From Alphaproteobacteria bacterium (GTDB taxonomy: Bacteria; Pseudomonadota; Alphaproteobacteria; Micropepsales; Micropepsaceae): a stretch of 53,859 nt of DNA. The position numbers were made by a program, and so were the translations under genes. Where the stretch lies: contig JANYAR010000101.1 in NCBI GenBank assembly GCA_025361185.1, positions 1 through 53,859 of the forward strand, read 5' to 3'. Below, piece after piece: positions 1-53,859 of this stretch (position 1 is the stretch's first letter; each line of letters opens with the position of its first letter). The notes under the pieces were generated by a model that worked only from the letters and a program-made list of their open reading frames with translations, made no database searches and was not told the origin of the DNA.

Positions 1-153
<153 letters not shown>

Positions 154-154
<1 letters not shown>

Positions 155-1017
155 CAGGCGGGTTTTCCACTGGGCAGGCTGGCAATGTAGCGCCGGCCCG
201 TATCGGCGGGCACGGCCCCCAATTCTATCAGGGACACGATTGCCTTCAGCGCCAAATCAAAGGAGCCGTAGCAATAATGCGCGATCAGGGCGAGATGCTT
301 CCATTGCTCGGCGCTCATATTCGCAGGTCTCGTAAAATCGCGCACATAGACCATGTCGGTTTCCAGAAGCTGCCGGATGCCGCGATTGGGCTGGCCCGCC
401 ACCACCATGGGGGACAGCGGCCAGATCTTGGTGCCGGTGACGCCATGGGGCAAGAAACCCAGATCGCGCAGCGCCAGATCCATGTCTCCGAACGAGGGCT
501 GGTCGCGGTAAAGCGGTACGAAGGATACTTCGGTCTGGATCACGACCGTATCGCGCAACTTGGTGCGGCCATGCGCCAGCACCTCGCGCTCCGCGCCCTG
601 GACATCCATTTTCAGGAAATCCATCTGGGTGACTTCGGCGATATCGTCCAGTCTTTTGGTGGCGACAGGAATTTGCTCTTTCACTGTTCCCCATGTGGGA
701 AACAGATTGAAAAGCGCAAGATGGGCGGGATCGGGAACCAACAGGCTGGTCATGCCCTCCAGTTCACAGACGTGCAGCATGCGCTCCGTCCCGTCGGCCA
801 ACACGTAAGGCAGGTAGCGTTCATGCGGTCCGGCCATCTTCTCCAACTTGGCCAAGGCTTCGGCTTGGGGCTCAAATCCCACCACCTCGCACAGGCCAGC
901 AGCCAGCATGGCCTTGTAAGGCGGATCGCCGTCGATCGGATTGGCGCCGACATCCACGATCGATGTCAGCCGCACCGGCGCTAGAATCTGGGCCAAAATA
1001 TGAGTCTGGGGGTCCAT
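154..1017 (-). CDS. FkbM family SAM-dependent methyltransferase, coupled to uvrA
   Basis: A 287-residue protein with the FkbM pattern: SAM-binding motif VDVGANP at residues 21-27, an acidic post-II segment (GFEP, 47-50) and the diagnostic KMDVQGAE motif at 136-143. FkbM enzymes usually O-methylate sugars or polyketides. About 100 residues follow the core and look helical ([20 protein letters not shown]); a similar tail occurs in the FkbM protein at 32742-33794. The gene overlaps the uvrA start (TGATG), an odd pairing of a glycan-modifying enzyme with DNA repair that suggests insertion ahead of uvrA. The substrate cannot be told from sequence; methylation of a surface sugar is inferred from the rest of the window. 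Confidence 0.85.
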
Positions 1018-1049
1018 GGGCCTCTCATAGCCTTTTCCGCAGCCAACGA

Positions 1050-1064
1050 AAACAAAAAGAGAAC
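1050..1064 (-). promoter_or_regulatory. LexA-like box (imperfect) upstream of FkbM-uvrA
   Basis: On the plus strand this reads AAAC-aaaaaga-GAAC, one mismatch from the alphaproteobacterial SOS operator GAAC-N7-GAAC. Together with flanking bases it matches 20 of 23 positions around the perfect box at 4033-4047 before ssb. It lies 33 bp upstream of the FkbM start, which is coupled to uvrA. LexA control of uvrA is established in other bacteria; here it is inferred from sequence only. Confidence 0.55.
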
Positions 1065-1199
1065 GATCTTATCCCGTCGAGCAATGTTCATTTGCAAAAA
1101 CACCGCGATGGGTACTATTAACGCTGTGCTTGGCCATGGGATTGGTCAACCGGAACAACATTTTACACCGCCGGGTGCGGCGGATTTCAGAGGAAAGAC

Positions 1200-1469
1200 A
1201 TGGCGAATTTTCGGGCGAGTTTCAGGACGGCGATGATTGCAGCGGTTGCGGCGGCGGCGATAGCCGGTACGCAAGCCGTTGCGGCCGATGTTTCCCTGGC
1301 CCCGGGCAAGCCGGCCGGCGTCCGCGAGGCCGCGCGGCATAGCCCAAGCCTTTGGCTGATCGGCGGCGCGGCCGCGGTCGCGGTGGTCGCTGTGGTGGTT
1401 GCCACCCAGACCACCAGCGATGCCGTCTGCGGTTCGGCCTGCGTGGCACCGACAACAACCACAAGCTGA
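1200..1469 (+). CDS. Small secreted or membrane-anchored protein of unknown function
   Basis: An 89-residue protein with an AGAGGA ribosome-binding site just upstream of the ATG. Residues 1-29 look like a Sec signal peptide (RASFRT, an alanine-rich core, then AVA-A near 26-29). A hydrophobic segment follows at about 51-69 (LWLIGGAAAVAVVAVVVA), then a short tail with two cysteines (C77, C81) and a run of threonines. I do not recognise the family. It is divergent from the FkbM-uvrA pair and convergent with the SGNH gene, 13 bp from that gene's stop. The LexA-like repeat at 1050-1064 also lies upstream of it. It could be a small envelope protein; the ORF itself looks real from its RBS and signal peptide. 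Confidence 0.6.
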   Translation: MANFRASFRTAMIAAVAAAAIAGTQAVAADVSLAPGKPAGVREAARHSPSLWLIGGAAAVAVVAVVVATQTTSDAVCGSACVAPTTTTS

Positions 1470-1482
1470 TCCGTCGCACGGT

Positions 1483-2499
1483 TCAGTTCGCGGCCAGGCC
1501 CATCTGCCCCAGCAGCCACAGGCCTGCCGGCGGGCGGAAATGCACCAGGTCGACATAGTCCGCAGCTGATCCATTTTGCAGGGCCTGGCGGGTCAGCGCA
1601 TTGGGCGCCATGAAGTCGAACAGGGCGGCTTTGTTTTCGCAATTCGCGTTGTGCCGCGTCACCGCATCCCGCACGGCTTGCTTGAAGGCATCGAAATCCT
1701 CGCTTTGCCGATAGCGCGCAATGATCGCCATGTTGTCGGGCGGGAAGAACAGAATGAGCCGGGCAGGGGCATGGCACGCCGCCGCCAGCATGGTGGCAAG
1801 TTCACGCGCGGCCCCTTCTCCCATGCGCATGGTCCGCGCCCGGCGGTAGTTGAGATCGCGCTGCATCACGACCGTTGTCATATGGCCATAAGCGTTGAAA
1901 ATATCGGGCCGGTCGGCGGCGCTCTGGCCGGCTTTCAATTGGGCCAACGACCAGATCCCCAGCGCATTCATGCCCAGAGCGCCCCCGCTCAGATAGCGGG
2001 TGGTGAACAGCCAGAGCGCGCGGCGCGGCGTGGGCTTGCCGTCGGGGGTTACCGCCAGTCTTGTTTCATCAAAGCTGGGCAGTGCTTCGCCCGCCCCGCC
2101 ATCGCCGGTGAAAGCATCCAGCGCCACAACGATGTCACGCACGGACGCATGCGCCAGCGCATCCTGCACAAAGCGGCGCGCCTCATAGGGCGTCATGCTC
2201 GAGGCGCCATAGTTGAAGCTGCGTGTCTTCAGCGCAGGGTCGATCAGAGCCGGATCGAACCCATCGCGCACCCGGCTGGAACCGACGAACACCAGCTCTG
2301 GCCGGGTCTGTTCCAGCCAGACAGGCTTCAGCGCGCGTTCGAAACCCGACAGGGTCTGCACGCTTGCGCCGGCGGGATGGTTCAGGATATAGGCGCCGGC
2401 GATGGCGTTGAACGCCGCCAACGCGCCGATGGCCAGCGCCACGGTGCTCAGAAACCAGAAGGCGTAGCCCGTCTTCTCCATCGAAACGCGCTTTTCCAT
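1483..2499 (-). CDS. SGNH/AlgJ-like acyltransferase partner protein
   Basis: Read from the ATG at 2499, which overlaps the stop of the MBOAT gene (TGATG), the protein has 338 residues. It has an N-terminal membrane anchor (about 12-38), a GSS motif at 73-75 in the block-I position of SGNH hydrolases and a D317-x-x-H320 motif near the C terminus (DLVHF), completing a plausible Ser-Asp-His triad. Such proteins (AlgJ/AlgX, DltD, WssF-like) work in the periplasm, transferring acyl groups from a partner MBOAT protein onto a polysaccharide. The adjacent, coupled MBOAT gene supports that role. A longer reading frame upstream lies inside the MBOAT gene and was not used. The acyl acceptor is unknown. 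Confidence 0.75.
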   Translation of the reverse strand: MEKRVSMEKTGYAFWFLSTVALAIGALAAFNAIAGAYILNHPAGASVQTLSGFERALKPVWLEQTRPELVFVGSSRVRDGFDPALIDPALKTRSFNYGASSMTPYEARRFVQDALAHASVRDIVVALDAFTGDGGAGEALPSFDETRLAVTPDGKPTPRRALWLFTTRYLSGGALGMNALGIWSLAQLKAGQSAADRPDIFNAYGHMTTVVMQRDLNYRRARTMRMGEGAARELATMLAAACHAPARLILFFPPDNMAIIARYRQSEDFDAFKQAVRDAVTRHNANCENKAALFDFMAPNALTRQALQNGSAADYVDLVHFRPPAGLWLLGQMGLAAN

Positions 2500-3968
2500 C
2501 AGAACTGAAAGTAGATGAACGGTTTGAGATTGGACAAAGCCAGCACCGCCATGATGCAGAGCAGGCCGTAAGCGGCGGCGTTGAACGGTGTGGGCTGCCA
2601 CGCCCAGCGCTTTGCCGCGGTGACCGGCTGATCGGCATAAGGCGAGGGCAGGGCTGGCCGGTAGCTCCACATCAGCTCCATGGAATTGGGCATCAGCCAG
2701 ACCACGGCAAACAGCAGCAGCAAGGTAGCGGCCGCCAGCGGCGAAAAACTGACAACGGCGCTATGGCCTCCTCCCAAAAGTCCGGCCGCCACATTGCCCG
2801 CCGTGCCAAGGTCGGGCGCGCGGAATACGATCCAGGCGAGCGTGGTGGCGGCGAAGGTCAATGCCACCGAGGCGATGTGCAGGGGTATGCGCGCTGCCGG
2901 CGGCAGGGTCATGTTCCTGGTGGCATGGCGGAAGGCGTGATTGACCGCCAGGTAAAAGCCATGCAGCCCGCCCCACAGCATGAAGGTCCAGTTGGCGCCG
3001 TGCCATAGTCCGCCCAGCAGCATGGTGATGAAAAGATTGAGGTAGCGGCGGGCTTTTCCGCGCCGGTTGCCCCCCAACGGCACATACAGATAGTCGCGCA
3101 GGAAGGCCGACAGGGAAATATGCCAGCGGCGCCAGAATTCGATGATGCTGGCGGATTTGTAAGGCGAGTGGAAATTCACCGGCAGCCTTATCCCCAGCAT
3201 TGCCGATGAGCCCAGCGCCATGTCGGAATAGGCGGAGAAATCGAAATAGATCTGGAAGGCGAAGAACAGCGTGCCCAGCCAACTGTCGGTCGGCCCCAGA
3301 TGGGTGCCGCGGGCGGCGGTGTTGAAGATGGCATCGGCAAAGGGCGCCAGATTGTCGGCGATCAAGGATTTCTTGGCCAGGCCGACGGTGAACAGGGTGA
3401 TGCCGGTGGCGAGATCGTCGTTTGTTCCGCGCAATTGACGGAATTGCGGGATCAAGTCGTTGTGGCGCACGATCGGTCCGGCGATCAGGTGCGGGAAATA
3501 GGCAACAAACAGCGCGTAGTCCAGGAAGGAATAATTGTGCGCCTTGCCGGCGTCGGCATCCACCAGATAGCTGATCTGCTCAAAGGTGAAAAAGCTGATC
3601 GCCAGCGGCAGGAAGAAATGCGGTATGGGCAGGCCCAGCCCCAACAGCCGGTCGGCGGTGCCGACAAACAGCGTGTCGTATTTGAACAGGGCAATCAGGC
3701 CCAGATTGAAGACAAGCCCCGCGATCAGCAGCGCCCTTCGGTCCTGCCGGCGCGCACAGCGTTGTTCTATCTGGTGGCCGATGGCGTAGTTGACGAGCGT
3801 GGAGCCGCACACCAGCAGCAGGAAGTCTGCCCGCCACCAGGCATAAAAGGCGTAGGAGGCCGCCAGCAGAAACGCCCGCCGCCCGGTGGGCGCGGTTTTT
3901 TCCAGCAGCCGGAACCCCAGCACCGCCACGGCCAGAAAGACGAAATAAGGATAGGAATTGAAGGGCAT
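2499..3968 (-). CDS. MBOAT family O-acyltransferase (AlgI/DltB-like)
   Basis: A 489-residue polytopic membrane protein beginning MPFNSYPYFVFL. It carries the MBOAT signature: the WRRWHISLSAFLRDYLYVPLGG block at about 279-300 and the invariant histidine in GGLWHGANWTF (H323), with a second conserved histidine in GGLHGF (H336). MBOAT proteins move an acyl group across the inner membrane for O-acylation of alginate, cellulose, teichoic acid or peptidoglycan. It is followed by the TGATG-coupled SGNH partner. The start lies 65 bp from a perfect LexA-type box (4033-4047) shared with divergent ssb. The specific glycan is unknown; an O-acetylated exopolysaccharide or O-antigen is likely from context. 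Confidence 0.9.
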   Translation of the reverse strand: MPFNSYPYFVFLAVAVLGFRLLEKTAPTGRRAFLLAASYAFYAWWRADFLLLVCGSTLVNYAIGHQIEQRCARRQDRRALLIAGLVFNLGLIALFKYDTLFVGTADRLLGLGLPIPHFFLPLAISFFTFEQISYLVDADAGKAHNYSFLDYALFVAYFPHLIAGPIVRHNDLIPQFRQLRGTNDDLATGITLFTVGLAKKSLIADNLAPFADAIFNTAARGTHLGPTDSWLGTLFFAFQIYFDFSAYSDMALGSSAMLGIRLPVNFHSPYKSASIIEFWRRWHISLSAFLRDYLYVPLGGNRRGKARRYLNLFITMLLGGLWHGANWTFMLWGGLHGFYLAVNHAFRHATRNMTLPPAARIPLHIASVALTFAATTLAWIVFRAPDLGTAGNVAAGLLGGGHSAVVSFSPLAAATLLLLFAVVWLMPNSMELMWSYRPALPSPYADQPVTAAKRWAWQPTPFNAAAYGLLCIMAVLALSNLKPFIYFQF

Positions 3969-4029
3969 GAACCCCGTCCGCCTCGCGCCGCGTCCGTGGC
4001 CTTATCGGGGAAAAGGGGGCATAAGGCTA

Positions 4030-4058
4030 TTGGAACAAAAAGAGAACAATGTTATGGG
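4030..4058 (+). promoter_or_regulatory. Putative ssb promoter
   Basis: TTGGAA (4030-4035), a 17-bp spacer and TATGGG (4053-4058) form a plausible sigma-70-type promoter for ssb, with the LexA-type repeat lying between the two hexamers. The -10 matches only moderately. Confidence 0.4.
4033..4047 (+). promoter_or_regulatory. LexA (SOS) box, GAAC-N7-GAAC
   Basis: A perfect GAAC-aaaaaga-GAAC direct repeat, the form of LexA operator established in Alphaproteobacteria. It lies 84 bp upstream of the ssb start and 65 bp upstream of the divergent MBOAT gene. It overlaps the putative ssb promoter, as expected of a repressor site. Confidence 0.7.
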
Positions 4059-4131
4059 GGATAAAAGGCGTGACTGATGGCGCGGGCAGGGGCCCCTCGT
4101 CTAACGTCGCGGCCGGGTAATGGAGAAGATC

Positions 4132-4581
4132 ATGGCCGGTAGCGTCAACAAGGTGATTTTGGTCGGCAATCTGGGCAAGGATCCGGAAGTGCGCCGCATG
4201 ACGTCGGGTGATCCGGTGGTCAATCTGTCCATCGCCACGTCCGAAAGCTGGCGCGACAAGGCCAGCGGCGAAAAGAAGGAAAAGACCGAGTGGCACCGGG
4301 TGGTGATCTTCAACAAGAATCTGGCCGATGTCGCGGAGAAGTATCTGAAGAAAGGCGCCAAGGTTTATGTCGAGGGCCAGCTGCAGACCCGCAAATGGAC
4401 CGACAAGGACGGCGCGGAGAAATACTCCACCGAGGTGGTGCTGCAGAATTTCCGCGGCGAACTGACCATGCTGGACGGCCGCAATGGCGGCGGTGAAGGC
4501 GGCGGTGGTGGCGCGCGTGGTGCGGGTGAGGCTCCGGCCAGCTTCCAGCGCGACGAGATGGATGACGAGATTCCCTTCTAG
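4132..4581 (+). CDS. ssb: Single-stranded DNA-binding protein
   Basis: A 149-residue protein with an N-terminal OB fold (about 1-110; [20 protein letters not shown]), a glycine-rich linker and the acidic tip DEMDDEIPF, which docks SSB partner proteins. An in-frame ATG lies 12 bases upstream, but GGAG at 4122-4125 sits at the right distance for the ATG at 4132, so the shorter start is preferred. SSB coats single-stranded DNA in replication, repair and recombination. A LexA-type box lies upstream. The last 20 bases overlap the start of the protease gene. Confidence 0.96.
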
Positions 4582-5170
4582 TCTCGGGCTAGTCCTTCTC
4601 CTTTTGCCGATCCTTGCCGGGTGTGCCACCTCGTCGGGGGCGCCTGCCATCGCGATTGCCGAGCCCGATATCGCGAGCGCCTATCTGCCGCTGCATGGCC
4701 GGGTTCATCTGGGCCTGGACAGCGCCAATGGCGCGGCGATGGTGATCGCGCCCGGCATTGCCGTGACCAACGCGCACAATGCCAATCTGCTGGACCCAAA
4801 GAGCGTGATGGGAACCCGGCAGGATTACGATCTTCTGTTTTTTCGAACCGCCAGGACCGCCATGCCGCAAACCGCGGCGCCCGTGATCGGCCGTGGCGTC
4901 ACCGCCTATGGTCAGGGTGGCGATGGCAAACTGCGTGTCGCCCATGGCGTCGTGCAAGAGATCAAGATGTGCGCCGGCTGCACGGCGCCGGCCTATTTTG
5001 TCTTTGCCGGAAATGCCGGTCCGGGCTTTTCCGGCGGCCCTGTTTTGGATGATGCGGGGCATCTGATCGGCATCACATTCGGCTACAAGGATGAGGGGCG
5101 AAGGCGGCTGATCTATGGCTATGAGATGAGTCGCGTACGGGCCGAATTGGCCGCGCTTTCAAAACGCTGA
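4562..5170 (+). CDS. Trypsin-like serine peptidase, predicted lipoprotein
   Basis: From the ATG at 4562, in a different frame inside the end of ssb, the protein has 202 residues. It opens with a lipoprotein signal ([21 protein letters not shown], lipobox LAGC with C21). The chymotrypsin-fold triad is visible: H72 in TNAHN, D90 in DYDLLFF and S157 in PGFSGGP. The CAGC pair at 137-140 may form a disulfide. It is probably a lipid-anchored periplasmic protease. A longer upstream frame inside ssb has no signal peptide and was rejected. The 20-bp overlap with ssb suggests coupled expression, but no functional link is evident. Confidence 0.75.
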
Positions 5171-5302
5171 ATTCTCAAGCTTGGACAAGTACTTGCCGGG
5201 GGTTAATTTGCTGGTTTCGCGCCCCGTGAAATGCTAGGAATCGCCTCCCTTTTCCACGCGCCTCACCAGCGCTTCGTAAGGCCGTCCTTTTGAGCGCCAT
5301 TG

Positions 5303-8038
5303 ATGAGTGAAAGTCCTGAAACCTTGAATCCTCCGGACGGCGGCAATCCCACCCAGTCCATCGCGGTCGAAGACGAACTGAAACGTTCTTATCTCGACTA
5401 TGCGATGAGCGTGATTGTGCAGCGGGCGTTGCCCGATGCGCGCGACGGTCTCAAGCCGGTGCATCGCCGTATTCTCTTTTCGATGCATGAAAACGGCTAC
5501 GACTGGAACAAGGCCTATCGTAAATCCGCCCGCGTGGTCGGCGATGTCATCGGCAAATATCACCCGCATGGCGACCAGTCGATCTATGACGCATTGGTGC
5601 GCATGGCGCAGGATTTTTCCATGCGCGCGCCGCTGATCGACGGCCAGGGCAATTTCGGCTCGGTGGACGGCGATCCGCCCGCCGCGATGCGCTACACCGA
5701 GGTGCGCCGCGCCAAGATCGCGCACGCCCTGACCGAGGATATCGACAAGGAAACCGTTGAATTCCGCGACAATTACGACGGCACCGAAAGGGAGCCGGTG
5801 GTTCTGCCGTCGCGTTTCCCCAACCTGCTGGTCAATGGCTCGTCGGGCATCGCGGTCGGCATGGCCACCAACATCCCGCCCCACAATCTGGGCGAAGTGA
5901 TCGATGCAGCCCTCGCCTATATCGAAGATCCCTCCATCAATCTGGAAGCCCTGACCGAGATCGTGCCGGGCCCGGACTTTCCCACCGGTGCCTTGCTGAT
6001 CGGAAAGCAGAATGCCCGCGCCGCGCTGGCGCGCGGGCGCGGCTCGATCCTGATGCGGGCACGCTGCACGGTGGAAGAAATCCGCAAGGACCGCGAAGCC
6101 ATTATCGTCACCGAACTGCCTTATCAGGTGAACAAGGCGGTGCTGACCGAACGCATTGCCGAGCTGGTGCGCGACAAGCGTGTCGAGGGCATTTCGGACA
6201 TCCGCGACGAAAGCGACCGTTCCGGCATGCGGCTGGTGATCGAGCTCAAGCGCGATGCCTCCAGCGAAGTGGTGCTGAACCAGCTCTATCGTTTCTCGAA
6301 CCTGCAGCAGAGCTTCGGCGTCAACATGCTGGCGCTGAATGACGGCCGTCCGGTTCAGATGAACCTGAAGGAGCTGCTGGCGGCCTTTGTCGGGTTCCGC
6401 GAGGAAGTCGTCACCCGCCGCACAAAGTTCGACCTCTCCAAGGCACGCGACCGCGGCCATATTTTGGTGGGCCTGGCCGTCGCCGTCGCCAATATCGACG
6501 AGGTCATCAAGTTGATCCGCGCCGCCGCCGACGCGTCGGCGGCGCGCGAGCAGTTGATGGCCCGGTCCTGGCCGGCCAAGGATGTCGGGCCCCTGGTCGC
6601 ACTGATCGCCGACCCGCGCCACAAGGTCGATGGTGACAACACCATCCGCCTGTCGGAAGAGCAGGCCAAGGCGATCCTGGACCTGCGCCTGCAGCGCCTG
6701 ACCGCATTGGGGCGCGACGAAATCAATGACGAAGCCCAGAAGTTGGGGCTGGCGATTGCCGACTATCTCGACATCCTGTCGTCGCGCGGGCGGGTACTGA
6801 CCATCATCAAGGACGAACTCGCCGCTATCCGCGCCGAATTCGCCACTCCGCGCAAGACCGAACTGATCGATGCCGAAATCGAGATGGAAGACGAAGCGCT
6901 GATCGAGCGCGAGGACGTCGCCGTCACCGTCACGCACAATGGTTATATCAAGCGCACGCCTTTGGCCGAATACCGGGTGCAGGGGCGCGGCGGCAAGGGC
7001 CGTTCGGGCATGGCGACACGGGACGAGGATTTCGTCACCAGCCTGTTTGCGGCCTCCACCCATGCCTGGCTGCTGTTTTTCTCGTCCACCGGCATGGCCT
7101 ACAAGCTCAAGGTCTGGCGGCTGCCCGAGGCGCGCATCGCCGGCAAGGGCAAGGCGATGGTCAATCTGCTACCGCTGGCGCAAGGCGAGCGCATCACCAC
7201 CATCCTGGCCCTGCCGGAAGACGAATCGGAATGGGACAAGCTGAATGTGGTGTTCGCCACCACGTCGGGCGACGTGCGGCGCAACCAGCTTTCGGACTTC
7301 GCCCAGGTCAACAAGAACGGCAAGATCGCCATGAAGCTGGCCGAAAGCGACGGTATCGTGGGCGTTGCCACCTGCACCGACGCCGATGATTTTCTTTTGA
7401 CCACGCGGGGCGGCAAGGCGATCCGTTTCTCGGTCGGCGACGTCCGTGTCTTCAAGGGGCGTGATTCCACGGGCGTGCGCGGCATCAAGCTGGCCAGATT
7501 TGGAGAAGAGGGGGGCGACGAGGTCGTCAGCCTGTCCTTGCTTTATCATTCCGAAGCCACGTCGGCGGAAGCCCGCGCCTATCTGAAACAGGCCAGCGCC
7601 GCGCGCCGTGCCGAAAGCGGCGAAGCCGAGGCGCCGGTCGAGGTTGAGGAGGACGTTGAGGAAGGCGTCGAGGAAGCGACCCTGACACCCGAGCGTTACG
7701 CGGCGCTCGGCGCGCGCGAGCAGTTCGTGCTTACCGTGTCGCAAAACGGCTTTGGAAAGCGCAGTTCGTCTTACGAATACCGGGTAACGGGGCGCGGCGG
7801 GTCCGGCATCGTCGCCATCGGCATGGGCAAGAAGAACAGCGCGGTGATCGCGTCTTTCCCGGCCGAGGAAAGTGACGATCTGATGCTGATCTCCGACGCC
7901 GGCCAGACCATCCGGGTTCCGGTTTCGGGCATTTCCATCCAGGGCCGCTCCGCCCAAGGCGTCACCGTCTTTCGGGTGGATGAAGGCGAAAAGGTCGTTT
8001 CGGTGGAACGCATCGCCGATGCCGGCGGCGGCGAATGA
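5303..8038 (+). CDS. gyrA: DNA gyrase subunit A
   Basis: A 911-residue GyrA from the ATG at 5303 (a TTG directly before it is a less likely start). The catalytic tyrosine is Y131 in AAMRYTE. The C-terminal beta-pinwheel carries a GyrA-box-like [11 protein letters not shown] near residue 560, and an acidic insert ([12 protein letters not shown]) lies near 780. The quinolone region reads [12 protein letters not shown]: glutamine occupies the position of E. coli Ser83 and serine that of Ala84. Gyrase introduces negative supercoils with GyrB. The stop overlaps the coaD start (ATGA). The gyrA-coaD-cyclophilin order is typical of Alphaproteobacteria. Confidence 0.97.
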
Positions 8039-8565
8039 GCGGCCCCTCTTCGAAAAAAAAGCAGCTCACCGGACTTTATCCCGGCACCTTCGATCCGGTG
8101 ACCCTGGGACATTTGGATATCATCAAGCGCGCCGTGAAGCTGGTGGATCATCTGGTGATCGGGGTGGCAACCAATGCCCCGAAAAACCCGGTTTTCACGC
8201 TCGAAGAGCGGGCGGCGATGGTGAAGCTCGAAGCCGAAAAGCTGGCGGCCGGCCATGCCACCATCGCAGTCGTCTCCTTTGACACTTTGCTGGTCAAGTT
8301 CGCCGCCCAGGTCGGTGCGTCTGTGATCATTCGCGGCCTGCGTGCCGTGTCGGACTTTGAGTATGAGTTCCAGATGGTGGCGATGAACCAGCGCCTGAAT
8401 ACCGAGATCGAAACCGTTTTCCTGATGGCCGATCCCCGCCACCAGGCGATCTCCTCCCGCCTGGTCAAGGAAATCGCGTTGCTGGGCGGCGACATCTCGC
8501 CCTTCACCACCGCTGCCGTCGCGCAAGCTCTCACCACACGCTGCAAGGAAAGACATAATGGCTGA
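8035..8565 (+). CDS. coaD: Phosphopantetheine adenylyltransferase
   Basis: A 176-residue nucleotidyltransferase with the CoaD signature [18 protein letters not shown] near the N terminus, containing the T/HxGH nucleotide-binding motif, and [17 protein letters not shown] in the middle. It makes dephospho-CoA from 4'-phosphopantetheine and ATP, the penultimate CoA step. Its C-terminal region has the expected [10 protein letters not shown] motif. It starts by ATGA overlap with gyrA and its end overlaps the cyclophilin gene by 8 bp, so the three genes form an operon. Confidence 0.95.
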
Positions 8566-9028
8566 ATATCTCATTCTCGACCTCAAGGATGGGCCGGTGA
8601 AGATCAAGTTGCGTTCCGACTTGGCGCCTGGCCATGTCGAGCGTGTCAAGGCGCTGACCGGGGAGGGCTTTTACGATGGTGTGGTCTTTCACCGCGTCAT
8701 TCCCGGCTTCATGGCCCAGACCGGCGATCCCACCGGCACCGGCAGCGGCGGTTCGGACCTGCCCGACCTCAAGGCGGAATTCTCAAACGAGAAGCACACG
8801 CGCGGAACGGTGTCGGCGGCGCGGTCCGGCAATCCCAACAGCGCCAACAGCCAATTCTATATCTGCTTCGATCATGCGCCCTGGCTCGACCGGCAATATT
8901 CGGTCTGGGGAGAAGTGGTCGAAGGCATGGACAATGTCGACAAGATCAAAAAGGGCGGCGAACACAATAACGGCACCATCAGCGGCGCCCCTGACAAGAT
9001 ACTCAAGGCCCGTATCGAAATCGACTAG
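8558..9028 (+). CDS. Cyclophilin-type peptidyl-prolyl cis-trans isomerase
   Basis: A 156-residue single-domain cyclophilin without a signal peptide, so cytoplasmic. The core motif FHRVIPGFMAQTGDP and the later NSQFYICFDHAPWLD are characteristic. It speeds proline isomerisation during folding. It overlaps coaD by 8 bp and has the RBS AAGGAAAG inside coaD. Many Alphaproteobacteria have one or two ppi genes here before queA; only one is present. Confidence 0.93.
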   Translation: MAEYLILDLKDGPVKIKLRSDLAPGHVERVKALTGEGFYDGVVFHRVIPGFMAQTGDPTGTGSGGSDLPDLKAEFSNEKHTRGTVSAARSGNPNSANSQFYICFDHAPWLDRQYSVWGEVVEGMDNVDKIKKGGEHNNGTISGAPDKILKARIEID

Positions 9029-9148
9029 CGATACCTTGACCCAGGCATTTGGCTGACGGCCAAGCGCGTTGGAATGCGCAACAATTGGTGAGTGGCGCGG
9101 TCGCGAACACCCATCCTAGAACCGCGCCATAGCCTGGCAGGAGCATTC

Positions 9149-10276
9149 GTGGCCGATCCCATTGCGTTCATTGATCTACAGGCCCAGCGCCGCCGCCTGG
9201 GAGCGCCGCTGAACGCTGCCATTGCGGCGGCGGTGGAAGGCGGCCAGTGGATCCTGGGCCCGCAGGTGGCGCAGTTTGAACAAGATATCGCGGCTTGGGC
9301 GGGGGTGAAGCATGCTGTCGGCTGCGCCAATGGCACCGATGCACTGCTTCTGGTGCTGCGCGCCTGGGGCGTGGGGCCGGGCGACGCGGTGTTTGTGCCG
9401 GCCTTCACATTTGCGGCCTCCGCGGAAGTCGTGGTGCTGGCGGGTGCATCGCCGGTGTTTGTCGATGTCTTGTCCGACACCTTCAACATGGACCCGGTCA
9501 GCCTTCAGGACGCCATCGCGATGGTGAAAAAGGACGGCAGGCTGACGCCGAAGGTGGTGATGCCGGTGGATCTGTTCGGCCAGCCGGCCGACTATCGCAG
9601 CCTCGCGCCGATCGCAAGGCGCGAAGGGCTCAAGCTGCTCTGCGACACCGCGCAAGGCTTTGGCGGGCTGATGGACGGCACGCGGGCCGGCGCGATTGGG
9701 GACGCGGCAGCGACCAGTTTCTTTCCGGCCAAGCCGCTGGGCTGCTATGGCGATGGCGGCGCCTGTTTCACCAACGATGACGCGCTGAAGGATGTGCTGC
9801 TCAGCCTGCGCATGCATGGGCAAGGCAGCGATCGCTACGAGCATGTCCGCATCGGCATGAATTCGCGGCTGGATACCATCCAGGCCGCGATCCTGATCGA
9901 GAAGCTGAAAATCTTCGAGGATGAGATCGCCCAGCGCAACGTCGTGGCTGAGCGCTACAACCAGGCCTTCGCGGCCTCCAACCGTATCAGGACGCCCCAT
10001 GTGATCGAGGGCGTCACCTCGAGCTGGGCGCAATACACGCTGCAGGTTTCCGACCGGGCCGGCTTTCAGGCCGCCTTGAAGGCGGCGGGCGTGCCCACCA
10101 TGGTCTATTACCCCATCCCGCTCTCCCGCCAGCCCGCCTACGCCCACTACCCCAGCGTGCCCACGCCGGTCAGTGAGGCGCTCAGCGGGCATGTGGTCAG
10201 CCTGCCCATGCACCCCTATCTGGACGAAGCCACCCAGGACCGGATCATCGCGGCCGCTCTCGCAGTTGCGAGATAA
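9149..10276 (+). CDS. DegT/DnrJ/EryC1 aminotransferase, WbpE-like
   Basis: A 375-residue PLP enzyme from the GTG at 9149, chosen because AGGAG (9139-9143) is well placed; the frame opens upstream at 9092 without such a site. Motifs are FIDLQAQ at 7-13, ANGTDALLL at 60-68, DTAQGFG at 166-172 and SFFPAKPLGCYGDGG with the PLP lysine K195. The SFFPAKPLGCYGDGG block and the YPIPLSRQPAY segment closely resemble WbpE, which aminates UDP-3-keto-GlcNAcA on the way to UDP-2,3-diacetamido sugars. No WbpA, WbpB, WbpD or WbpI gene is in the window, so the exact substrate is unproven. It sits inside the otherwise conserved ppi-queA interval. Confidence 0.85.
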   Translation: MADPIAFIDLQAQRRRLGAPLNAAIAAAVEGGQWILGPQVAQFEQDIAAWAGVKHAVGCANGTDALLLVLRAWGVGPGDAVFVPAFTFAASAEVVVLAGASPVFVDVLSDTFNMDPVSLQDAIAMVKKDGRLTPKVVMPVDLFGQPADYRSLAPIARREGLKLLCDTAQGFGGLMDGTRAGAIGDAAATSFFPAKPLGCYGDGGACFTNDDALKDVLLSLRMHGQGSDRYEHVRIGMNSRLDTIQAAILIEKLKIFEDEIAQRNVVAERYNQAFAASNRIRTPHVIEGVTSSWAQYTLQVSDRAGFQAALKAAGVPTMVYYPIPLSRQPAYAHYPSVPTPVSEALSGHVVSLPMHPYLDEATQDRIIAAALAVAR

Positions 10277-10416
10277 AATTCCTGCTTCCGCGACGTCCTG
10301 TCGCAGGCCTATAGTTCTCTCCGGTCCACGGGTTTGCCGTGACCGACGGCCCCTCTTCGATGCTGAAGAGCCGCCGCCAGGCCAAGGCGCCCCGCACAAA
10401 CAACGGGAGAAGCGCC

Positions 10417-11283
10417 ATGACCATACGAAATCCGATTGAATGGAGCGGGGCGCAGCTGGTTTCCGCCGCCCATGCCGCCGGCGCGGTGGGCCGGCGTATC
10501 GATCATATGCGCGATACGGCGCACTCGCCGGCGCCCGCAATACGGCGCATTGGCGCCGCCGATATCTGGCAGTCGCTGCGCCAGGGCTTTGCGGATTTCC
10601 AGGCCTATCGCAGCGATGTGATTTTCCTTTGCGCCACCTATGCCATCGTCGGCCTGGTCATGGCCCGGCTGGCCTTCGGCTCCGACCTGTTGCCGCTGTT
10701 GTTTCCGCTGGCATCGGGGTTTGCCATCGTCGGACCGCTGGCGGCGGTTGGGCTCTACGAGATGAGCCGCCGGCGCGAGCAGGGCGCCGAAGCTGGCTGG
10801 GCCAATGCCTTTGACGTGCTGAAGGCGCCGGCCATCGGGGGGATTGCCGCCCTGGGGCTGATTCTGATCGCGGTGTTCCTGATCTGGCTGTTGGCGGCCT
10901 GGGGGATTTTCCAGGCCACCCTGGCGCCTAGCCTGCCACACGCACCCACCCCGGCGGTTTTCGCCCAGGCGGTGCTCTTTACCGCTCCTGGGCGGGTGAT
11001 GATCGTGCTGGGTATGGGCGCGGGTTTCCTGTTCGCCCTGCTGGCCATGATGCTGAGCGTGGTGTCCTTCCCCTTGCTGCTGGACCGCGATACCGGCCTG
11101 GACACCGCTATCGGAACGTCTTTCAGGGCCGTGCTGGCCAATCCCGGACCGATGGCGCTGTGGGGGCTGACCGTGGCGGCGCTGCTGCTGGCCGGTTCGG
11201 CGCTGGCCTTTGTGGGGCTGATGGTGGCCGTTCCTGTGCTGGGACACGCCACGTGGCACCTCTACCGCAAGCTGATTGCCTAA
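10417..11283 (+). CDS. DUF2189-like multipass membrane protein
   Basis: From the ATG at 10417, preceded by GGGAGAAG, the protein has 288 residues. It has a soluble N-terminal part of about 70 residues and then about six hydrophobic segments (for example ATYAIVGLVMARLAF, GGIAALGLILIAVFLIWLL and FLFALLAMMLSVVSFPLLL). The pattern, including the FPLLLDRD-AIGTS segment between helices, fits DUF2189 membrane proteins, which are of unknown function and often associated with cytochrome oxidase contexts. It lies between the WbpE-like gene and queA. No catalytic motif is seen. Confidence 0.7.
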   Translation: MTIRNPIEWSGAQLVSAAHAAGAVGRRIDHMRDTAHSPAPAIRRIGAADIWQSLRQGFADFQAYRSDVIFLCATYAIVGLVMARLAFGSDLLPLLFPLASGFAIVGPLAAVGLYEMSRRREQGAEAGWANAFDVLKAPAIGGIAALGLILIAVFLIWLLAAWGIFQATLAPSLPHAPTPAVFAQAVLFTAPGRVMIVLGMGAGFLFALLAMMLSVVSFPLLLDRDTGLDTAIGTSFRAVLANPGPMALWGLTVAALLLAGSALAFVGLMVAVPVLGHATWHLYRKLIA

Positions 11284-11322
11284 GGCTGTTCCGCAGGCGG
11301 GGACCTGTTATAGGCCCCCGCC

Positions 11323-12369
11323 ATGGATGTCAGCCTGTTCGATTTCGATTTGCCCGAGGCGCTTATTGCGCTGCGTCCGGCCAGCCCGCGCGACAGTGCG
11401 CGGCTGATGGTGGTGGGGGCGGACGGGCGCATCGCCCATCGCAGCTTGCGCGACTTGCCGGACTATCTGCGAGGCGGCGATGCGCTGCTGGTCAACGATA
11501 CCAAGGTCATTCCCGCCCGGCTGCATGGTCAGCGCCTGCGGGACACCGGCCCGGCCAGGATCGAGATCCTGTTGCACAAGCGCCTTTCGCAGGATTGCTA
11601 TCGCGTACTGGCGCGGCCGGCGCGCAAGCTGGCAGTGGGCGACGCGTTGCAGTTCGGTGAAATGAAGGCGCAGGTCACCGCGCGCGCCGAAAATGGCGAA
11701 GCGGAAATCCGCTTCGCGCTGTCGGGTGCCGCCCTGGATACCGCCATCGCCGCGCAAGGGGAGACGCCACTCCCGCCCTATATCGTGGGCAAGCGCAAGG
11801 CGGATGCGCGCGATGTCTGCGACTATCAGACCATTTTCGCGCGGCAAGACGGTTCGGTGGCCGCGCCGACGGCAGGCTTGCACTTCACGCCGCAGCTGTT
11901 CGAAGCCCTGGAAAAGAAGGGCGTGGCGCGCGAGGTGGTAACCCTGCATGTAGGATTGGGCACCTTCCTGCCGGTCACCGCCGATGATACCAGCCAGCAC
12001 CGCATGCATGCCGAGCGGGCCGTTCTGGATGGCGCCACGGCGACACGGCTGAATGCGGTCCATGAAGCGGGCGGGCGCATCGCCGCGGTGGGCACCACCA
12101 GTCTTCGCACCCTGGAGAGTGCGGCAACGCCCGACGGCGTCATCCATCCCTTCGACGGCGATACCGATATTTTCATCACGCCGGGTTATCGCTTCCGCGC
12201 GGTCGATCTTCTGCTGACAAATTTTCACCTGCCGCGCTCCACCTTGTTCATGCTGGTCAGTGCCCTGATGGGATTGGATGTGATGAAAAGAGCCTATGCC
12301 GAAGCCATCGCGCAGGGCTATCGCTTCTATTCCTATGGCGACGCCTGTCTGCTAATGCCAGAACGATGA
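11323..12369 (+). CDS. queA: tRNA preQ1(34) S-adenosylmethionine ribosyltransferase-isomerase
   Basis: A 348-residue QueA, normal length, with the family blocks [20 protein letters not shown] at the N terminus, [13 protein letters not shown] and [17 protein letters not shown] in the middle, and [14 protein letters not shown] near the end. It transfers and isomerises the ribosyl moiety of SAM onto preQ1 in the anticodon loop, forming epoxyqueuosine. It overlaps tgt by ATGA, so the two queuosine genes are translationally coupled. Confidence 0.96.
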
Positions 12370-13502
12370 AGGAATTCCGCTTCGAACTCTTGGCGCGCGA
12401 CGGCGCGGCCCGCACCGGCGTCATTCATACGCCGCGCGGAGAAATCCGCACGCCCGCTTTCATGCCGGTGGGCACGGCGGCGACGGTGAAGGCGATGCTG
12501 CCGCAAAGCGTGCGCGAAACCGGCGCGGACATTTTGCTGGGCAACACCTATCACCTGATGTTGCGCCCCGGCGCGGAGCGGATTGCGCGGCTGGGGGGCT
12601 TGCACAAATTCATGGATTGGCCGCGCCCCATCCTGACCGACAGCGGCGGTTTTCAGGTGATGTCCTTGTCGGCCCTGCGCAAGATCAGCGAGGAGGGCGT
12701 CAAGTTCCAGTCGCACATTGACGGACACGCGGAATTTCTTTCGCCCGAACGTGCCATGCAGATCCAGCGTCTGCTGGGCTCCGACATTCAGATGGTATTC
12801 GACGAATGCCCGGCGCTGCCCGCCAGCCACGCTGAGATCGAAAAGTCCATGTCGCTGTCCATGCGTTGGGCCGCCCGGTCCAAGGCTGCTTTCGGCGAAC
12901 AGAGCGATGCGGAGCGGGCCGGGCGCGGCTGTTTCGGCATTGTGCAGGGCGGAACCTTCTGCGACCTGCGCCAGCGCTCCGCCGAGGCGCTGCTGGAGAT
13001 TGGCTTTGATGGCTACGCGGTCGGCGGCCTTGCGGTGGGCGAAGCGCAAAGCGCGATGTTCGACACCCTGGACGCGACCGTGCCGCATCTGCCGCACGCA
13101 CAGCCGCGCTATCTGATGGGGGTTGGCAAGCCAGACGACATTGTAGGCGCGGTGCTGCGCGGTATCGACATGTTCGATTGTGTCCTGCCGACCCGCTCGG
13201 GCCGCAACGGTCAGGCCTTTACGGCGCAAGGCGCGCTGAACCTCAAAAATGCCCGCTTTGCCGACGATAACGCCCCCTTGGAGGCCGGTTGCGACTGCCC
13301 CGCCTGCCGCCAATTCTCCCGGGCCTATCTGCATCACGTCGTGAAATCGGGAGAGATCATCGCCGCCATGTTGCTGACTTGGCACAACCTAGCCTACTAC
13401 CAGCGGCTTATGGGGCAATTGCGGCAAGCCATCGCCCAATCCCGTCTCAGCCAGTGGGTCAAAGACCGTTCTGGCCAGGGGCAGGAGACGGAAGAGGTCT
13501 AG
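12366..13502 (+). CDS. tgt: tRNA-guanine transglycosylase
   Basis: A 378-residue bacterial Tgt. The first catalytic aspartate is D92 in [10 protein letters not shown]; the substrate loop [11 protein letters not shown] follows, and the zinc-site motif [16 protein letters not shown] lies near residue 305. It swaps guanine 34 of tRNAs with GUN anticodons for preQ1. It starts by ATGA overlap with queA. It ends the conserved housekeeping block; downstream genes are all for surface glycans. Confidence 0.97.
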
Positions 13503-13682
13503 CTGCGCCGGAGTAACACGTTGTTTTAGCTTATGAAATTTTACTTCCTGACACGCCTCGGACATTGATTTTCACGGCGGACATGTTCCCCCTGGGCGCT
13601 GCCGCGTTCTACGGGTCATGGCAAGCGTGATTTTGCGGTGGCGAATTGTTACCGTGGTCTTGGTGGAGCTTTTCGAGAATTC

Positions 13683-15173
13683 ATGACTGTCGCTGCGTCC
13701 CTTGAACAGGCAGGCCATTATCCTTTGGGGGTACATGGCGGCAGATCCCATTGGCGGCGGCTGGCCATCCTGCTGGGCCTGGTTGCGTCCGACCTGGCCT
13801 GTTTCGCGGTCGCCGATGGATTTCTGCGTTTGATGGTGACGCCTCCGGCGCTGGCGCTTTTCCACAATATCTCTCTGGGCCAGCCCCAGACCAGCATAGA
13901 CTTGGTGCCGATCATCGCCCTGATCTTTGTGGGCGCGCGCTATCTGGTGGGCGATTACAGCCGGCGGCAGCTGTTCTGGGACGGTGCGCGTTCGACCACC
14001 ACCGCGCTTCTGGTCAGCGGCGTGGCATACAATGCGGCAGTGTCGTTGCTCGATTCCAGCGGCCTTCTGGCGGGCATTACGATCTGGCTGGGTCTGATTT
14101 TCGCGCTGCCGACCATGCGCCAGGCCATGCGGCTCCTGTTGGGCAAACTCGGTTTCTGGCATCTGCCGACCGCCATCATCGGCACCAGCCCCATGGCCCA
14201 GGAGGTCGTACCCGTGCTGGGCAAGCAGCTGGCACTGGGCCTGGACGTTCTATGGGTGGTACCGGAGACGCCGGAGAAACACCTGTCTGGCGTTTTTGCT
14301 GGCCTTACGCCGGTGACCGTGCCCCAGGAGCAACTGGCGTCCGCCCTGATCGCGGCGGGCTGCCGCCAGGTCATCCTGGTGCCGGATGATCGCACCAACA
14401 CCAATGCCAACGATCTGATCGACCAGCTGGTCGGCGCGGATATTGCGGTGGCGATCGTGCCGTCATTGCGCCGCTTGCCGCTTTACGGCCTCTCCACCAA
14501 CTATTTCTTCGGCAAGGACCTGCTGCTGCTGCAAGTCCGCAACAACCTGGCGCGGTTGCCGCAGCGCATCTTCAAACGCAGTCTCGATATTGTCGGCGCC
14601 ACGCTGCTGGCCGCGCTGTTGACGCCGCTGTTCCTGGTCCTAGCGTTCCTGATCTGGAAAGAGGATGGCGGCCCGGTTTTCTTCCGTCAGAACCGGGTCG
14701 GGCGCGGGGGGCGTGATTTCGGCTGCTGGAAATTCCGCACCATGGTGGTGGATGCCGAAGACCAGCTGGCGCGCTGGGAAAAGGAAGACCCGGTTCTGCT
14801 TGCGCGCTATTGTGAATCCAATTTCAAGTTGCAGGCCGATCCGCGCGTGACCCGTATCGGCGACTGGATGCGGCGCAAAAGCCTGGATGAGCTGCCGCAG
14901 CTGTTCAATGTGTTGTTGAGCGATATGAGCCTGGTCGGCCCCCGCCCCTTGCTGCGCCGGGAATTGACCGAATATGGGGCCGTCATCAGTCTTTATGAAC
15001 GTGTGCGGCCTGGTATTACCGGCCTTTGGCAGATCAGCGGTCGCAGCCACACGACCTTCGCCGAGCGCGTCTCGTATGACGAGTGGTACATCAAGAATTG
15101 GACCGTGTGGTACGATCTGGTGATCCTGCTGCAGACGGTGTGGGTGCTGCTGCGGGGCCAGGGCGCCTATTGA
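13683..15173 (+). CDS. Polyprenyl-phosphate sugar-phosphate transferase (WbaP-type)
   Basis: A 496-residue membrane protein from the ATG at 13683 (an upstream GTG at 13638 is in frame). Several N-terminal helices (about 20-140) and a central cytoplasmic domain precede the catalytic C-terminal domain from about 298 (FKRSLDIVGATLLAALLTPL). This carries RVGRGGRDFGCWKFRTM and DELPQLFNVLLSDMSLVGPR, the signatures of polyisoprenyl-phosphate hexose-1-phosphate transferases. Such enzymes load the first sugar phosphate on undecaprenyl phosphate and so initiate O-antigen, capsule or exopolysaccharide units. The five-helix layout fits WbaP rather than short PglC types. The donor sugar cannot be deduced. 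It ends 1 bp from the convergent GH57 gene. Confidence 0.9.
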   Translation: MTVAASLEQAGHYPLGVHGGRSHWRRLAILLGLVASDLACFAVADGFLRLMVTPPALALFHNISLGQPQTSIDLVPIIALIFVGARYLVGDYSRRQLFWDGARSTTTALLVSGVAYNAAVSLLDSSGLLAGITIWLGLIFALPTMRQAMRLLLGKLGFWHLPTAIIGTSPMAQEVVPVLGKQLALGLDVLWVVPETPEKHLSGVFAGLTPVTVPQEQLASALIAAGCRQVILVPDDRTNTNANDLIDQLVGADIAVAIVPSLRRLPLYGLSTNYFFGKDLLLLQVRNNLARLPQRIFKRSLDIVGATLLAALLTPLFLVLAFLIWKEDGGPVFFRQNRVGRGGRDFGCWKFRTMVVDAEDQLARWEKEDPVLLARYCESNFKLQADPRVTRIGDWMRRKSLDELPQLFNVLLSDMSLVGPRPLLRRELTEYGAVISLYERVRPGITGLWQISGRSHTTFAERVSYDEWYIKNWTVWYDLVILLQTVWVLLRGQGAY

Positions 15174-15174
15174 G

Positions 15175-17148
15175 CTAAAGCGCGCTGATGGAAAAACGGA
15201 AGCGCCGCGGCCCATCGCGATAGTTCGACGGCTTGCGGGTATCATCCAGCTCCATGGCCGACAATTGCAGTTGGCAGAACAGACCGGCCGATCCGTCTGA
15301 GCGCTTGGCCGGCCGGTGGGTCAGCATTCCCAGCAGCGGGGCCGTGCAGCGGTCTACCTCAATTCTTAGGCGGGTGTTGTCGTCGCCGATTTCTGCCCAG
15401 CCCTCGGTCATCCCCAGACCGTGACTGGACGACACCAGGAAGGACACCGGAGCGCCATGGTCGATGGTCTCGCCGGACAGCGAGAAAGTCTCTCGCCCAC
15501 CGCCATTTGTGGTGGCCAGCCACAGACGGTCCGGGCAAAAGGCGTCAGGCAGCAGGGTGAAATGGCCCAGCCGCAGCACGCCCTTGCCCCAGTCTTCCCA
15601 ATGAAAGGTAATATCGAAATCGATGCGCCGTTCGTTGCCCGAAAACAGCATCTGCTTTTCAATCCGGCCCTTGGGGGTCTCGATGCCGGCATGAGCGACG
15701 ACGTCGCCATTTTCCAGCTTCTGTACCCGCGCCTCGCACCATTCCAGATCGGTGATCTTGGGCTCGCCGGGTGCCTCGAACACGCAATCGCCGGTGTACC
15801 AATCGGCCTGGAGCCCAATTTCCTCGAACGTGCCATGGGAGATCCCGCCGATAATAGCGTGTTCATTGCCATCGAAGCGCAATCGTTCCAGCGCCAGGCC
15901 GCGGCGGCGATCGAGCCGCGCGTTGATCATGGGAGTTTCGATGCCCAGGTGGCGGTCGGTGGCGGGCTCCACCGCCGGTATCGCCAAGGGTGGCACGGTA
16001 GGCGGCGAATATTCCGCGTCCGCGGCTTCGAGACGTGTCCGGAAATCCTGCCAGCGCTTTTCTGTTAGATGCGTGCGGAAATCGCTGGCCCAGAGATAGC
16101 ATAGCTCTTTCCAGTCAGCATTGCTGCGTTCCAGCATTCCTCGATAGATACGCTCGCACGCGGCGTTGATGGCGGTGTTGTCTCGTCCCGTGACCGCCCA
16201 GCGCGCCAGATTGTATTTGCGCTGTTTCTTTACCGGCACCGGGCAATCGGGGCTTTCCAATTGCAACAGATGACCGCCGCCTTCCCGGTCGATCAGCTTG
16301 AGAACATGCGATGGTGCGATGAGGTTTATGCCGGGTTCGGTTGTAACAGCGGACAGCGCCTTGTCGATCCGCTCCCATTCGCTGGTTTGCGGCAGCTTTT
16401 CCTCGGTCCGGAAGCGGCCGGGACGAAAATCGAAAATTTCGGCGTCACTGGCATAAAGGCACAGCGCACGCGTGGAGAAGGCGCGGCGCGCTCGTACAAA
16501 GCGACGGTAGGTTTCCAGCTTGATGTCGTCATAGACGAAGCGCTGCATCTGCTGGAATGCGGCCGTATTGGTCCACAACAGGGCGATTTTTCGGCCATCC
16601 AGTCCGCCAGCATATTGTGGCAAATACTGACACTCGGCGTCCCATTCCGGATGGTTGGCGCTGGGATTGTCCCAATCCATCAACAGGGCGCGATAGCCGG
16701 CGTCGAGATAATGGCCGACCAGGCCCGCGGAAAAAGCCTGCTCGTTCACCAGCGCTACGGCGGGTCTGGCGCCCAGCAGATCGCGATAGACGTCGTTGCC
16801 GATGCGCAGATTCTCCGCTGTCACCCGCGCGGGGACCAGGGGGCCGATCATCTGGCTGTAGCCAGACCCGATTAGCTCGATTTTGCCGTCCGCGATTAAC
16901 CGGCGCGCCTGGGTGATCCATGACGGATCATGGCGGGCGATTTCCTCCAGCGTGTAGCCGGAGACTTCAATGGCGATATGCGAGTGTTTTTCCGCCAGCC
17001 GCAACAACGGCCAATAACAGCGTGCGATCACTTCGCCGCGCCGTTCTTCCTCGATCGAGGAGAAAGCGAGATTGAGGTGAAAAAAGGCGAAAACGCGCAG
17101 CCAGCCGCTATGGGCCTGAGCGTCGCGGTTCAAAAGAGGGGCGTTCAT
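15175..17148 (-). CDS. Glycoside hydrolase family 57-like protein
   Basis: A 657-residue protein with no signal peptide. The N-terminal 400 residues follow the GH57/polysaccharide-deacetylase-like barrel pattern: FHLN at 23-26 in the place of the GH57 HxN/HQP motif, a VSGYTLEEI segment near 62, a candidate nucleophile E136 in LVNEQAFS and DWDNP at 158-162. The C-terminal 250 residues are beta-rich (ISHGTFEEIGLQADWYTGD), as in GH57 alpha-glucan enzymes. Family members act on alpha-glucans or alpha-galactosides. Next to a glycan-initiating transferase it may turn over or trim intracellular glucan or glycan. It converges on the WbaP-type gene with a 1-bp gap and is divergent from tRNA-Lys. Confidence 0.75.
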   Translation of the reverse strand: MNAPLLNRDAQAHSGWLRVFAFFHLNLAFSSIEEERRGEVIARCYWPLLRLAEKHSHIAIEVSGYTLEEIARHDPSWITQARRLIADGKIELIGSGYSQMIGPLVPARVTAENLRIGNDVYRDLLGARPAVALVNEQAFSAGLVGHYLDAGYRALLMDWDNPSANHPEWDAECQYLPQYAGGLDGRKIALLWTNTAAFQQMQRFVYDDIKLETYRRFVRARRAFSTRALCLYASDAEIFDFRPGRFRTEEKLPQTSEWERIDKALSAVTTEPGINLIAPSHVLKLIDREGGGHLLQLESPDCPVPVKKQRKYNLARWAVTGRDNTAINAACERIYRGMLERSNADWKELCYLWASDFRTHLTEKRWQDFRTRLEAADAEYSPPTVPPLAIPAVEPATDRHLGIETPMINARLDRRRGLALERLRFDGNEHAIIGGISHGTFEEIGLQADWYTGDCVFEAPGEPKITDLEWCEARVQKLENGDVVAHAGIETPKGRIEKQMLFSGNERRIDFDITFHWEDWGKGVLRLGHFTLLPDAFCPDRLWLATTNGGGRETFSLSGETIDHGAPVSFLVSSSHGLGMTEGWAEIGDDNTRLRIEVDRCTAPLLGMLTHRPAKRSDGSAGLFCQLQLSAMELDDTRKPSNYRDGPRRFRFSISAL

Positions 17149-17276
17149 GGGTGCAAGGTCGGCCGGGGCAATGTTTCGGTAACCATGTTCGCCCGCTCGG
17201 CGTTAAGGTTCGGTTTCCGGTGCCCGACACCCTCAAAAGTCCGCGGAAAAGCTGGAAATCTTCGGCAAGATGCCGG

Positions 17277-17305
17277 TTGACCCGTTGGGGCGGTCCCCAT
17301 ATGGT
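17277..17305 (+). promoter_or_regulatory. Promoter of tRNA-Lys
   Basis: TTGACC (17277-17282), an exact 17-bp spacer and TATGGT (17300-17305) form a good sigma-70 promoter. The tRNA begins 12 bases after the -10. Confidence 0.65.
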
Positions 17306-17317
17306 CCGGCCCCTTGG

Positions 17318-17392
17318 GAGCCCGTAGCTCAGGGGTAGAGCATCTGACTTTTAATCAGAGGGTCGATGGTTCGATACCATCCGGGCTCACCA
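17318..17392 (+). tRNA. tRNA-Lys (anticodon TTT)
   Basis: The cloverleaf folds cleanly. The acceptor stem pairs GAGCCCG with CGGGCTC; the D-stem is GCTC/GAGC. The anticodon stem TCTGA/TCAGA encloses CTTTTAA (anticodon TTT), and the T-stem GATGG/CCATC encloses TTCGATA. The discriminator base is A and CCA is encoded (17390-17392). It decodes AAA/AAG. It lies at the junction between the housekeeping part and the glycan genes, so its 3' end is a candidate integration site, but I saw no repeated copy of that end in the window. Confidence 0.97.
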
Positions 17393-17516
17393 TGGGCCTT
17401 GCATTCGCAGGTGAGTGTATCGCTCCCGGCTGGCCCGTGCCTGATTTTGGGTTGTGCCCTAACAGAGAGCCGTCGTTTTGAGTTCCTTTAGGGGATCCAC
17501 CCATTTGCCGGTCGAT

Positions 17517-18356
17517 ATGCTGCGCTCCGAATCGCTTTGCGTCACGGTCATCACGCCAACTTACAATCAGGCCCAATATATCGCGCAGTGCATCGAGTCG
17601 GTTCTGGAGCAAACGCATCGAAATATCGAATACCTGATCTACGACGCCTGTTCCACGGACGGCACCGACCAGGTCATCGCGCCCTATCTCAGAGACACGC
17701 GCATCATTTATCGCCGGGAGCCGGATTGCGGCCAAGCCAACGCCATCAACAAGGGGCTCGATGCTGCCAAGGGAGACATTGTTTGCTGGTTGAATTCGGA
17801 TGATTACTTCTTTGACCGCGACGCATTGGCCAAGGTGTGCGCTTTTTTTGCGAGCCGTGAAGGAGTAGATGTCGTCACTGGTGACGGATATTCCGCCGCG
17901 GCGGACGGCACGCTGATTGAGCCTATAGCCGTATCGGACGCGTCGCGTATCAGTCATCGAGCCACATCTATTGCCGACAATTTTTTGCAACCGGCAACTT
18001 TCTGGCGCAGAAACGAACTCAGGCTGGATGAAAGCCTGCATTTCGTCCTGGACTGGAAATTGTTTCTCAGCATGCACCGGACCGGTCGTTGCTTCTTCTA
18101 TCTTCCGGAATTCCTGGCGGTTTACCGCCTGCATGATGCCGGCAAGACGACCCAAGACAGCGCGGCGCGAAAGCGCGAAGTCTGCGAGATTCTTCGATTT
18201 TCTGGTGCCGGTGCAATGCAGCGAGGCTGGGCGTGGCTGATCTACCGTCTTTATGCCATGTCGGAGGCGTTGCGGTTTCCCCCAATCAAGATGTTTGCGC
18301 GTTTCGTCAACATCGCCATGTGGTATCTGTCGATGGGGCAGATCGTCTCCGGTTAA
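17517..18356 (+). CDS. Family 2 glycosyltransferase
   Basis: A GT-A fold transferase of 279 residues from the ATG at 17517; a TTG start at 17478 with AGAGAG upstream would add 13 residues, and the choice is uncertain. The nucleotide-binding start is VTVITPTYNQAQYI, and the metal/substrate motif is CWLNSDDYFF. The order N-terminal VTVITPTYNQ, DACSTDGT, GQANAINKGL, NSDD is typical of GT2 enzymes of O-antigen and exopolysaccharide clusters, which add single sugars to the lipid-linked glycan on the cytoplasmic face. The sugar is unknown. It stands alone, with the convergent GT2 gene 112 bp downstream. Confidence 0.87.
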   Translation: MLRSESLCVTVITPTYNQAQYIAQCIESVLEQTHRNIEYLIYDACSTDGTDQVIAPYLRDTRIIYRREPDCGQANAINKGLDAAKGDIVCWLNSDDYFFDRDALAKVCAFFASREGVDVVTGDGYSAAADGTLIEPIAVSDASRISHRATSIADNFLQPATFWRRNELRLDESLHFVLDWKLFLSMHRTGRCFFYLPEFLAVYRLHDAGKTTQDSAARKREVCEILRFSGAGAMQRGWAWLIYRLYAMSEALRFPPIKMFARFVNIAMWYLSMGQIVSG

Positions 18357-18468
18357 ATGAAAGCGGGGCTGGCACCCTTCAAATACCGGAACCTCAAACC
18401 GTCATTGCTGACTGCCAATACGCCTCGTCGCGCCGTTTGCAATTAGTCAGCCAATAAAGCGGCGTACC

Positions 18469-19302
18469 TTAGGATTGTCTAGGAGGCTGGAGCGCGTGCC
18501 CTGCCTTCGAGCCCGCAAACAAGGTTGTCGTAACCCAGTACAGGAACTGCAACACGTGCCTGATACCGGGCGGCGGCAGGAAGGCGCCATGCGCACGGGC
18601 CTCTATAAAATAACGGTCAGCACCCTCTATCGATAGATTCGCATCATGCATGCGGAAGCCCCCGACGAATGTGGGGGCAACACGAAGTGGCGAGAATTCC
18701 GCGAAAGCCCGCCATAACAGAAAATCGCCGGCAATCCGCGCTGAGCGGATCGTTGAAACCATACCCGGCGACAATCGCCGCAGCAGGCGCCCCGTAAAGA
18801 AGGTGCTTTCTTGCTGTATCCAGCCGAAGCACCGGCTGTTGAACCATCCGTTTCTGATGCACCAGCGCGGGTACCAGCCAGAGGGCCGTACAAGTACCAG
18901 CCGGCCTTCTGCGTCCCATTGCCCCGGCTGGCCCGTAACCCAGTCGGCGCAATACTGGTCGAAGGTCCGCAGTATGGTCGCGAAGGCCCAGGGCGCCAGA
19001 AGATCGTCAGCGTTGAGCCAGAGACATATGTCCTCGTCACGGAGGCCGGCGGCCTGGGCAGCGTCAAAGCCCTTGAATACCGCATCGTAAAGACCGCGAT
19101 CTTGCCCCTGGATCAATTGCCGCCGCGGCTCTTTTTCCAAAGACTTTCGCACCAATTCGACTGTGCCATCGCTGGAGCCGCCATCCACCACATAATGCGT
19201 CCAGTCAGAGAAGTTTTGCGCATCTATCGAGGCCAGTGTTTCGGAAAAAAATCTTTCTCCATTCAGCACCGGTGTGACGACAAAGAATCGGCGTTTCGTC
19301 AT
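18469..19302 (-). CDS. Family 2 glycosyltransferase
   Basis: A 277-residue GT2 enzyme starting at 19302, where its ATG overlaps the TGA of the upstream FkbM gene (ATGA); a longer frame inside that gene was rejected. Motifs are RRFFVVTPVLNGERFF at the start, VDGGSSDGTVELV and CLWLNADDLLAPW, the DXD-like site. It resembles the GT2 enzymes at 17517 and 49488 in layout. Coupling to FkbM suggests transfer and O-methylation of the same residue, but that is inference. Confidence 0.87.
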   Translation of the reverse strand: MTKRRFFVVTPVLNGERFFSETLASIDAQNFSDWTHYVVDGGSSDGTVELVRKSLEKEPRRQLIQGQDRGLYDAVFKGFDAAQAAGLRDEDICLWLNADDLLAPWAFATILRTFDQYCADWVTGQPGQWDAEGRLVLVRPSGWYPRWCIRNGWFNSRCFGWIQQESTFFTGRLLRRLSPGMVSTIRSARIAGDFLLWRAFAEFSPLRVAPTFVGGFRMHDANLSIEGADRYFIEARAHGAFLPPPGIRHVLQFLYWVTTTLFAGSKAGHALQPPRQS

Positions 19303-20018
19303 TCGTAGGACTTTTGCTGAAATTCCGGCCGGTCGGCTCGCACAAAGAAGATGTCCATTTGCCAAAGCATGCGGTCTGACGGGCGCCACAAGGGTTCCGA
19401 CATGTCGGCTACACGAAATCCAAGATCGTGCAGATGACGGCACATGTCATGGAACAGCAGGGATCCCGGCGCAATCTCGAAATTGTAACATTCCATGATC
19501 AGCAGCGACGTGTTCTGAAGCGTGCGTTCGGCGCCGCGCAGAATTGGCATCTCAAAACCATGGACATCAAACTTCAACAGATAAGGGCCTGGGAGCCCTC
19601 GTAAGGCGACCTCATCGTCGATGCTGCAGACTGGCACTTCCACAAGCCCTTCGCGCGCAGATTCATTCATCGCCAGCCCGCCGAAGGCGTCTGCGTCGTC
19701 GAAATAGATCGTTCCTGCCTTTTCGCCTGCCGCTTTAAGCACATACTGTGCATTGGGATGCGCGCTCACAAAGCGTTTCAGGTCGGCCTTATGAGTTGTT
19801 TGTGCTTCAATCAACAAAAATTTGGCGCCGGGAAAATATGACATCACTGACTCTGACCAGACGCCCGTGGAGGCTCCAATGTCCACTACCGTGTTGACGG
19901 TTATCCCGCGTGCGGTGATGCGAGCCAGAGCCGCTCCGCTCTTCATAGCCACGAACGACATCCGTTCGTTCCAGTCCATTTTGTCCAGCACAAAACGGGC
20001 GATTTTCTGCAATCCCAT
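19299..20018 (-). CDS. FkbM family SAM-dependent methyltransferase
   Basis: A 239-residue FkbM protein with VVDIGASTGVWSESV as SAM motif I near 44-58, LLIEAQ as motif post-I, LKFDVHGFEMPILRGAE (the FkbM KxDVxGxE signature) near 148-164 and MECYNFE. It is probably a sugar O-methyltransferase, cytoplasmic. It is the first gene of a two-gene minus operon with the GT2 at 18469-19302 (ATGA overlap) and is divergent from the dTDP-amino-sugar operon. Confidence 0.85.
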   Translation of the reverse strand: MGLQKIARFVLDKMDWNERMSFVAMKSGAALARITARGITVNTVVDIGASTGVWSESVMSYFPGAKFLLIEAQTTHKADLKRFVSAHPNAQYVLKAAGEKAGTIYFDDADAFGGLAMNESAREGLVEVPVCSIDDEVALRGLPGPYLLKFDVHGFEMPILRGAERTLQNTSLLIMECYNFEIAPGSLLFHDMCRHLHDLGFRVADMSEPLWRPSDRMLWQMDIFFVRADRPEFQQKSYE

Positions 20019-20327
20019 GGTCGCTCTGATTCCAAAAGAAAAAGGTCGACTGCCTATACCAGAGTCGGCCGGGTCAATCCATGGCGCGCATATCGCGCCG
20101 AGCGTCGCAATTGTTCCCGTCAGATTAGACGAGCCCTATACCCCGGTTGACAGAGTTGACGCAGACAGTGACGGAGGTGGAGGCTCCGGCTCGACTCAAA
20201 TTCTACTGTCGGCAAAGGTCATGTTCCGGGGCAAGAAAACTTGCGATATGACCTTGGTTGCGTTCACAATCTGAACTCGTTAAATCTCCTTGCGCAGAAA
20301 ACACTTCGGTCAATAGAGGCCCGCAAG
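20019..20327 (+). other. 309-bp divergent intergenic region
   Basis: It separates the FkbM-GT2 pair (minus) from the dTDP-3-amino-sugar operon (plus) and should hold both promoters. Tandem TTGACA and TTGACG hexamers lie near 20150-20165, but no convincing -10 follows at 16-18 bp. No terminator, RNA gene or persuasive small ORF was seen. The frame of the aminotransferase extends back to 20241, but without an RBS. Confidence 0.4.
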
Positions 20328-21476
20328 ATGGCCCGTCACGGATTATCAGACCTCATGAACAAAGGCGATGACGTCGCGGCTCCGATACCTTTTGCCTTTC
20401 CCGGCGGTGAAGCCCAGACCCTTCGTGCCGAGATCATGGCTGCACTGGCGCGGGTGGTGGACGGGAACACTTATATACTGGGGCCAGAGGTCGCAACGTT
20501 CGAGAAGTCTCTGGCGGGGTCGTTAGAGGTGAGTGATGCGATTGGTGTCGCATCGGGCACTGACGCGCTTGTGCTGGCGCTGTTGGCGCTGGGCGTCGAG
20601 AGTGGCGATGAGGTAATCACCGTTTCTCATACCGCGGGCGCAACTGTTGCGGCCATCCGGATGATCGGCGCCATTCCCGTTCTGGTGGACATTCAGGAAA
20701 GCACGTATTGTCTTGATCCGGATGCCTTGAAGGGGGCGCTTTCGTCAAAAAGCAAGGCCATTGTTGCCGTTCACCTCTATGGCCACCCGGCTAATGTTGA
20801 AGCTGTCCGCGCCGCAGCGCCCGGTATCCCCGTGGTGGAAGATTGTGCCCAAGCGCAGGGTGCATTGTGGAATGGAAGGCCGGTCGGCGGCCGAGGTGAG
20901 GTTTCGTGTTTCAGTTTTTACCCGACCAAGAATTTGGGCGCGCTGGGCGACGGAGGCGCGGTCGCGAGCAATGATGTCGGTATCGCCACACGTGTTCGCC
21001 AGCTCAGGACTTATGGCTGGACCATGCCGCAATATGCGGAATTGAACCACGGCCGCTGCTCACGGCTAGATGAAATGCAGGCAGCGCTGCTGTCAGTGAA
21101 GTTGAAGATGTTGCCGGACTATGTTGCGCGCCGCCGCGCGGTCGCAGCGCGGTATCGGGGGGGCCTCTCGACGCTGCCGCTGATCCTGCCGCTCGAGAAA
21201 CCGGGCGCTTCTCATGCCTATCATCTCTATGTCTTGCGTTCGGATCGCCGTGATGCGCTGGAACAGTATCTGAGCAGGCGGGGAATCGGCGTTGGCCGGC
21301 ACTACCCATTGCCCGTGCATCACCAGCCCGGGCTTGCAGCCGGGGCCCGTATTCCCGTGCCGCTGACAGTGACCGAGAAAATTGGCAGCGAAATTCTCAG
21401 CCTTCCCATGTTCTCCACCATCAGCGATGAACAGGTTGATCGCGTTATCGCTGTTGTTCGGGAATTTTTTGCATGA
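20328..21476 (+). CDS. DegT-family sugar 3-aminotransferase (FdtB/QdtB-like)
   Basis: Read from the ATG at 20328 (AGAGG about 10 bp upstream), the protein has 382 residues. It has the PLP-binding GTDALVLALLALG at 78-90, VVEDCAQAQGA at 169-179 and FSFYPTKNLGALGDGG with the Schiff-base lysine K201. Next to a FdtA/QdtA-type cupin ketoisomerase, rfbB and rfbA it fits the 3-aminotransferase of dTDP-Fuc3N or dTDP-Qui3N synthesis (glutamate as donor). Sequence does not tell galacto from gluco. It overlaps the ketoisomerase by ATGA. An N-acyltransferase (FdtC/QdtC) is not in the operon. Confidence 0.85.
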   Translation: MARHGLSDLMNKGDDVAAPIPFAFPGGEAQTLRAEIMAALARVVDGNTYILGPEVATFEKSLAGSLEVSDAIGVASGTDALVLALLALGVESGDEVITVSHTAGATVAAIRMIGAIPVLVDIQESTYCLDPDALKGALSSKSKAIVAVHLYGHPANVEAVRAAAPGIPVVEDCAQAQGALWNGRPVGGRGEVSCFSFYPTKNLGALGDGGAVASNDVGIATRVRQLRTYGWTMPQYAELNHGRCSRLDEMQAALLSVKLKMLPDYVARRRAVAARYRGGLSTLPLILPLEKPGASHAYHLYVLRSDRRDALEQYLSRRGIGVGRHYPLPVHHQPGLAAGARIPVPLTVTEKIGSEILSLPMFSTISDEQVDRVIAVVREFFA

Positions 21477-21892
21477 GTCCGCCTAGCGTCGAACACGCGC
21501 GCATCGATACGCTTCCCGGCGTGCGCGATTCCAGGGGGGCACTGACGGTGGTGGAATTGAGTAAGACCGTGCCTTTTGCCGTGGCCCGGCTTTTCTATGT
21601 CTCTGGCGTGCCGGCGGGTTTGTCGCGCGGAGGGCATGCCCATTATCGTTGCAGGCAATATATGATATGCCAAGGTGGTCGGCTTGGGATCGCTCTCGCC
21701 GATGGGAGTCGCGAACGTTCGCTTGAGCTGTCGACCGGGCAAGCTATCCTGGTTGAGCCCGGCATTTTTGCCACCCAGACTTACCTGGACGAGGATTCAA
21801 TATTGCTGGTGTTGTGCGATCGTCCCTATGAGGCTGATGATTATATTCATGGTATGGACGAGTTCGTGAAATATCGCCGCGAGAAGGCGTAG
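21473..21892 (+). CDS. dTDP-4-keto-6-deoxyglucose 3,4-ketoisomerase (FdtA/QdtA-like cupin)
   Basis: A 139-residue single-domain cupin with [15 protein letters not shown], the FdtA/QdtA pattern (histidines in the active-site barrel), and the C-terminal [20 protein letters not shown]. It moves the keto group from C4 to C3 of dTDP-4-keto-6-deoxyglucose, making the substrate for the aminotransferase upstream. Galacto (FdtA) versus gluco (QdtA) product cannot be decided. It overlaps the aminotransferase by ATGA and ends 1 bp before rfbB. Confidence 0.85.
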
Positions 21893-21893
21893 T

Positions 21894-22961
21894 ATGCTGA
21901 AGGGGCGCAAGATTATTGTGACGGGTGGTGCTGGCTTCATCGGCTCGGCAGTCGTACGCACTCTGCTTGCTGACGGCGCGGAGGTCGTCAATCTCGACAA
22001 GCTCACTTACGCCGGCAATCTGGAATCCTTGGCTTCCGCCGCCTCAAACCCTCGCCACAGTTTCTTTCAGCTGGACATATGCGATCGCGCTGGGGTGACA
22101 CAGCTGCTCAATTCGCAAAAGCCGGATGCGATCATTCATCTGGCTGCCGAATCCCATGTCGATCGCTCAATTGATGGCCCTGCAACCTTCGTGCAGACGA
22201 ATATTGTGGGAACAAGTGTTCTGTTGGAGGCTGCGCTGGAATATTGGCGGGGCTTGGATCCGGCGCGGCAGTCCCGTTTCCGTTTCCATCATGTTTCCAC
22301 GGACGAAGTGTATGGATCGCTGAAATCGGAAGGCTTGTTTTCGGAAGAGAGCCGCTATTCGCCCAACTCGCCCTACGCGGCCTCCAAGGCGAGTTCCGAC
22401 CATCTGGTGCGGGCATGGTATCATACCTACAGCTTCCCCGTCGTGCTTACCAATTGCTCCAACAATTATGGGCCCTATCAGTTTCCGGAAAAGCTCATAC
22501 CGCTCGTGATTGTCCGTGGCCTGGCCGGCAAGCCGCTTCCGGTTTATGGCAAGGGCGAAAATGTTCGCGACTGGCTCTATGTCGAGGATCATGCCCGGGC
22601 CTTGGTTGCCGTGCTTCAGCACGGCCGTATAGGCGAAGTCTATAACATCGGCGGCAATGCGGAACGCCGCAACATTGACGTGGTAGCGGCAATATGCGCC
22701 CTGATGGACGATATGCTTCCCGATTCTCCGCACCGTCCGCACCATGATCTGATTGCGTTTGTGCCGGACCGGCCAGGCCATGACTTGCGCTATGCGATTG
22801 ACGCGACAAAGCTACGTAACGAATTGGGCTGGGCTCCCCTGGAAAGTTTTGAGAGCGGTCTTGAGAAGACAGTGACCTGGTATCTCAACAACAGGAACTG
22901 GTGGGAACGCGTTTTGTCTGGCGCCTATCGCACCGAACGCTTGGGACTGGCGATCGCATGA
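21894..22961 (+). CDS. rfbB: dTDP-glucose 4,6-dehydratase
   Basis: A 355-residue extended SDR with the NAD motif GGAGFIG at 11-17, [15 protein letters not shown], the catalytic region [10 protein letters not shown] and [12 protein letters not shown] (the YxxxK pair), and [13 protein letters not shown]. It converts dTDP-glucose into dTDP-4-keto-6-deoxyglucose, the common intermediate for rhamnose, Fuc3N and Qui3N. No rfbC or rfbD is present, which argues for the amino-sugar branch. It overlaps rfbA by ATGA. Confidence 0.95.
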
Positions 22962-23830
22962 AGGGCATTATTCTTGCCGGCGGGTCCGGCACTCGGCTGT
23001 ATCCGGTTACTCAGGCGGTGAACAAGCAGCTGTTGCCGGTCTATGACAAGCCGATGATCTATTATCCGCTGTCCACCCTGATGCTGGCTGGTATTCGCGA
23101 CATCCTGGTGATTACTTGCCCTGACGATGTGGTCCGCTATCGCGCTGTTCTGGGCGACGGCGGGGACTGGGGCATTCGGATACAGTATGCGGCGCAACCG
23201 TCGCCAGACGGGCTGGCGCAGGCCTTCGTCATCGGACGGGATTTTGTCGGCAGTGACACCGTATGCCTGGTTTTGGGAGACAATATCTTTTTCGGCGAAG
23301 GGTTGCCCGCGATGCTCAGGCGGGCCGTGACGCTGACAAAGGGTGCGTTGGTATATGGCTATCCGGTTCAGGATCCCGAGCGTTATGGCGTGGTGGAGTT
23401 CGATGCCACGGGCCGCGCCATATCGCTTGAGGAAAAACCGCTCAAGCCAAGATCCCATCATGCCGTAACGGGACTCTATTTCTATGACAATGATGTGCTG
23501 GATATTGCGGCCGGGCTGAAGCCCTCGCCGCGCGGCGAACTGGAGATAACCGATGTCAACCGGGTTTACTTGGAGCGCGGCAGCCTGACGGTCGAAAGAT
23601 TGGGCCGTGGTATCGCCTGGTTGGACACAGGCACACATGAAAGTCTGCTGCAGGCTTCGGAATTTGTGCATGTCATAGAAAGCCGCCAGGGATTGAAGAT
23701 CGCCTGCCCGGAGGAGATCGCCTTTCGCCAGGGCTATATAGATGCCGCCGCCTTGGCAGCCCTCGCCGCGCCGCTGACCAAAAGCGCTTACGGCAAATAC
23801 CTTCTCAGGATCGCCGCAGAGGGGCGTTGA
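22958..23830 (+). CDS. rfbA: Glucose-1-phosphate thymidylyltransferase
   Basis: A 290-residue nucleotidyltransferase from the ATG at 22958, overlapping the rfbB stop. It opens [18 protein letters not shown], the RfbA signature, followed by [20 protein letters not shown] and [10 protein letters not shown]. It makes dTDP-glucose from glucose-1-phosphate and dTTP, the first step of the pathway encoded by this four-gene operon. It ends 19 bp from the convergent pse operon. Confidence 0.95.
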
Positions 23831-23849
23831 GAACATGGACGTTCTGCCC

Positions 23850-25487
23850 TCATAGCCCGCTCCCACGCCGTACGGCGTCTTCCTGCATCAAGCCGTAAAG
23901 CGAGGAGCAAAAGGCTGAAATTTCCGGTCCCGAAGCGAAGTCCGCAGCCGCTTCGACTATTTCCTGCGGGGGTGGCGTTGACTCGATAAAAAACAGCCGC
24001 CGCCGCAATTCCATAATCTTGTCCTTCAGCCCTTGCTGATCCCGGTCGAGATGCAAATTGTGCATGTAATAGAAGATGCAGCTTTCTCGGCGCGCTTCGG
24101 CTTGTGTTCCGGACAGGCCGTGACAATTGCGCAAAAGCTTCGCGTAATCCTCGCGCGTCCGGGCGGTGTGACAGAATTCGAAGCTGACATGGGGATTGTC
24201 TCCGCACGAAATGGTGGGGATGCCCATGAAGGCCATTTCCGATGCCACAGTTCCATATACCGTCACCGCGCAGGCCATGCCGGAGCGGATCAGTTGGTCA
24301 TTGGTCACGTCAGCGGGAATAACATTCAGACCTTGGTATTTCTTCGACAGCCTGTTCATCACTTCCGAGGAGTCGGCGATCTGGTTGGGATGCGGCTTTA
24401 CCGCGAAGGAAATTTGTGCCGCCTGCAGAGTGTCGATGGTGAAACATGCCCAACTCCAGAAATCGTGGAAGCAGATCCAGCGATAGAGATGGACGCTATC
24501 ATAGAAATCATGGAGGAAAATGACCGGCATGCCCCCCACATCGCATTCCTTGCCGCTCGTGCGGCCATAGGCCGATGTTTTCATGTAGCTTGTGGCGGCA
24601 TCGACTCTGCCGTTGAGGCGGTCATTCAGCTGCCGCTCCGCGGCGGTAAGCCTGCTCATAGTGTCGGATAGGGTGGAAAAGTCCCTTTTGTAATTCTTTC
24701 CATCGCGTGTATTCGAAAGATTGTCGCGTGTTATCTCGGTTACGAAATCCTGCAGGTTGGAAAAGGCGCGGACCGGTATGCCTTGCTGAACCGCGACGCG
24801 CGCCGGGATGCCGTGCTGAATATAGGTTGCGTAAGATGTCAGGAGCAGGGCGGGGCGATGTCTCCGGAAATACCGGGCCGCTTTCCCGATATCCTTTAGC
24901 GATTGGCGGATGATGACAAGAAGATAAAGATCATCCAAGACCAGCGCCGGAGCCGGTTTGAACCGGATGTAGCTATCAATGATCAGATCGCCGATCAAAA
25001 TTCCCCGCACTGTTAGTTGCGCGAGATCGTCCAGGGTTTTAAGTGCGCGCCACAGTCTCCAGGCCGCCCACCATAAAGTGAGGGCCGTCCAGGGGGCGAG
25101 CCAACCTGTTGCGCGGTAGGCGGTGCGATCCGCGTAAGCGCCATAGAGCCGCCGCCATTTCCAGTCGCTCAGCCAATTTCTGTCTATGCTGTTCCACAAC
25201 AGAGACCGCAGGGCCAGCGAACTTCCGTGCCGCAGGCTCCGGAGCGAAAACTGGTCCACCCGCAACGGGCCGCATGCGCGCAATCCCTCTGTGATTTTTC
25301 CGAACAGGGCGAAATGAAAATAGTCCTCGACACACTGTATCAGGACAATCGGCGCGGTGCGGGGTTGGCGGCGAAGATTGGCGCGCGCGAAATGAGAACG
25401 GAGATAGTGTTCCAGAGTCGTCAGAAAATAGTTGTCACGCATGATCGTGACCAGAAACGCAATCGCACGGATTTTGGGCAGGCGCAT
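23850..25487 (-). CDS. Capsule-type polysaccharide biosynthesis protein, last gene of the pse operon
   Basis: A 545-residue protein of the KpsS/KpsC-LipB or surface-carbohydrate type. Visible are VKPHPNQ, the sugar- or phosphate-binding loop of this GT-B-like group, and VTVYGTVASEMAFMGIPTISC, where a polymer-type donor site is expected, with a long N-terminal domain before them. A hydrophobic stretch near 130-150 (WTALTLWWAAWRLW) may associate with the membrane. Such proteins transfer Kdo-like or nonulosonic acid residues; as the last gene of a Pse operon, a Pse-transferase role is possible but unproven. It starts 11 bp after the pseI stop. Confidence 0.65.
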   Translation of the reverse strand: MRLPKIRAIAFLVTIMRDNYFLTTLEHYLRSHFARANLRRQPRTAPIVLIQCVEDYFHFALFGKITEGLRACGPLRVDQFSLRSLRHGSSLALRSLLWNSIDRNWLSDWKWRRLYGAYADRTAYRATGWLAPWTALTLWWAAWRLWRALKTLDDLAQLTVRGILIGDLIIDSYIRFKPAPALVLDDLYLLVIIRQSLKDIGKAARYFRRHRPALLLTSYATYIQHGIPARVAVQQGIPVRAFSNLQDFVTEITRDNLSNTRDGKNYKRDFSTLSDTMSRLTAAERQLNDRLNGRVDAATSYMKTSAYGRTSGKECDVGGMPVIFLHDFYDSVHLYRWICFHDFWSWACFTIDTLQAAQISFAVKPHPNQIADSSEVMNRLSKKYQGLNVIPADVTNDQLIRSGMACAVTVYGTVASEMAFMGIPTISCGDNPHVSFEFCHTARTREDYAKLLRNCHGLSGTQAEARRESCIFYYMHNLHLDRDQQGLKDKIMELRRRLFFIESTPPPQEIVEAAADFASGPEISAFCSSLYGLMQEDAVRRGSGL

Positions 25488-25498
25488 TTACGGGGCGA

Positions 25499-26539
25499 TC
25501 AAACCAGGTCCCAGGACAGGGGCGTGCCGCGTTTGGCGTCCTTGCGGAGGATGCGTCCCTTGACTCGATCGAACTCGGCCGGCGGCAAGCCGCGCCCGGG
25601 TCGGATGATCCGGATGTTGTCGGGCCCCAGCACTTCGCCGGCCTTCACGTCGCGCGTAATATAGATGGAGCGGCGGTATTCCTTCGATTTTATTTCTGAT
25701 TCCGTCGCGCCATATCGAACCTCGCCAAGAGATTGCCAGGCACGTTCGGTTTCGGTGACCAGCGCCTCGATCTCCTCCGGCTCGGCGGAAAAGGCGGAGT
25801 CGACGCCGCCGTCGGAGCGCCGCAAGGTGAAGTGCTTCTCAATGACGGTCGCACCCAGCGCGACGGCGGCGATTGCAGCTCCCATTCCCATCGTGTGATC
25901 GGATAGTCCCACTTCGCAACCGAACAGTTGGCGCATGTGCGGGATGGTCGCCACATTGGTGTTCTTCGGCGTGGAAGGATAGCTGCTGGTGCATTTCAGC
26001 AAAACCAGGTCCTTGCACCCCGCCGCACGGGCCGCCGTGACGGCTTCATCCAGTTCGGCGATCGATGCCATTCCGGTGGACATGATGATCGGCTTGCCGG
26101 TGGATGCCGCCTTGCGGATCAGCGGTATATCGGTGTTCTCGAAGGATGCGATCTTGTAGCAGGGCGCACCAAGCTCTTCCAGGAAGTCCACCGCCGTGGC
26201 GTCGAATGGTGAACTAAACGCGATAATTCCCAGTTCGGCGGCGCGCTTGAAAATTGGCGCATGCCACTCCCACGGCGTGTGTGCTTCCTGGTAGAGCTTG
26301 TAGAGCGATGTGCCGTTCCATAGCGGGTTTAGGTTGGCGATATGAAATTCGCCCTCATCCAGGTCCAGGGTCATGGTGTCGGCGGTATAGGTCTGCAGCT
26401 TCAGGCCATGCGCGCCGGCCTGGGCCGCGGCCTCGACGAGCGCGAGCGCCCGCTCTAGCGACTGGTTATGGTTGCCCGACATTTCGGCGATGACGAAGGG
26501 CTGGTGGCCGCGCCCGATATGCCTGTTACCGATCTGCAT
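25499..26539 (-). CDS. pseI: Pseudaminic acid synthase
   Basis: A 346-residue NeuB-family synthase. Condensation of a 6-carbon sugar with phosphoenolpyruvate gives a 9-carbon nonulosonic acid. The segment NPLWNGTSLYKLYQEAHTPW at about 71-90 is specific for the PseI subfamily, and a C-terminal SAF (antifreeze-like) domain follows from about 285 (RRSIYITRDVKAGEVLGPDN). Other family blocks are FVIAEMSGNHNQ and IMSTGMASIAELDEAV. The gene lies 24 bp downstream of pseG. The sequence makes pseudaminic rather than sialic or legionaminic acid the best call. Confidence 0.9.
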   Translation of the reverse strand: MQIGNRHIGRGHQPFVIAEMSGNHNQSLERALALVEAAAQAGAHGLKLQTYTADTMTLDLDEGEFHIANLNPLWNGTSLYKLYQEAHTPWEWHAPIFKRAAELGIIAFSSPFDATAVDFLEELGAPCYKIASFENTDIPLIRKAASTGKPIIMSTGMASIAELDEAVTAARAAGCKDLVLLKCTSSYPSTPKNTNVATIPHMRQLFGCEVGLSDHTMGMGAAIAAVALGATVIEKHFTLRRSDGGVDSAFSAEPEEIEALVTETERAWQSLGEVRYGATESEIKSKEYRRSIYITRDVKAGEVLGPDNIRIIRPGRGLPPAEFDRVKGRILRKDAKRGTPLSWDLV

Positions 26540-26563
26540 GGAGGAGTTCCCCGTTCGGAAGAG

Positions 26564-27652
26564 TTAAATGATGTTTCGGGTGGCAATGTGTTCGATGACA
26601 CGCCGTGTGCCCTTGCCGTCGACAAGCCTGGCGGCGCGTGCGCTCATGGCGGCCAGCAGGCGAGGCCTGGCCAGAACCCGGGCGATCATGTCGGCCAGGG
26701 CGCCCGGTGTCATCCTGTCCAGTTCGCCCAGGTCGATGGCGACACGCGCCTGTGCCAGCGCTTCACAGGCACGCCGCTGATTGTCGGCCATGCTGGTGAC
26801 CAGCGTGGGAAGGCCCAGCCGGCAACGCTCCCAGCTGGTGGCCCCCCCGGCACCGATCGCCAGATCCGCTGCCGCGAAAAGATTCGCGATGCTGGAGGTT
26901 TGGATATGCAGCTTCGCGCCGGGCAAGGCTTGGCACAAGTCGCGGATCAACGGCAGGCGCGCGTTGCTACCGCCGACAATCACGTCTGTTGCAATGGCCG
27001 TGGTATCAAGGAGCAAGAGCGCGCGCAGCGCCAGTTCGGTGCCGCCCTGTGGGTCCGTTCCGCCGAACAGAATATTGAGACGCTTGCCGGAACCAGCCGT
27101 TCGATCCCGCGGCCTGATATCGGCGAATTCCGGTCTCAGCAGGGCATAAGATACCCCAATCAGCTTGCGACATTGCGGGGGGGTTAGCCCCGCATAGCGA
27201 TCGATCCCGATATCCGTGAGATTTTGATCCAGCAGCATGTCACAATCATGACGCCGGTCGGCAAGATCGTCTATCACGAAGATGCCCGCCGCAAGACCGC
27301 GCAAAGGCGTTTCCCAGCGCCGATCCAGCGCATAATGGTCGACCACCATCCAGTTCCAGTGCTGCGGTTTCAATGCATCCAGCGTATCCGCAGCGTCGAC
27401 CTCCTGCGTCACAGCCAGCCAGGACGAATGCGCCAGCTCGCCCATATTCGGTCCAGCGCCTGGTGGCGTCGGCAGGATGGCGAGTTGGTGGCCCTGCGCG
27501 GTGATCTGGTTTGCGAAGGCGGGTGCGAGATCGCGGCAGATGAATTTGGTAGCCCAGCCCTGTGACTTGAGGCTGTTGGCCAGGGTGAGGCAGCGCGACA
27601 AATGGCCTGTACCGATACTGACGGAGGCGTCCGTTCGAAAAGCGATGCGCAT
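26564..27652 (-). CDS. pseG: UDP-2,4-diacetamido-2,4,6-trideoxy-beta-L-altropyranose hydrolase
   Basis: A 362-residue GT-B-fold hydrolase beginning MRIAFRTDASVSIGTGHLSR, the PseG/SpsG opening with the conserved GxGHxxR motif. The nucleotide-binding loop is FGGTDPQGG, followed by IGAGGATSWERCRLGLPTL. It removes UDP from the UDP-sugar to give the free hexose used by PseI. It starts 6 bp after the ATP-grasp gene. If PseH is absent and C4-N is modified otherwise, this enzyme would have to accept the altered UDP-sugar. Confidence 0.9.
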   Translation of the reverse strand: MRIAFRTDASVSIGTGHLSRCLTLANSLKSQGWATKFICRDLAPAFANQITAQGHQLAILPTPPGAGPNMGELAHSSWLAVTQEVDAADTLDALKPQHWNWMVVDHYALDRRWETPLRGLAAGIFVIDDLADRRHDCDMLLDQNLTDIGIDRYAGLTPPQCRKLIGVSYALLRPEFADIRPRDRTAGSGKRLNILFGGTDPQGGTELALRALLLLDTTAIATDVIVGGSNARLPLIRDLCQALPGAKLHIQTSSIANLFAAADLAIGAGGATSWERCRLGLPTLVTSMADNQRRACEALAQARVAIDLGELDRMTPGALADMIARVLARPRLLAAMSARAARLVDGKGTRRVIEHIATRNII

Positions 27653-27658
27653 GGCCCG

Positions 27659-28609
27659 CTAAACCGGTGGGACGATGAGCGGAAACGTGCCGCGATAGAC
27701 CTTGGTGCCCACCGCGGGCGCCCGGTAATCTCCGATCGCAAGACCCTTGCGCGCCATGACGGACCAGACAAAATCGCGATAGCCCAGCCGGTCGCGAAAC
27801 CCCACCGTGCTGGAGAAACGTGGATTGATTTCGAAGACTTTCGGTCCTTCGCTGTCAATACGCAGCTGGACATTGATCGCGCCGATAAGCTCTACCGCGT
27901 CCGCGATTTCCCGCAACAGTGTTTCAATTCTTTCATCTTCGACCACTTCCGCGGTCTTGGTAATGCCGCCCTGCAATTGGCGGGCGAAGACGATAGTGCG
28001 CAACTCCGACCCCGCCGTGGCGCGATACAGGCCGCACGTGAATTCCGCATTGTCCGGCAGGATAAGTTCCTGCCACAGGTCTCCCCGCCGGGCCTGCGCG
28101 ATCGCCGCCGCATTTTCGGTTTGAACTCGGATGATCCCCTTGCCTCCCTGTCCCCGGCGCGGCTTGATGATGCACGGAAAGGAGAGCGGCTCGTCTTCCC
28201 CGACGATGCAGGTCCAGGGTGCGGGCAAGTTATTCCGCTTCAGCATTCCATAAGTTTCGAATTTGTCGAGGCCGGTGCGGACGGCCAAGGCGTTGGCGGC
28301 AATCACGTCAGCAGAAAGGAAATTTCGCAGGAAGCCCGCATCGGCAAAGCGTTCGATCTCTGCCTCTGACATCGGCACAATCAGGTCAATACCGTATTGC
28401 TTGACGAGCCCCTCCAGTCGGTCGAAGTAATCATCCGTGTCGGCGGATGGGACCAGCTCGCATGTGTCGAATATGAGCTTGCCGGGATGATCTGCATGCA
28501 TGTCGCAGCCGATCAACCGGCCTGCGAGGCGTGACTCACGCGCGATACACCCCAGCGCGAAACCAATGTCCCCGCCGCAACCCGTCACGAGCATGGCCTG
28601 GTAGATCAT
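27659..28609 (-). CDS. ATP-grasp ligase (CarB/PylC-like)
   Basis: A 316-residue protein from the ATG at 28609, which overlaps the metallophosphoesterase stop (ATGA). It starts with an N-terminal Rossmann-like domain (AMLVTGCGGDIGFALG) and has the ATP-grasp pattern: a lysine-rich P-loop-like PCIIKPRRGQGGKGIIRV near 150-170 and the metal-binding VFEINPRFSSTVGF near 270. ATP-grasp enzymes join a carboxylate to an amine through an acyl phosphate. Between a metallophosphoesterase and pseG it could acylate the free 4-amino group of the pse intermediate in place of PseH. That is inference. The substrate is not known, and a peptide or amino-acid partner is equally possible. Confidence 0.8.
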   Translation of the reverse strand: MIYQAMLVTGCGGDIGFALGCIARESRLAGRLIGCDMHADHPGKLIFDTCELVPSADTDDYFDRLEGLVKQYGIDLIVPMSEAEIERFADAGFLRNFLSADVIAANALAVRTGLDKFETYGMLKRNNLPAPWTCIVGEDEPLSFPCIIKPRRGQGGKGIIRVQTENAAAIAQARRGDLWQELILPDNAEFTCGLYRATAGSELRTIVFARQLQGGITKTAEVVEDERIETLLREIADAVELIGAINVQLRIDSEGPKVFEINPRFSSTVGFRDRLGYRDFVWSVMARKGLAIGDYRAPAVGTKVYRGTFPLIVPPV

Positions 28610-29313
28610 TGCGGCACGCGGTTGCGATAGAGTATGTCGGCAAGATAGGGCAGGTCGGGATCGCGTACGCGCGCCTCGGCGGCAATGGGGTCGACGTCGT
28701 AGGCCGTACGATGCGGAATGATAACCCCTGTTTGGGTGTCGAACAGCATCCAGGAGGCAAAGCCGCCCAGGTCGCGCGCCTGGCCCACCGAGCCGGCATT
28801 GATCAACGTGCCACCGGGCCGAACAGAAACCATCGGATAGTGGGTATGCCCCATCAGAACGATGAGTCCCGGCAGCCGGCAGCGCTGCAACTCGTCCTCG
28901 CTGGCAGTGGGGTAGACATAGCGGTCCGGCTCGTCGGGAGAGCCGTGGCACAGTTCGAAACGCACACCGTCCAGAGCCACCGTCTGGCGGCTCGGCAGGC
29001 CGGTGAGCCATTCGATCTGTGCCTTTTTTAGCGTCGCAAGCGCAACGTCGAGCGCGCTGCCATATTTCTTGCGATGCTGTACGGCCATGTCCTGGCTCGC
29101 TTGGGCCTCGCCGAGCATGCGCTCATGGTTGCCGCCAATCACGTTTTTGGGCCATGGCTCAAGCAAGGCCAGCACGCCTGGCGCATCGTAGTAATATCCC
29201 ACCAGGTCGCCCAGTACGAGCAGATGCTCGGCTCCAGCCTTGTGAGCGACAACAAGGGTTTGCCGCAGCGCCTCGGCGTTGCCGTGAATATCGGAAAGAA
29301 TAGCGAGCTTCAC
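28606..29313 (-). CDS. Metallophosphoesterase (calcineurin-like)
   Basis: From the GTG at 29313, with GAGGG just upstream, the protein has 235 residues beginning MKLAILSDIHGN. The family metal ligands are visible: D8 and H10, D36 in GDLVGYY, N62-H63 in GGNHER and the GHTHYP motif near residue 170. It is a YfcE/ApaH-like phosphodiesterase or phosphatase. Its role in a nonulosonate operon is unknown; dephosphorylating a sugar intermediate or a lipid carrier is possible. It lies 7 bp after the methyltransferase and is coupled to the ATP-grasp gene. Confidence 0.85.
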   Translation of the reverse strand: MKLAILSDIHGNAEALRQTLVVAHKAGAEHLLVLGDLVGYYYDAPGVLALLEPWPKNVIGGNHERMLGEAQASQDMAVQHRKKYGSALDVALATLKKAQIEWLTGLPSRQTVALDGVRFELCHGSPDEPDRYVYPTASEDELQRCRLPGLIVLMGHTHYPMVSVRPGGTLINAGSVGQARDLGGFASWMLFDTQTGVIIPHRTAYDVDPIAAEARVRDPDLPYLADILYRNRVPQ

Positions 29314-29320
29314 GCCACCC

Positions 29321-30217
29321 TCATATGGGCTGCAACAGGACAGAGATGTTTCTTCCCATGCCAACCCGATAGAGCGAGCGATAAAAGTCGAGATATTGCT
29401 TCAATCCGGCTTCCGCCATGATGAGGTCCAGTTCGACGCGGCCCTTGTGGGCGAATGGTCCCAGCGTGGTGTCGCGCGTATAATTGCTCTGTCCGCCCCA
29501 CAGATAGAATTCGATGGGAAAGTCGGCGAACGCGTCAACGATCTTGAACCCCTTGTCCGAGACAAAATCGTCAAGCGTCTTGGCATTGAAGTAATTCAAA
29601 TGCTGCGGTGGCAGGAACCAGTACTCACGGTCGATGTAATTCTTGGCCGTAGCGACTTCCTGAATGCGGCTATAGTCGTTGGGTACCTGGACGAGGAATA
29701 CGCCGTCAGGCTCAATGACATCGCGGATGTTCCGCAGCAGGATGTCGGGTTGAAGCGCGTGTTCCAGCACATTTTGCAATGCGACGGCGGTGAATTTCTG
29801 TTTGCGGCTAACCAGGTCGGCCAGCACTTGGCCCGGATTGGCGGCGGTAAAACTGGGCAGGGCGGCGGGATTGAACTTTTCCACGGGCGCACGCTGAAAA
29901 TCGACACCGAGGCAGGACCATCCCCGGCGCATGGCTTCGGCCAGTAGGAAGCCCTCGCCGGACCCAATCTCGAGGAACGCCACAGAGGACCCCGCGCGCG
30001 AAAGGTTCTGTGCAATCGCTTCCGTACAGGTCGCGGCGCGAAGCTGTTTCTGCCTCACTTCGTCATCGGAATATTGCGCCTGGTAAGTCGCGCTGACACC
30101 CGCGCCGTAATACTGTTCCTGGTAAAAGGAATTCAGTTCCTCCTGGGTGGGCCGAGGGACGGCTTCGATATAGCCAAGTGGGTGTTTTTTCTTCGTAAAA
30201 TCACTCATGGGATACAT
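29321..30217 (-). CDS. Class I SAM-dependent methyltransferase
   Basis: A 298-residue protein with AFLEIGSGEGFLLAEA as SAM motif I near 85-100, GVDFQ as the motif-II acidic end, and FTAVALQNVLEHALQPD, typical of Methyltransf_23-type enzymes. An alternative in-frame ATG at 30208 with GGAAA upstream would shorten it by three residues. It starts 26 bp after the cytidylyltransferase. Its target is unknown: a sugar hydroxyl or amine, or a lipid carrier intermediate in this pathway. Confidence 0.85.
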   Translation of the reverse strand: MYPMSDFTKKKHPLGYIEAVPRPTQEELNSFYQEQYYGAGVSATYQAQYSDDEVRQKQLRAATCTEAIAQNLSRAGSSVAFLEIGSGEGFLLAEAMRRGWSCLGVDFQRAPVEKFNPAALPSFTAANPGQVLADLVSRKQKFTAVALQNVLEHALQPDILLRNIRDVIEPDGVFLVQVPNDYSRIQEVATAKNYIDREYWFLPPQHLNYFNAKTLDDFVSDKGFKIVDAFADFPIEFYLWGGQSNYTRDTTLGPFAHKGRVELDLIMAEAGLKQYLDFYRSLYRVGMGRNISVLLQPI

Positions 30218-30243
30218 TTCCGATTGCGTGGCGGCCGTCGAAC

Positions 30244-30975
30244 TCAGCCATATATCGCACGCGACTGGTTGACCTTAAACAGTGTCGGGTTCTTTTCGCG
30301 TAACGCCAGTATTTCGTTAAGCCCGAAGTCGTGATTGATCGGGTAAAGGCTCTCATAGATCGCCCGGATCAGGATGAGGTCTTCTGGATAGTCCAGGGTG
30401 ATCCGCAAGTCGGCACAGGGTACGCCGGAAGATGTAACATGTGCCGCAGGAAAACGCTCGGCATGGCGGATGACAAACGGCCCCACATGCTCGCGGTCCG
30501 CCGGCAGCGTCGCCTCCCGGTCGGCTGCTTCCAGCGCCCCCCTGGATAAAGCCTGGACATCGTATCCGTGCGGAAAGGTTCTGGGGACGACATTGTCGGC
30601 ATACTGGCAGCCAGGCAGGGCGTGATATGCGCTCAGCACAGCCTCGATGCAGGTTGGTTCCATGAGCGGGCAATCGCTGGTGATTCGCACTATGGGGTCG
30701 ATGTCGAAATGGCGCGCCGCGTCGGCATAGCGTTTCAGGACATCCTGTTCAGATCCGCGCCACAGCTTGATGTCGGGCGATGCGGAAACATAGTCTGCAA
30801 TCACGTCGTCGCCCGCCATGGTCGTGGTCGCCAGTACGATCAGAGGCGCACCATTCACCCGGCGCAGACGCTCGAACAGGCGCTCCAGCGCGGGCGCGCC
30901 GGCAAGGTCCTGCATCACTTTTCCGGGCAGGCGCGAGGATCCCATGCGGGCTTGAACGATGATGCCGGTTGTCAT
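30244..30975 (-). CDS. CMP-nonulosonate synthetase-type cytidylyltransferase (SpsF-like, PseF role)
   Basis: A 243-residue nucleotidyltransferase opening MTTGIIVQARMGSSRLPGKV, the SpsF-type start with the CTP-binding loop, followed by VRITSDCPLMEPTC and the metal-site region ITLDYPEDL near 212. It most likely charges the free Pse acid with CMP (the PseF step). It is of the SpsF subfamily, whose Bacillus homologue accompanies SpsE and SpsG, rather than the classical PseF sequence. It lies 27 bp after the ABC gene. Confidence 0.75.
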   Translation of the reverse strand: MTTGIIVQARMGSSRLPGKVMQDLAGAPALERLFERLRRVNGAPLIVLATTTMAGDDVIADYVSASPDIKLWRGSEQDVLKRYADAARHFDIDPIVRITSDCPLMEPTCIEAVLSAYHALPGCQYADNVVPRTFPHGYDVQALSRGALEAADREATLPADREHVGPFVIRHAERFPAAHVTSSGVPCADLRITLDYPEDLILIRAIYESLYPINHDFGLNEILALREKNPTLFKVNQSRAIYG

Positions 30976-31002
30976 TTCGCTACCGTGGAGGAGAATGCGG
31001 GC

Positions 31003-32745
31003 TCAAATCGCCATCGCGGAAGTCGTGAGGTCTTCGCGCGCGGGACTCGGATGCAGAGTAATAACCTCATCCACCCGTTCCAGGATTTCCGGGTCGTGGG
31101 CAATGAAGATGACGATTTTGTCCCGGTAACGCGAAAAAATGTTGGTCAGGATGCGGTCCTTGGTGGCGGGATCCAGCGCACTGGTGCTTTCGTCCATGAT
31201 CAGCACGTCTCGGGACAGCAGCAGGGCGCGCGCCAGCCCGACGCGCTGACGCTGGCCACCGGAAAAGTTGCTGCCCTGATAGGCCATGAGGGTGCGTGGC
31301 CCCTGGGGAAGCCCGGAGACGAAATCGGCCATATTCACCTCATCGAGCGCATGCATGACATCCTCATCCGACGTCTGGCGGCCGAAACTCACATTGTGCT
31401 GCACCGTGTCATAAAAAATTCTGGTGGCCTGTTCTGAAAGAGAAATATGGCGCCGCAACGCAGAGCTTGAGATTCTGGCGATATCACGCCCATTGACCAG
31501 AATGCGGCCCGATTGCGGCGCGAAGAATTTCAGCAGCAGGTCCACCATCGAGGATTTTCCGGATCCGGAAGGACCGCTGACGGCGTAGCTTCTCCCCTTC
31601 TTGAACGTCGCAGAAAAATTGTTCAGCACTTGGGACGCGCCGCCTGCATAGCGAAACGATACGTTCTCAAACGCGATCCGGGTTATCGGCTCGTCCAGAT
31701 CGGGCAGAAGGGAATGGTCCGTCTCTCTTGCAGTCCGCACGGCCTTGAGCATGTCGGTGATATTGCTGGCAGCCTTCATGTCGGCGGTCAGGCGTAGGAC
31801 GGTATCTACCCCCGCATTGGCCAGCGGCAGAAGGCGCAGGACCATCATTGCACCGACCATGATCGTGGGCAGGGCGGCGGCCAGCCATGCGGCGCTGGCG
31901 AGCTGCCAGGTTGCGAAAAAAAGGCTTGCGGCAAGCAGGACGGTGGGCAAGGCGCTGGAGACCAAGTTGAGCCAGTCAATGGTGAAGCAGGTGCGGGCAT
32001 ATTCACCGATCATCGTATCGTAACGGTTGGACACGAATTGCTCACCATTCAGGCTGCGGACGGTGCGCAGCCCATTCAGCGATTCGATGAAATGTGTATT
32101 GAGGGCGCGGCTTTCATCCTGCTGGCGCCTGCCCAGCGCGTGGGTCTTGCGGAAGGCGCCCAACAATGTCGCGCCGGTAACAACACCGAACAGCGCCAGT
32201 CCCACCCCCAGCTGCCATGACTGGGCCACGAGGACGACGATATACAGCGCAAAGAGGGCGATGATTGGCACGAGCTTCATCAGAGCGGTTATGATCTGGG
32301 CAGCGCGATTGGCTTCATCGCCTGCGAGAGTCATATAATGACCAACCGATTCCTTCTGAACCTGTTCGAATTCCAGGTGTTGGACAAAAGATTCCAGGGC
32401 GCGTGCCGAGAAATGCGCGATCAGTGTCCGGCTCAGTCTGGCTGTGAGAACAAGGGACACCGTTTGCGTCACCGATCGCAACAGAAGCAGGGTCAGGAAC
32501 ATCAGTGCAAATAGCTTTACTTCCGGCGGATGCCCCAGCATCTGCGCAAGCTTTGCCCAGCCGGGGGAAATCGGCTGTTGCGCAGACATTTGCGCCAGGG
32601 GGATAAGGCAGGTCAGCGCCGCCAGTTCCAAGCCCGAAGACAGTACCCCCAGTGCCGTGGTTGCAATCGCCGATGGGCGCATCCTGACCACGTAACCGAC
32701 CAGGTCACGCAACAATCGGAGCTGTGTTTCGGGCAAGGCAGTCAT
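31003..32745 (-). CDS. ABC transporter, fused TMD-NBD (PglK/MsbA-like)
   Basis: A 580-residue half-transporter starting by ATGA overlap with the FkbM gene. About six membrane helices occupy residues 1-320, and the nucleotide-binding domain follows: Walker A GPSGSGKSS at 391-399, signature FSGGQRQR from 494 and Walker B VLIMDEST from 514, with IAHDP as the H-loop. It would form a homodimer. Its place in a glycan operon that lacks a visible Wzx flippase in this window suggests it flips a lipid-linked glycan, as PglK does. An MsbA-like lipid role is the main alternative. Confidence 0.85.
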   Translation of the reverse strand: MTALPETQLRLLRDLVGYVVRMRPSAIATTALGVLSSGLELAALTCLIPLAQMSAQQPISPGWAKLAQMLGHPPEVKLFALMFLTLLLLRSVTQTVSLVLTARLSRTLIAHFSARALESFVQHLEFEQVQKESVGHYMTLAGDEANRAAQIITALMKLVPIIALFALYIVVLVAQSWQLGVGLALFGVVTGATLLGAFRKTHALGRRQQDESRALNTHFIESLNGLRTVRSLNGEQFVSNRYDTMIGEYARTCFTIDWLNLVSSALPTVLLAASLFFATWQLASAAWLAAALPTIMVGAMMVLRLLPLANAGVDTVLRLTADMKAASNITDMLKAVRTARETDHSLLPDLDEPITRIAFENVSFRYAGGASQVLNNFSATFKKGRSYAVSGPSGSGKSSMVDLLLKFFAPQSGRILVNGRDIARISSSALRRHISLSEQATRIFYDTVQHNVSFGRQTSDEDVMHALDEVNMADFVSGLPQGPRTLMAYQGSNFSGGQRQRVGLARALLLSRDVLIMDESTSALDPATKDRILTNIFSRYRDKIVIFIAHDPEILERVDEVITLHPSPAREDLTTSAMAI

Positions 32746-33794
32746 TCGCGCCATCGGTAAAAGCGTTGACCGAAGAGTTTCTTCTGGAAGCGAGCCGACC
32801 ACTGCCTCACATAGCGCGCAAATCTGTCGAAGCGCGGATCGTCCGCCAACAAATCGCGGGTTGCGCTATGCCAGGCCAAAACACCTTCACGGCAAGTTCG
32901 GGAAACATCTTCGTCCAGCAGTTTTGCAGCCGTTGCCCGCGCGATCAATTGCAATGCGTCAATGAAGAAGCCGTAAACGCACAGCAACACCAGCTGGCGA
33001 CGCATGGCATTGGCATCATTGCCTTGCAACATCAGCTCCGGCCGACGAAAATAGATGCCGTCGGCTTCGGTGATGCGCTTTGTCAGAGTGCTGGACTCCG
33101 CAGGCGCGCGGAATATTTCGCGTGGATAATATCCGAAATCGCCATTGAAGTGGGGATGATGCGAAGCTGGCCGCAGGTCGTACAGAAGAAAGCCCGCCTT
33201 GTTCATGAAGGCGTCGATTTCGCCAAAACCGGGCTGATCAAAATAGCATCCGGGGAACCCGATCTCCAGTTCGACCGCAAGGGTCGTCTCGGCCAGCATG
33301 GACCCCAAGCCGGACAGCACTTCCAGTTCCGCTCCCTGCACGTCTATTTTGATCGTATCGGCGCGTGGAACTCCACCTTCGCTAAGGACATCGTGCAACG
33401 GGCGTGTTTTTACCGTCGTTTCGCGCAAGGGGTAAAAGTATTCAAGCACACCGAAGCTTTTGGCAAAGTCGTTGCCGGGCTTTAGCAGCGAGCTGCCGGT
33501 CGGAGCATTGGTGACATACAGGGTCCGCTCGGCGTCGCTGCTGGCGAGCGCGACCGGAAAGACTTTCACGTTGGTCTGGCCGCGTTCCCGGGCCGCGCGA
33601 CCCAGCGCTTCCGCCGCTGCGGGATCGGGCTCAAAGCAGCAGATGGCGCTCGCAATATTGCGCAGAGGGCTGAGGTGCGGGGGCAGGCCGAAGGCTGCCC
33701 CGACGTCCACGACCACAAGGCCTGCGTCGCCCAAAATTCCGGCAGCAGCCTGCTCAACCCGGTCAAGAGGAGGGGTGGAAGGTGCGCCGTTCAT
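32742..33794 (-). CDS. FkbM family methyltransferase with C-terminal extension
   Basis: A 350-residue protein starting at 33794 by ATGA overlap with the oxygenase. SAM motif I is VVVDVGAAFGLPPHLSPL (about 27-44), and the FkbM signature is TIKIDVQGAELEVLSGLGS near 161-179. About 130 residues follow the core, including NDANAMRRQLVLLCVYGFFI, a tail like that of the FkbM protein at 154-1017. It may O-methylate the nonulosonic acid or another sugar. It is coupled to the ABC gene as well. Confidence 0.82.
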   Translation of the reverse strand: MNGAPSTPPLDRVEQAAAGILGDAGLVVVDVGAAFGLPPHLSPLRNIASAICCFEPDPAAAEALGRAARERGQTNVKVFPVALASSDAERTLYVTNAPTGSSLLKPGNDFAKSFGVLEYFYPLRETTVKTRPLHDVLSEGGVPRADTIKIDVQGAELEVLSGLGSMLAETTLAVELEIGFPGCYFDQPGFGEIDAFMNKAGFLLYDLRPASHHPHFNGDFGYYPREIFRAPAESSTLTKRITEADGIYFRRPELMLQGNDANAMRRQLVLLCVYGFFIDALQLIARATAAKLLDEDVSRTCREGVLAWHSATRDLLADDPRFDRFARYVRQWSARFQKKLFGQRFYRWRE

Positions 33795-35074
33795 GTTGTC
33801 TCCTGCAATTGCCGCAGACTCCGAATCACATCCCGGATCCGCAGCACTCTGCGCTTGCCCGCCCAGCGGATGCGGCGCCAAAACGGCTGCTTTTTTGTAG
33901 TGCCTGCCCGAAATGCGATTTGCACCGCCCATCGAGTGCCGCCCCGGCCCACCTGTCCGCCGCGGTGGATGCCATGCGAACCATCGAACATCACCACAGT
34001 GCCGGCTGGTCCGGTGAAAGCATGTTCCCGCTCCAGAAGCGCGTCGGAAAGATGCGAACCATCGAGCAGGTCGTCGCCGAAATGCGTGCTGCCGCGCAAT
34101 GCGGCCGGCAGGGTGAGAAGGTTGCGGCGGTGTTCGGGCTGCTTGAAACGGGGGCGATAATAGCCCGTCAGATAGTCCAGCTTGTCCTCCGTTAGGGGAA
34201 ATTCATCGCTTGAGGCTGAATCGAAACCGCGCTGCACGGCTGTTGCAAATTGTGGACGTTCCCAAGCATGGCTTCCGGTCACGAAATGAAATGCGCCGTC
34301 CTCTTCTCCCACATCCTGAAGGTAAAGCATCGTCTTGATGATATCGCAGTCGGCATCGAAATGCATGTAAACGGTCTTGGCGGTATCGACGCCGACATCG
34401 CCGTAACAGGACTCGTGCCAGTTCTGCCCGTCGTGAGAATGATCGAGGGCAGCATAACAGAATTCCATCGGCTTTCCCAGATAGGATTCTGCCAGCTTGC
34501 GCAGGCCTAGTTTTTCTGCGGCCCGTTCTGCTGCGGCGGCGCCGGGCGAAGTTGGGGACAGGGGCATGACGCAATGGCGGGTCGGCGCCTTGCGTTTTCT
34601 GACCCGAAGTAGCGCGCGCTCCAGCCAGGTTTTGCACCAGATATCGCGGGCGGCAGCGCTGTCCTGGAAAGTGACAAAGCCGTCACGGCGAATGTTTTCG
34701 AGTCTGCTTAAATCAGCCGATGACAGCGCTTTTAGCGCGCTGTTATGCGCCAACCGGTCACGGCCGCGAACTCGCAGATAGTCCCGCATGCTCTGCCGCG
34801 CGGCCAGAAAAGCGTTGGTGGTGAAACGATGAAAGCCCGGCGCAGCGGTTTCGCCAAGATGGCGCAGGAGGGAATCAATCCGCGGCTCCACTTGCCGTTC
34901 AAACACGAGCAGGCGCTGTTCAGCCGACAGCTCCGCGCGCTCGCAGAGTTGGGCATAGGCAGTTTCGATCTCTGCAATCATGCTGTCGGCTGCCGGATCG
35001 TCTTTGGTTGGCCCCAGTCCGGTGAACCCGGGATGGCTAGCGTAGTCCACAACGGGAAACAGGGTCATGCTCAT
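33791..35074 (-). CDS. Phytanoyl-CoA dioxygenase (PhyH)-like 2-oxoglutarate/Fe(II) oxygenase
   Basis: A 427-residue protein with the expected iron ligands: H238 and D240 in YMHFDADCD, H370 in DGSHGIHRG, and R381 in GGTRWAVQI, which could bind 2-oxoglutarate. PhyH-type oxygenases hydroxylate small substrates and appear in polysaccharide and antibiotic clusters. Here it is coupled on both sides (pseC upstream and FkbM downstream, both ATGA), so it may add a hydroxyl group that FkbM then methylates; that is inference. The N-terminal 200 residues have no obvious motif. The real substrate may be the glycan or its acyl group. Confidence 0.72.
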   Translation of the reverse strand: MSMTLFPVVDYASHPGFTGLGPTKDDPAADSMIAEIETAYAQLCERAELSAEQRLLVFERQVEPRIDSLLRHLGETAAPGFHRFTTNAFLAARQSMRDYLRVRGRDRLAHNSALKALSSADLSRLENIRRDGFVTFQDSAAARDIWCKTWLERALLRVRKRKAPTRHCVMPLSPTSPGAAAAERAAEKLGLRKLAESYLGKPMEFCYAALDHSHDGQNWHESCYGDVGVDTAKTVYMHFDADCDIIKTMLYLQDVGEEDGAFHFVTGSHAWERPQFATAVQRGFDSASSDEFPLTEDKLDYLTGYYRPRFKQPEHRRNLLTLPAALRGSTHFGDDLLDGSHLSDALLEREHAFTGPAGTVVMFDGSHGIHRGGQVGRGGTRWAVQIAFRAGTTKKQPFWRRIRWAGKRRVLRIRDVIRSLRQLQETT

Positions 35075-36267
35075 GAACCTTTCAGGCTCTCGCTGAGCGC
35101 AGAAACAACCCGATCTACATCATCCTCCGTCATGGAAGCATAGAGCGGCAGACTGAGAGTGTGCCCATAATAGTGCATGGCGCCGGGCAACGACAATTCC
35201 CCGTAGCGCTGACGATAGAAAGGCTGTGTATGCACGGGAATATAGTGCACCTGACTGCCCACGCCACGCTGTTTGAGACGTTCCATCAGGCCCCGGCGAT
35301 CGGTATCCAGTGCGTTGAAATTCACCAGCACTGTGCAGAGATGCCAGCCGTGACGGTCCTGCGGGTTGCCCTGTACGTAACGTACGATGGGCGCCAGGGA
35401 CGCAAGCCGCGATTCGTAGCGCTCGGCCAGCGCGCGCCGCCGTTCCAGGAATTTCTCAAGCTTGGCCAGTTGGCTCAGGCCAAGGGCGCAGTTGATGTCG
35501 CTGGCACGGAAATTATGGCTGATCTCGCTGGCCTCGTAGTACCAGGGATTGGCAACGCCATCAGAGGCGAAGGCTAGGTCGCCATTCATGAACGCGGCGG
35601 CTTCCCGCGTCATGCCGTGATTGCGCAGCAGCCGGGCTTCATGCGCCAGCTCGTCCGAGTTGGTTGTTACCGCCCCGCCTTCACCCATGGCGATGGTCTT
35701 CGCGGGATGGAACGAAAAACAGGCGGCAAGGCTGTGAGCGCAGCCTCCGACCGGATCTCTCGCCCCGCCATAGCGGGTGCCCAGGGCATGGCAGGCATCC
35801 TCGATCACCATCAGGCTGTTGTGGTCGGCGAACGCCTTCAGGGCTTCGGGATTGACAATCCGACCGCCGAGATGGACGGGAAACACCGCTTTTACCGCGC
35901 TGCCGCCACGGTTGAGCGCCTCCGCGGCGTGCTCCACCGTCATCATTCCGGTTTCGGGGTCCACATCGGCGAACACCACTTCCAGTCCGGCCAGGATATT
36001 GGCGCTGGCGGTGGCGAGAAAGGTGATGGAAGGCACGATGACTTTGTCGCCGGGCTTGAGACCGGCGGCGCGGGCCGCGAGATAAAGTGCTGCAGTTCCG
36101 CTGTTGCACACGATGGCGTGCCGGGCGTCGACCGCCTTGGCCAGGGCGGTGTCCAAAGCTTCGACAATAGGCCCGGTGGTCAGCCAATCGCCGCGCAGCA
36201 CTTTTTCCACGGCTTCGATGTCATCCTCCTCGATGACTTGCCGAGCGTAGGGAAGAAATCCTGTCAT
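35071..36267 (-). CDS. pseC: UDP-4-amino-4,6-dideoxy-N-acetyl-beta-L-altrosamine transaminase
   Basis: A 398-residue DegT-family PLP enzyme from the ATG at 36267, overlapping the pseB stop by ATGA. Motifs are CNSGTAALYLAARAAGL near 54-70, VIEDACHALGTRYGG at 154-168 and SFHPAKTIAMGEGGAV with the PLP lysine K190. The IPVHTQPFYRQRYG segment fits the PseC subfamily. It transfers an amino group to C4 of the PseB product, making UDP-4-amino-4,6-dideoxy-L-AltNAc. The next expected gene is pseH, but the oxygenase follows instead. Confidence 0.92.
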   Translation of the reverse strand: MTGFLPYARQVIEEDDIEAVEKVLRGDWLTTGPIVEALDTALAKAVDARHAIVCNSGTAALYLAARAAGLKPGDKVIVPSITFLATASANILAGLEVVFADVDPETGMMTVEHAAEALNRGGSAVKAVFPVHLGGRIVNPEALKAFADHNSLMVIEDACHALGTRYGGARDPVGGCAHSLAACFSFHPAKTIAMGEGGAVTTNSDELAHEARLLRNHGMTREAAAFMNGDLAFASDGVANPWYYEASEISHNFRASDINCALGLSQLAKLEKFLERRRALAERYESRLASLAPIVRYVQGNPQDRHGWHLCTVLVNFNALDTDRRGLMERLKQRGVGSQVHYIPVHTQPFYRQRYGELSLPGAMHYYGHTLSLPLYASMTEDDVDRVVSALSESLKGS

Positions 36268-37328
36268 GCGGACAAAAGCTGTTCCTGCTTCAGCAGGACG
36301 CGGATTTGCTCCACGCTGAGCCATTCCGTGTTGCTGTCGCTGGCATAGCGGTACATCTCCGGCACCCGAACCGCGCCCCGGCTCGTATAGGAGGGGCGGT
36401 TCCAGAATTCGAAGGTGGGTTCGATCACGAAACGGTCCGACAGCTCCAGCGTGGCGCGGGAATCATCATCGGTGATCATCACTTCGTGCAATTTTTCGCC
36501 GGGACGAATGCCCACGATGCGGGTCTCGCAGCCGGGAAGCATGGCTTCAGCCACGTCGGTCATGCGCACGCTCGGAATTTTGGGAACGAACAGCTCGCCC
36601 CCTTGCATCATTCCCAGCGAACTCAAAACCATGTCGACGCCCTGTTTCAGCGTAATGACAAAGCGGGTCATGCGGGCATCGGTAATCGGCAGGCTTTTCG
36701 CACCTTCTGCGATCAGTTTGTTGAAGAAGGGAATGACACTGCCGCGCGAGCCCACCACATTGCCGTAACGTACCACGGCAAAGCGCGATCCGCCCTTGCC
36801 GGACATGGAATTCCCGGCAACGAAGATCTTATCCGAGGCCAGCTTGCTGGCACCATAAAGGTTGATGGGGTTGGCGGCCTTGTCGGTGGAAAGGGCCACC
36901 ACGCGCTTGACGCCACAACGAATGGCGGCGCGCACGACATTCTCCGCGCCATGCACGTTGGTTTTGATGCACTCGAATGGGTTGTATTCGGCGGCGGGCA
37001 CTTGTTTCAGGGCAGCGGCATGAATCACGTAATCAACACCGCGCATGGCCATTTCCACCCGGTCGGTATCGCGCACGTCACCGATGAAATAGCGCATTTC
37101 CGGGCCGTTCCATTTTTGCTGCATTTCATATTGCTTGAGTTCGTCGCGCGAATAAACAATCAGGCGTCGGGGCTTGAAGCGCTCCAGTACGGTGGCGACA
37201 AACGCCTTGCCGAAGGAGCCGGTGCCGCCGATCACCATGACGTCCTTGTCGTTCAGTTCGCAGACATCCGCGGGGTCGGCATGGCCGAAATTCCGCGCCA
37301 GAAGGGTGTGTTCGCTGTTTTTCGTCAC
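36264..37328 (-). CDS. pseB: UDP-N-acetylglucosamine 4,6-dehydratase (inverting)
   Basis: A 354-residue extended SDR with GGTGSFG at 34-40, HAAALKQVPAAEYNP and the active-site block STDKAANPINLYGASK. This is the inverting (C5-epimerising) dehydratase that opens pseudaminic acid synthesis. Its N-terminal extension before the Rossmann fold is about 30 residues; a later start near GGTGSFG is conceivable but has no better RBS. It is the first biosynthetic gene after the ops-like element, with 118 bp between the antiterminator stop and this start. Confidence 0.93.
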   Translation of the reverse strand: MTKNSEHTLLARNFGHADPADVCELNDKDVMVIGGTGSFGKAFVATVLERFKPRRLIVYSRDELKQYEMQQKWNGPEMRYFIGDVRDTDRVEMAMRGVDYVIHAAALKQVPAAEYNPFECIKTNVHGAENVVRAAIRCGVKRVVALSTDKAANPINLYGASKLASDKIFVAGNSMSGKGGSRFAVVRYGNVVGSRGSVIPFFNKLIAEGAKSLPITDARMTRFVITLKQGVDMVLSSLGMMQGGELFVPKIPSVRMTDVAEAMLPGCETRIVGIRPGEKLHEVMITDDDSRATLELSDRFVIEPTFEFWNRPSYTSRGAVRVPEMYRYASDSNTEWLSVEQIRVLLKQEQLLSA

Positions 37329-37387
37329 GATGTTGTCTTCTTCGTTGTTGGCCGGGCCAGGATGCCCCGCTTGAGTTGAGAGTTTTC

Positions 37388-37399
37388 CACGCTACCGCA
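37388..37399 (-). promoter_or_regulatory. ops-like element for RfaH-type antitermination
   Basis: On the minus strand it reads TGCGGTAGCGTG, one base from the E. coli ops sequence GGCGGTAGCGTG, which pauses RNA polymerase and recruits RfaH. It lies 48 bp after the RfaH/NusG-like gene's stop and 60 bp before pseB, exactly where operon-specific antitermination would act. A single 11/12 match could be chance; the position and the adjacent gene make it credible. Confidence 0.6.
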
Positions 37400-37446
37400 C
37401 TCCGGGTGAAGCGGTCCCCCGGAAACTGGAAGCAGTCAATGCGGCT

Positions 37447-37950
37447 TCAGGCAGCCGTCACCGATCGCGCATCCAGTACAACACGGACTTGCCGTCCCAA
37501 AAGGTCCAGCAAAACCGAAACCCGCTGTCCGTCGCTCATCGCCTCGAAAAATCCGAGACAGGAAGCAAAAATCCCGTCCATCACCCGGATCGCGGCTCCG
37601 GGCGAGAAGGATGCCGTCCAGGCATGGAAAAAGCCATCCGCGCCTTCCTGTTCGCGCAGGGCCTCCACGATGCCGTGACGGAGGGGCGTTGGTCCGTCCT
37701 TGCCTCCGACCAACGCAATCACTCCGACGGTGGAACGGACCGCCCGCCAACGCTGGTTGGCGGTATCAACAAGCACAAACAGATAACGGGGAAACAGTGG
37801 CCGGCTGACCATATCGACCCTGCGCGCGTGACGGCGCGGCTTGATCAGTTTGGGCAAGTATGTCGTGAAGCCCTGGCGGCGCAGATGCCCCTGCGCTTCC
37901 AATTCCGCGTGTGGCCGTGTTTGTACGACATACCATTGGGCGGCGATCAT
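37447..37950 (-). CDS. RfaH/NusG-like transcription antiterminator
   Basis: A 167-residue NusG paralogue. The N-terminal NGN domain (about 4-100) reads WYVVQTRPHAELEAQGHLRR, followed by RPLFPRYLFV at 50-59 and a C-terminal KOW-like segment from about 118 (GAAIRVMDGIFASC). Specialised NusG paralogues (RfaH, LoaP, UpxY) bind elongating RNA polymerase and let it read through long operons for surface polysaccharides. The gene is second in the 14.7-kb operon, starts by ATGA overlap with the regulator and is followed by the ops-like element. Which of the RfaH/LoaP-type groups it belongs to is uncertain; the ops-like site favours RfaH-like action. Confidence 0.85.
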   Translation of the reverse strand: MIAAQWYVVQTRPHAELEAQGHLRRQGFTTYLPKLIKPRRHARRVDMVSRPLFPRYLFVLVDTANQRWRAVRSTVGVIALVGGKDGPTPLRHGIVEALREQEGADGFFHAWTASFSPGAAIRVMDGIFASCLGFFEAMSDGQRVSVLLDLLGRQVRVVLDARSVTAA

Positions 37951-38558
37951 GCAGCGGCCCTTTTTGGCAGGATAGCGCGCAGAAACGGCGGTATGGCGAT
38001 TCTGTCGGCCCCCAGTGCGTCTTCCGCCATGTCGCGCGCCCGGCCGGTCTGTTCCAGATCGGCAATCACAGCTCCTCCAACGGCTTCTGCGATGGCTGAG
38101 AAGTCGCGATGGAGGGGGAGGCCGAACTTGTGCTGGTCAGTACTGTTCGGATCGACGATGGCCTCAATGCGGATGCCGCGCTCCATGGCGCAGATAGCAC
38201 ATATCTCTGCGAGCGTGGAGGCGCCGACGATGACCATGCTTTCCCACTGCCTGACGGGCTCGGATGCGTAAAGTGCAGCATACTCCCCACGCACCGCGCG
38301 CACAAAGTCCAGCGAGGCGGAAAGGCGGTTCATGGCCAGGCGTGATTTCTCCGCAAAGCCCTTAGGCGTAAGCATATAGCGATAGCTACGTGGCGAGATT
38401 TTGCGTGCCTTGAGGTAGCCCTTGCGAAGGCAGAACTTGAGATAGGCGTTGGTCAAGCCCAGCGCGATGCCAACTTCGGAAGCGCGGCTGCGCTGTGACC
38501 GCTCGCCATCGCGATCAACCGATTCCAGGATATCCAGAATGATTTGGGGCTGTTCCAC
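37947..38558 (-). CDS. Winged-helix (MarR-EPS-like) regulator with C-terminal Rossmann-like domain
   Basis: A 203-residue protein starting with GTG at 38558. Residues 1-75 form a winged-helix domain like EPS-associated MarR regulators (LTNAYLKFCLRKGYLK, then SPRSYRYMLTPKGFAEKSRL). A helix around 80-98 is followed by a Rossmann-like domain (108-195): SMVIVGASTLAEIC, AIVDPN and GAVIADLEQTG, a layout like the nucleotide- or sugar-binding N-domain of PglD-type proteins. It is longer than the usual EPS-associated MarR regulators of about 110 residues. It probably senses a metabolite and controls the operon, of which it is the first gene. The 36-bp palindrome upstream is the likely site. Function is inferred. 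Confidence 0.7.
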   Translation of the reverse strand: MEQPQIILDILESVDRDGERSQRSRASEVGIALGLTNAYLKFCLRKGYLKARKISPRSYRYMLTPKGFAEKSRLAMNRLSASLDFVRAVRGEYAALYASEPVRQWESMVIVGASTLAEICAICAMERGIRIEAIVDPNSTDQHKFGLPLHRDFSAIAEAVGGAVIADLEQTGRARDMAEDALGADRIAIPPFLRAILPKRAAA

Positions 38559-38579
38559 GTGGCGTTTTCAGAGATTCAT

Positions 38580-38596
38580 GGTCTATATTGTAGACC
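38580..38596. repeat. Inverted repeat at the predicted transcription start
   Basis: GGTCTA and TAGACC flank TATTG. It begins directly after the -10 of the operon promoter, so it covers the expected transcription start. It could be a second operator or a small leader hairpin. Confidence 0.5.
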
Positions 38597-38625
38597 AATA
38601 TAACCGTTCACCAAATGAACGTCAA
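38597..38625 (-). promoter_or_regulatory. Promoter of the pse operon
   Basis: On the minus strand TTGACG (38625-38620), a 17-bp spacer and TATATT (38602-38597) are close to the sigma-70 consensus. The -35 and most of the spacer lie inside the palindrome at 38606-38641, so a bound repressor would block the promoter. The predicted start is near 38590, about 30 bases before the regulator's GTG. Confidence 0.7.
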
Positions 38626-38641
38626 CGTTCATTTGGTGAAC
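38606..38641. promoter_or_regulatory. 36-bp palindromic operator candidate
   Basis: The arms GTTCACCAAATGAACGT and ACGTTCATTTGGTGAAC are perfectly complementary, with a 2-bp spacer (CA). Each arm is itself a near-palindrome (GTTC...GAAC), giving four half-sites, as expected for a pair of dimers. It covers the -35 and spacer of the operon promoter and lies 48-83 bp upstream of the regulator, so autoregulation is the best reading. Confidence 0.7.
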
Positions 38642-38921
38642 ATAGCGTTCGTAATATACTGCTTACATTGAATAATATCGAATATAATGATTGGATTGTT
38701 AGCAAATCAATCAGGGGGAGGCGATATTGGAGTTGAAAGACGCCGGTATTATGTGTTTCCGAGCGACTATGTTTATTCTGATTCTTGATACCGGTTGCGC
38801 CCGACCCCCGGCACGGCACGCACTGCTGTTACCGTGGTTGGCCGGCGATCGAAACCAACGATTGCCACAATCGAGCCGCTGAGATGATTGGTTATAGTGC
38901 AGTTGTCTCAGGGGTACCGCT
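38642..38921. other. AT-rich intergenic region upstream of the pse operon
   Basis: It separates the operon promoter (minus) from the glycosyltransferase gene at 38922 (plus). It is markedly AT-rich up to about 38720 (including TATAAT at 38683-38688 on the plus strand, but without a well-placed -35). No RNA gene or credible ORF was found; the plus-strand promoter is not identified. Confidence 0.4.
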
Positions 38922-39938
38922 ATGAGCGTGCACGCCTATTGCACTTATTTCGACCACCGCTATTTGCCGAAAGGCTTGGCGATGATCCGGTCCTTGCGCC
39001 GCCAGGTGCCCGATGCCCAGGTCTGGGTGTTGTGCTTGAATTCGCAGGCCTTGGGCATTTTGCAGGAAATGGACGAGCCTGGTGTTCACGTCATTGCGCT
39101 GCCGGAGTTCGAGATGGGCGACGCCGCACTGACGAAGGCGAAAGCCGATGGCCGCAGCACCATAGAATATTATTTTACTCTTACCCCCTCGCTGGTCTTG
39201 CATGTTGTGCGCGCCGCGCCGGAGGCTGAAATTGTTACTTATCTCGATGGCGATCTGTGGTTCTTGGCCGATCCGGAGCCGGTCTACCGCGAGATGGGCG
39301 ACAGCTCGATCCTGATCATTCCGCACGGCTTCGCGCCCGCGATGAAACATCGCGAACAATACGGCGTCTACAATGTTGGGTGGGTTTCGTTCCGTGCGGA
39401 TACGCGTGGAAAAACCTGTCTGGAATGGTGGCGAGAGCGTACAAATGAGTGGTGCTTCGACCGGGTGGAGGACGGCCGTTTCGCGGACCAAGGCTATCTG
39501 GACCAGTTTCCTCGGCTGTTCGAGGGCGTGCATGTGCTGGCCAACCGCGGCGCCAATCTCGCGCCGTGGAATGTGGCCGCCAGTACGATTTCCGCGCGCG
39601 ACGGCACAATATGGGCGAACGAAGATCGTGTGCTTTTTTTCCATTTTCATGAATTGAAGCGTTTGCTAGGAGGTGAGTATCTCGCCTCACATGGCGCTTA
39701 CAAGGCGCCATTGACGCCTCTTATGCGCGATTGTTTATACAGGCCTTATCTGCGCGAGATATCGGCCATTGAACGGGAGGTGGCGGCGCGCTTTGATGCC
39801 ACCGCGTGCAGTACAATACGTGAGCCGGGCAGTGCGCCCGCGCCCAACCGTGGGTGGAGAGGATGGAGATCGAAACTCAGGAATGCCCTGAGTAGGGCAA
39901 TGAATCGCCGGCGCGGTTACGTGATCTCGCCGGATTAA
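38922..39938 (+). CDS. GT-A fold glycosyltransferase
   Basis: A 338-residue protein with MSVHAYCTYFDHRYLPKGLA at the start, where the nucleotide site is expected, and the DxD-type metal motif in TYLDGDLWF. A later IWANEDRVLFFHFHELKRL segment is typical of nucleotide-diphospho-sugar transferases of the GT8-like group in polysaccharide clusters. It would add one sugar in the cytoplasm. The C-terminal 40 residues are basic. The donor and acceptor are unknown. Confidence 0.75.
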   Translation: MSVHAYCTYFDHRYLPKGLAMIRSLRRQVPDAQVWVLCLNSQALGILQEMDEPGVHVIALPEFEMGDAALTKAKADGRSTIEYYFTLTPSLVLHVVRAAPEAEIVTYLDGDLWFLADPEPVYREMGDSSILIIPHGFAPAMKHREQYGVYNVGWVSFRADTRGKTCLEWWRERTNEWCFDRVEDGRFADQGYLDQFPRLFEGVHVLANRGANLAPWNVAASTISARDGTIWANEDRVLFFHFHELKRLLGGEYLASHGAYKAPLTPLMRDCLYRPYLREISAIEREVAARFDATACSTIREPGSAPAPNRGWRGWRSKLRNALSRAMNRRRGYVISPD

Positions 39939-40138
39939 CGAAGGCGAGGGCGCTATCGCGCACCAATCTCGGAAAAATGCGCGCAATTTAGTCGTGCCCG
40001 CTGGCGCAAGCGCAAGGGGTTTGCCAAAATGAAGCACCTAATTTTGGGGTAACAAAGAATTGGCACAAGCAACCTTGATCTAGATTCGCACTTGCCTATG
40101 CGGGCAAAAAAGTGCCTACGAACGGCCGGGGATTAAGA

Positions 40139-40906
40139 ATGAAACAAGTGATAAAGCGGATACGCAGACGAATATTGGAAGCGATCTATGGTTATGAAGC
40201 GCTATTGGCGGGCCGGTGGGCGTCCAGCGCACATCGCCGTCTGATGTGGGCGCAGTGGTTCCTTGGGTCGAATCCCGAATTTTTCGATCACCACATTGAT
40301 CTCCATTACCAGTGGCCAGACACTCGCAATTCACTATGGATCGAACGCGGCGTCTTCGGAAGTCTGGCGCTCAAGGGCGGAGACCTTCTGGAACTCGCCT
40401 GCGGCGATGGTTTCAACGCCAAAAACTTCTATTCGTTGCGGTCCAGGACCGTTACCGCTTGTGATTTCGACCCCAAGGCCCTCGCGCTCGCACGCCGCAA
40501 GAACGCAACTCCCAATGTTTCTTTTGTCCTGGCGGATATCCGGACGGCCATGCCTGCCGGCCGCTTCGATAACGTGGTTTGGGACGCTGCAATTGAGCAT
40601 TTCACGCCCGACGAAATCGCGAAAATCATGGCTAGCATCAAGAGCCGGCTGACACCTGAGGGTATTCTCTCTGGCTATACTCTGGTAGAAAAAGAAGACG
40701 GTTCACACCACCTGCACCAGCATGAGTACGAGTTTCACGACATCGAGGACTTAGCCAGATTCCTGAGGCCTCATTTCAAGAACGTACGGGTTTTCGAGAC
40801 GATTTTCCCGGATCGTCATAACCTCTATTTCTGGGCATCTGATGGAGCTGTTCCATTTGATGCCGGTTGGCCACGGCAACTGGAATCGCGGCAGGTTGCA
40901 AGCTAA
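40139..40906 (+). CDS. Class I SAM-dependent methyltransferase
   Basis: A 255-residue protein from the ATG at 40139 (an upstream in-frame GTG at 40112 is weaker). SAM motif I is LLELACGDGFNAKNF; motif II is ACDFDPKALALA, and FDNVVWDAAIEHFTPDEI follows, the pattern of Methyltransf_11/25-type enzymes. A basic N-terminal helix (KQVIKRIRRRI) may associate with the membrane. It lies 5 bp before the next gene, so the two form a pair. Target unknown; a sugar is likely. Confidence 0.82.
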   Translation: MKQVIKRIRRRILEAIYGYEALLAGRWASSAHRRLMWAQWFLGSNPEFFDHHIDLHYQWPDTRNSLWIERGVFGSLALKGGDLLELACGDGFNAKNFYSLRSRTVTACDFDPKALALARRKNATPNVSFVLADIRTAMPAGRFDNVVWDAAIEHFTPDEIAKIMASIKSRLTPEGILSGYTLVEKEDGSHHLHQHEYEFHDIEDLARFLRPHFKNVRVFETIFPDRHNLYFWASDGAVPFDAGWPRQLESRQVAS

Positions 40907-40911
40907 TTCTC

Positions 40912-41892
40912 ATGACAGGCGAAGTTGGAAGCTGCGCTTTGGAGCATTGGCCACTTCACGGGTTTAATTCCGGATTGGGAAAGTTGGGAAGAATGAGCGG
41001 TGTAGTCAGAAATATTGTCAAAGCGGTGGTTCCAAAACCGATTCGAGACATTCTCAGAACGCTGGTCCCGAAACCCATCCGCAGACAATTTCATCTGACC
41101 CAATCTGTCAGGCGTTTGCGGAAATTCTACTTCGGCGATCAGCTGCGCATGATCAAGCCTCTCGTTTTTCACACGAGGGAGACCCATAATTTTACTTACG
41201 ATTTGACAGAGACAAATCTTCGCTATCTTGAGGAGGTCATAGCCGTCGTGACCGGAAAAACTCCCGACGAGATCGGCGGCTTCATTCAGGAAGCAATAAA
41301 CGATCGGGAATTGCGGGCCTATTTTGACAACAAGATGGCCTTGTATGATGGGCAAAAAACTCCCTCCAACGTTACGTCGCCCTTCGGCCGGCGGCTTGGC
41401 TGGTATGCGATTACGCGTGTTACCAGGCCGCGATTGACGGTGGAGACGGGTGTCGAACGCGGTCATGGCGCGCTACTTCTCTGTGCTGCCTTGCTGCGCA
41501 ATTGCGAGGAAGGTGCGCCCGGACGCTATCTGGGAACCGACATTGACCCGACGGCTGGGTATCTGCTCTCGGGAAAATACCAGGCAGTTGGGAATATCCT
41601 GTATGGAGATTCCATATCGAGCCTGAAACGGATTGCGGATCCGATAGATCTCTTCATCAACGACAGCGATCATTCGGCGGAGTATGAGGCAGAAGAATAC
41701 AAGGCCATTGCATGCAAGCTGTCGGCAAACGCTGTTATTCTGGGTGATAACGCCCATGTCACCGACAAGTTAGCCCGGTTCTCGCGCGAAGCGAACCGGG
41801 CATTTCTGATGTTTAAGGAGCAACCCAAGGACCACTGGTACCCGGGGGCAGGCATCGGGATTTCATTCCCCCGGAGGGCTGGCGGTCACTGA
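40912..41892 (+). CDS. Class I methyltransferase of the Methyltransf_24 type
   Basis: A 326-residue protein if started at the ATG at 40912; an ATG at 40993 is an alternative. The SAM-binding region is LTVETGVERGHGALLLCAAL, followed by YLGTDIDPTAGYL and IDLFINDSDHSAEYEAEEYK, the Methyltransf_24 layout used for glycan O-methylation. A tandem VPKPIR repeat occurs before the core (VPKPIRDILRTLVPKPIRRQ). The start is uncertain, but the core is clear. Confidence 0.75.
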   Translation: MTGEVGSCALEHWPLHGFNSGLGKLGRMSGVVRNIVKAVVPKPIRDILRTLVPKPIRRQFHLTQSVRRLRKFYFGDQLRMIKPLVFHTRETHNFTYDLTETNLRYLEEVIAVVTGKTPDEIGGFIQEAINDRELRAYFDNKMALYDGQKTPSNVTSPFGRRLGWYAITRVTRPRLTVETGVERGHGALLLCAALLRNCEEGAPGRYLGTDIDPTAGYLLSGKYQAVGNILYGDSISSLKRIADPIDLFINDSDHSAEYEAEEYKAIACKLSANAVILGDNAHVTDKLARFSREANRAFLMFKEQPKDHWYPGAGIGISFPRRAGGH

Positions 41893-42043
41893 CAATGCTG
41901 GACGGCGGGCGATCTGGAAGAAGCGAGCGCTTATCCGGCAATAGACCATGCAAGCAATACTTTTCCTGCGGCAAGCGCCGTATTTGTCAGGTATGATATC
42001 GTGCATCGTTGCCCTTATGCTCCTGGCCGTCTAACACTCCCCC

Positions 42044-42961
42044 ATGACTCGGAAATGTGCGCCGATCGCCCTGTTCGTGTTTGCCCGGCCGGATCACACG
42101 CGGCGAACGGTCGAAGCCTTGAAGCGCAATCTTCTGGCCGAGGCGAGCGAACTGATTGTCTTCTCCGACGCCCCCCAACACGCAGAAATGGTAGCGTCAG
42201 TAGAGGCTGTGCGGAGTTATATCCGCACCGTGGATGGGTTCAAATCCGTTAGCATTGTCGAACGCGAAACCAATCTGGGACTGGCGACTTCTATCGTCAG
42301 CGGCGTTACCAGCGTATGCGAAACGCACGGGCGCGTCGTCGTGCTGGAAGACGACCTTGTTACCTCGCCGTTTTTCCTCTCCTACATGAACGATGCTCTG
42401 GATCTGTATGCCGATACGCCCGAGGTGGCGGCTGCCAGCGGATTTCATCCGGCATTTGACGCTCCACTTCCCGTGACGTTCTTTCAGCGCGATGCGGAAT
42501 GCTGGGGCTGGGCGACATGGCAGCGGGCCTGGGCGATGTTCAATCCCAATGGCCGGGAATTGCTGGCAGAAATCGAGCGTAGGAAACTGTCGCGAATATT
42601 CGATCAGGACGACACCTATCCTTATACCGAGATGCTAGAAGACCAGATCGCCGGTCGCAACAATTCCTGGGCCATACGCTGGCGCGCTTCGGTCTTCCTG
42701 AGCGGCATGCTTTCGCTCTATCCGCGCCATTCACTCGTTTGTAATATCGGCCAGGACGGGAGCGGCACCCATGGCGTTGCTCCGGACATCGGGGATAAAA
42801 AATTGGCCGACGCGTTGATTCCTGTTGAGCAGATTCCCCTCGCTCATTCTGAAGCTGCGTTCCGGGAATTTGCGCGGTTCAACAGACGGCTTCAGCACGT
42901 GAACTTCAAGCAGCGGCTCATTCGCAAGCTGCGCAAAATCAAGTCGGTATGGACAGGCTGA
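42044..42961 (+). CDS. GT-A fold glycosyltransferase
   Basis: A 305-residue protein with APIALFVFARPDHTRRTVEA at the start and VVVLEDDLVTSPFFLSYM, a DXD-like site followed by the acceptor helix, as in GT2-like enzymes that often accompany FkbM in clusters. The C-terminal HSLVCNIGQDGSGTHG block is typical. It is cytoplasmic and adds a sugar to the lipid-linked glycan. It is convergent with the FkbM gene (13-bp gap). Confidence 0.8.
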   Translation: MTRKCAPIALFVFARPDHTRRTVEALKRNLLAEASELIVFSDAPQHAEMVASVEAVRSYIRTVDGFKSVSIVERETNLGLATSIVSGVTSVCETHGRVVVLEDDLVTSPFFLSYMNDALDLYADTPEVAAASGFHPAFDAPLPVTFFQRDAECWGWATWQRAWAMFNPNGRELLAEIERRKLSRIFDQDDTYPYTEMLEDQIAGRNNSWAIRWRASVFLSGMLSLYPRHSLVCNIGQDGSGTHGVAPDIGDKKLADALIPVEQIPLAHSEAAFREFARFNRRLQHVNFKQRLIRKLRKIKSVWTG

Positions 42962-42974
42962 AGGTGGGCGCGGG

Positions 42975-43682
42975 TCAGGCGGGCGCTTCTGTTTCCAGTA
43001 AATAGTCGTGGTCACTGAACTGGTCGATCAGGCGGTAGTGGTTCCGCAAGGTTTCCAGAACCTGTTCCAGGGACTTGGTTTCGACCAATATTCGCTTTGG
43101 CCTGTGCCGGCTGGGATTGAGGCCCTCCAGCACCGGAATCTCGTAGCCTTCCACGTCCAGGGAAAAGAAATCGATGAACGGGCCGCCGCGTTTGTCCAGT
43201 ACAGATGCGAGGGTAATCGCCGGCACTTCGATTTCCGGGACCGCCCCGATGTTCTGGGATTCCATTGCCCAAGTTAGATGCGTGTTTTCTTCTTCCGGCG
43301 ACCTAGTTCCGGGAATGAACGCCATCAGCCGGGCCGCTTTGATCCGTACCGATTTCGTTGCCTCATCGGCCACCAGTGCTGCATTAATCACTTCGGCGCG
43401 AGGCCGGTTGTGGCGGCATAGATGCGCCTGATCCGGCACAGGCTCTATTAGGATGCCGCGCCAGCCGCGAAAGCGCTCAAACCAGTAAGTATTGCTTTGG
43501 GACAGGCCGTCATTGCCACCCGCTTCGATGAAAGTGCCGTTCTCGAAATCCAGGTATTTCTTCAGCTTATGGTCGAGACTGTTAAGCGCTAGGTGGGACC
43601 AGCGGTCGGAACCGAAAATCTCATGGAGCGATCGGCGATGCCGTCGCCACGTCTTTTTATAAAATTCAAAGGTTTCGGACAT
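42975..43682 (-). CDS. FkbM family methyltransferase
   Basis: A 235-residue FkbM protein with FIEAGGNDGLSQSNTYWFER as the SAM site, FRGWRGILIEPVP, and DFFSLDVEGYEIPVLEGLN, the FkbM SLDVEG signature. It belongs to the FkbM subgroup with the GGNDG pattern. It would O-methylate a sugar, probably together with the convergent glycosyltransferase or the GT4 gene upstream. No close operon partner: 63 bp separate it from the GT4 gene. Confidence 0.85.
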   Translation of the reverse strand: MSETFEFYKKTWRRHRRSLHEIFGSDRWSHLALNSLDHKLKKYLDFENGTFIEAGGNDGLSQSNTYWFERFRGWRGILIEPVPDQAHLCRHNRPRAEVINAALVADEATKSVRIKAARLMAFIPGTRSPEEENTHLTWAMESQNIGAVPEIEVPAITLASVLDKRGGPFIDFFSLDVEGYEIPVLEGLNPSRHRPKRILVETKSLEQVLETLRNHYRLIDQFSDHDYLLETEAPA

Positions 43683-43745
43683 GGGGTTTCTATATTTCGA
43701 GCTTCAGGCGGGCAACGCACTTTGGTTCGCCAAAGAATGGCCGAG

Positions 43746-44948
43746 TTATTTCCTCGATGCCTGTGTTGGCAGCGCGAGAAATTGCCGGGCGATGGCATCT
43801 ATGTCAAAGGTCTTCTCCGCATAGGCGCGGCCGTTGCGGCCCAACTCTTCGCCCAGCGCCGGGTTGGCTAGCAGATGGTCCAGTTGTGCAATAAAGCCTG
43901 CTTCATCATCCGGTTCAACCACCAAGCCCGCTTGGGCATTGGTGATGGTCTTGGCGGCGAGATTGTTCGACGGAATGGCGGCCACTATGGGGCGACCTGC
44001 GCAGAAGCAGCTGAGGATCTTCGATGGCACCGAGAACAAGCCGGCATCCGGCTCGATGATGGCGGTGAGGATGTCGGCCGACGATAGGACTTGCGGCAAT
44101 CGTTCGTAGGGCTGCCACGGCAGAACCTTGAGGTTTTGGATGGCGTGCGCCTCCGCTTCTTTTTTCAGAAAATCTGCGCCCATGCCTTGGGTGGCGACCA
44201 CAACTACTATATCGTCGCGCCTCTGCGCCTGAAAACGAGCCGCAGCGCGTGACAGTAATGCTGGATTGTGCTTCAGGCCCAGAGTGCCGGAATAGAGCAC
44301 TACTTTCTTGCCCGATAGACCTTGCTCGCGCTTCCAGTCATTCTCGCTGGGTAGGGGGGTGATCTCGTTCGCCGGTGCCCAGTTCTCGATTACCGTGATT
44401 TTACTTTTAGGCACTCCCAATTCCTCGAGAAATGGAATGAAGGCAGCAGTAATAGGGACGATATGGTCGGCGCGCGCGGCGAAACGCCTTTCCTTGCTGC
44501 GGTATAGCGTGCTCACTACGGTGCCGGCCAATGGAATTTGGCGATTCAGCACACTGCGGATTCCCACGCTGTAGAGGTCTTGCAGCCACCAGATCATGTG
44601 CAACTTCCGCGGAAGCCTGAAGCGCAGCGCGTCCAGCACGTCGTCGGGGGTGGTACAGGTGATAAACAGCTCAGGCTGTTCCCGCTTCACCGTTTCGGCC
44701 AGCAGCGCGCCATAGCGGCGCTCCTCCAACACCCGACGCAGAAAGTCGTATTTGGGCATCGGCATGCCGGTGGTAACAGGCAGGATGCGCAGCGATTGCG
44801 GATCGCTGGACCGTGACAGTACGCCGCCGCGCGGTGATTCCAGCGCTTGTGCAAAAGCATGAACGACCTCGTGACCCAGCTCGGCGAACTTGCGCGACAG
44901 TTGGACCGGGAAGGCATGGCCAGGATAGTCGTGAACGAAGATCTTCAT
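43746..44948 (-). CDS. Family 4 glycosyltransferase (WcaI-like)
   Basis: From the ATG at 44948, the protein has 400 residues beginning MKIFVHDYPGHAFPVQLSRK, the usual GT-B start; a longer frame upstream adds only unlike sequence. The C-terminal half has the donor site: GKKVVLYSGTLGLKHNPALL and the FSVPSKILSCFCAGRPIV block used by GT4 enzymes. It resembles WcaI-type exopolysaccharide transferases. It is divergent from the SDR gene. Confidence 0.85.
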   Translation of the reverse strand: MKIFVHDYPGHAFPVQLSRKFAELGHEVVHAFAQALESPRGGVLSRSSDPQSLRILPVTTGMPMPKYDFLRRVLEERRYGALLAETVKREQPELFITCTTPDDVLDALRFRLPRKLHMIWWLQDLYSVGIRSVLNRQIPLAGTVVSTLYRSKERRFAARADHIVPITAAFIPFLEELGVPKSKITVIENWAPANEITPLPSENDWKREQGLSGKKVVLYSGTLGLKHNPALLSRAAARFQAQRRDDIVVVVATQGMGADFLKKEAEAHAIQNLKVLPWQPYERLPQVLSSADILTAIIEPDAGLFSVPSKILSCFCAGRPIVAAIPSNNLAAKTITNAQAGLVVEPDDEAGFIAQLDHLLANPALGEELGRNGRAYAEKTFDIDAIARQFLALPTQASRK

Positions 44949-45161
44949 GCTATTGTGCGAGGTGACAGGCGCCAGCCATGCGTCGGTTTGCATTCGGGTG
45001 TCAAGCCGGCTGTCATCGCGTGCCTTGAAGTTGTCTTGCCCATGAGCTATGGAGTTGAATTCATTGAATGTTATTTTACTTTGGCTAAACATCGTGCTTA
45101 GACTATGACCTTCTCGCCGCTGCGCGCCGACAATTATCTCTGCGCCTATCCGCCCATACTG

Positions 45162-46169
45162 ATGCCAGGCGCGCTGAAGTCGGAACGCATCCTCATCACC
45201 GGCGCATCGGGGTTCATTGGCACAAACTTGTTGGAGTTCTACCGTGTTTGGCATGCGGGCGCAGTTGCGAATCTTGATTCTGCACCGCCTCGCAATCCGC
45301 AGCATCGGGAATTGTGGCAGGCGGTCGATATTCGTGACGCTCAGGCGCTGCGTGCGGCCGTAACGGCGTTCCAGCCGACCGCAGTCTTTCATCTGGCGGC
45401 GCGAACTGACCTCCTGGGGAATACCGTCGCAGACTATGCGGCAAATTCCGACGGCGTTGAGAACATTATTGCGGCCATCCGCGCCTTACCAAGCCGCCCG
45501 CGGCTGATCGTGGCATCAAGCCGGCTGGTTTGTGACATCAGCTATCATCCCAAGACAGACACCGACTATGCGCCGCCGAACGCTTATGGCGAGAGCAAGG
45601 TCCTGTCCGAGACCATTACTCGGCGGGCATGCGGAAATTCCATTCCCTGGATATTGGTGCGACCTACGAGCATCTGGGGCCCTTGGTTCGACATCCCGTA
45701 CCGTGATTTTTTCGAAGCGGTTTGGCGCGGCCTATATTTACATCCAGGCAATGCGCGCGTGTACAAATCCTTCGGTTTTGTCGGTAACACCGTGCACCAG
45801 TTTGATCACTTGATGTTCGGCGCCTTTCCTAAGGCGCAGGGCCGTACCTATTATCTCGCCGATGCGCCGATGGAAGTATTGCCCTGGGCTAGCAGTATTG
45901 CCGCCGCCTTCGGCGTGCGGCCACCACTACGCGCGCCATATTTGCTTCTGGTGATTGCTGGGAAAGTGGGTGACGCGCTGAAGGCGGTGGGATGGAATAA
46001 TCCTCCACTCACCAGTTTTCGGCTCGCCAATCTCACCACCGACATGGTGATTGACTATATGCAGGCACAAGATTTGACTGGTCCTGGGCCTTATTCGATG
46101 GATGAGGCTGTTGCCGTCACTGTGGAGTGGATGGTGCGGGGACCTACTAGTCAGCAGAAGACTGAATAG
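45162..46169 (+). CDS. NAD-dependent sugar epimerase/dehydratase (extended SDR)
   Basis: From the ATG at 45162, which leaves a short lead before the Rossmann motif, the protein has 335 residues; the frame opens earlier at 45105. The NAD motif is GASGFIG, followed by VFHLAARTDLLGN and the YGESK pair (YxxxK), with VASSRLVC as the serine region. It acts on a nucleotide sugar, but the reaction (4-epimerase, reductase or decarboxylase) cannot be decided. It is the only epimerase-like gene here apart from rfbB, pseB, gmd and fcl. Confidence 0.8.
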   Translation: MPGALKSERILITGASGFIGTNLLEFYRVWHAGAVANLDSAPPRNPQHRELWQAVDIRDAQALRAAVTAFQPTAVFHLAARTDLLGNTVADYAANSDGVENIIAAIRALPSRPRLIVASSRLVCDISYHPKTDTDYAPPNAYGESKVLSETITRRACGNSIPWILVRPTSIWGPWFDIPYRDFFEAVWRGLYLHPGNARVYKSFGFVGNTVHQFDHLMFGAFPKAQGRTYYLADAPMEVLPWASSIAAAFGVRPPLRAPYLLLVIAGKVGDALKAVGWNNPPLTSFRLANLTTDMVIDYMQAQDLTGPGPYSMDEAVAVTVEWMVRGPTSQQKTE

Positions 46170-46492
46170 CTCTGCGTTGTAAGTCCTTTGAGCCTACTTC
46201 GTCGCGTCCCTGTTGAGACTACGTTCTATTTCTGTTCGTAGTGCAATGAACGACAAAGTCGCTCTTACAGATAGTGCAACCATAATTTTGGAGTCGGCGT
46301 CAGATAATTTTCGGCATCGATGCTTACCATGGTGGCTCTTCGGCCTGCTGTCCGCTCCGAGGTCGGAACCCGGTTTGAAGCTACGGCGGTGGCGCGGAGC
46401 TTTCGTCAAAAAGCATTATTTGCGCGCTGGGCTCGTCGGATGCTATGTCATGAAAGCTGCCCCGCAGTTGTCGAAATAATCCAGGAAATAGA
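46170..46492 (+). other. 323-bp intergenic region with no convincing gene
   Basis: Between the SDR and carbamoyltransferase genes. An ORF at 46213-46479 (88 codons, TTG start; a 77-codon ATG version from 46246) has no RBS and no recognisable domain, and an opposing frame also exists, so it is not called. An inverted repeat, ACTACG...CGTAGT, spans 46218-46242. It is more AT-rich than its neighbours and may be a remnant or the carbamoyltransferase leader. Confidence 0.35.
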
Positions 46493-48298
46493 GTGACTTA
46501 TATCCTCGGCATCAATGCCTATCATGGCGATTCTTCGGCCTGTCTCCTGCGCGATGGAGAACTGCTAGCGGCCGCCGAGGAAGAACGTTTTCGCCGCATC
46601 AAACATTGGGCCGGCTTTCCCAGCGAATCCATCAGATACTGTCTGCAGGAAGCGGGAATCCGTCTTTCGGATGTCGCCCATATCGCCATCAACCGCGATC
46701 CCCAGGCGCACAGGCTGCGGAAGATCGCTTTCACACTGCGCCATCGTGCCAATCCCGCCTATGTGCTGGGCCGGTTGAAGAACGCCAGGAAATGGTCGGG
46801 CCTGCGCGAGGAATTGGTCCGCGCCTTTCCCGGCGAGAGGATCGGCACGGTACACAATATTGAGCATCACGAGGCGCATCTCGCTTCGGCATTTTTTGTT
46901 TCGCCCTTTCGCGACGCGCTTGCCGTTGCGGTAGACGGTTCGGGCGATTTCACCACTACCTCTTGGGGCATGGGTTCGGGGACAGAGCTCGCCGTTGCGG
47001 ACCGCATCTTTTTTCCCCATTCTCTGGGCATATTTTATGAAGGCCTTACTCATCATCTCGGCTTCAATCATTATGGCGATGAATACAAAGTCATGGGCCT
47101 GGCGCCTTATGGCGAACCTCGTTTCCTGAATGAGATGCGCAAGATCGTGCTGCTGCGTAAAGACGGCAGCTTTCGCCTCGACCTATCCTATTTCCAGCAT
47201 CATACTGGCCATACGCAGCATCAATGGAACAATGAATCGCCCAGCAGCAGCGGCATTGTCAGTTCCAAGATGGAGGCGCTGCTGGGGAAAGCGCGCCAGC
47301 CCAGCGAGCCGCTGGAGCAGCGGCACAAGGACCTGGCCCGCTCGATACAGACCATGTACGAGGAAGCATTCTTCCATCTGCTGACGCATTTGCACGCCAG
47401 ATATCACAGTGACAATCTCGTGCTGGCCGGCGGCTGCGCATACAATTCCGTCGCAAACGGTAAGATCCATCGCCGCACTCCGTTTAAGAACAGCTATATC
47501 CAGTCGGCTTCCGGCGACGCGGGCGGCGCGATTGGATCGGCCTATGCCGCCTGGTTCCGGCTTGGCAGCCGACAGCGCGGCGCCGAAATGGACCATGCCT
47601 ATTGGGGCCCCGCCTTCGATGACGACGCAATCGCCATGGTCCTTTCGGGCGCCCAGGGCGAAATTCAGGACCAGGGTTGTACCCTCACGCGGCTGGCGGA
47701 TGAGGGCGAACTCTGCCGCCGCGCCGCAATAGCCGTTTCGGAAGGCAAGGTGGTGGGTTGGTTCCAGGGGCGGATGGAATGGGGCCCGCGCGCCCTGGGA
47801 AACCGCTCGATTATCGGGGATCCGCGCCGCGCCGACATGAAGGATATCCTGAATCTGAAGATAAAGCGGCGGGAGTCCTTCCGCCCCTTCGCGCCGTCCA
47901 TCCTGCGCGAGGCGGTGCCGGACTGGTTCGAGGATGACGATGTGGTGCCCTTCATGATGAAGGTGTTTCCCGTTCGCGCGGGTCGCCGCGCTGAAATTCC
48001 TGCTGTCACCCATGTGGACGGCTCGGGGCGGCTGCAGACAGTTACCTGCGCCACCAACCCGCGCTATTACCGTCTGATTGAGGAATTCGCCAAAATCACC
48101 GGCATCCCGATCGTTCTGAACACCTCCTTCAACGAGAATGAGCCGGTGGTGTGCAAGCCCGAAGAGGCGCTGGCCTGTTTTCTGCGCACCCGCATGGATA
48201 TGCTGGTGATGGGCAGCCATGTCATCGAGCGAACGGGTGTGGCGTCGAACGATGCCAAGACGGCGGCGGAAAACTTGACCGCAATGCCCATGCCATAG
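46493..48298 (+). CDS. Carbamoyltransferase (NodU/CmcH/TobZ family)
   Basis: A 601-residue protein with a GTG start and AGGA upstream. The N-terminal Kae1-like domain carries the metal site HNIEHHEAHLASAFF near 121-135, and the C-terminal domain has GWFQGRMEWGPRALGNRSII near 424-443 and VLNTSFNENEPVV. It makes carbamoyl-adenylate from carbamoyl phosphate and ATP, then carbamoylates a sugar hydroxyl, as in Nod factor and antibiotic synthesis. It begins a plus-strand operon with the following GT4 and GT2 genes (2-bp gap, then ATGA overlap), so the carbamoylated sugar may be one these enzymes add. Confidence 0.92.
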   Translation: MTYILGINAYHGDSSACLLRDGELLAAAEEERFRRIKHWAGFPSESIRYCLQEAGIRLSDVAHIAINRDPQAHRLRKIAFTLRHRANPAYVLGRLKNARKWSGLREELVRAFPGERIGTVHNIEHHEAHLASAFFVSPFRDALAVAVDGSGDFTTTSWGMGSGTELAVADRIFFPHSLGIFYEGLTHHLGFNHYGDEYKVMGLAPYGEPRFLNEMRKIVLLRKDGSFRLDLSYFQHHTGHTQHQWNNESPSSSGIVSSKMEALLGKARQPSEPLEQRHKDLARSIQTMYEEAFFHLLTHLHARYHSDNLVLAGGCAYNSVANGKIHRRTPFKNSYIQSASGDAGGAIGSAYAAWFRLGSRQRGAEMDHAYWGPAFDDDAIAMVLSGAQGEIQDQGCTLTRLADEGELCRRAAIAVSEGKVVGWFQGRMEWGPRALGNRSIIGDPRRADMKDILNLKIKRRESFRPFAPSILREAVPDWFEDDDVVPFMMKVFPVRAGRRAEIPAVTHVDGSGRLQTVTCATNPRYYRLIEEFAKITGIPIVLNTSFNENEPVVCKPEEALACFLRTRMDMLVMGSHVIERTGVASNDAKTAAENLTAMPMP

Positions 48299-48300
48299 CG

Positions 48301-49491
48301 ATGGAAGATAAAGCCGATCGTCTGGAAAGGTGCTCCGGAGACAAGCTGCGGTTGCTGCATGTCATCCATATGCTAGACCCGGCCGCTGGCGGCGCCGTCA
48401 GTGCGGTGCGGTCCATGTGTGCGGCGCTGGCGCAGCGGGGCCATGACGTAACACTTTACGCCACCGACACGAAGGCGTCGCCCCACGAAGAAAGAGGGCT
48501 CTATCGCACGCGCGCTTTTTCTATGGAATTTGCGCCGCTCGCCTTTTCGCTCGGTTTCGCTCAGGCGCTTGGCCCATTGAAGGACGTCGACTTAGTCCAC
48601 ATTCACCAGCTTTATCGTTTTCCCCAGAGCTGGGCGGCCTATTTCTGCCGCAGGCACGGCATTCCTTATTGCATCCAGCCTCATGGCAGTCTTGAGCCGG
48701 TGCTTTATCACAAGCGTGAACGGCGTGCCGCAAAACGGTTGTATGAAAGACTGATCGAGAATCGCAATCTCAACCATGCCGCTGGCCTGATCTATACCGC
48801 GGAGGGTGAACGGGATGCGGTGAATTTTCTGCATCTGACGCCGCCGGCCTTTATCGTGCCGGTTGGCCTCGACCTGTCGGCCTTCTCGCCAGACAAGGTG
48901 GCAAGTGGCTTTCGCGCACGTCACGGTCTGGAAGGTAAGGAACTGATCGCCTGGATGGGCCGTCTGGTGCCGGTGAAGGGTCTCGATATTCTCATTAGGG
49001 CTTTCGCCGCGGTGGCGCTGCAGCGTCCACAGGCCGTGCTGATGCTGATCGGCCCCGACACCGAGAATTATGCCGCCGCCCTGCGCCAGCTGATCGCCGA
49101 TCTCGCAATTCCGCCCGGCCGGATCGTATTCACCGGCATGTTGCAAGGTGGAGAAAAGCTCGCCGCGCTCAGTGACGCCGATCTTTTCGTCATGTCTTCC
49201 CATGCCGAGAATTTCGGCTTGGCCGCGGTGGAGGCCATGGCGATGGGTGCGCCAGTCATTGTATCAACTGGCGTAAAGATCGCCGCCGACATCGTCGAGG
49301 CGAGCGCGGGCAAAGTTGTCGCGCTCGAAGCGGTCGATCTGGCGGCTGCGATGCACGATCTGCTTGCGGACGGGGCAGCGCGCCAGCGGATGGGCATGGC
49401 AGCACGCGATTTGGCCCGGGGCTACGACTGGTCCGAGGTGGCCCCCAGACTTGAAGAGGCTTACGCCGCGATGATTACGGGACGCGTATGA
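48301..49491 (+). CDS. Family 4 glycosyltransferase
   Basis: From the ATG at 48301, just after the carbamoyltransferase stop, the protein has 396 residues. The acceptor half has LLHVIHMLDPAAGGAVSAVR, a GT-B start with the conserved GG loop, and YCIQPHGSLEP. The donor half has IAWMGRLVPVKGLDILIRAF, and SSHAENFGLAAVEAMAMGAP, the E-x7-E motif of GT4 retaining enzymes. The longer frame upstream overlaps the carbamoyltransferase and was rejected. Confidence 0.88.
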   Translation: MEDKADRLERCSGDKLRLLHVIHMLDPAAGGAVSAVRSMCAALAQRGHDVTLYATDTKASPHEERGLYRTRAFSMEFAPLAFSLGFAQALGPLKDVDLVHIHQLYRFPQSWAAYFCRRHGIPYCIQPHGSLEPVLYHKRERRAAKRLYERLIENRNLNHAAGLIYTAEGERDAVNFLHLTPPAFIVPVGLDLSAFSPDKVASGFRARHGLEGKELIAWMGRLVPVKGLDILIRAFAAVALQRPQAVLMLIGPDTENYAAALRQLIADLAIPPGRIVFTGMLQGGEKLAALSDADLFVMSSHAENFGLAAVEAMAMGAPVIVSTGVKIAADIVEASAGKVVALEAVDLAAAMHDLLADGAARQRMGMAARDLARGYDWSEVAPRLEEAYAAMITGRV

Positions 49492-50300
49492 AGATCTCAC
49501 TGGTCACCATTTCCTTCAACCAGGCGGCCTATCTGGAACAAGCGATCCGCTCTGTGCTGGACCAGAAATATCCGGACTTGGAATATATCCTTGTCGATCC
49601 AGGCTCGACCGACGGGAGCCGCGAGATCATCGAGCGCCATCGCGACCGCATCAGCCAGATCGTCTTCGAGCCAGACCAGGGGCCAGCTGACGGCTTGAAC
49701 CGAGGCTTCGCCCGGTCCAGCGGCGAGGTCTTCGGTTATCTCAATTCCGATGACATGCTGTTGCCGGGCGCGCTTGCGCGCGTCAGGGAGGCATTTCGTG
49801 CTTATCCGGCATCCGATCTGGTTTATGGACATGGCTATGTCATAGATCGGGCCGGCGATATTTTACGCCGTTGCCGCTCCGACCGTTTCAATCTGCGCCG
49901 CAGCGCCTATGGCAACTCTATTATTATGCAGCAAGCTGCCTTCTGGCGCCGCGAAGCCTTTGCCGCCGTGAATGGCTTCAATGTCGCGAACCGGCTGTCC
50001 TGGGATGGGGAATTTTGGATCGACCTCGCGCTGGCCGGCAAGCAGTTTCACAGGGTGGATGAGTATTGGGCCTGCTTTCGCGCCCATGAAGAGTCCATTA
50101 CACACAATTTCCATAGCGGATCCGGAAAAGGCCCATTTGGCATCGAACAACGAAGGTTGCTTGAGAAAGCATTGGGACGGTCGCGCAGCGCCGGAGATGC
50201 AGTTGCCGCCGCCGTGACGCGCGTGGAGAAATGGCTCTCGGACCCACGGAACTTGTGGCTTCGGGTCCGGGGGCTTTTCGAGACGCGATCTAGGCTTTGA
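49488..50300 (+). CDS. Family 2 glycosyltransferase
   Basis: A 270-residue GT2 enzyme, coupled to the GT4 gene by ATGA. Motifs are MKISLVTISFNQAAYLEQAI, VDPGSTDGSREII, GPADGLNRGF and FGYLNSDDMLLPGA, with the NSDD metal site. It closely parallels the GT2 at 17517-18356 in layout. Its end overlaps the convergent fcl gene by 11 bp, so transcripts collide there. Confidence 0.9.
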   Translation: MKISLVTISFNQAAYLEQAIRSVLDQKYPDLEYILVDPGSTDGSREIIERHRDRISQIVFEPDQGPADGLNRGFARSSGEVFGYLNSDDMLLPGALARVREAFRAYPASDLVYGHGYVIDRAGDILRRCRSDRFNLRRSAYGNSIIMQQAAFWRREAFAAVNGFNVANRLSWDGEFWIDLALAGKQFHRVDEYWACFRAHEESITHNFHSGSGKGPFGIEQRRLLEKALGRSRSAGDAVAAAVTRVEKWLSDPRNLWLRVRGLFETRSRL

Positions 50301-51234
50301 TGGGCTGGTTCTTCAGGAACCATTGATACGTGGTCCTGAGCCCTTCCGGCAGCGAGATTCTCGGCGCCCAGCCCATCGCCGCGAGCTTGTCGTTTGACAT
50401 CAGCTTGCGTGGCGTACCGTCCGGCTTGCTGGTATCGTGCTCCAGCGCGCCATCAAATCCCACGATCTGCATTACCAATCGTGCCAGTTCGTCAATGGTG
50501 ACGTCGGTACCGGAACCGACATTCACTTGGCTGTCGCCTGAGTAATTCTTCAGCAGGAAGATCAAGGCGCTGGCGCAGTCGTCGACATGTAGGAATTCGC
50601 GCCGCGGCGTGCCGCTGCCCCAGATGGTAAAGGATTTGGCGCCCGTTTTCCTGGCATCATGCGCTTTGCGTATCAGTGCGGGAATGACATGACTGCTGGT
50701 GAGATCGAAATTGTCGCCAGGGCCATACAGGTTGGTGGGCATGGCGGAAATAAAATCACGGCTGTGTTGGCGGCGATAGGCCTGGCACAGCTTGATGCCC
50801 GCGATCTTTGCGATGGCGTACCATTCGTTGGTCGGCTCCAGCGGGCCCGTTAGTAGGGCATCCTCGGTGATCGGTTGGGGTGCGAATTTGGGATAGATGC
50901 AGGACGACCCCAGAAACAGGAGCTTTTCGACATCGGCCTTGAAAGCGCCGTGGATGATGGCATTCTCGATAGCGAGGTTGTCGTAAAGAAAATCGGCCGG
51001 CCAGCTATCATTGGCAACGATGCCCCCAACCGTGGCGGCGGCCAGTATCACTGCCTGCGGGGCATTGGTCCTCAGCCAGATATTCACCGCATTGCCGTCG
51101 CGCAAATCCAGCATGTCTCGTCCCACGGTCAGGACGGTGCAATTCTCCTTTTCCAGTTGGCGCAACAGCGCAGCCCCGACCATGCCGCGATGGCCGGCAA
51201 CCCAGACGCGCTTGCCCGCAATCGCGTAACTCAT
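50290..51234 (-). CDS. fcl: GDP-L-fucose synthase
   Basis: A 314-residue SDR with [15 protein letters not shown] as the NADPH site, [20 protein letters not shown], and [18 protein letters not shown] with the catalytic YxxxK. It epimerises and reduces GDP-4-keto-6-deoxymannose to GDP-L-fucose. It is coupled to gmd by ATGA, giving the usual pair. Its 3' end overlaps the convergent GT2 by 11 bp. Confidence 0.95.
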
Positions 51235-52289
51235 AAATTGCGTTGGCCTTCTTCAACCACCTTTTTGAGATCGGATGCCACCATTTCCTTGACCAGCTGC
51301 GGGAAAGTGATCTCATGATTCCAGCCCAGGACCTTGCGCGCCTTGCTGGGATCGCCCAGCAACAGATCAACCTCGGTGGGACGAAAATAGCGCGGATCAA
51401 TCTTCACCAGCACGTCGCCGGTCGTGTCGTCCACACCCTCCTCGTCCACGCCCTTGCCGCGCCAGGCGATGGTGCGGCCGGTTTCGACGAAGGCCAGTTC
51501 GACGAATTCGCGCACCGAATGCATCTCGCCGGTGGCCAACACATAATCGTCCGGCTTGTCCTGCTGCAGGATCAGATACATGCCTTTCACATAGTCGCGA
51601 GCATCGCCCCAATCGCGCATGGAATCGATGTTGCCCATATAGAGAGTTTTCTGGAAGCCGTGATGGATGGCGGCCACGGCGCGGCTGATCTTACGGGTGA
51701 CGAAGGTTTCCCCGCGGGTGGGGCCCTCATGGTTGAACAGGATGCCGTTGGAAGCATGCATACCATAGGCCTCGCGATAATTCACCGTGATCCAGTAGGC
51801 ATAAAGTTTGGCGGCGCCATAAGGACTGCGCGGATAGAAGGGTGTCGTTTCCCGTTGCGGCGTTTCCTGGACCTTGCCGTAGAGTTCGGACGTCGATGCC
51901 TGATAGAAACGGACTTTATTTTCCATCTTCAGGATGCGAATGGCTTCCAGCAGGCGTAGCACGCCGATACCGTCGGCATTGGCGGTATATTCGGCAGTCT
52001 CGAAGCTGACCTGCACATGACTCTGGGCCGCCAGATTGTAGATTTCGTCGGGCTGGGTTTCCTGCACCAGCCTGATCAAATTGGTGGAATCAGTCAGATC
52101 GCCATAATGCAGAAAAAAACTGGCGCCGGATTTGTGCGGATCCTGATAGAGATGATCGATGCGCTCGCTGTTAAAGGACGAGGCCCGGCGCTTGATGCCG
52201 TGCACCTCATAGCCTTTGACCAGCAACAATTCGGCCAGAAGGGCGCCGTCCTGGCCAGTGATCCCGGTAATCAAAGCTTTTTTGGGCAT
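51231..52289 (-). CDS. gmd: GDP-mannose 4,6-dehydratase
   Basis: A 352-residue SDR with [19 protein letters not shown] at the NADP site, [34 protein letters not shown] and the [11 protein letters not shown] catalytic pair. It converts GDP-mannose to GDP-4-keto-6-deoxymannose. It has its own promoter and a palindrome upstream (see 52315-52346). Together with fcl it gives GDP-L-fucose; alternative products such as GDP-rhamnose would need other reductases not seen. Confidence 0.96.
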
Positions 52290-52314
52290 GTCTCGCGCTC
52301 AGTTCAAGGAAGGC

Positions 52315-52328
52315 ATGGGTATACCCAT
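52315..52328. repeat. 14-bp perfect palindrome over the gmd -10
   Basis: ATGGGTATACCCAT is its own reverse complement and covers the -10 hexamer of the putative gmd promoter. It may be a regulator's operator, though a 14-bp palindrome alone could be chance. Confidence 0.4.
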
Positions 52329-52346
52329 CTGGCCCGCCGGTATCAA
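52318..52346 (-). promoter_or_regulatory. Putative gmd-fcl promoter
   Basis: On the minus strand TTGATA (52346-52341), a 17-bp spacer and TATACC (52323-52318) fit a sigma-70 promoter, with gmd's ATG about 30 bases downstream of the -10. The hexamers match 5/6 and 4/6. Confidence 0.45.
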
Positions 52347-52381
52347 ATCGTCCTTCAAGAACCCTGGAAAAATTCCGCCAT

Positions 52382-53191
52382 TCAGGCGGCATCCTTCATG
52401 CAAAACACAACGGCCCAGTGTTCGCGATTTTTGTTGGAATCAGGCCGGATATAGAGGCCCTTGGCGCCCTGGCGATGAAGCAGCGCCACCAATTCATCGA
52501 GCGGGTATTCATTGGATTGCATGAGAGGCTCGAATATATGGCGTCCGCGGGAAAGGTTGATGAGCCAATGGAGGGGAAGGAACTTTCGCGCTGTTCGGGC
52601 AAGCCGGTGTAGCCGGCTCATCTCCTGGTAGTGCAGCACCTGGATTGCCATTACGCCGCCCGGCCGCAGGAGCCGGAACATCTCGCTGATTATCTCCCGG
52701 CCTCGGCTCCAGGGAATGTGATTGAACACAATGCAGCTGTGGATGAAGTCAAAGCTACGTCCGGCGGCTCGAAATGATGAGAGGTTTTCGCCAAACACGA
52801 CATTCGCAATGCCTCGTCGATCACAATTGCGCTTTGCTTCGGCTATGTAATCACTGCTTATGTCCACACCAGCGACCGATTGAAAGCGCTTCGCAAGGGG
52901 TAGAACCAGACGACCTACGCCGCATCCAAAGTCCAACGCGTCATCCATCGCAATTCTGTCGTTCACATGCCGGCTAGCAGTGCGCAAGATGTCGTCAATA
53001 TGCCCCTCGCCACTCTCGAAAAATTCTTTCAAGGAGGTTTCATTCAGGTTTTTGACACGAAATCGCTCGGCGCTAAAAACTCCGTAATAAGGATCATTTT
53101 GGCCGTATTGCCGCCAAGAAACATCAGAATCGTCAAACAATTGCATTTTCCAGTTGGTATGACGTGCAGCCCTGCTGGACATTTTCTCCAT
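52382..53191 (-). CDS. Class I SAM-dependent methyltransferase
   Basis: A 269-residue protein with DDALDFGCGVGRLVLPLA as SAM motif I (about 83-100), GVDISSDYIAEAK and FDFIHSCIVFNHIPWSRG. The start at 53191 is supported by GGGAGG seven bases upstream, which overlaps the end of the polymerase gene. It is a Methyltransf_11/25-type enzyme, probably for a sugar or a terminal glycan residue. It lies 12 bp from the polymerase stop, so the two are co-transcribed. Confidence 0.85.
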   Translation of the reverse strand: MEKMSSRAARHTNWKMQLFDDSDVSWRQYGQNDPYYGVFSAERFRVKNLNETSLKEFFESGEGHIDDILRTASRHVNDRIAMDDALDFGCGVGRLVLPLAKRFQSVAGVDISSDYIAEAKRNCDRRGIANVVFGENLSSFRAAGRSFDFIHSCIVFNHIPWSRGREIISEMFRLLRPGGVMAIQVLHYQEMSRLHRLARTARKFLPLHWLINLSRGRHIFEPLMQSNEYPLDELVALLHRQGAKGLYIRPDSNKNREHWAVVFCMKDAA

Positions 53192-53203
53192 TTCATCGCC
53201 TCC

Positions 53204-53859
53204 CTAGAATTTCTCCGGCCGGTGTCCAGCGCGGCTATTGATGTAATTGAGCAAATAAATTCCCACGAAGAAATACAATTCTACCGTAAAATAGTGGCCC
53301 ATGCGCGTCATCCGCACGATGAGGTAGGGCAGTATCGCGTTGCGTATCGCCAGATGGGGCGTGCCCCGAACGCGCGCGCAGACGATGAGAAATCCAACCA
53401 GAAGCACAAGCCCCGGCACGCCCAACTCCGCGGCCGCACGCAGGAACATGGACGCGGCGTCATCCCTATTAAGATCCATCGACGTAATTATACGCCGCCC
53501 GGCACTGGCAATATTATTGGTACCGGTTATGTCCCCGACATACTTGTCATAGGCGTTGGCGTACCCGCCGATCCCGATGCCGGTCAGAGGATGAGCCCAG
53601 AAGCTCTGGCTGGCGACATAGATGTTGGATAGAAAGGCAAAGGTCGTGGCGCCAGTGCCGGAAAGATCCTGGTTTACGATAGCCACGGCCATCTCATTCG
53701 CTCGGACGCGCAAATTGGGACTTGCTACATAGAGGCCGGCGATCAGGGCACCGGCCGCGAGACCGCCTCCAAGAATTTGCCATCCTTTGATACGGGGCCC
53801 ATAGGCGAAGAGCCCGATTAGAAGCAGGCCGAAGAAGCCAAGGGTCGAATCCGCCAGCA
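53204..53859 (-). CDS. O-antigen ligase/polymerase-like membrane protein, C-terminal part (runs off the window)
   Basis: The reading frame is open to the right edge with no stop, so this is the C-terminal 217 or so residues of a longer protein. Visible helices at the window edge (GFFGLLLIGLFAYGP, GGLAAGALIAGLYVA) and near the end (LGVPGLVLLVGFLIVCA), plus the periplasmic loop HPLTGIGIGGYANAY, match the Wzy_C family of O-antigen polymerases and ligases. The start and the catalytic region are outside the window, so polymerase and ligase cannot be told apart. Confidence 0.8.
   Translation of the reverse strand, partial: LADSTLGFFGLLLIGLFAYGPRIKGWQILGGGLAAGALIAGLYVASPNLRVRANEMAVAIVNQDLSGTGATTFAFLSNIYVASQSFWAHPLTGIGIGGYANAYDKYVGDITGTNNIASAGRRIITSMDLNRDDAASMFLRAAAELGVPGLVLLVGFLIVCARVRGTPHLAIRNAILPYLIVRMTRMGHYFTVELYFFVGIYLLNYINSRAGHRPEKF

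Follow-up and report, generated by a model that had tools for sequence, protein, structure and literature searches.

The described systems closest to the regulator considered here are of several kinds, including the N-terminal domains of NeuD, PglD and PerB taken up further below. The MarR_EPS regulators (TIGR04176), whose family name ties them to EPS loci, are single-domain proteins of about 105 residues without a Rossmann domain. The Rex repressors, with an NADH switch described in the available part of PMC8836258, combine a winged helix with a following Rossmann domain. A domain of like fold in the membrane enzyme WbaP (PF13727) is reported as a uridine-nucleotide sensor in the accessible portion of PMC10942596. 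Finally, there are polysaccharide operons headed by RfaH or UpxY; in the accessible text of Wang et al. 2020 (PMC7593976), the RfaH cluster CL4 is linked to an unnamed HTH regulator, and that same portion gives no regulator family, Rossmann domain or operator. The initial annotation of the DNA analyzed here had described a control system without a known match, a claim that stands in part, as the N-terminal half of the regulator turns out to be kin to MarR_EPS and an HTH regulator beside one RfaH cluster is already in print. The control module is real, conserved and widespread, and its combination of parts is new, each part being of a known kind. No experimental account of the regulator family was found among the papers listed by searches of an open-access library, and the protein is one copy of a widespread, apparently unstudied family of bacterial DNA-binding proteins. 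With fair confidence, we propose that it is a MarR_EPS-related autorepressor of an RfaH-type polysaccharide operon, equipped with a Rossmann sensor domain.

The regulator gene (37947..38558, minus strand) lies in a 53,859-nt stretch of alphaproteobacterial DNA, hereafter the window, and encodes 203 aa from a GTG start without an internal stop. An AlphaFold model of the protein (pLDDT 92.5) displays a MarR_EPS-like winged helix, a long helix and a small Rossmann domain, in this order. The DNA-binding part spans residues 1-64 (38367..38558, minus strand), the helix, delimited from the secondary structure of the predicted model, residues 65-97 (38268..38366, minus strand), and the Rossmann domain, the presumed sensor, residues 105-200 (37959..38246, minus strand). 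The helix is a probable dimerization element, and the regulator probably acts as a dimer. The winged helix is matched by PF13412 at 23.3 bits, passing the cut-off of 21.9, and by TIGR04176 over residues 6-93 at 46.1 bits (E 4.1e-12), missing the curated cut-off of 88. The Rossmann domain, delimited from fold matches and from a model of the domain alone (pLDDT 91.1), shows only a weak match to the NeuD/PglD model TIGR03570 (residues 108-158, E 0.0042; 18.6 bits against a cut-off of 160.8), which covers model positions 1-54 of 202. Together with this confidently predicted domain, the profile matches bear out the fusion of a winged helix to a Rossmann segment of CoA-binding/PglD type that had initially been annotated.

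The winged helix aligns throughout with eight MarR_EPS members scoring over the cut-off, at 28-35% identity, and TIGR04176 is matched at E <= 0.1 by all 71 sequences of our family alignment A2, which comprises the window protein, 29 of the 120 listed among 520 protein matches, and 41 of the 79 loci described below. Judged from these alignments, the N-terminal half of the regulator is kin by descent to MarR_EPS. Nevertheless, the single-domain and the two-domain proteins form separate groups, since across 385 genomes seven sequences score above the TIGR04176 cut-off at 125.6-154.5 bits, whereas the long form scores mostly 46-74, with one intermediate at 83.7. Weak MarR_EPS matches in themselves say little, because 7 of 14 control genomes also give matches below the cut-off. 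MarR_EPS-like winged helices were additionally seen in frames of 288-343 aa in four genomes of one genus (G131, G258, G355 and G431; g43) and inside a 694-aa frame (G116), perhaps representing other fusions.

With the whole model as the Foldseek query, the top matches by E-value were SAM-dependent O-methyltransferases, which, with query TM-scores of 0.29-0.41 and an rmsd near 12, share only the order of winged helix and Rossmann domain and were taken as non-specific; we therefore modeled the C-terminal part alone. That model retrieved no Foldseek match at E <= 0.001, and Rex repressors are absent among the 50 matches listed for the whole model. Searches of solved-structure sequences with alignments A2 and A3 yielded no relative of convincing strength (lowest E 0.045 and 0.094), and among 42 sequence matches listed, none was to PF13727. 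In hhalign comparisons of the C-terminal domain with small alignments, probabilities were 0.9 for PglD_N (6 sequences), 32 for the succinyl-CoA synthetase alpha subunit (13) and 2 for PF13727 (11).

Models and fold matches place a winged helix before a Rossmann domain in the regulator, as in Rex. However, the dinucleotide loop of Rex has the motif G-x-G-x-x-G, whereas the glycine loop of the regulator family follows the consensus G-x-S-x-L-A-E (n=71): its second position is S in 56 of the 71 sequences and G in 10, its third is A in 67, and two of the classical glycines are thus substituted. Moreover, the domains of the regulator are joined by a 33-residue helix, whereas Rex has a short bending loop there (PMC8836258, available part), and the targets of the regulator are polysaccharide genes. 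It departs from the N-terminal domains of NeuD, PglD and PerB in having no acyltransferase half. Moreover, directly behind the third 'glycine' position of its loop stands Glu in 71/71 family members, whereas Arg or Lys occupies this place in 6/6 NeuD/PglD-like domains translated (six of seven matches, L172 being left out), which counts against a PglD-like ligand mode. The WbaP domain regulates a membrane enzyme, whereas the domain considered here is fused to a DNA-binding domain.

The replacement of the two loop glycines, together with the retention of two cysteines (C43 in 70/71 and C123 in 68/71 family members), would also suit an autorepressor whose Rossmann domain is a dimerization or tetramerization module without a small-molecule ligand and which answers to another signal, for instance metal or cysteine thiol chemistry. 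A MarR-family repressor of Acidithiobacillus caldus, EpsRAc, a possible MarR_EPS member, reportedly senses copper and would point the same way. Yet conservation is seen at the loop ends predicted to point towards a ligand (G112 in 63, E118 in 71, D136 in 56 and D167 in 61 of the 71 sequences), and the eight aligned MarR_EPS sequences lack an equivalent of C43 in its alignment column. Hence, we regard a ligand-free module as rather unlikely and retain the Rossmann domain as the likely sensor.

We examined the DNA upstream of the regulator gene. As initially annotated, a perfect 17-bp inverted repeat covers the promoter: its arms (38606-38622 and 38625-38641) are 17 nt each, 100% complementary and 2 nt apart. 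No other perfect inverted repeat of the window with a loop <=5 is as long (the runner-up has 11-bp arms). The repeat resolves into two exact copies of a 15-bp operator, GTTCA-N5-TGAAC, which account for the four half-sites noted earlier. One copy (38606..38620) lies inside the -35/-10 spacer and the other (38627..38641) upstream of the -35 element, with centers 21 bp apart. The near-consensus promoter of the initial annotation, TTGACG-N17-TATATT, was recovered on the minus strand from 38625 to 38597 (-35 hexamer at 38620..38625, -10 hexamer at 38597..38602), agreeing with the consensus at 10/12 positions; a promoter scan of 1.6 kb returned three further, weaker promoter-like sites. Three exact operators occur in the window against 0.03 expected from dinucleotide shuffles. 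The palindrome was also flagged by a terminator scan, a reading we rejected as it spans the promoter and as conservation of the operator does not extend to the long stem. The pair additionally lies 281 bp before a divergent frame at 38922 (plus strand); in the intervening stretch (38642-38921) weak promoter-like sites are listed on the minus strand only. A second inverted repeat, TGGTCTA-N5-TAGACCA, is present as described near the likely transcription start (38579..38597), and arms of >=7 in that 46-nt stretch arise by chance in about 1% of first-order Markov simulations. A repeat with arms of at least seven immediately following the last operator was found in 1/80 upstream regions, that of the window itself, and it may serve a function confined to this species; L002 carries another, differing repeat at -46 to -31, whose arms are 6 bp long.

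The operator is strikingly conserved among relatives. We considered 81 upstream regions, namely that of the window, that of L010 (a second copy in one relative) and those of 79 distinct loci from named genomes, which derive from the best 80 of 191 confirmed relatives found with an alignment query, all 79 being used; these loci are not independent, including, for example, five close Bradyrhizobium. An exact operator occurs within 300 bp upstream of 80/81 family genes, against 0.04 expected from mononucleotide shuffles, the exception (L082) having a site with one mismatch. TTGAC abuts an operator in 74/81 regions and is absent from this position in 7/81 (by a stricter count restricted to the gene-nearest site, it is flush in 67/80), and in 70 of the 74 a TA follows exactly four bases after the operator, so that the operator fills the -35/-10 spacer. 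Accordingly, the common spacer in relatives is 18 bp, rather than the 17 bp of the window, where the offset to the TA is three bases. The perfect symmetry of the window pair, which had initially been presented as a key feature, did not hold up as a signal of its own: only 2 of the 52 operator pairs, those of the window and L027, are reverse-complementary, with one further pair being identical, so the 17-bp symmetry is incidental. Two observations may be added on individual relatives. One contig carries two regulator copies 4.8 kb apart (L010 and L011; G081:C2, 54384-54971 and 59198-59800), each with an operator pair, and L021 (contig JABDGM010000037.1), a relative that shares this operator pair, belongs to a genome labelled Planctomycetota, reflecting either a misbinned contig or transfer.

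An operator occupying the space between the -35 and -10 elements would exclude RNA polymerase, and we consider repression the likely action of the regulator. Certain activators, such as those of the MerR type, also bind in promoter spacers of this kind, and it is conceivable that the regulator is an activator or a dual regulator, with the site upstream of the -35 recruiting polymerase and the spacer site retuning the promoter. The presence of two exact sites in 52 and three in 2 of the 81 upstream regions, and the 18-bp rather than 17-bp common spacer, would be in keeping with this. However, 26 of the 81 regions have a single exact site (12 of these 26 with a further one-mismatch site), the near-consensus -35, with its TTGAC in 74/81, needs no activator, and the spacing between sites is not constant: neighboring centers are 21-28 bp apart, with a mode of 27 (27 of 56 spacings), and the 21 bp of the window recurs so that it is seen four times in all. 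We accordingly judge activation improbable, and return to the regulator as a repressor of its own promoter.

Across the 385 sampled alphaproteobacterial genomes, the operator tracks the protein. A match to the family profile was found in 92 genomes and was near-full-length in 71, the remainder being short MarR_EPS or partial matches. Thirty-eight genomes, each belonging to the 71, contain the promoter-embedded pattern TTGACGTTCA-N5-TGAAC, which is therefore present in 38/92 genomes with a regulator match versus 0/293 without (Fisher p 2e-27, which is optimistic as genomes share ancestry). On the same strand and within 300 bp upstream of the regulator lie 37 of the 44 promoter-embedded sites, and the operator precedes 27 of 28 loci from this sample (L114 being without a site), at least five of the 28 being contigs already counted in the 79. 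That the operator instead belongs to another regulator, for example LexA, with only an indirect link to this protein, is highly improbable: its GTTC half-site, with 7 bases separating the halves, is similar to the LexA box of Alphaproteobacteria, but that box is a direct rather than an inverted repeat, the promoter-embedded pattern is confined to genomes with a regulator match, and the same exact site lies upstream of 3/9 MarR_EPS genes over the cut-off (one more has a 4-base spacer), a further likeness to that family, whose HTH is related. In light of these comparisons, the operator, its promoter position, its tie to the regulator protein and the gene order are well supported. The self-repression originally suggested is strengthened to the extent that, with the site conserved in nearly all family upstream regions and tracking the protein across genomes, the regulator very probably controls its own promoter; repression itself keeps the grade given above. 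In the genome of the window there are four exact operators, the pair, one at 20262 and one at C138:12490, the last inside a frame read by eye as an alpha/beta hydrolase, which we set aside as probably due to chance. Matches among 72,556 plasmid records number four, two in Chelatococcus and two being short MarR_EPS proteins in Aliarcobacter. Disrupted or fragmentary regulator copies with internal stops were seen at G304:C19, G304:C15 and G349:C56.

The contextual information from gene neighborhoods links the regulator to surface polysaccharides. Overlapping its gene by 4 bp is an RfaH/NusG-like gene (37447..37950, minus strand; PF02357), for which TIGR01955 (RfaH) is the best of six families at 121.5 bits; as this misses the cut-off of 144.5, we call the gene RfaH-like. 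Co-directional genes extend from the regulator to 23850 with gaps <=118 bp in the ORF lists, among them, each above cut-off and on the minus strand, those for PseB (36264..37328; TIGR03589, 531.4 bits), PseC (35071..36324; TIGR03588, 452.5 bits), PseG (26564..27652; TIGR03590, 265.2 bits) and the pseudaminic acid synthase PseI (25499..26539; TIGR03586, 491.4 bits). An RfaH-like gene second in the operon is a likeness to the RfaH/UpxY-headed operons, and with the protein of the window as tblastn query, a match was obtained directly downstream of the regulator in 76/79 loci. L020 and L039 have no such match, and in L044 the RfaH-like gene (NusG family by Pfam) lies 8.8 kb upstream, with an operator 119 bp before it.

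Further operators point to additional targets. The third exact site of the window (20262..20276) stands 51 bp before an ATG, and the DegT/DnrJ aminotransferase gene there (20328..21476, plus strand; PF01041, 326.5 bits) is a probable second target. In 1.35 Mb of neighboring DNA we found 20 sites outside own promoters, against 1.3 expected from uniform base use and 0 in a reversed-arm control, although these 20 include two that form the promoter of L010, the one before the RfaH-like gene of L044 and another within a 666-aa frame of L052. By Pfam, the genes behind such extra operators encode class-III aminotransferases (L033, L037), an SDR (L033), Gfo/Idh oxidoreductases (L048, L079) and asparagine synthases (L069, L086); the downstream protein in L046, one of ten run, had no Pfam match at 1e-5. 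The 385-genome sample contributed three more sites; the frames that follow them look by eye like genes for an SDR, an ABC transporter and an RmlD-like reductase. In Bradyrhizobium, a second TTGAC-flush operator, 3.4 to 6.3 kb upstream of the regulator, precedes an asparagine-synthase-like gene (by Pfam in L069 and L086, and by eye, from the same protein start, in L081, L084, L085 and L087) and represents a conserved second target. An Rfam scan of the window returned a tRNA only; its gene (17318-17389, plus strand) lies inside the polysaccharide region and is a possible insertion point, with gyrA and other housekeeping genes, read by eye, upstream of it.

Taken in sequence, the proposed mechanism would be as follows. 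One dimer would bind one 15-bp palindrome, and a dimer at the spacer site would keep RNA polymerase from the regulator's own promoter. This promoter would start an operon in which, by the observed gene order, the regulator gene and the RfaH-like antiterminator gene are followed by long polysaccharide genes, and its closure would keep down the RfaH-like factor as well as the polysaccharide operon. With the regulator's own gene, the RfaH-like gene and the polysaccharide genes in one operon, a single switch may govern initiation and, at the same time, how much elongation factor is supplied. As in Rex, a signal would probably be received by the Rossmann domain, to which the long helix leads. In the presence of that signal the dimer would release the DNA, switching on its own operon together with one or more other sugar operons that carry this site.

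As to the signal, the sensing of a nucleotide sugar by the Rossmann domain, as raised in the initial annotation, is possible. Our best guess is a nucleotide-type ligand, for which we put the chances at about even; among such ligands a uridine nucleotide or UDP-sugar is favored, albeit tentatively, because the WbaP domain of like fold responds to such compounds and because the sugars made seem to differ between clusters. Sensing specific to the pseudaminate pathway was set aside as less likely, since a tblastn match to the PseI of the window was found in just 17/79 loci, a count that is a lower bound, many loci being short, and that constitutes no proof.

Genera in which the regulator family heads surface polysaccharide loci include Bradyrhizobium, Nitrobacter, Afipia and Methylocystis, and surface polymers of this sort bear on biofilms and symbiosis. 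With the operator, the promoter geometry and a list of targets defined, the regulon and the signal that opens the operon become directly testable. More speculatively, the family might be a class-wide precursor sensor, in which a uridine nucleotide or UDP-sugar read by the Rossmann domain gates both the initiation and the RfaH-type elongation of polysaccharide operons across Alphaproteobacteria; if true, this would give the control by uridine nucleotides that is reported for WbaP a counterpart at the level of transcription.
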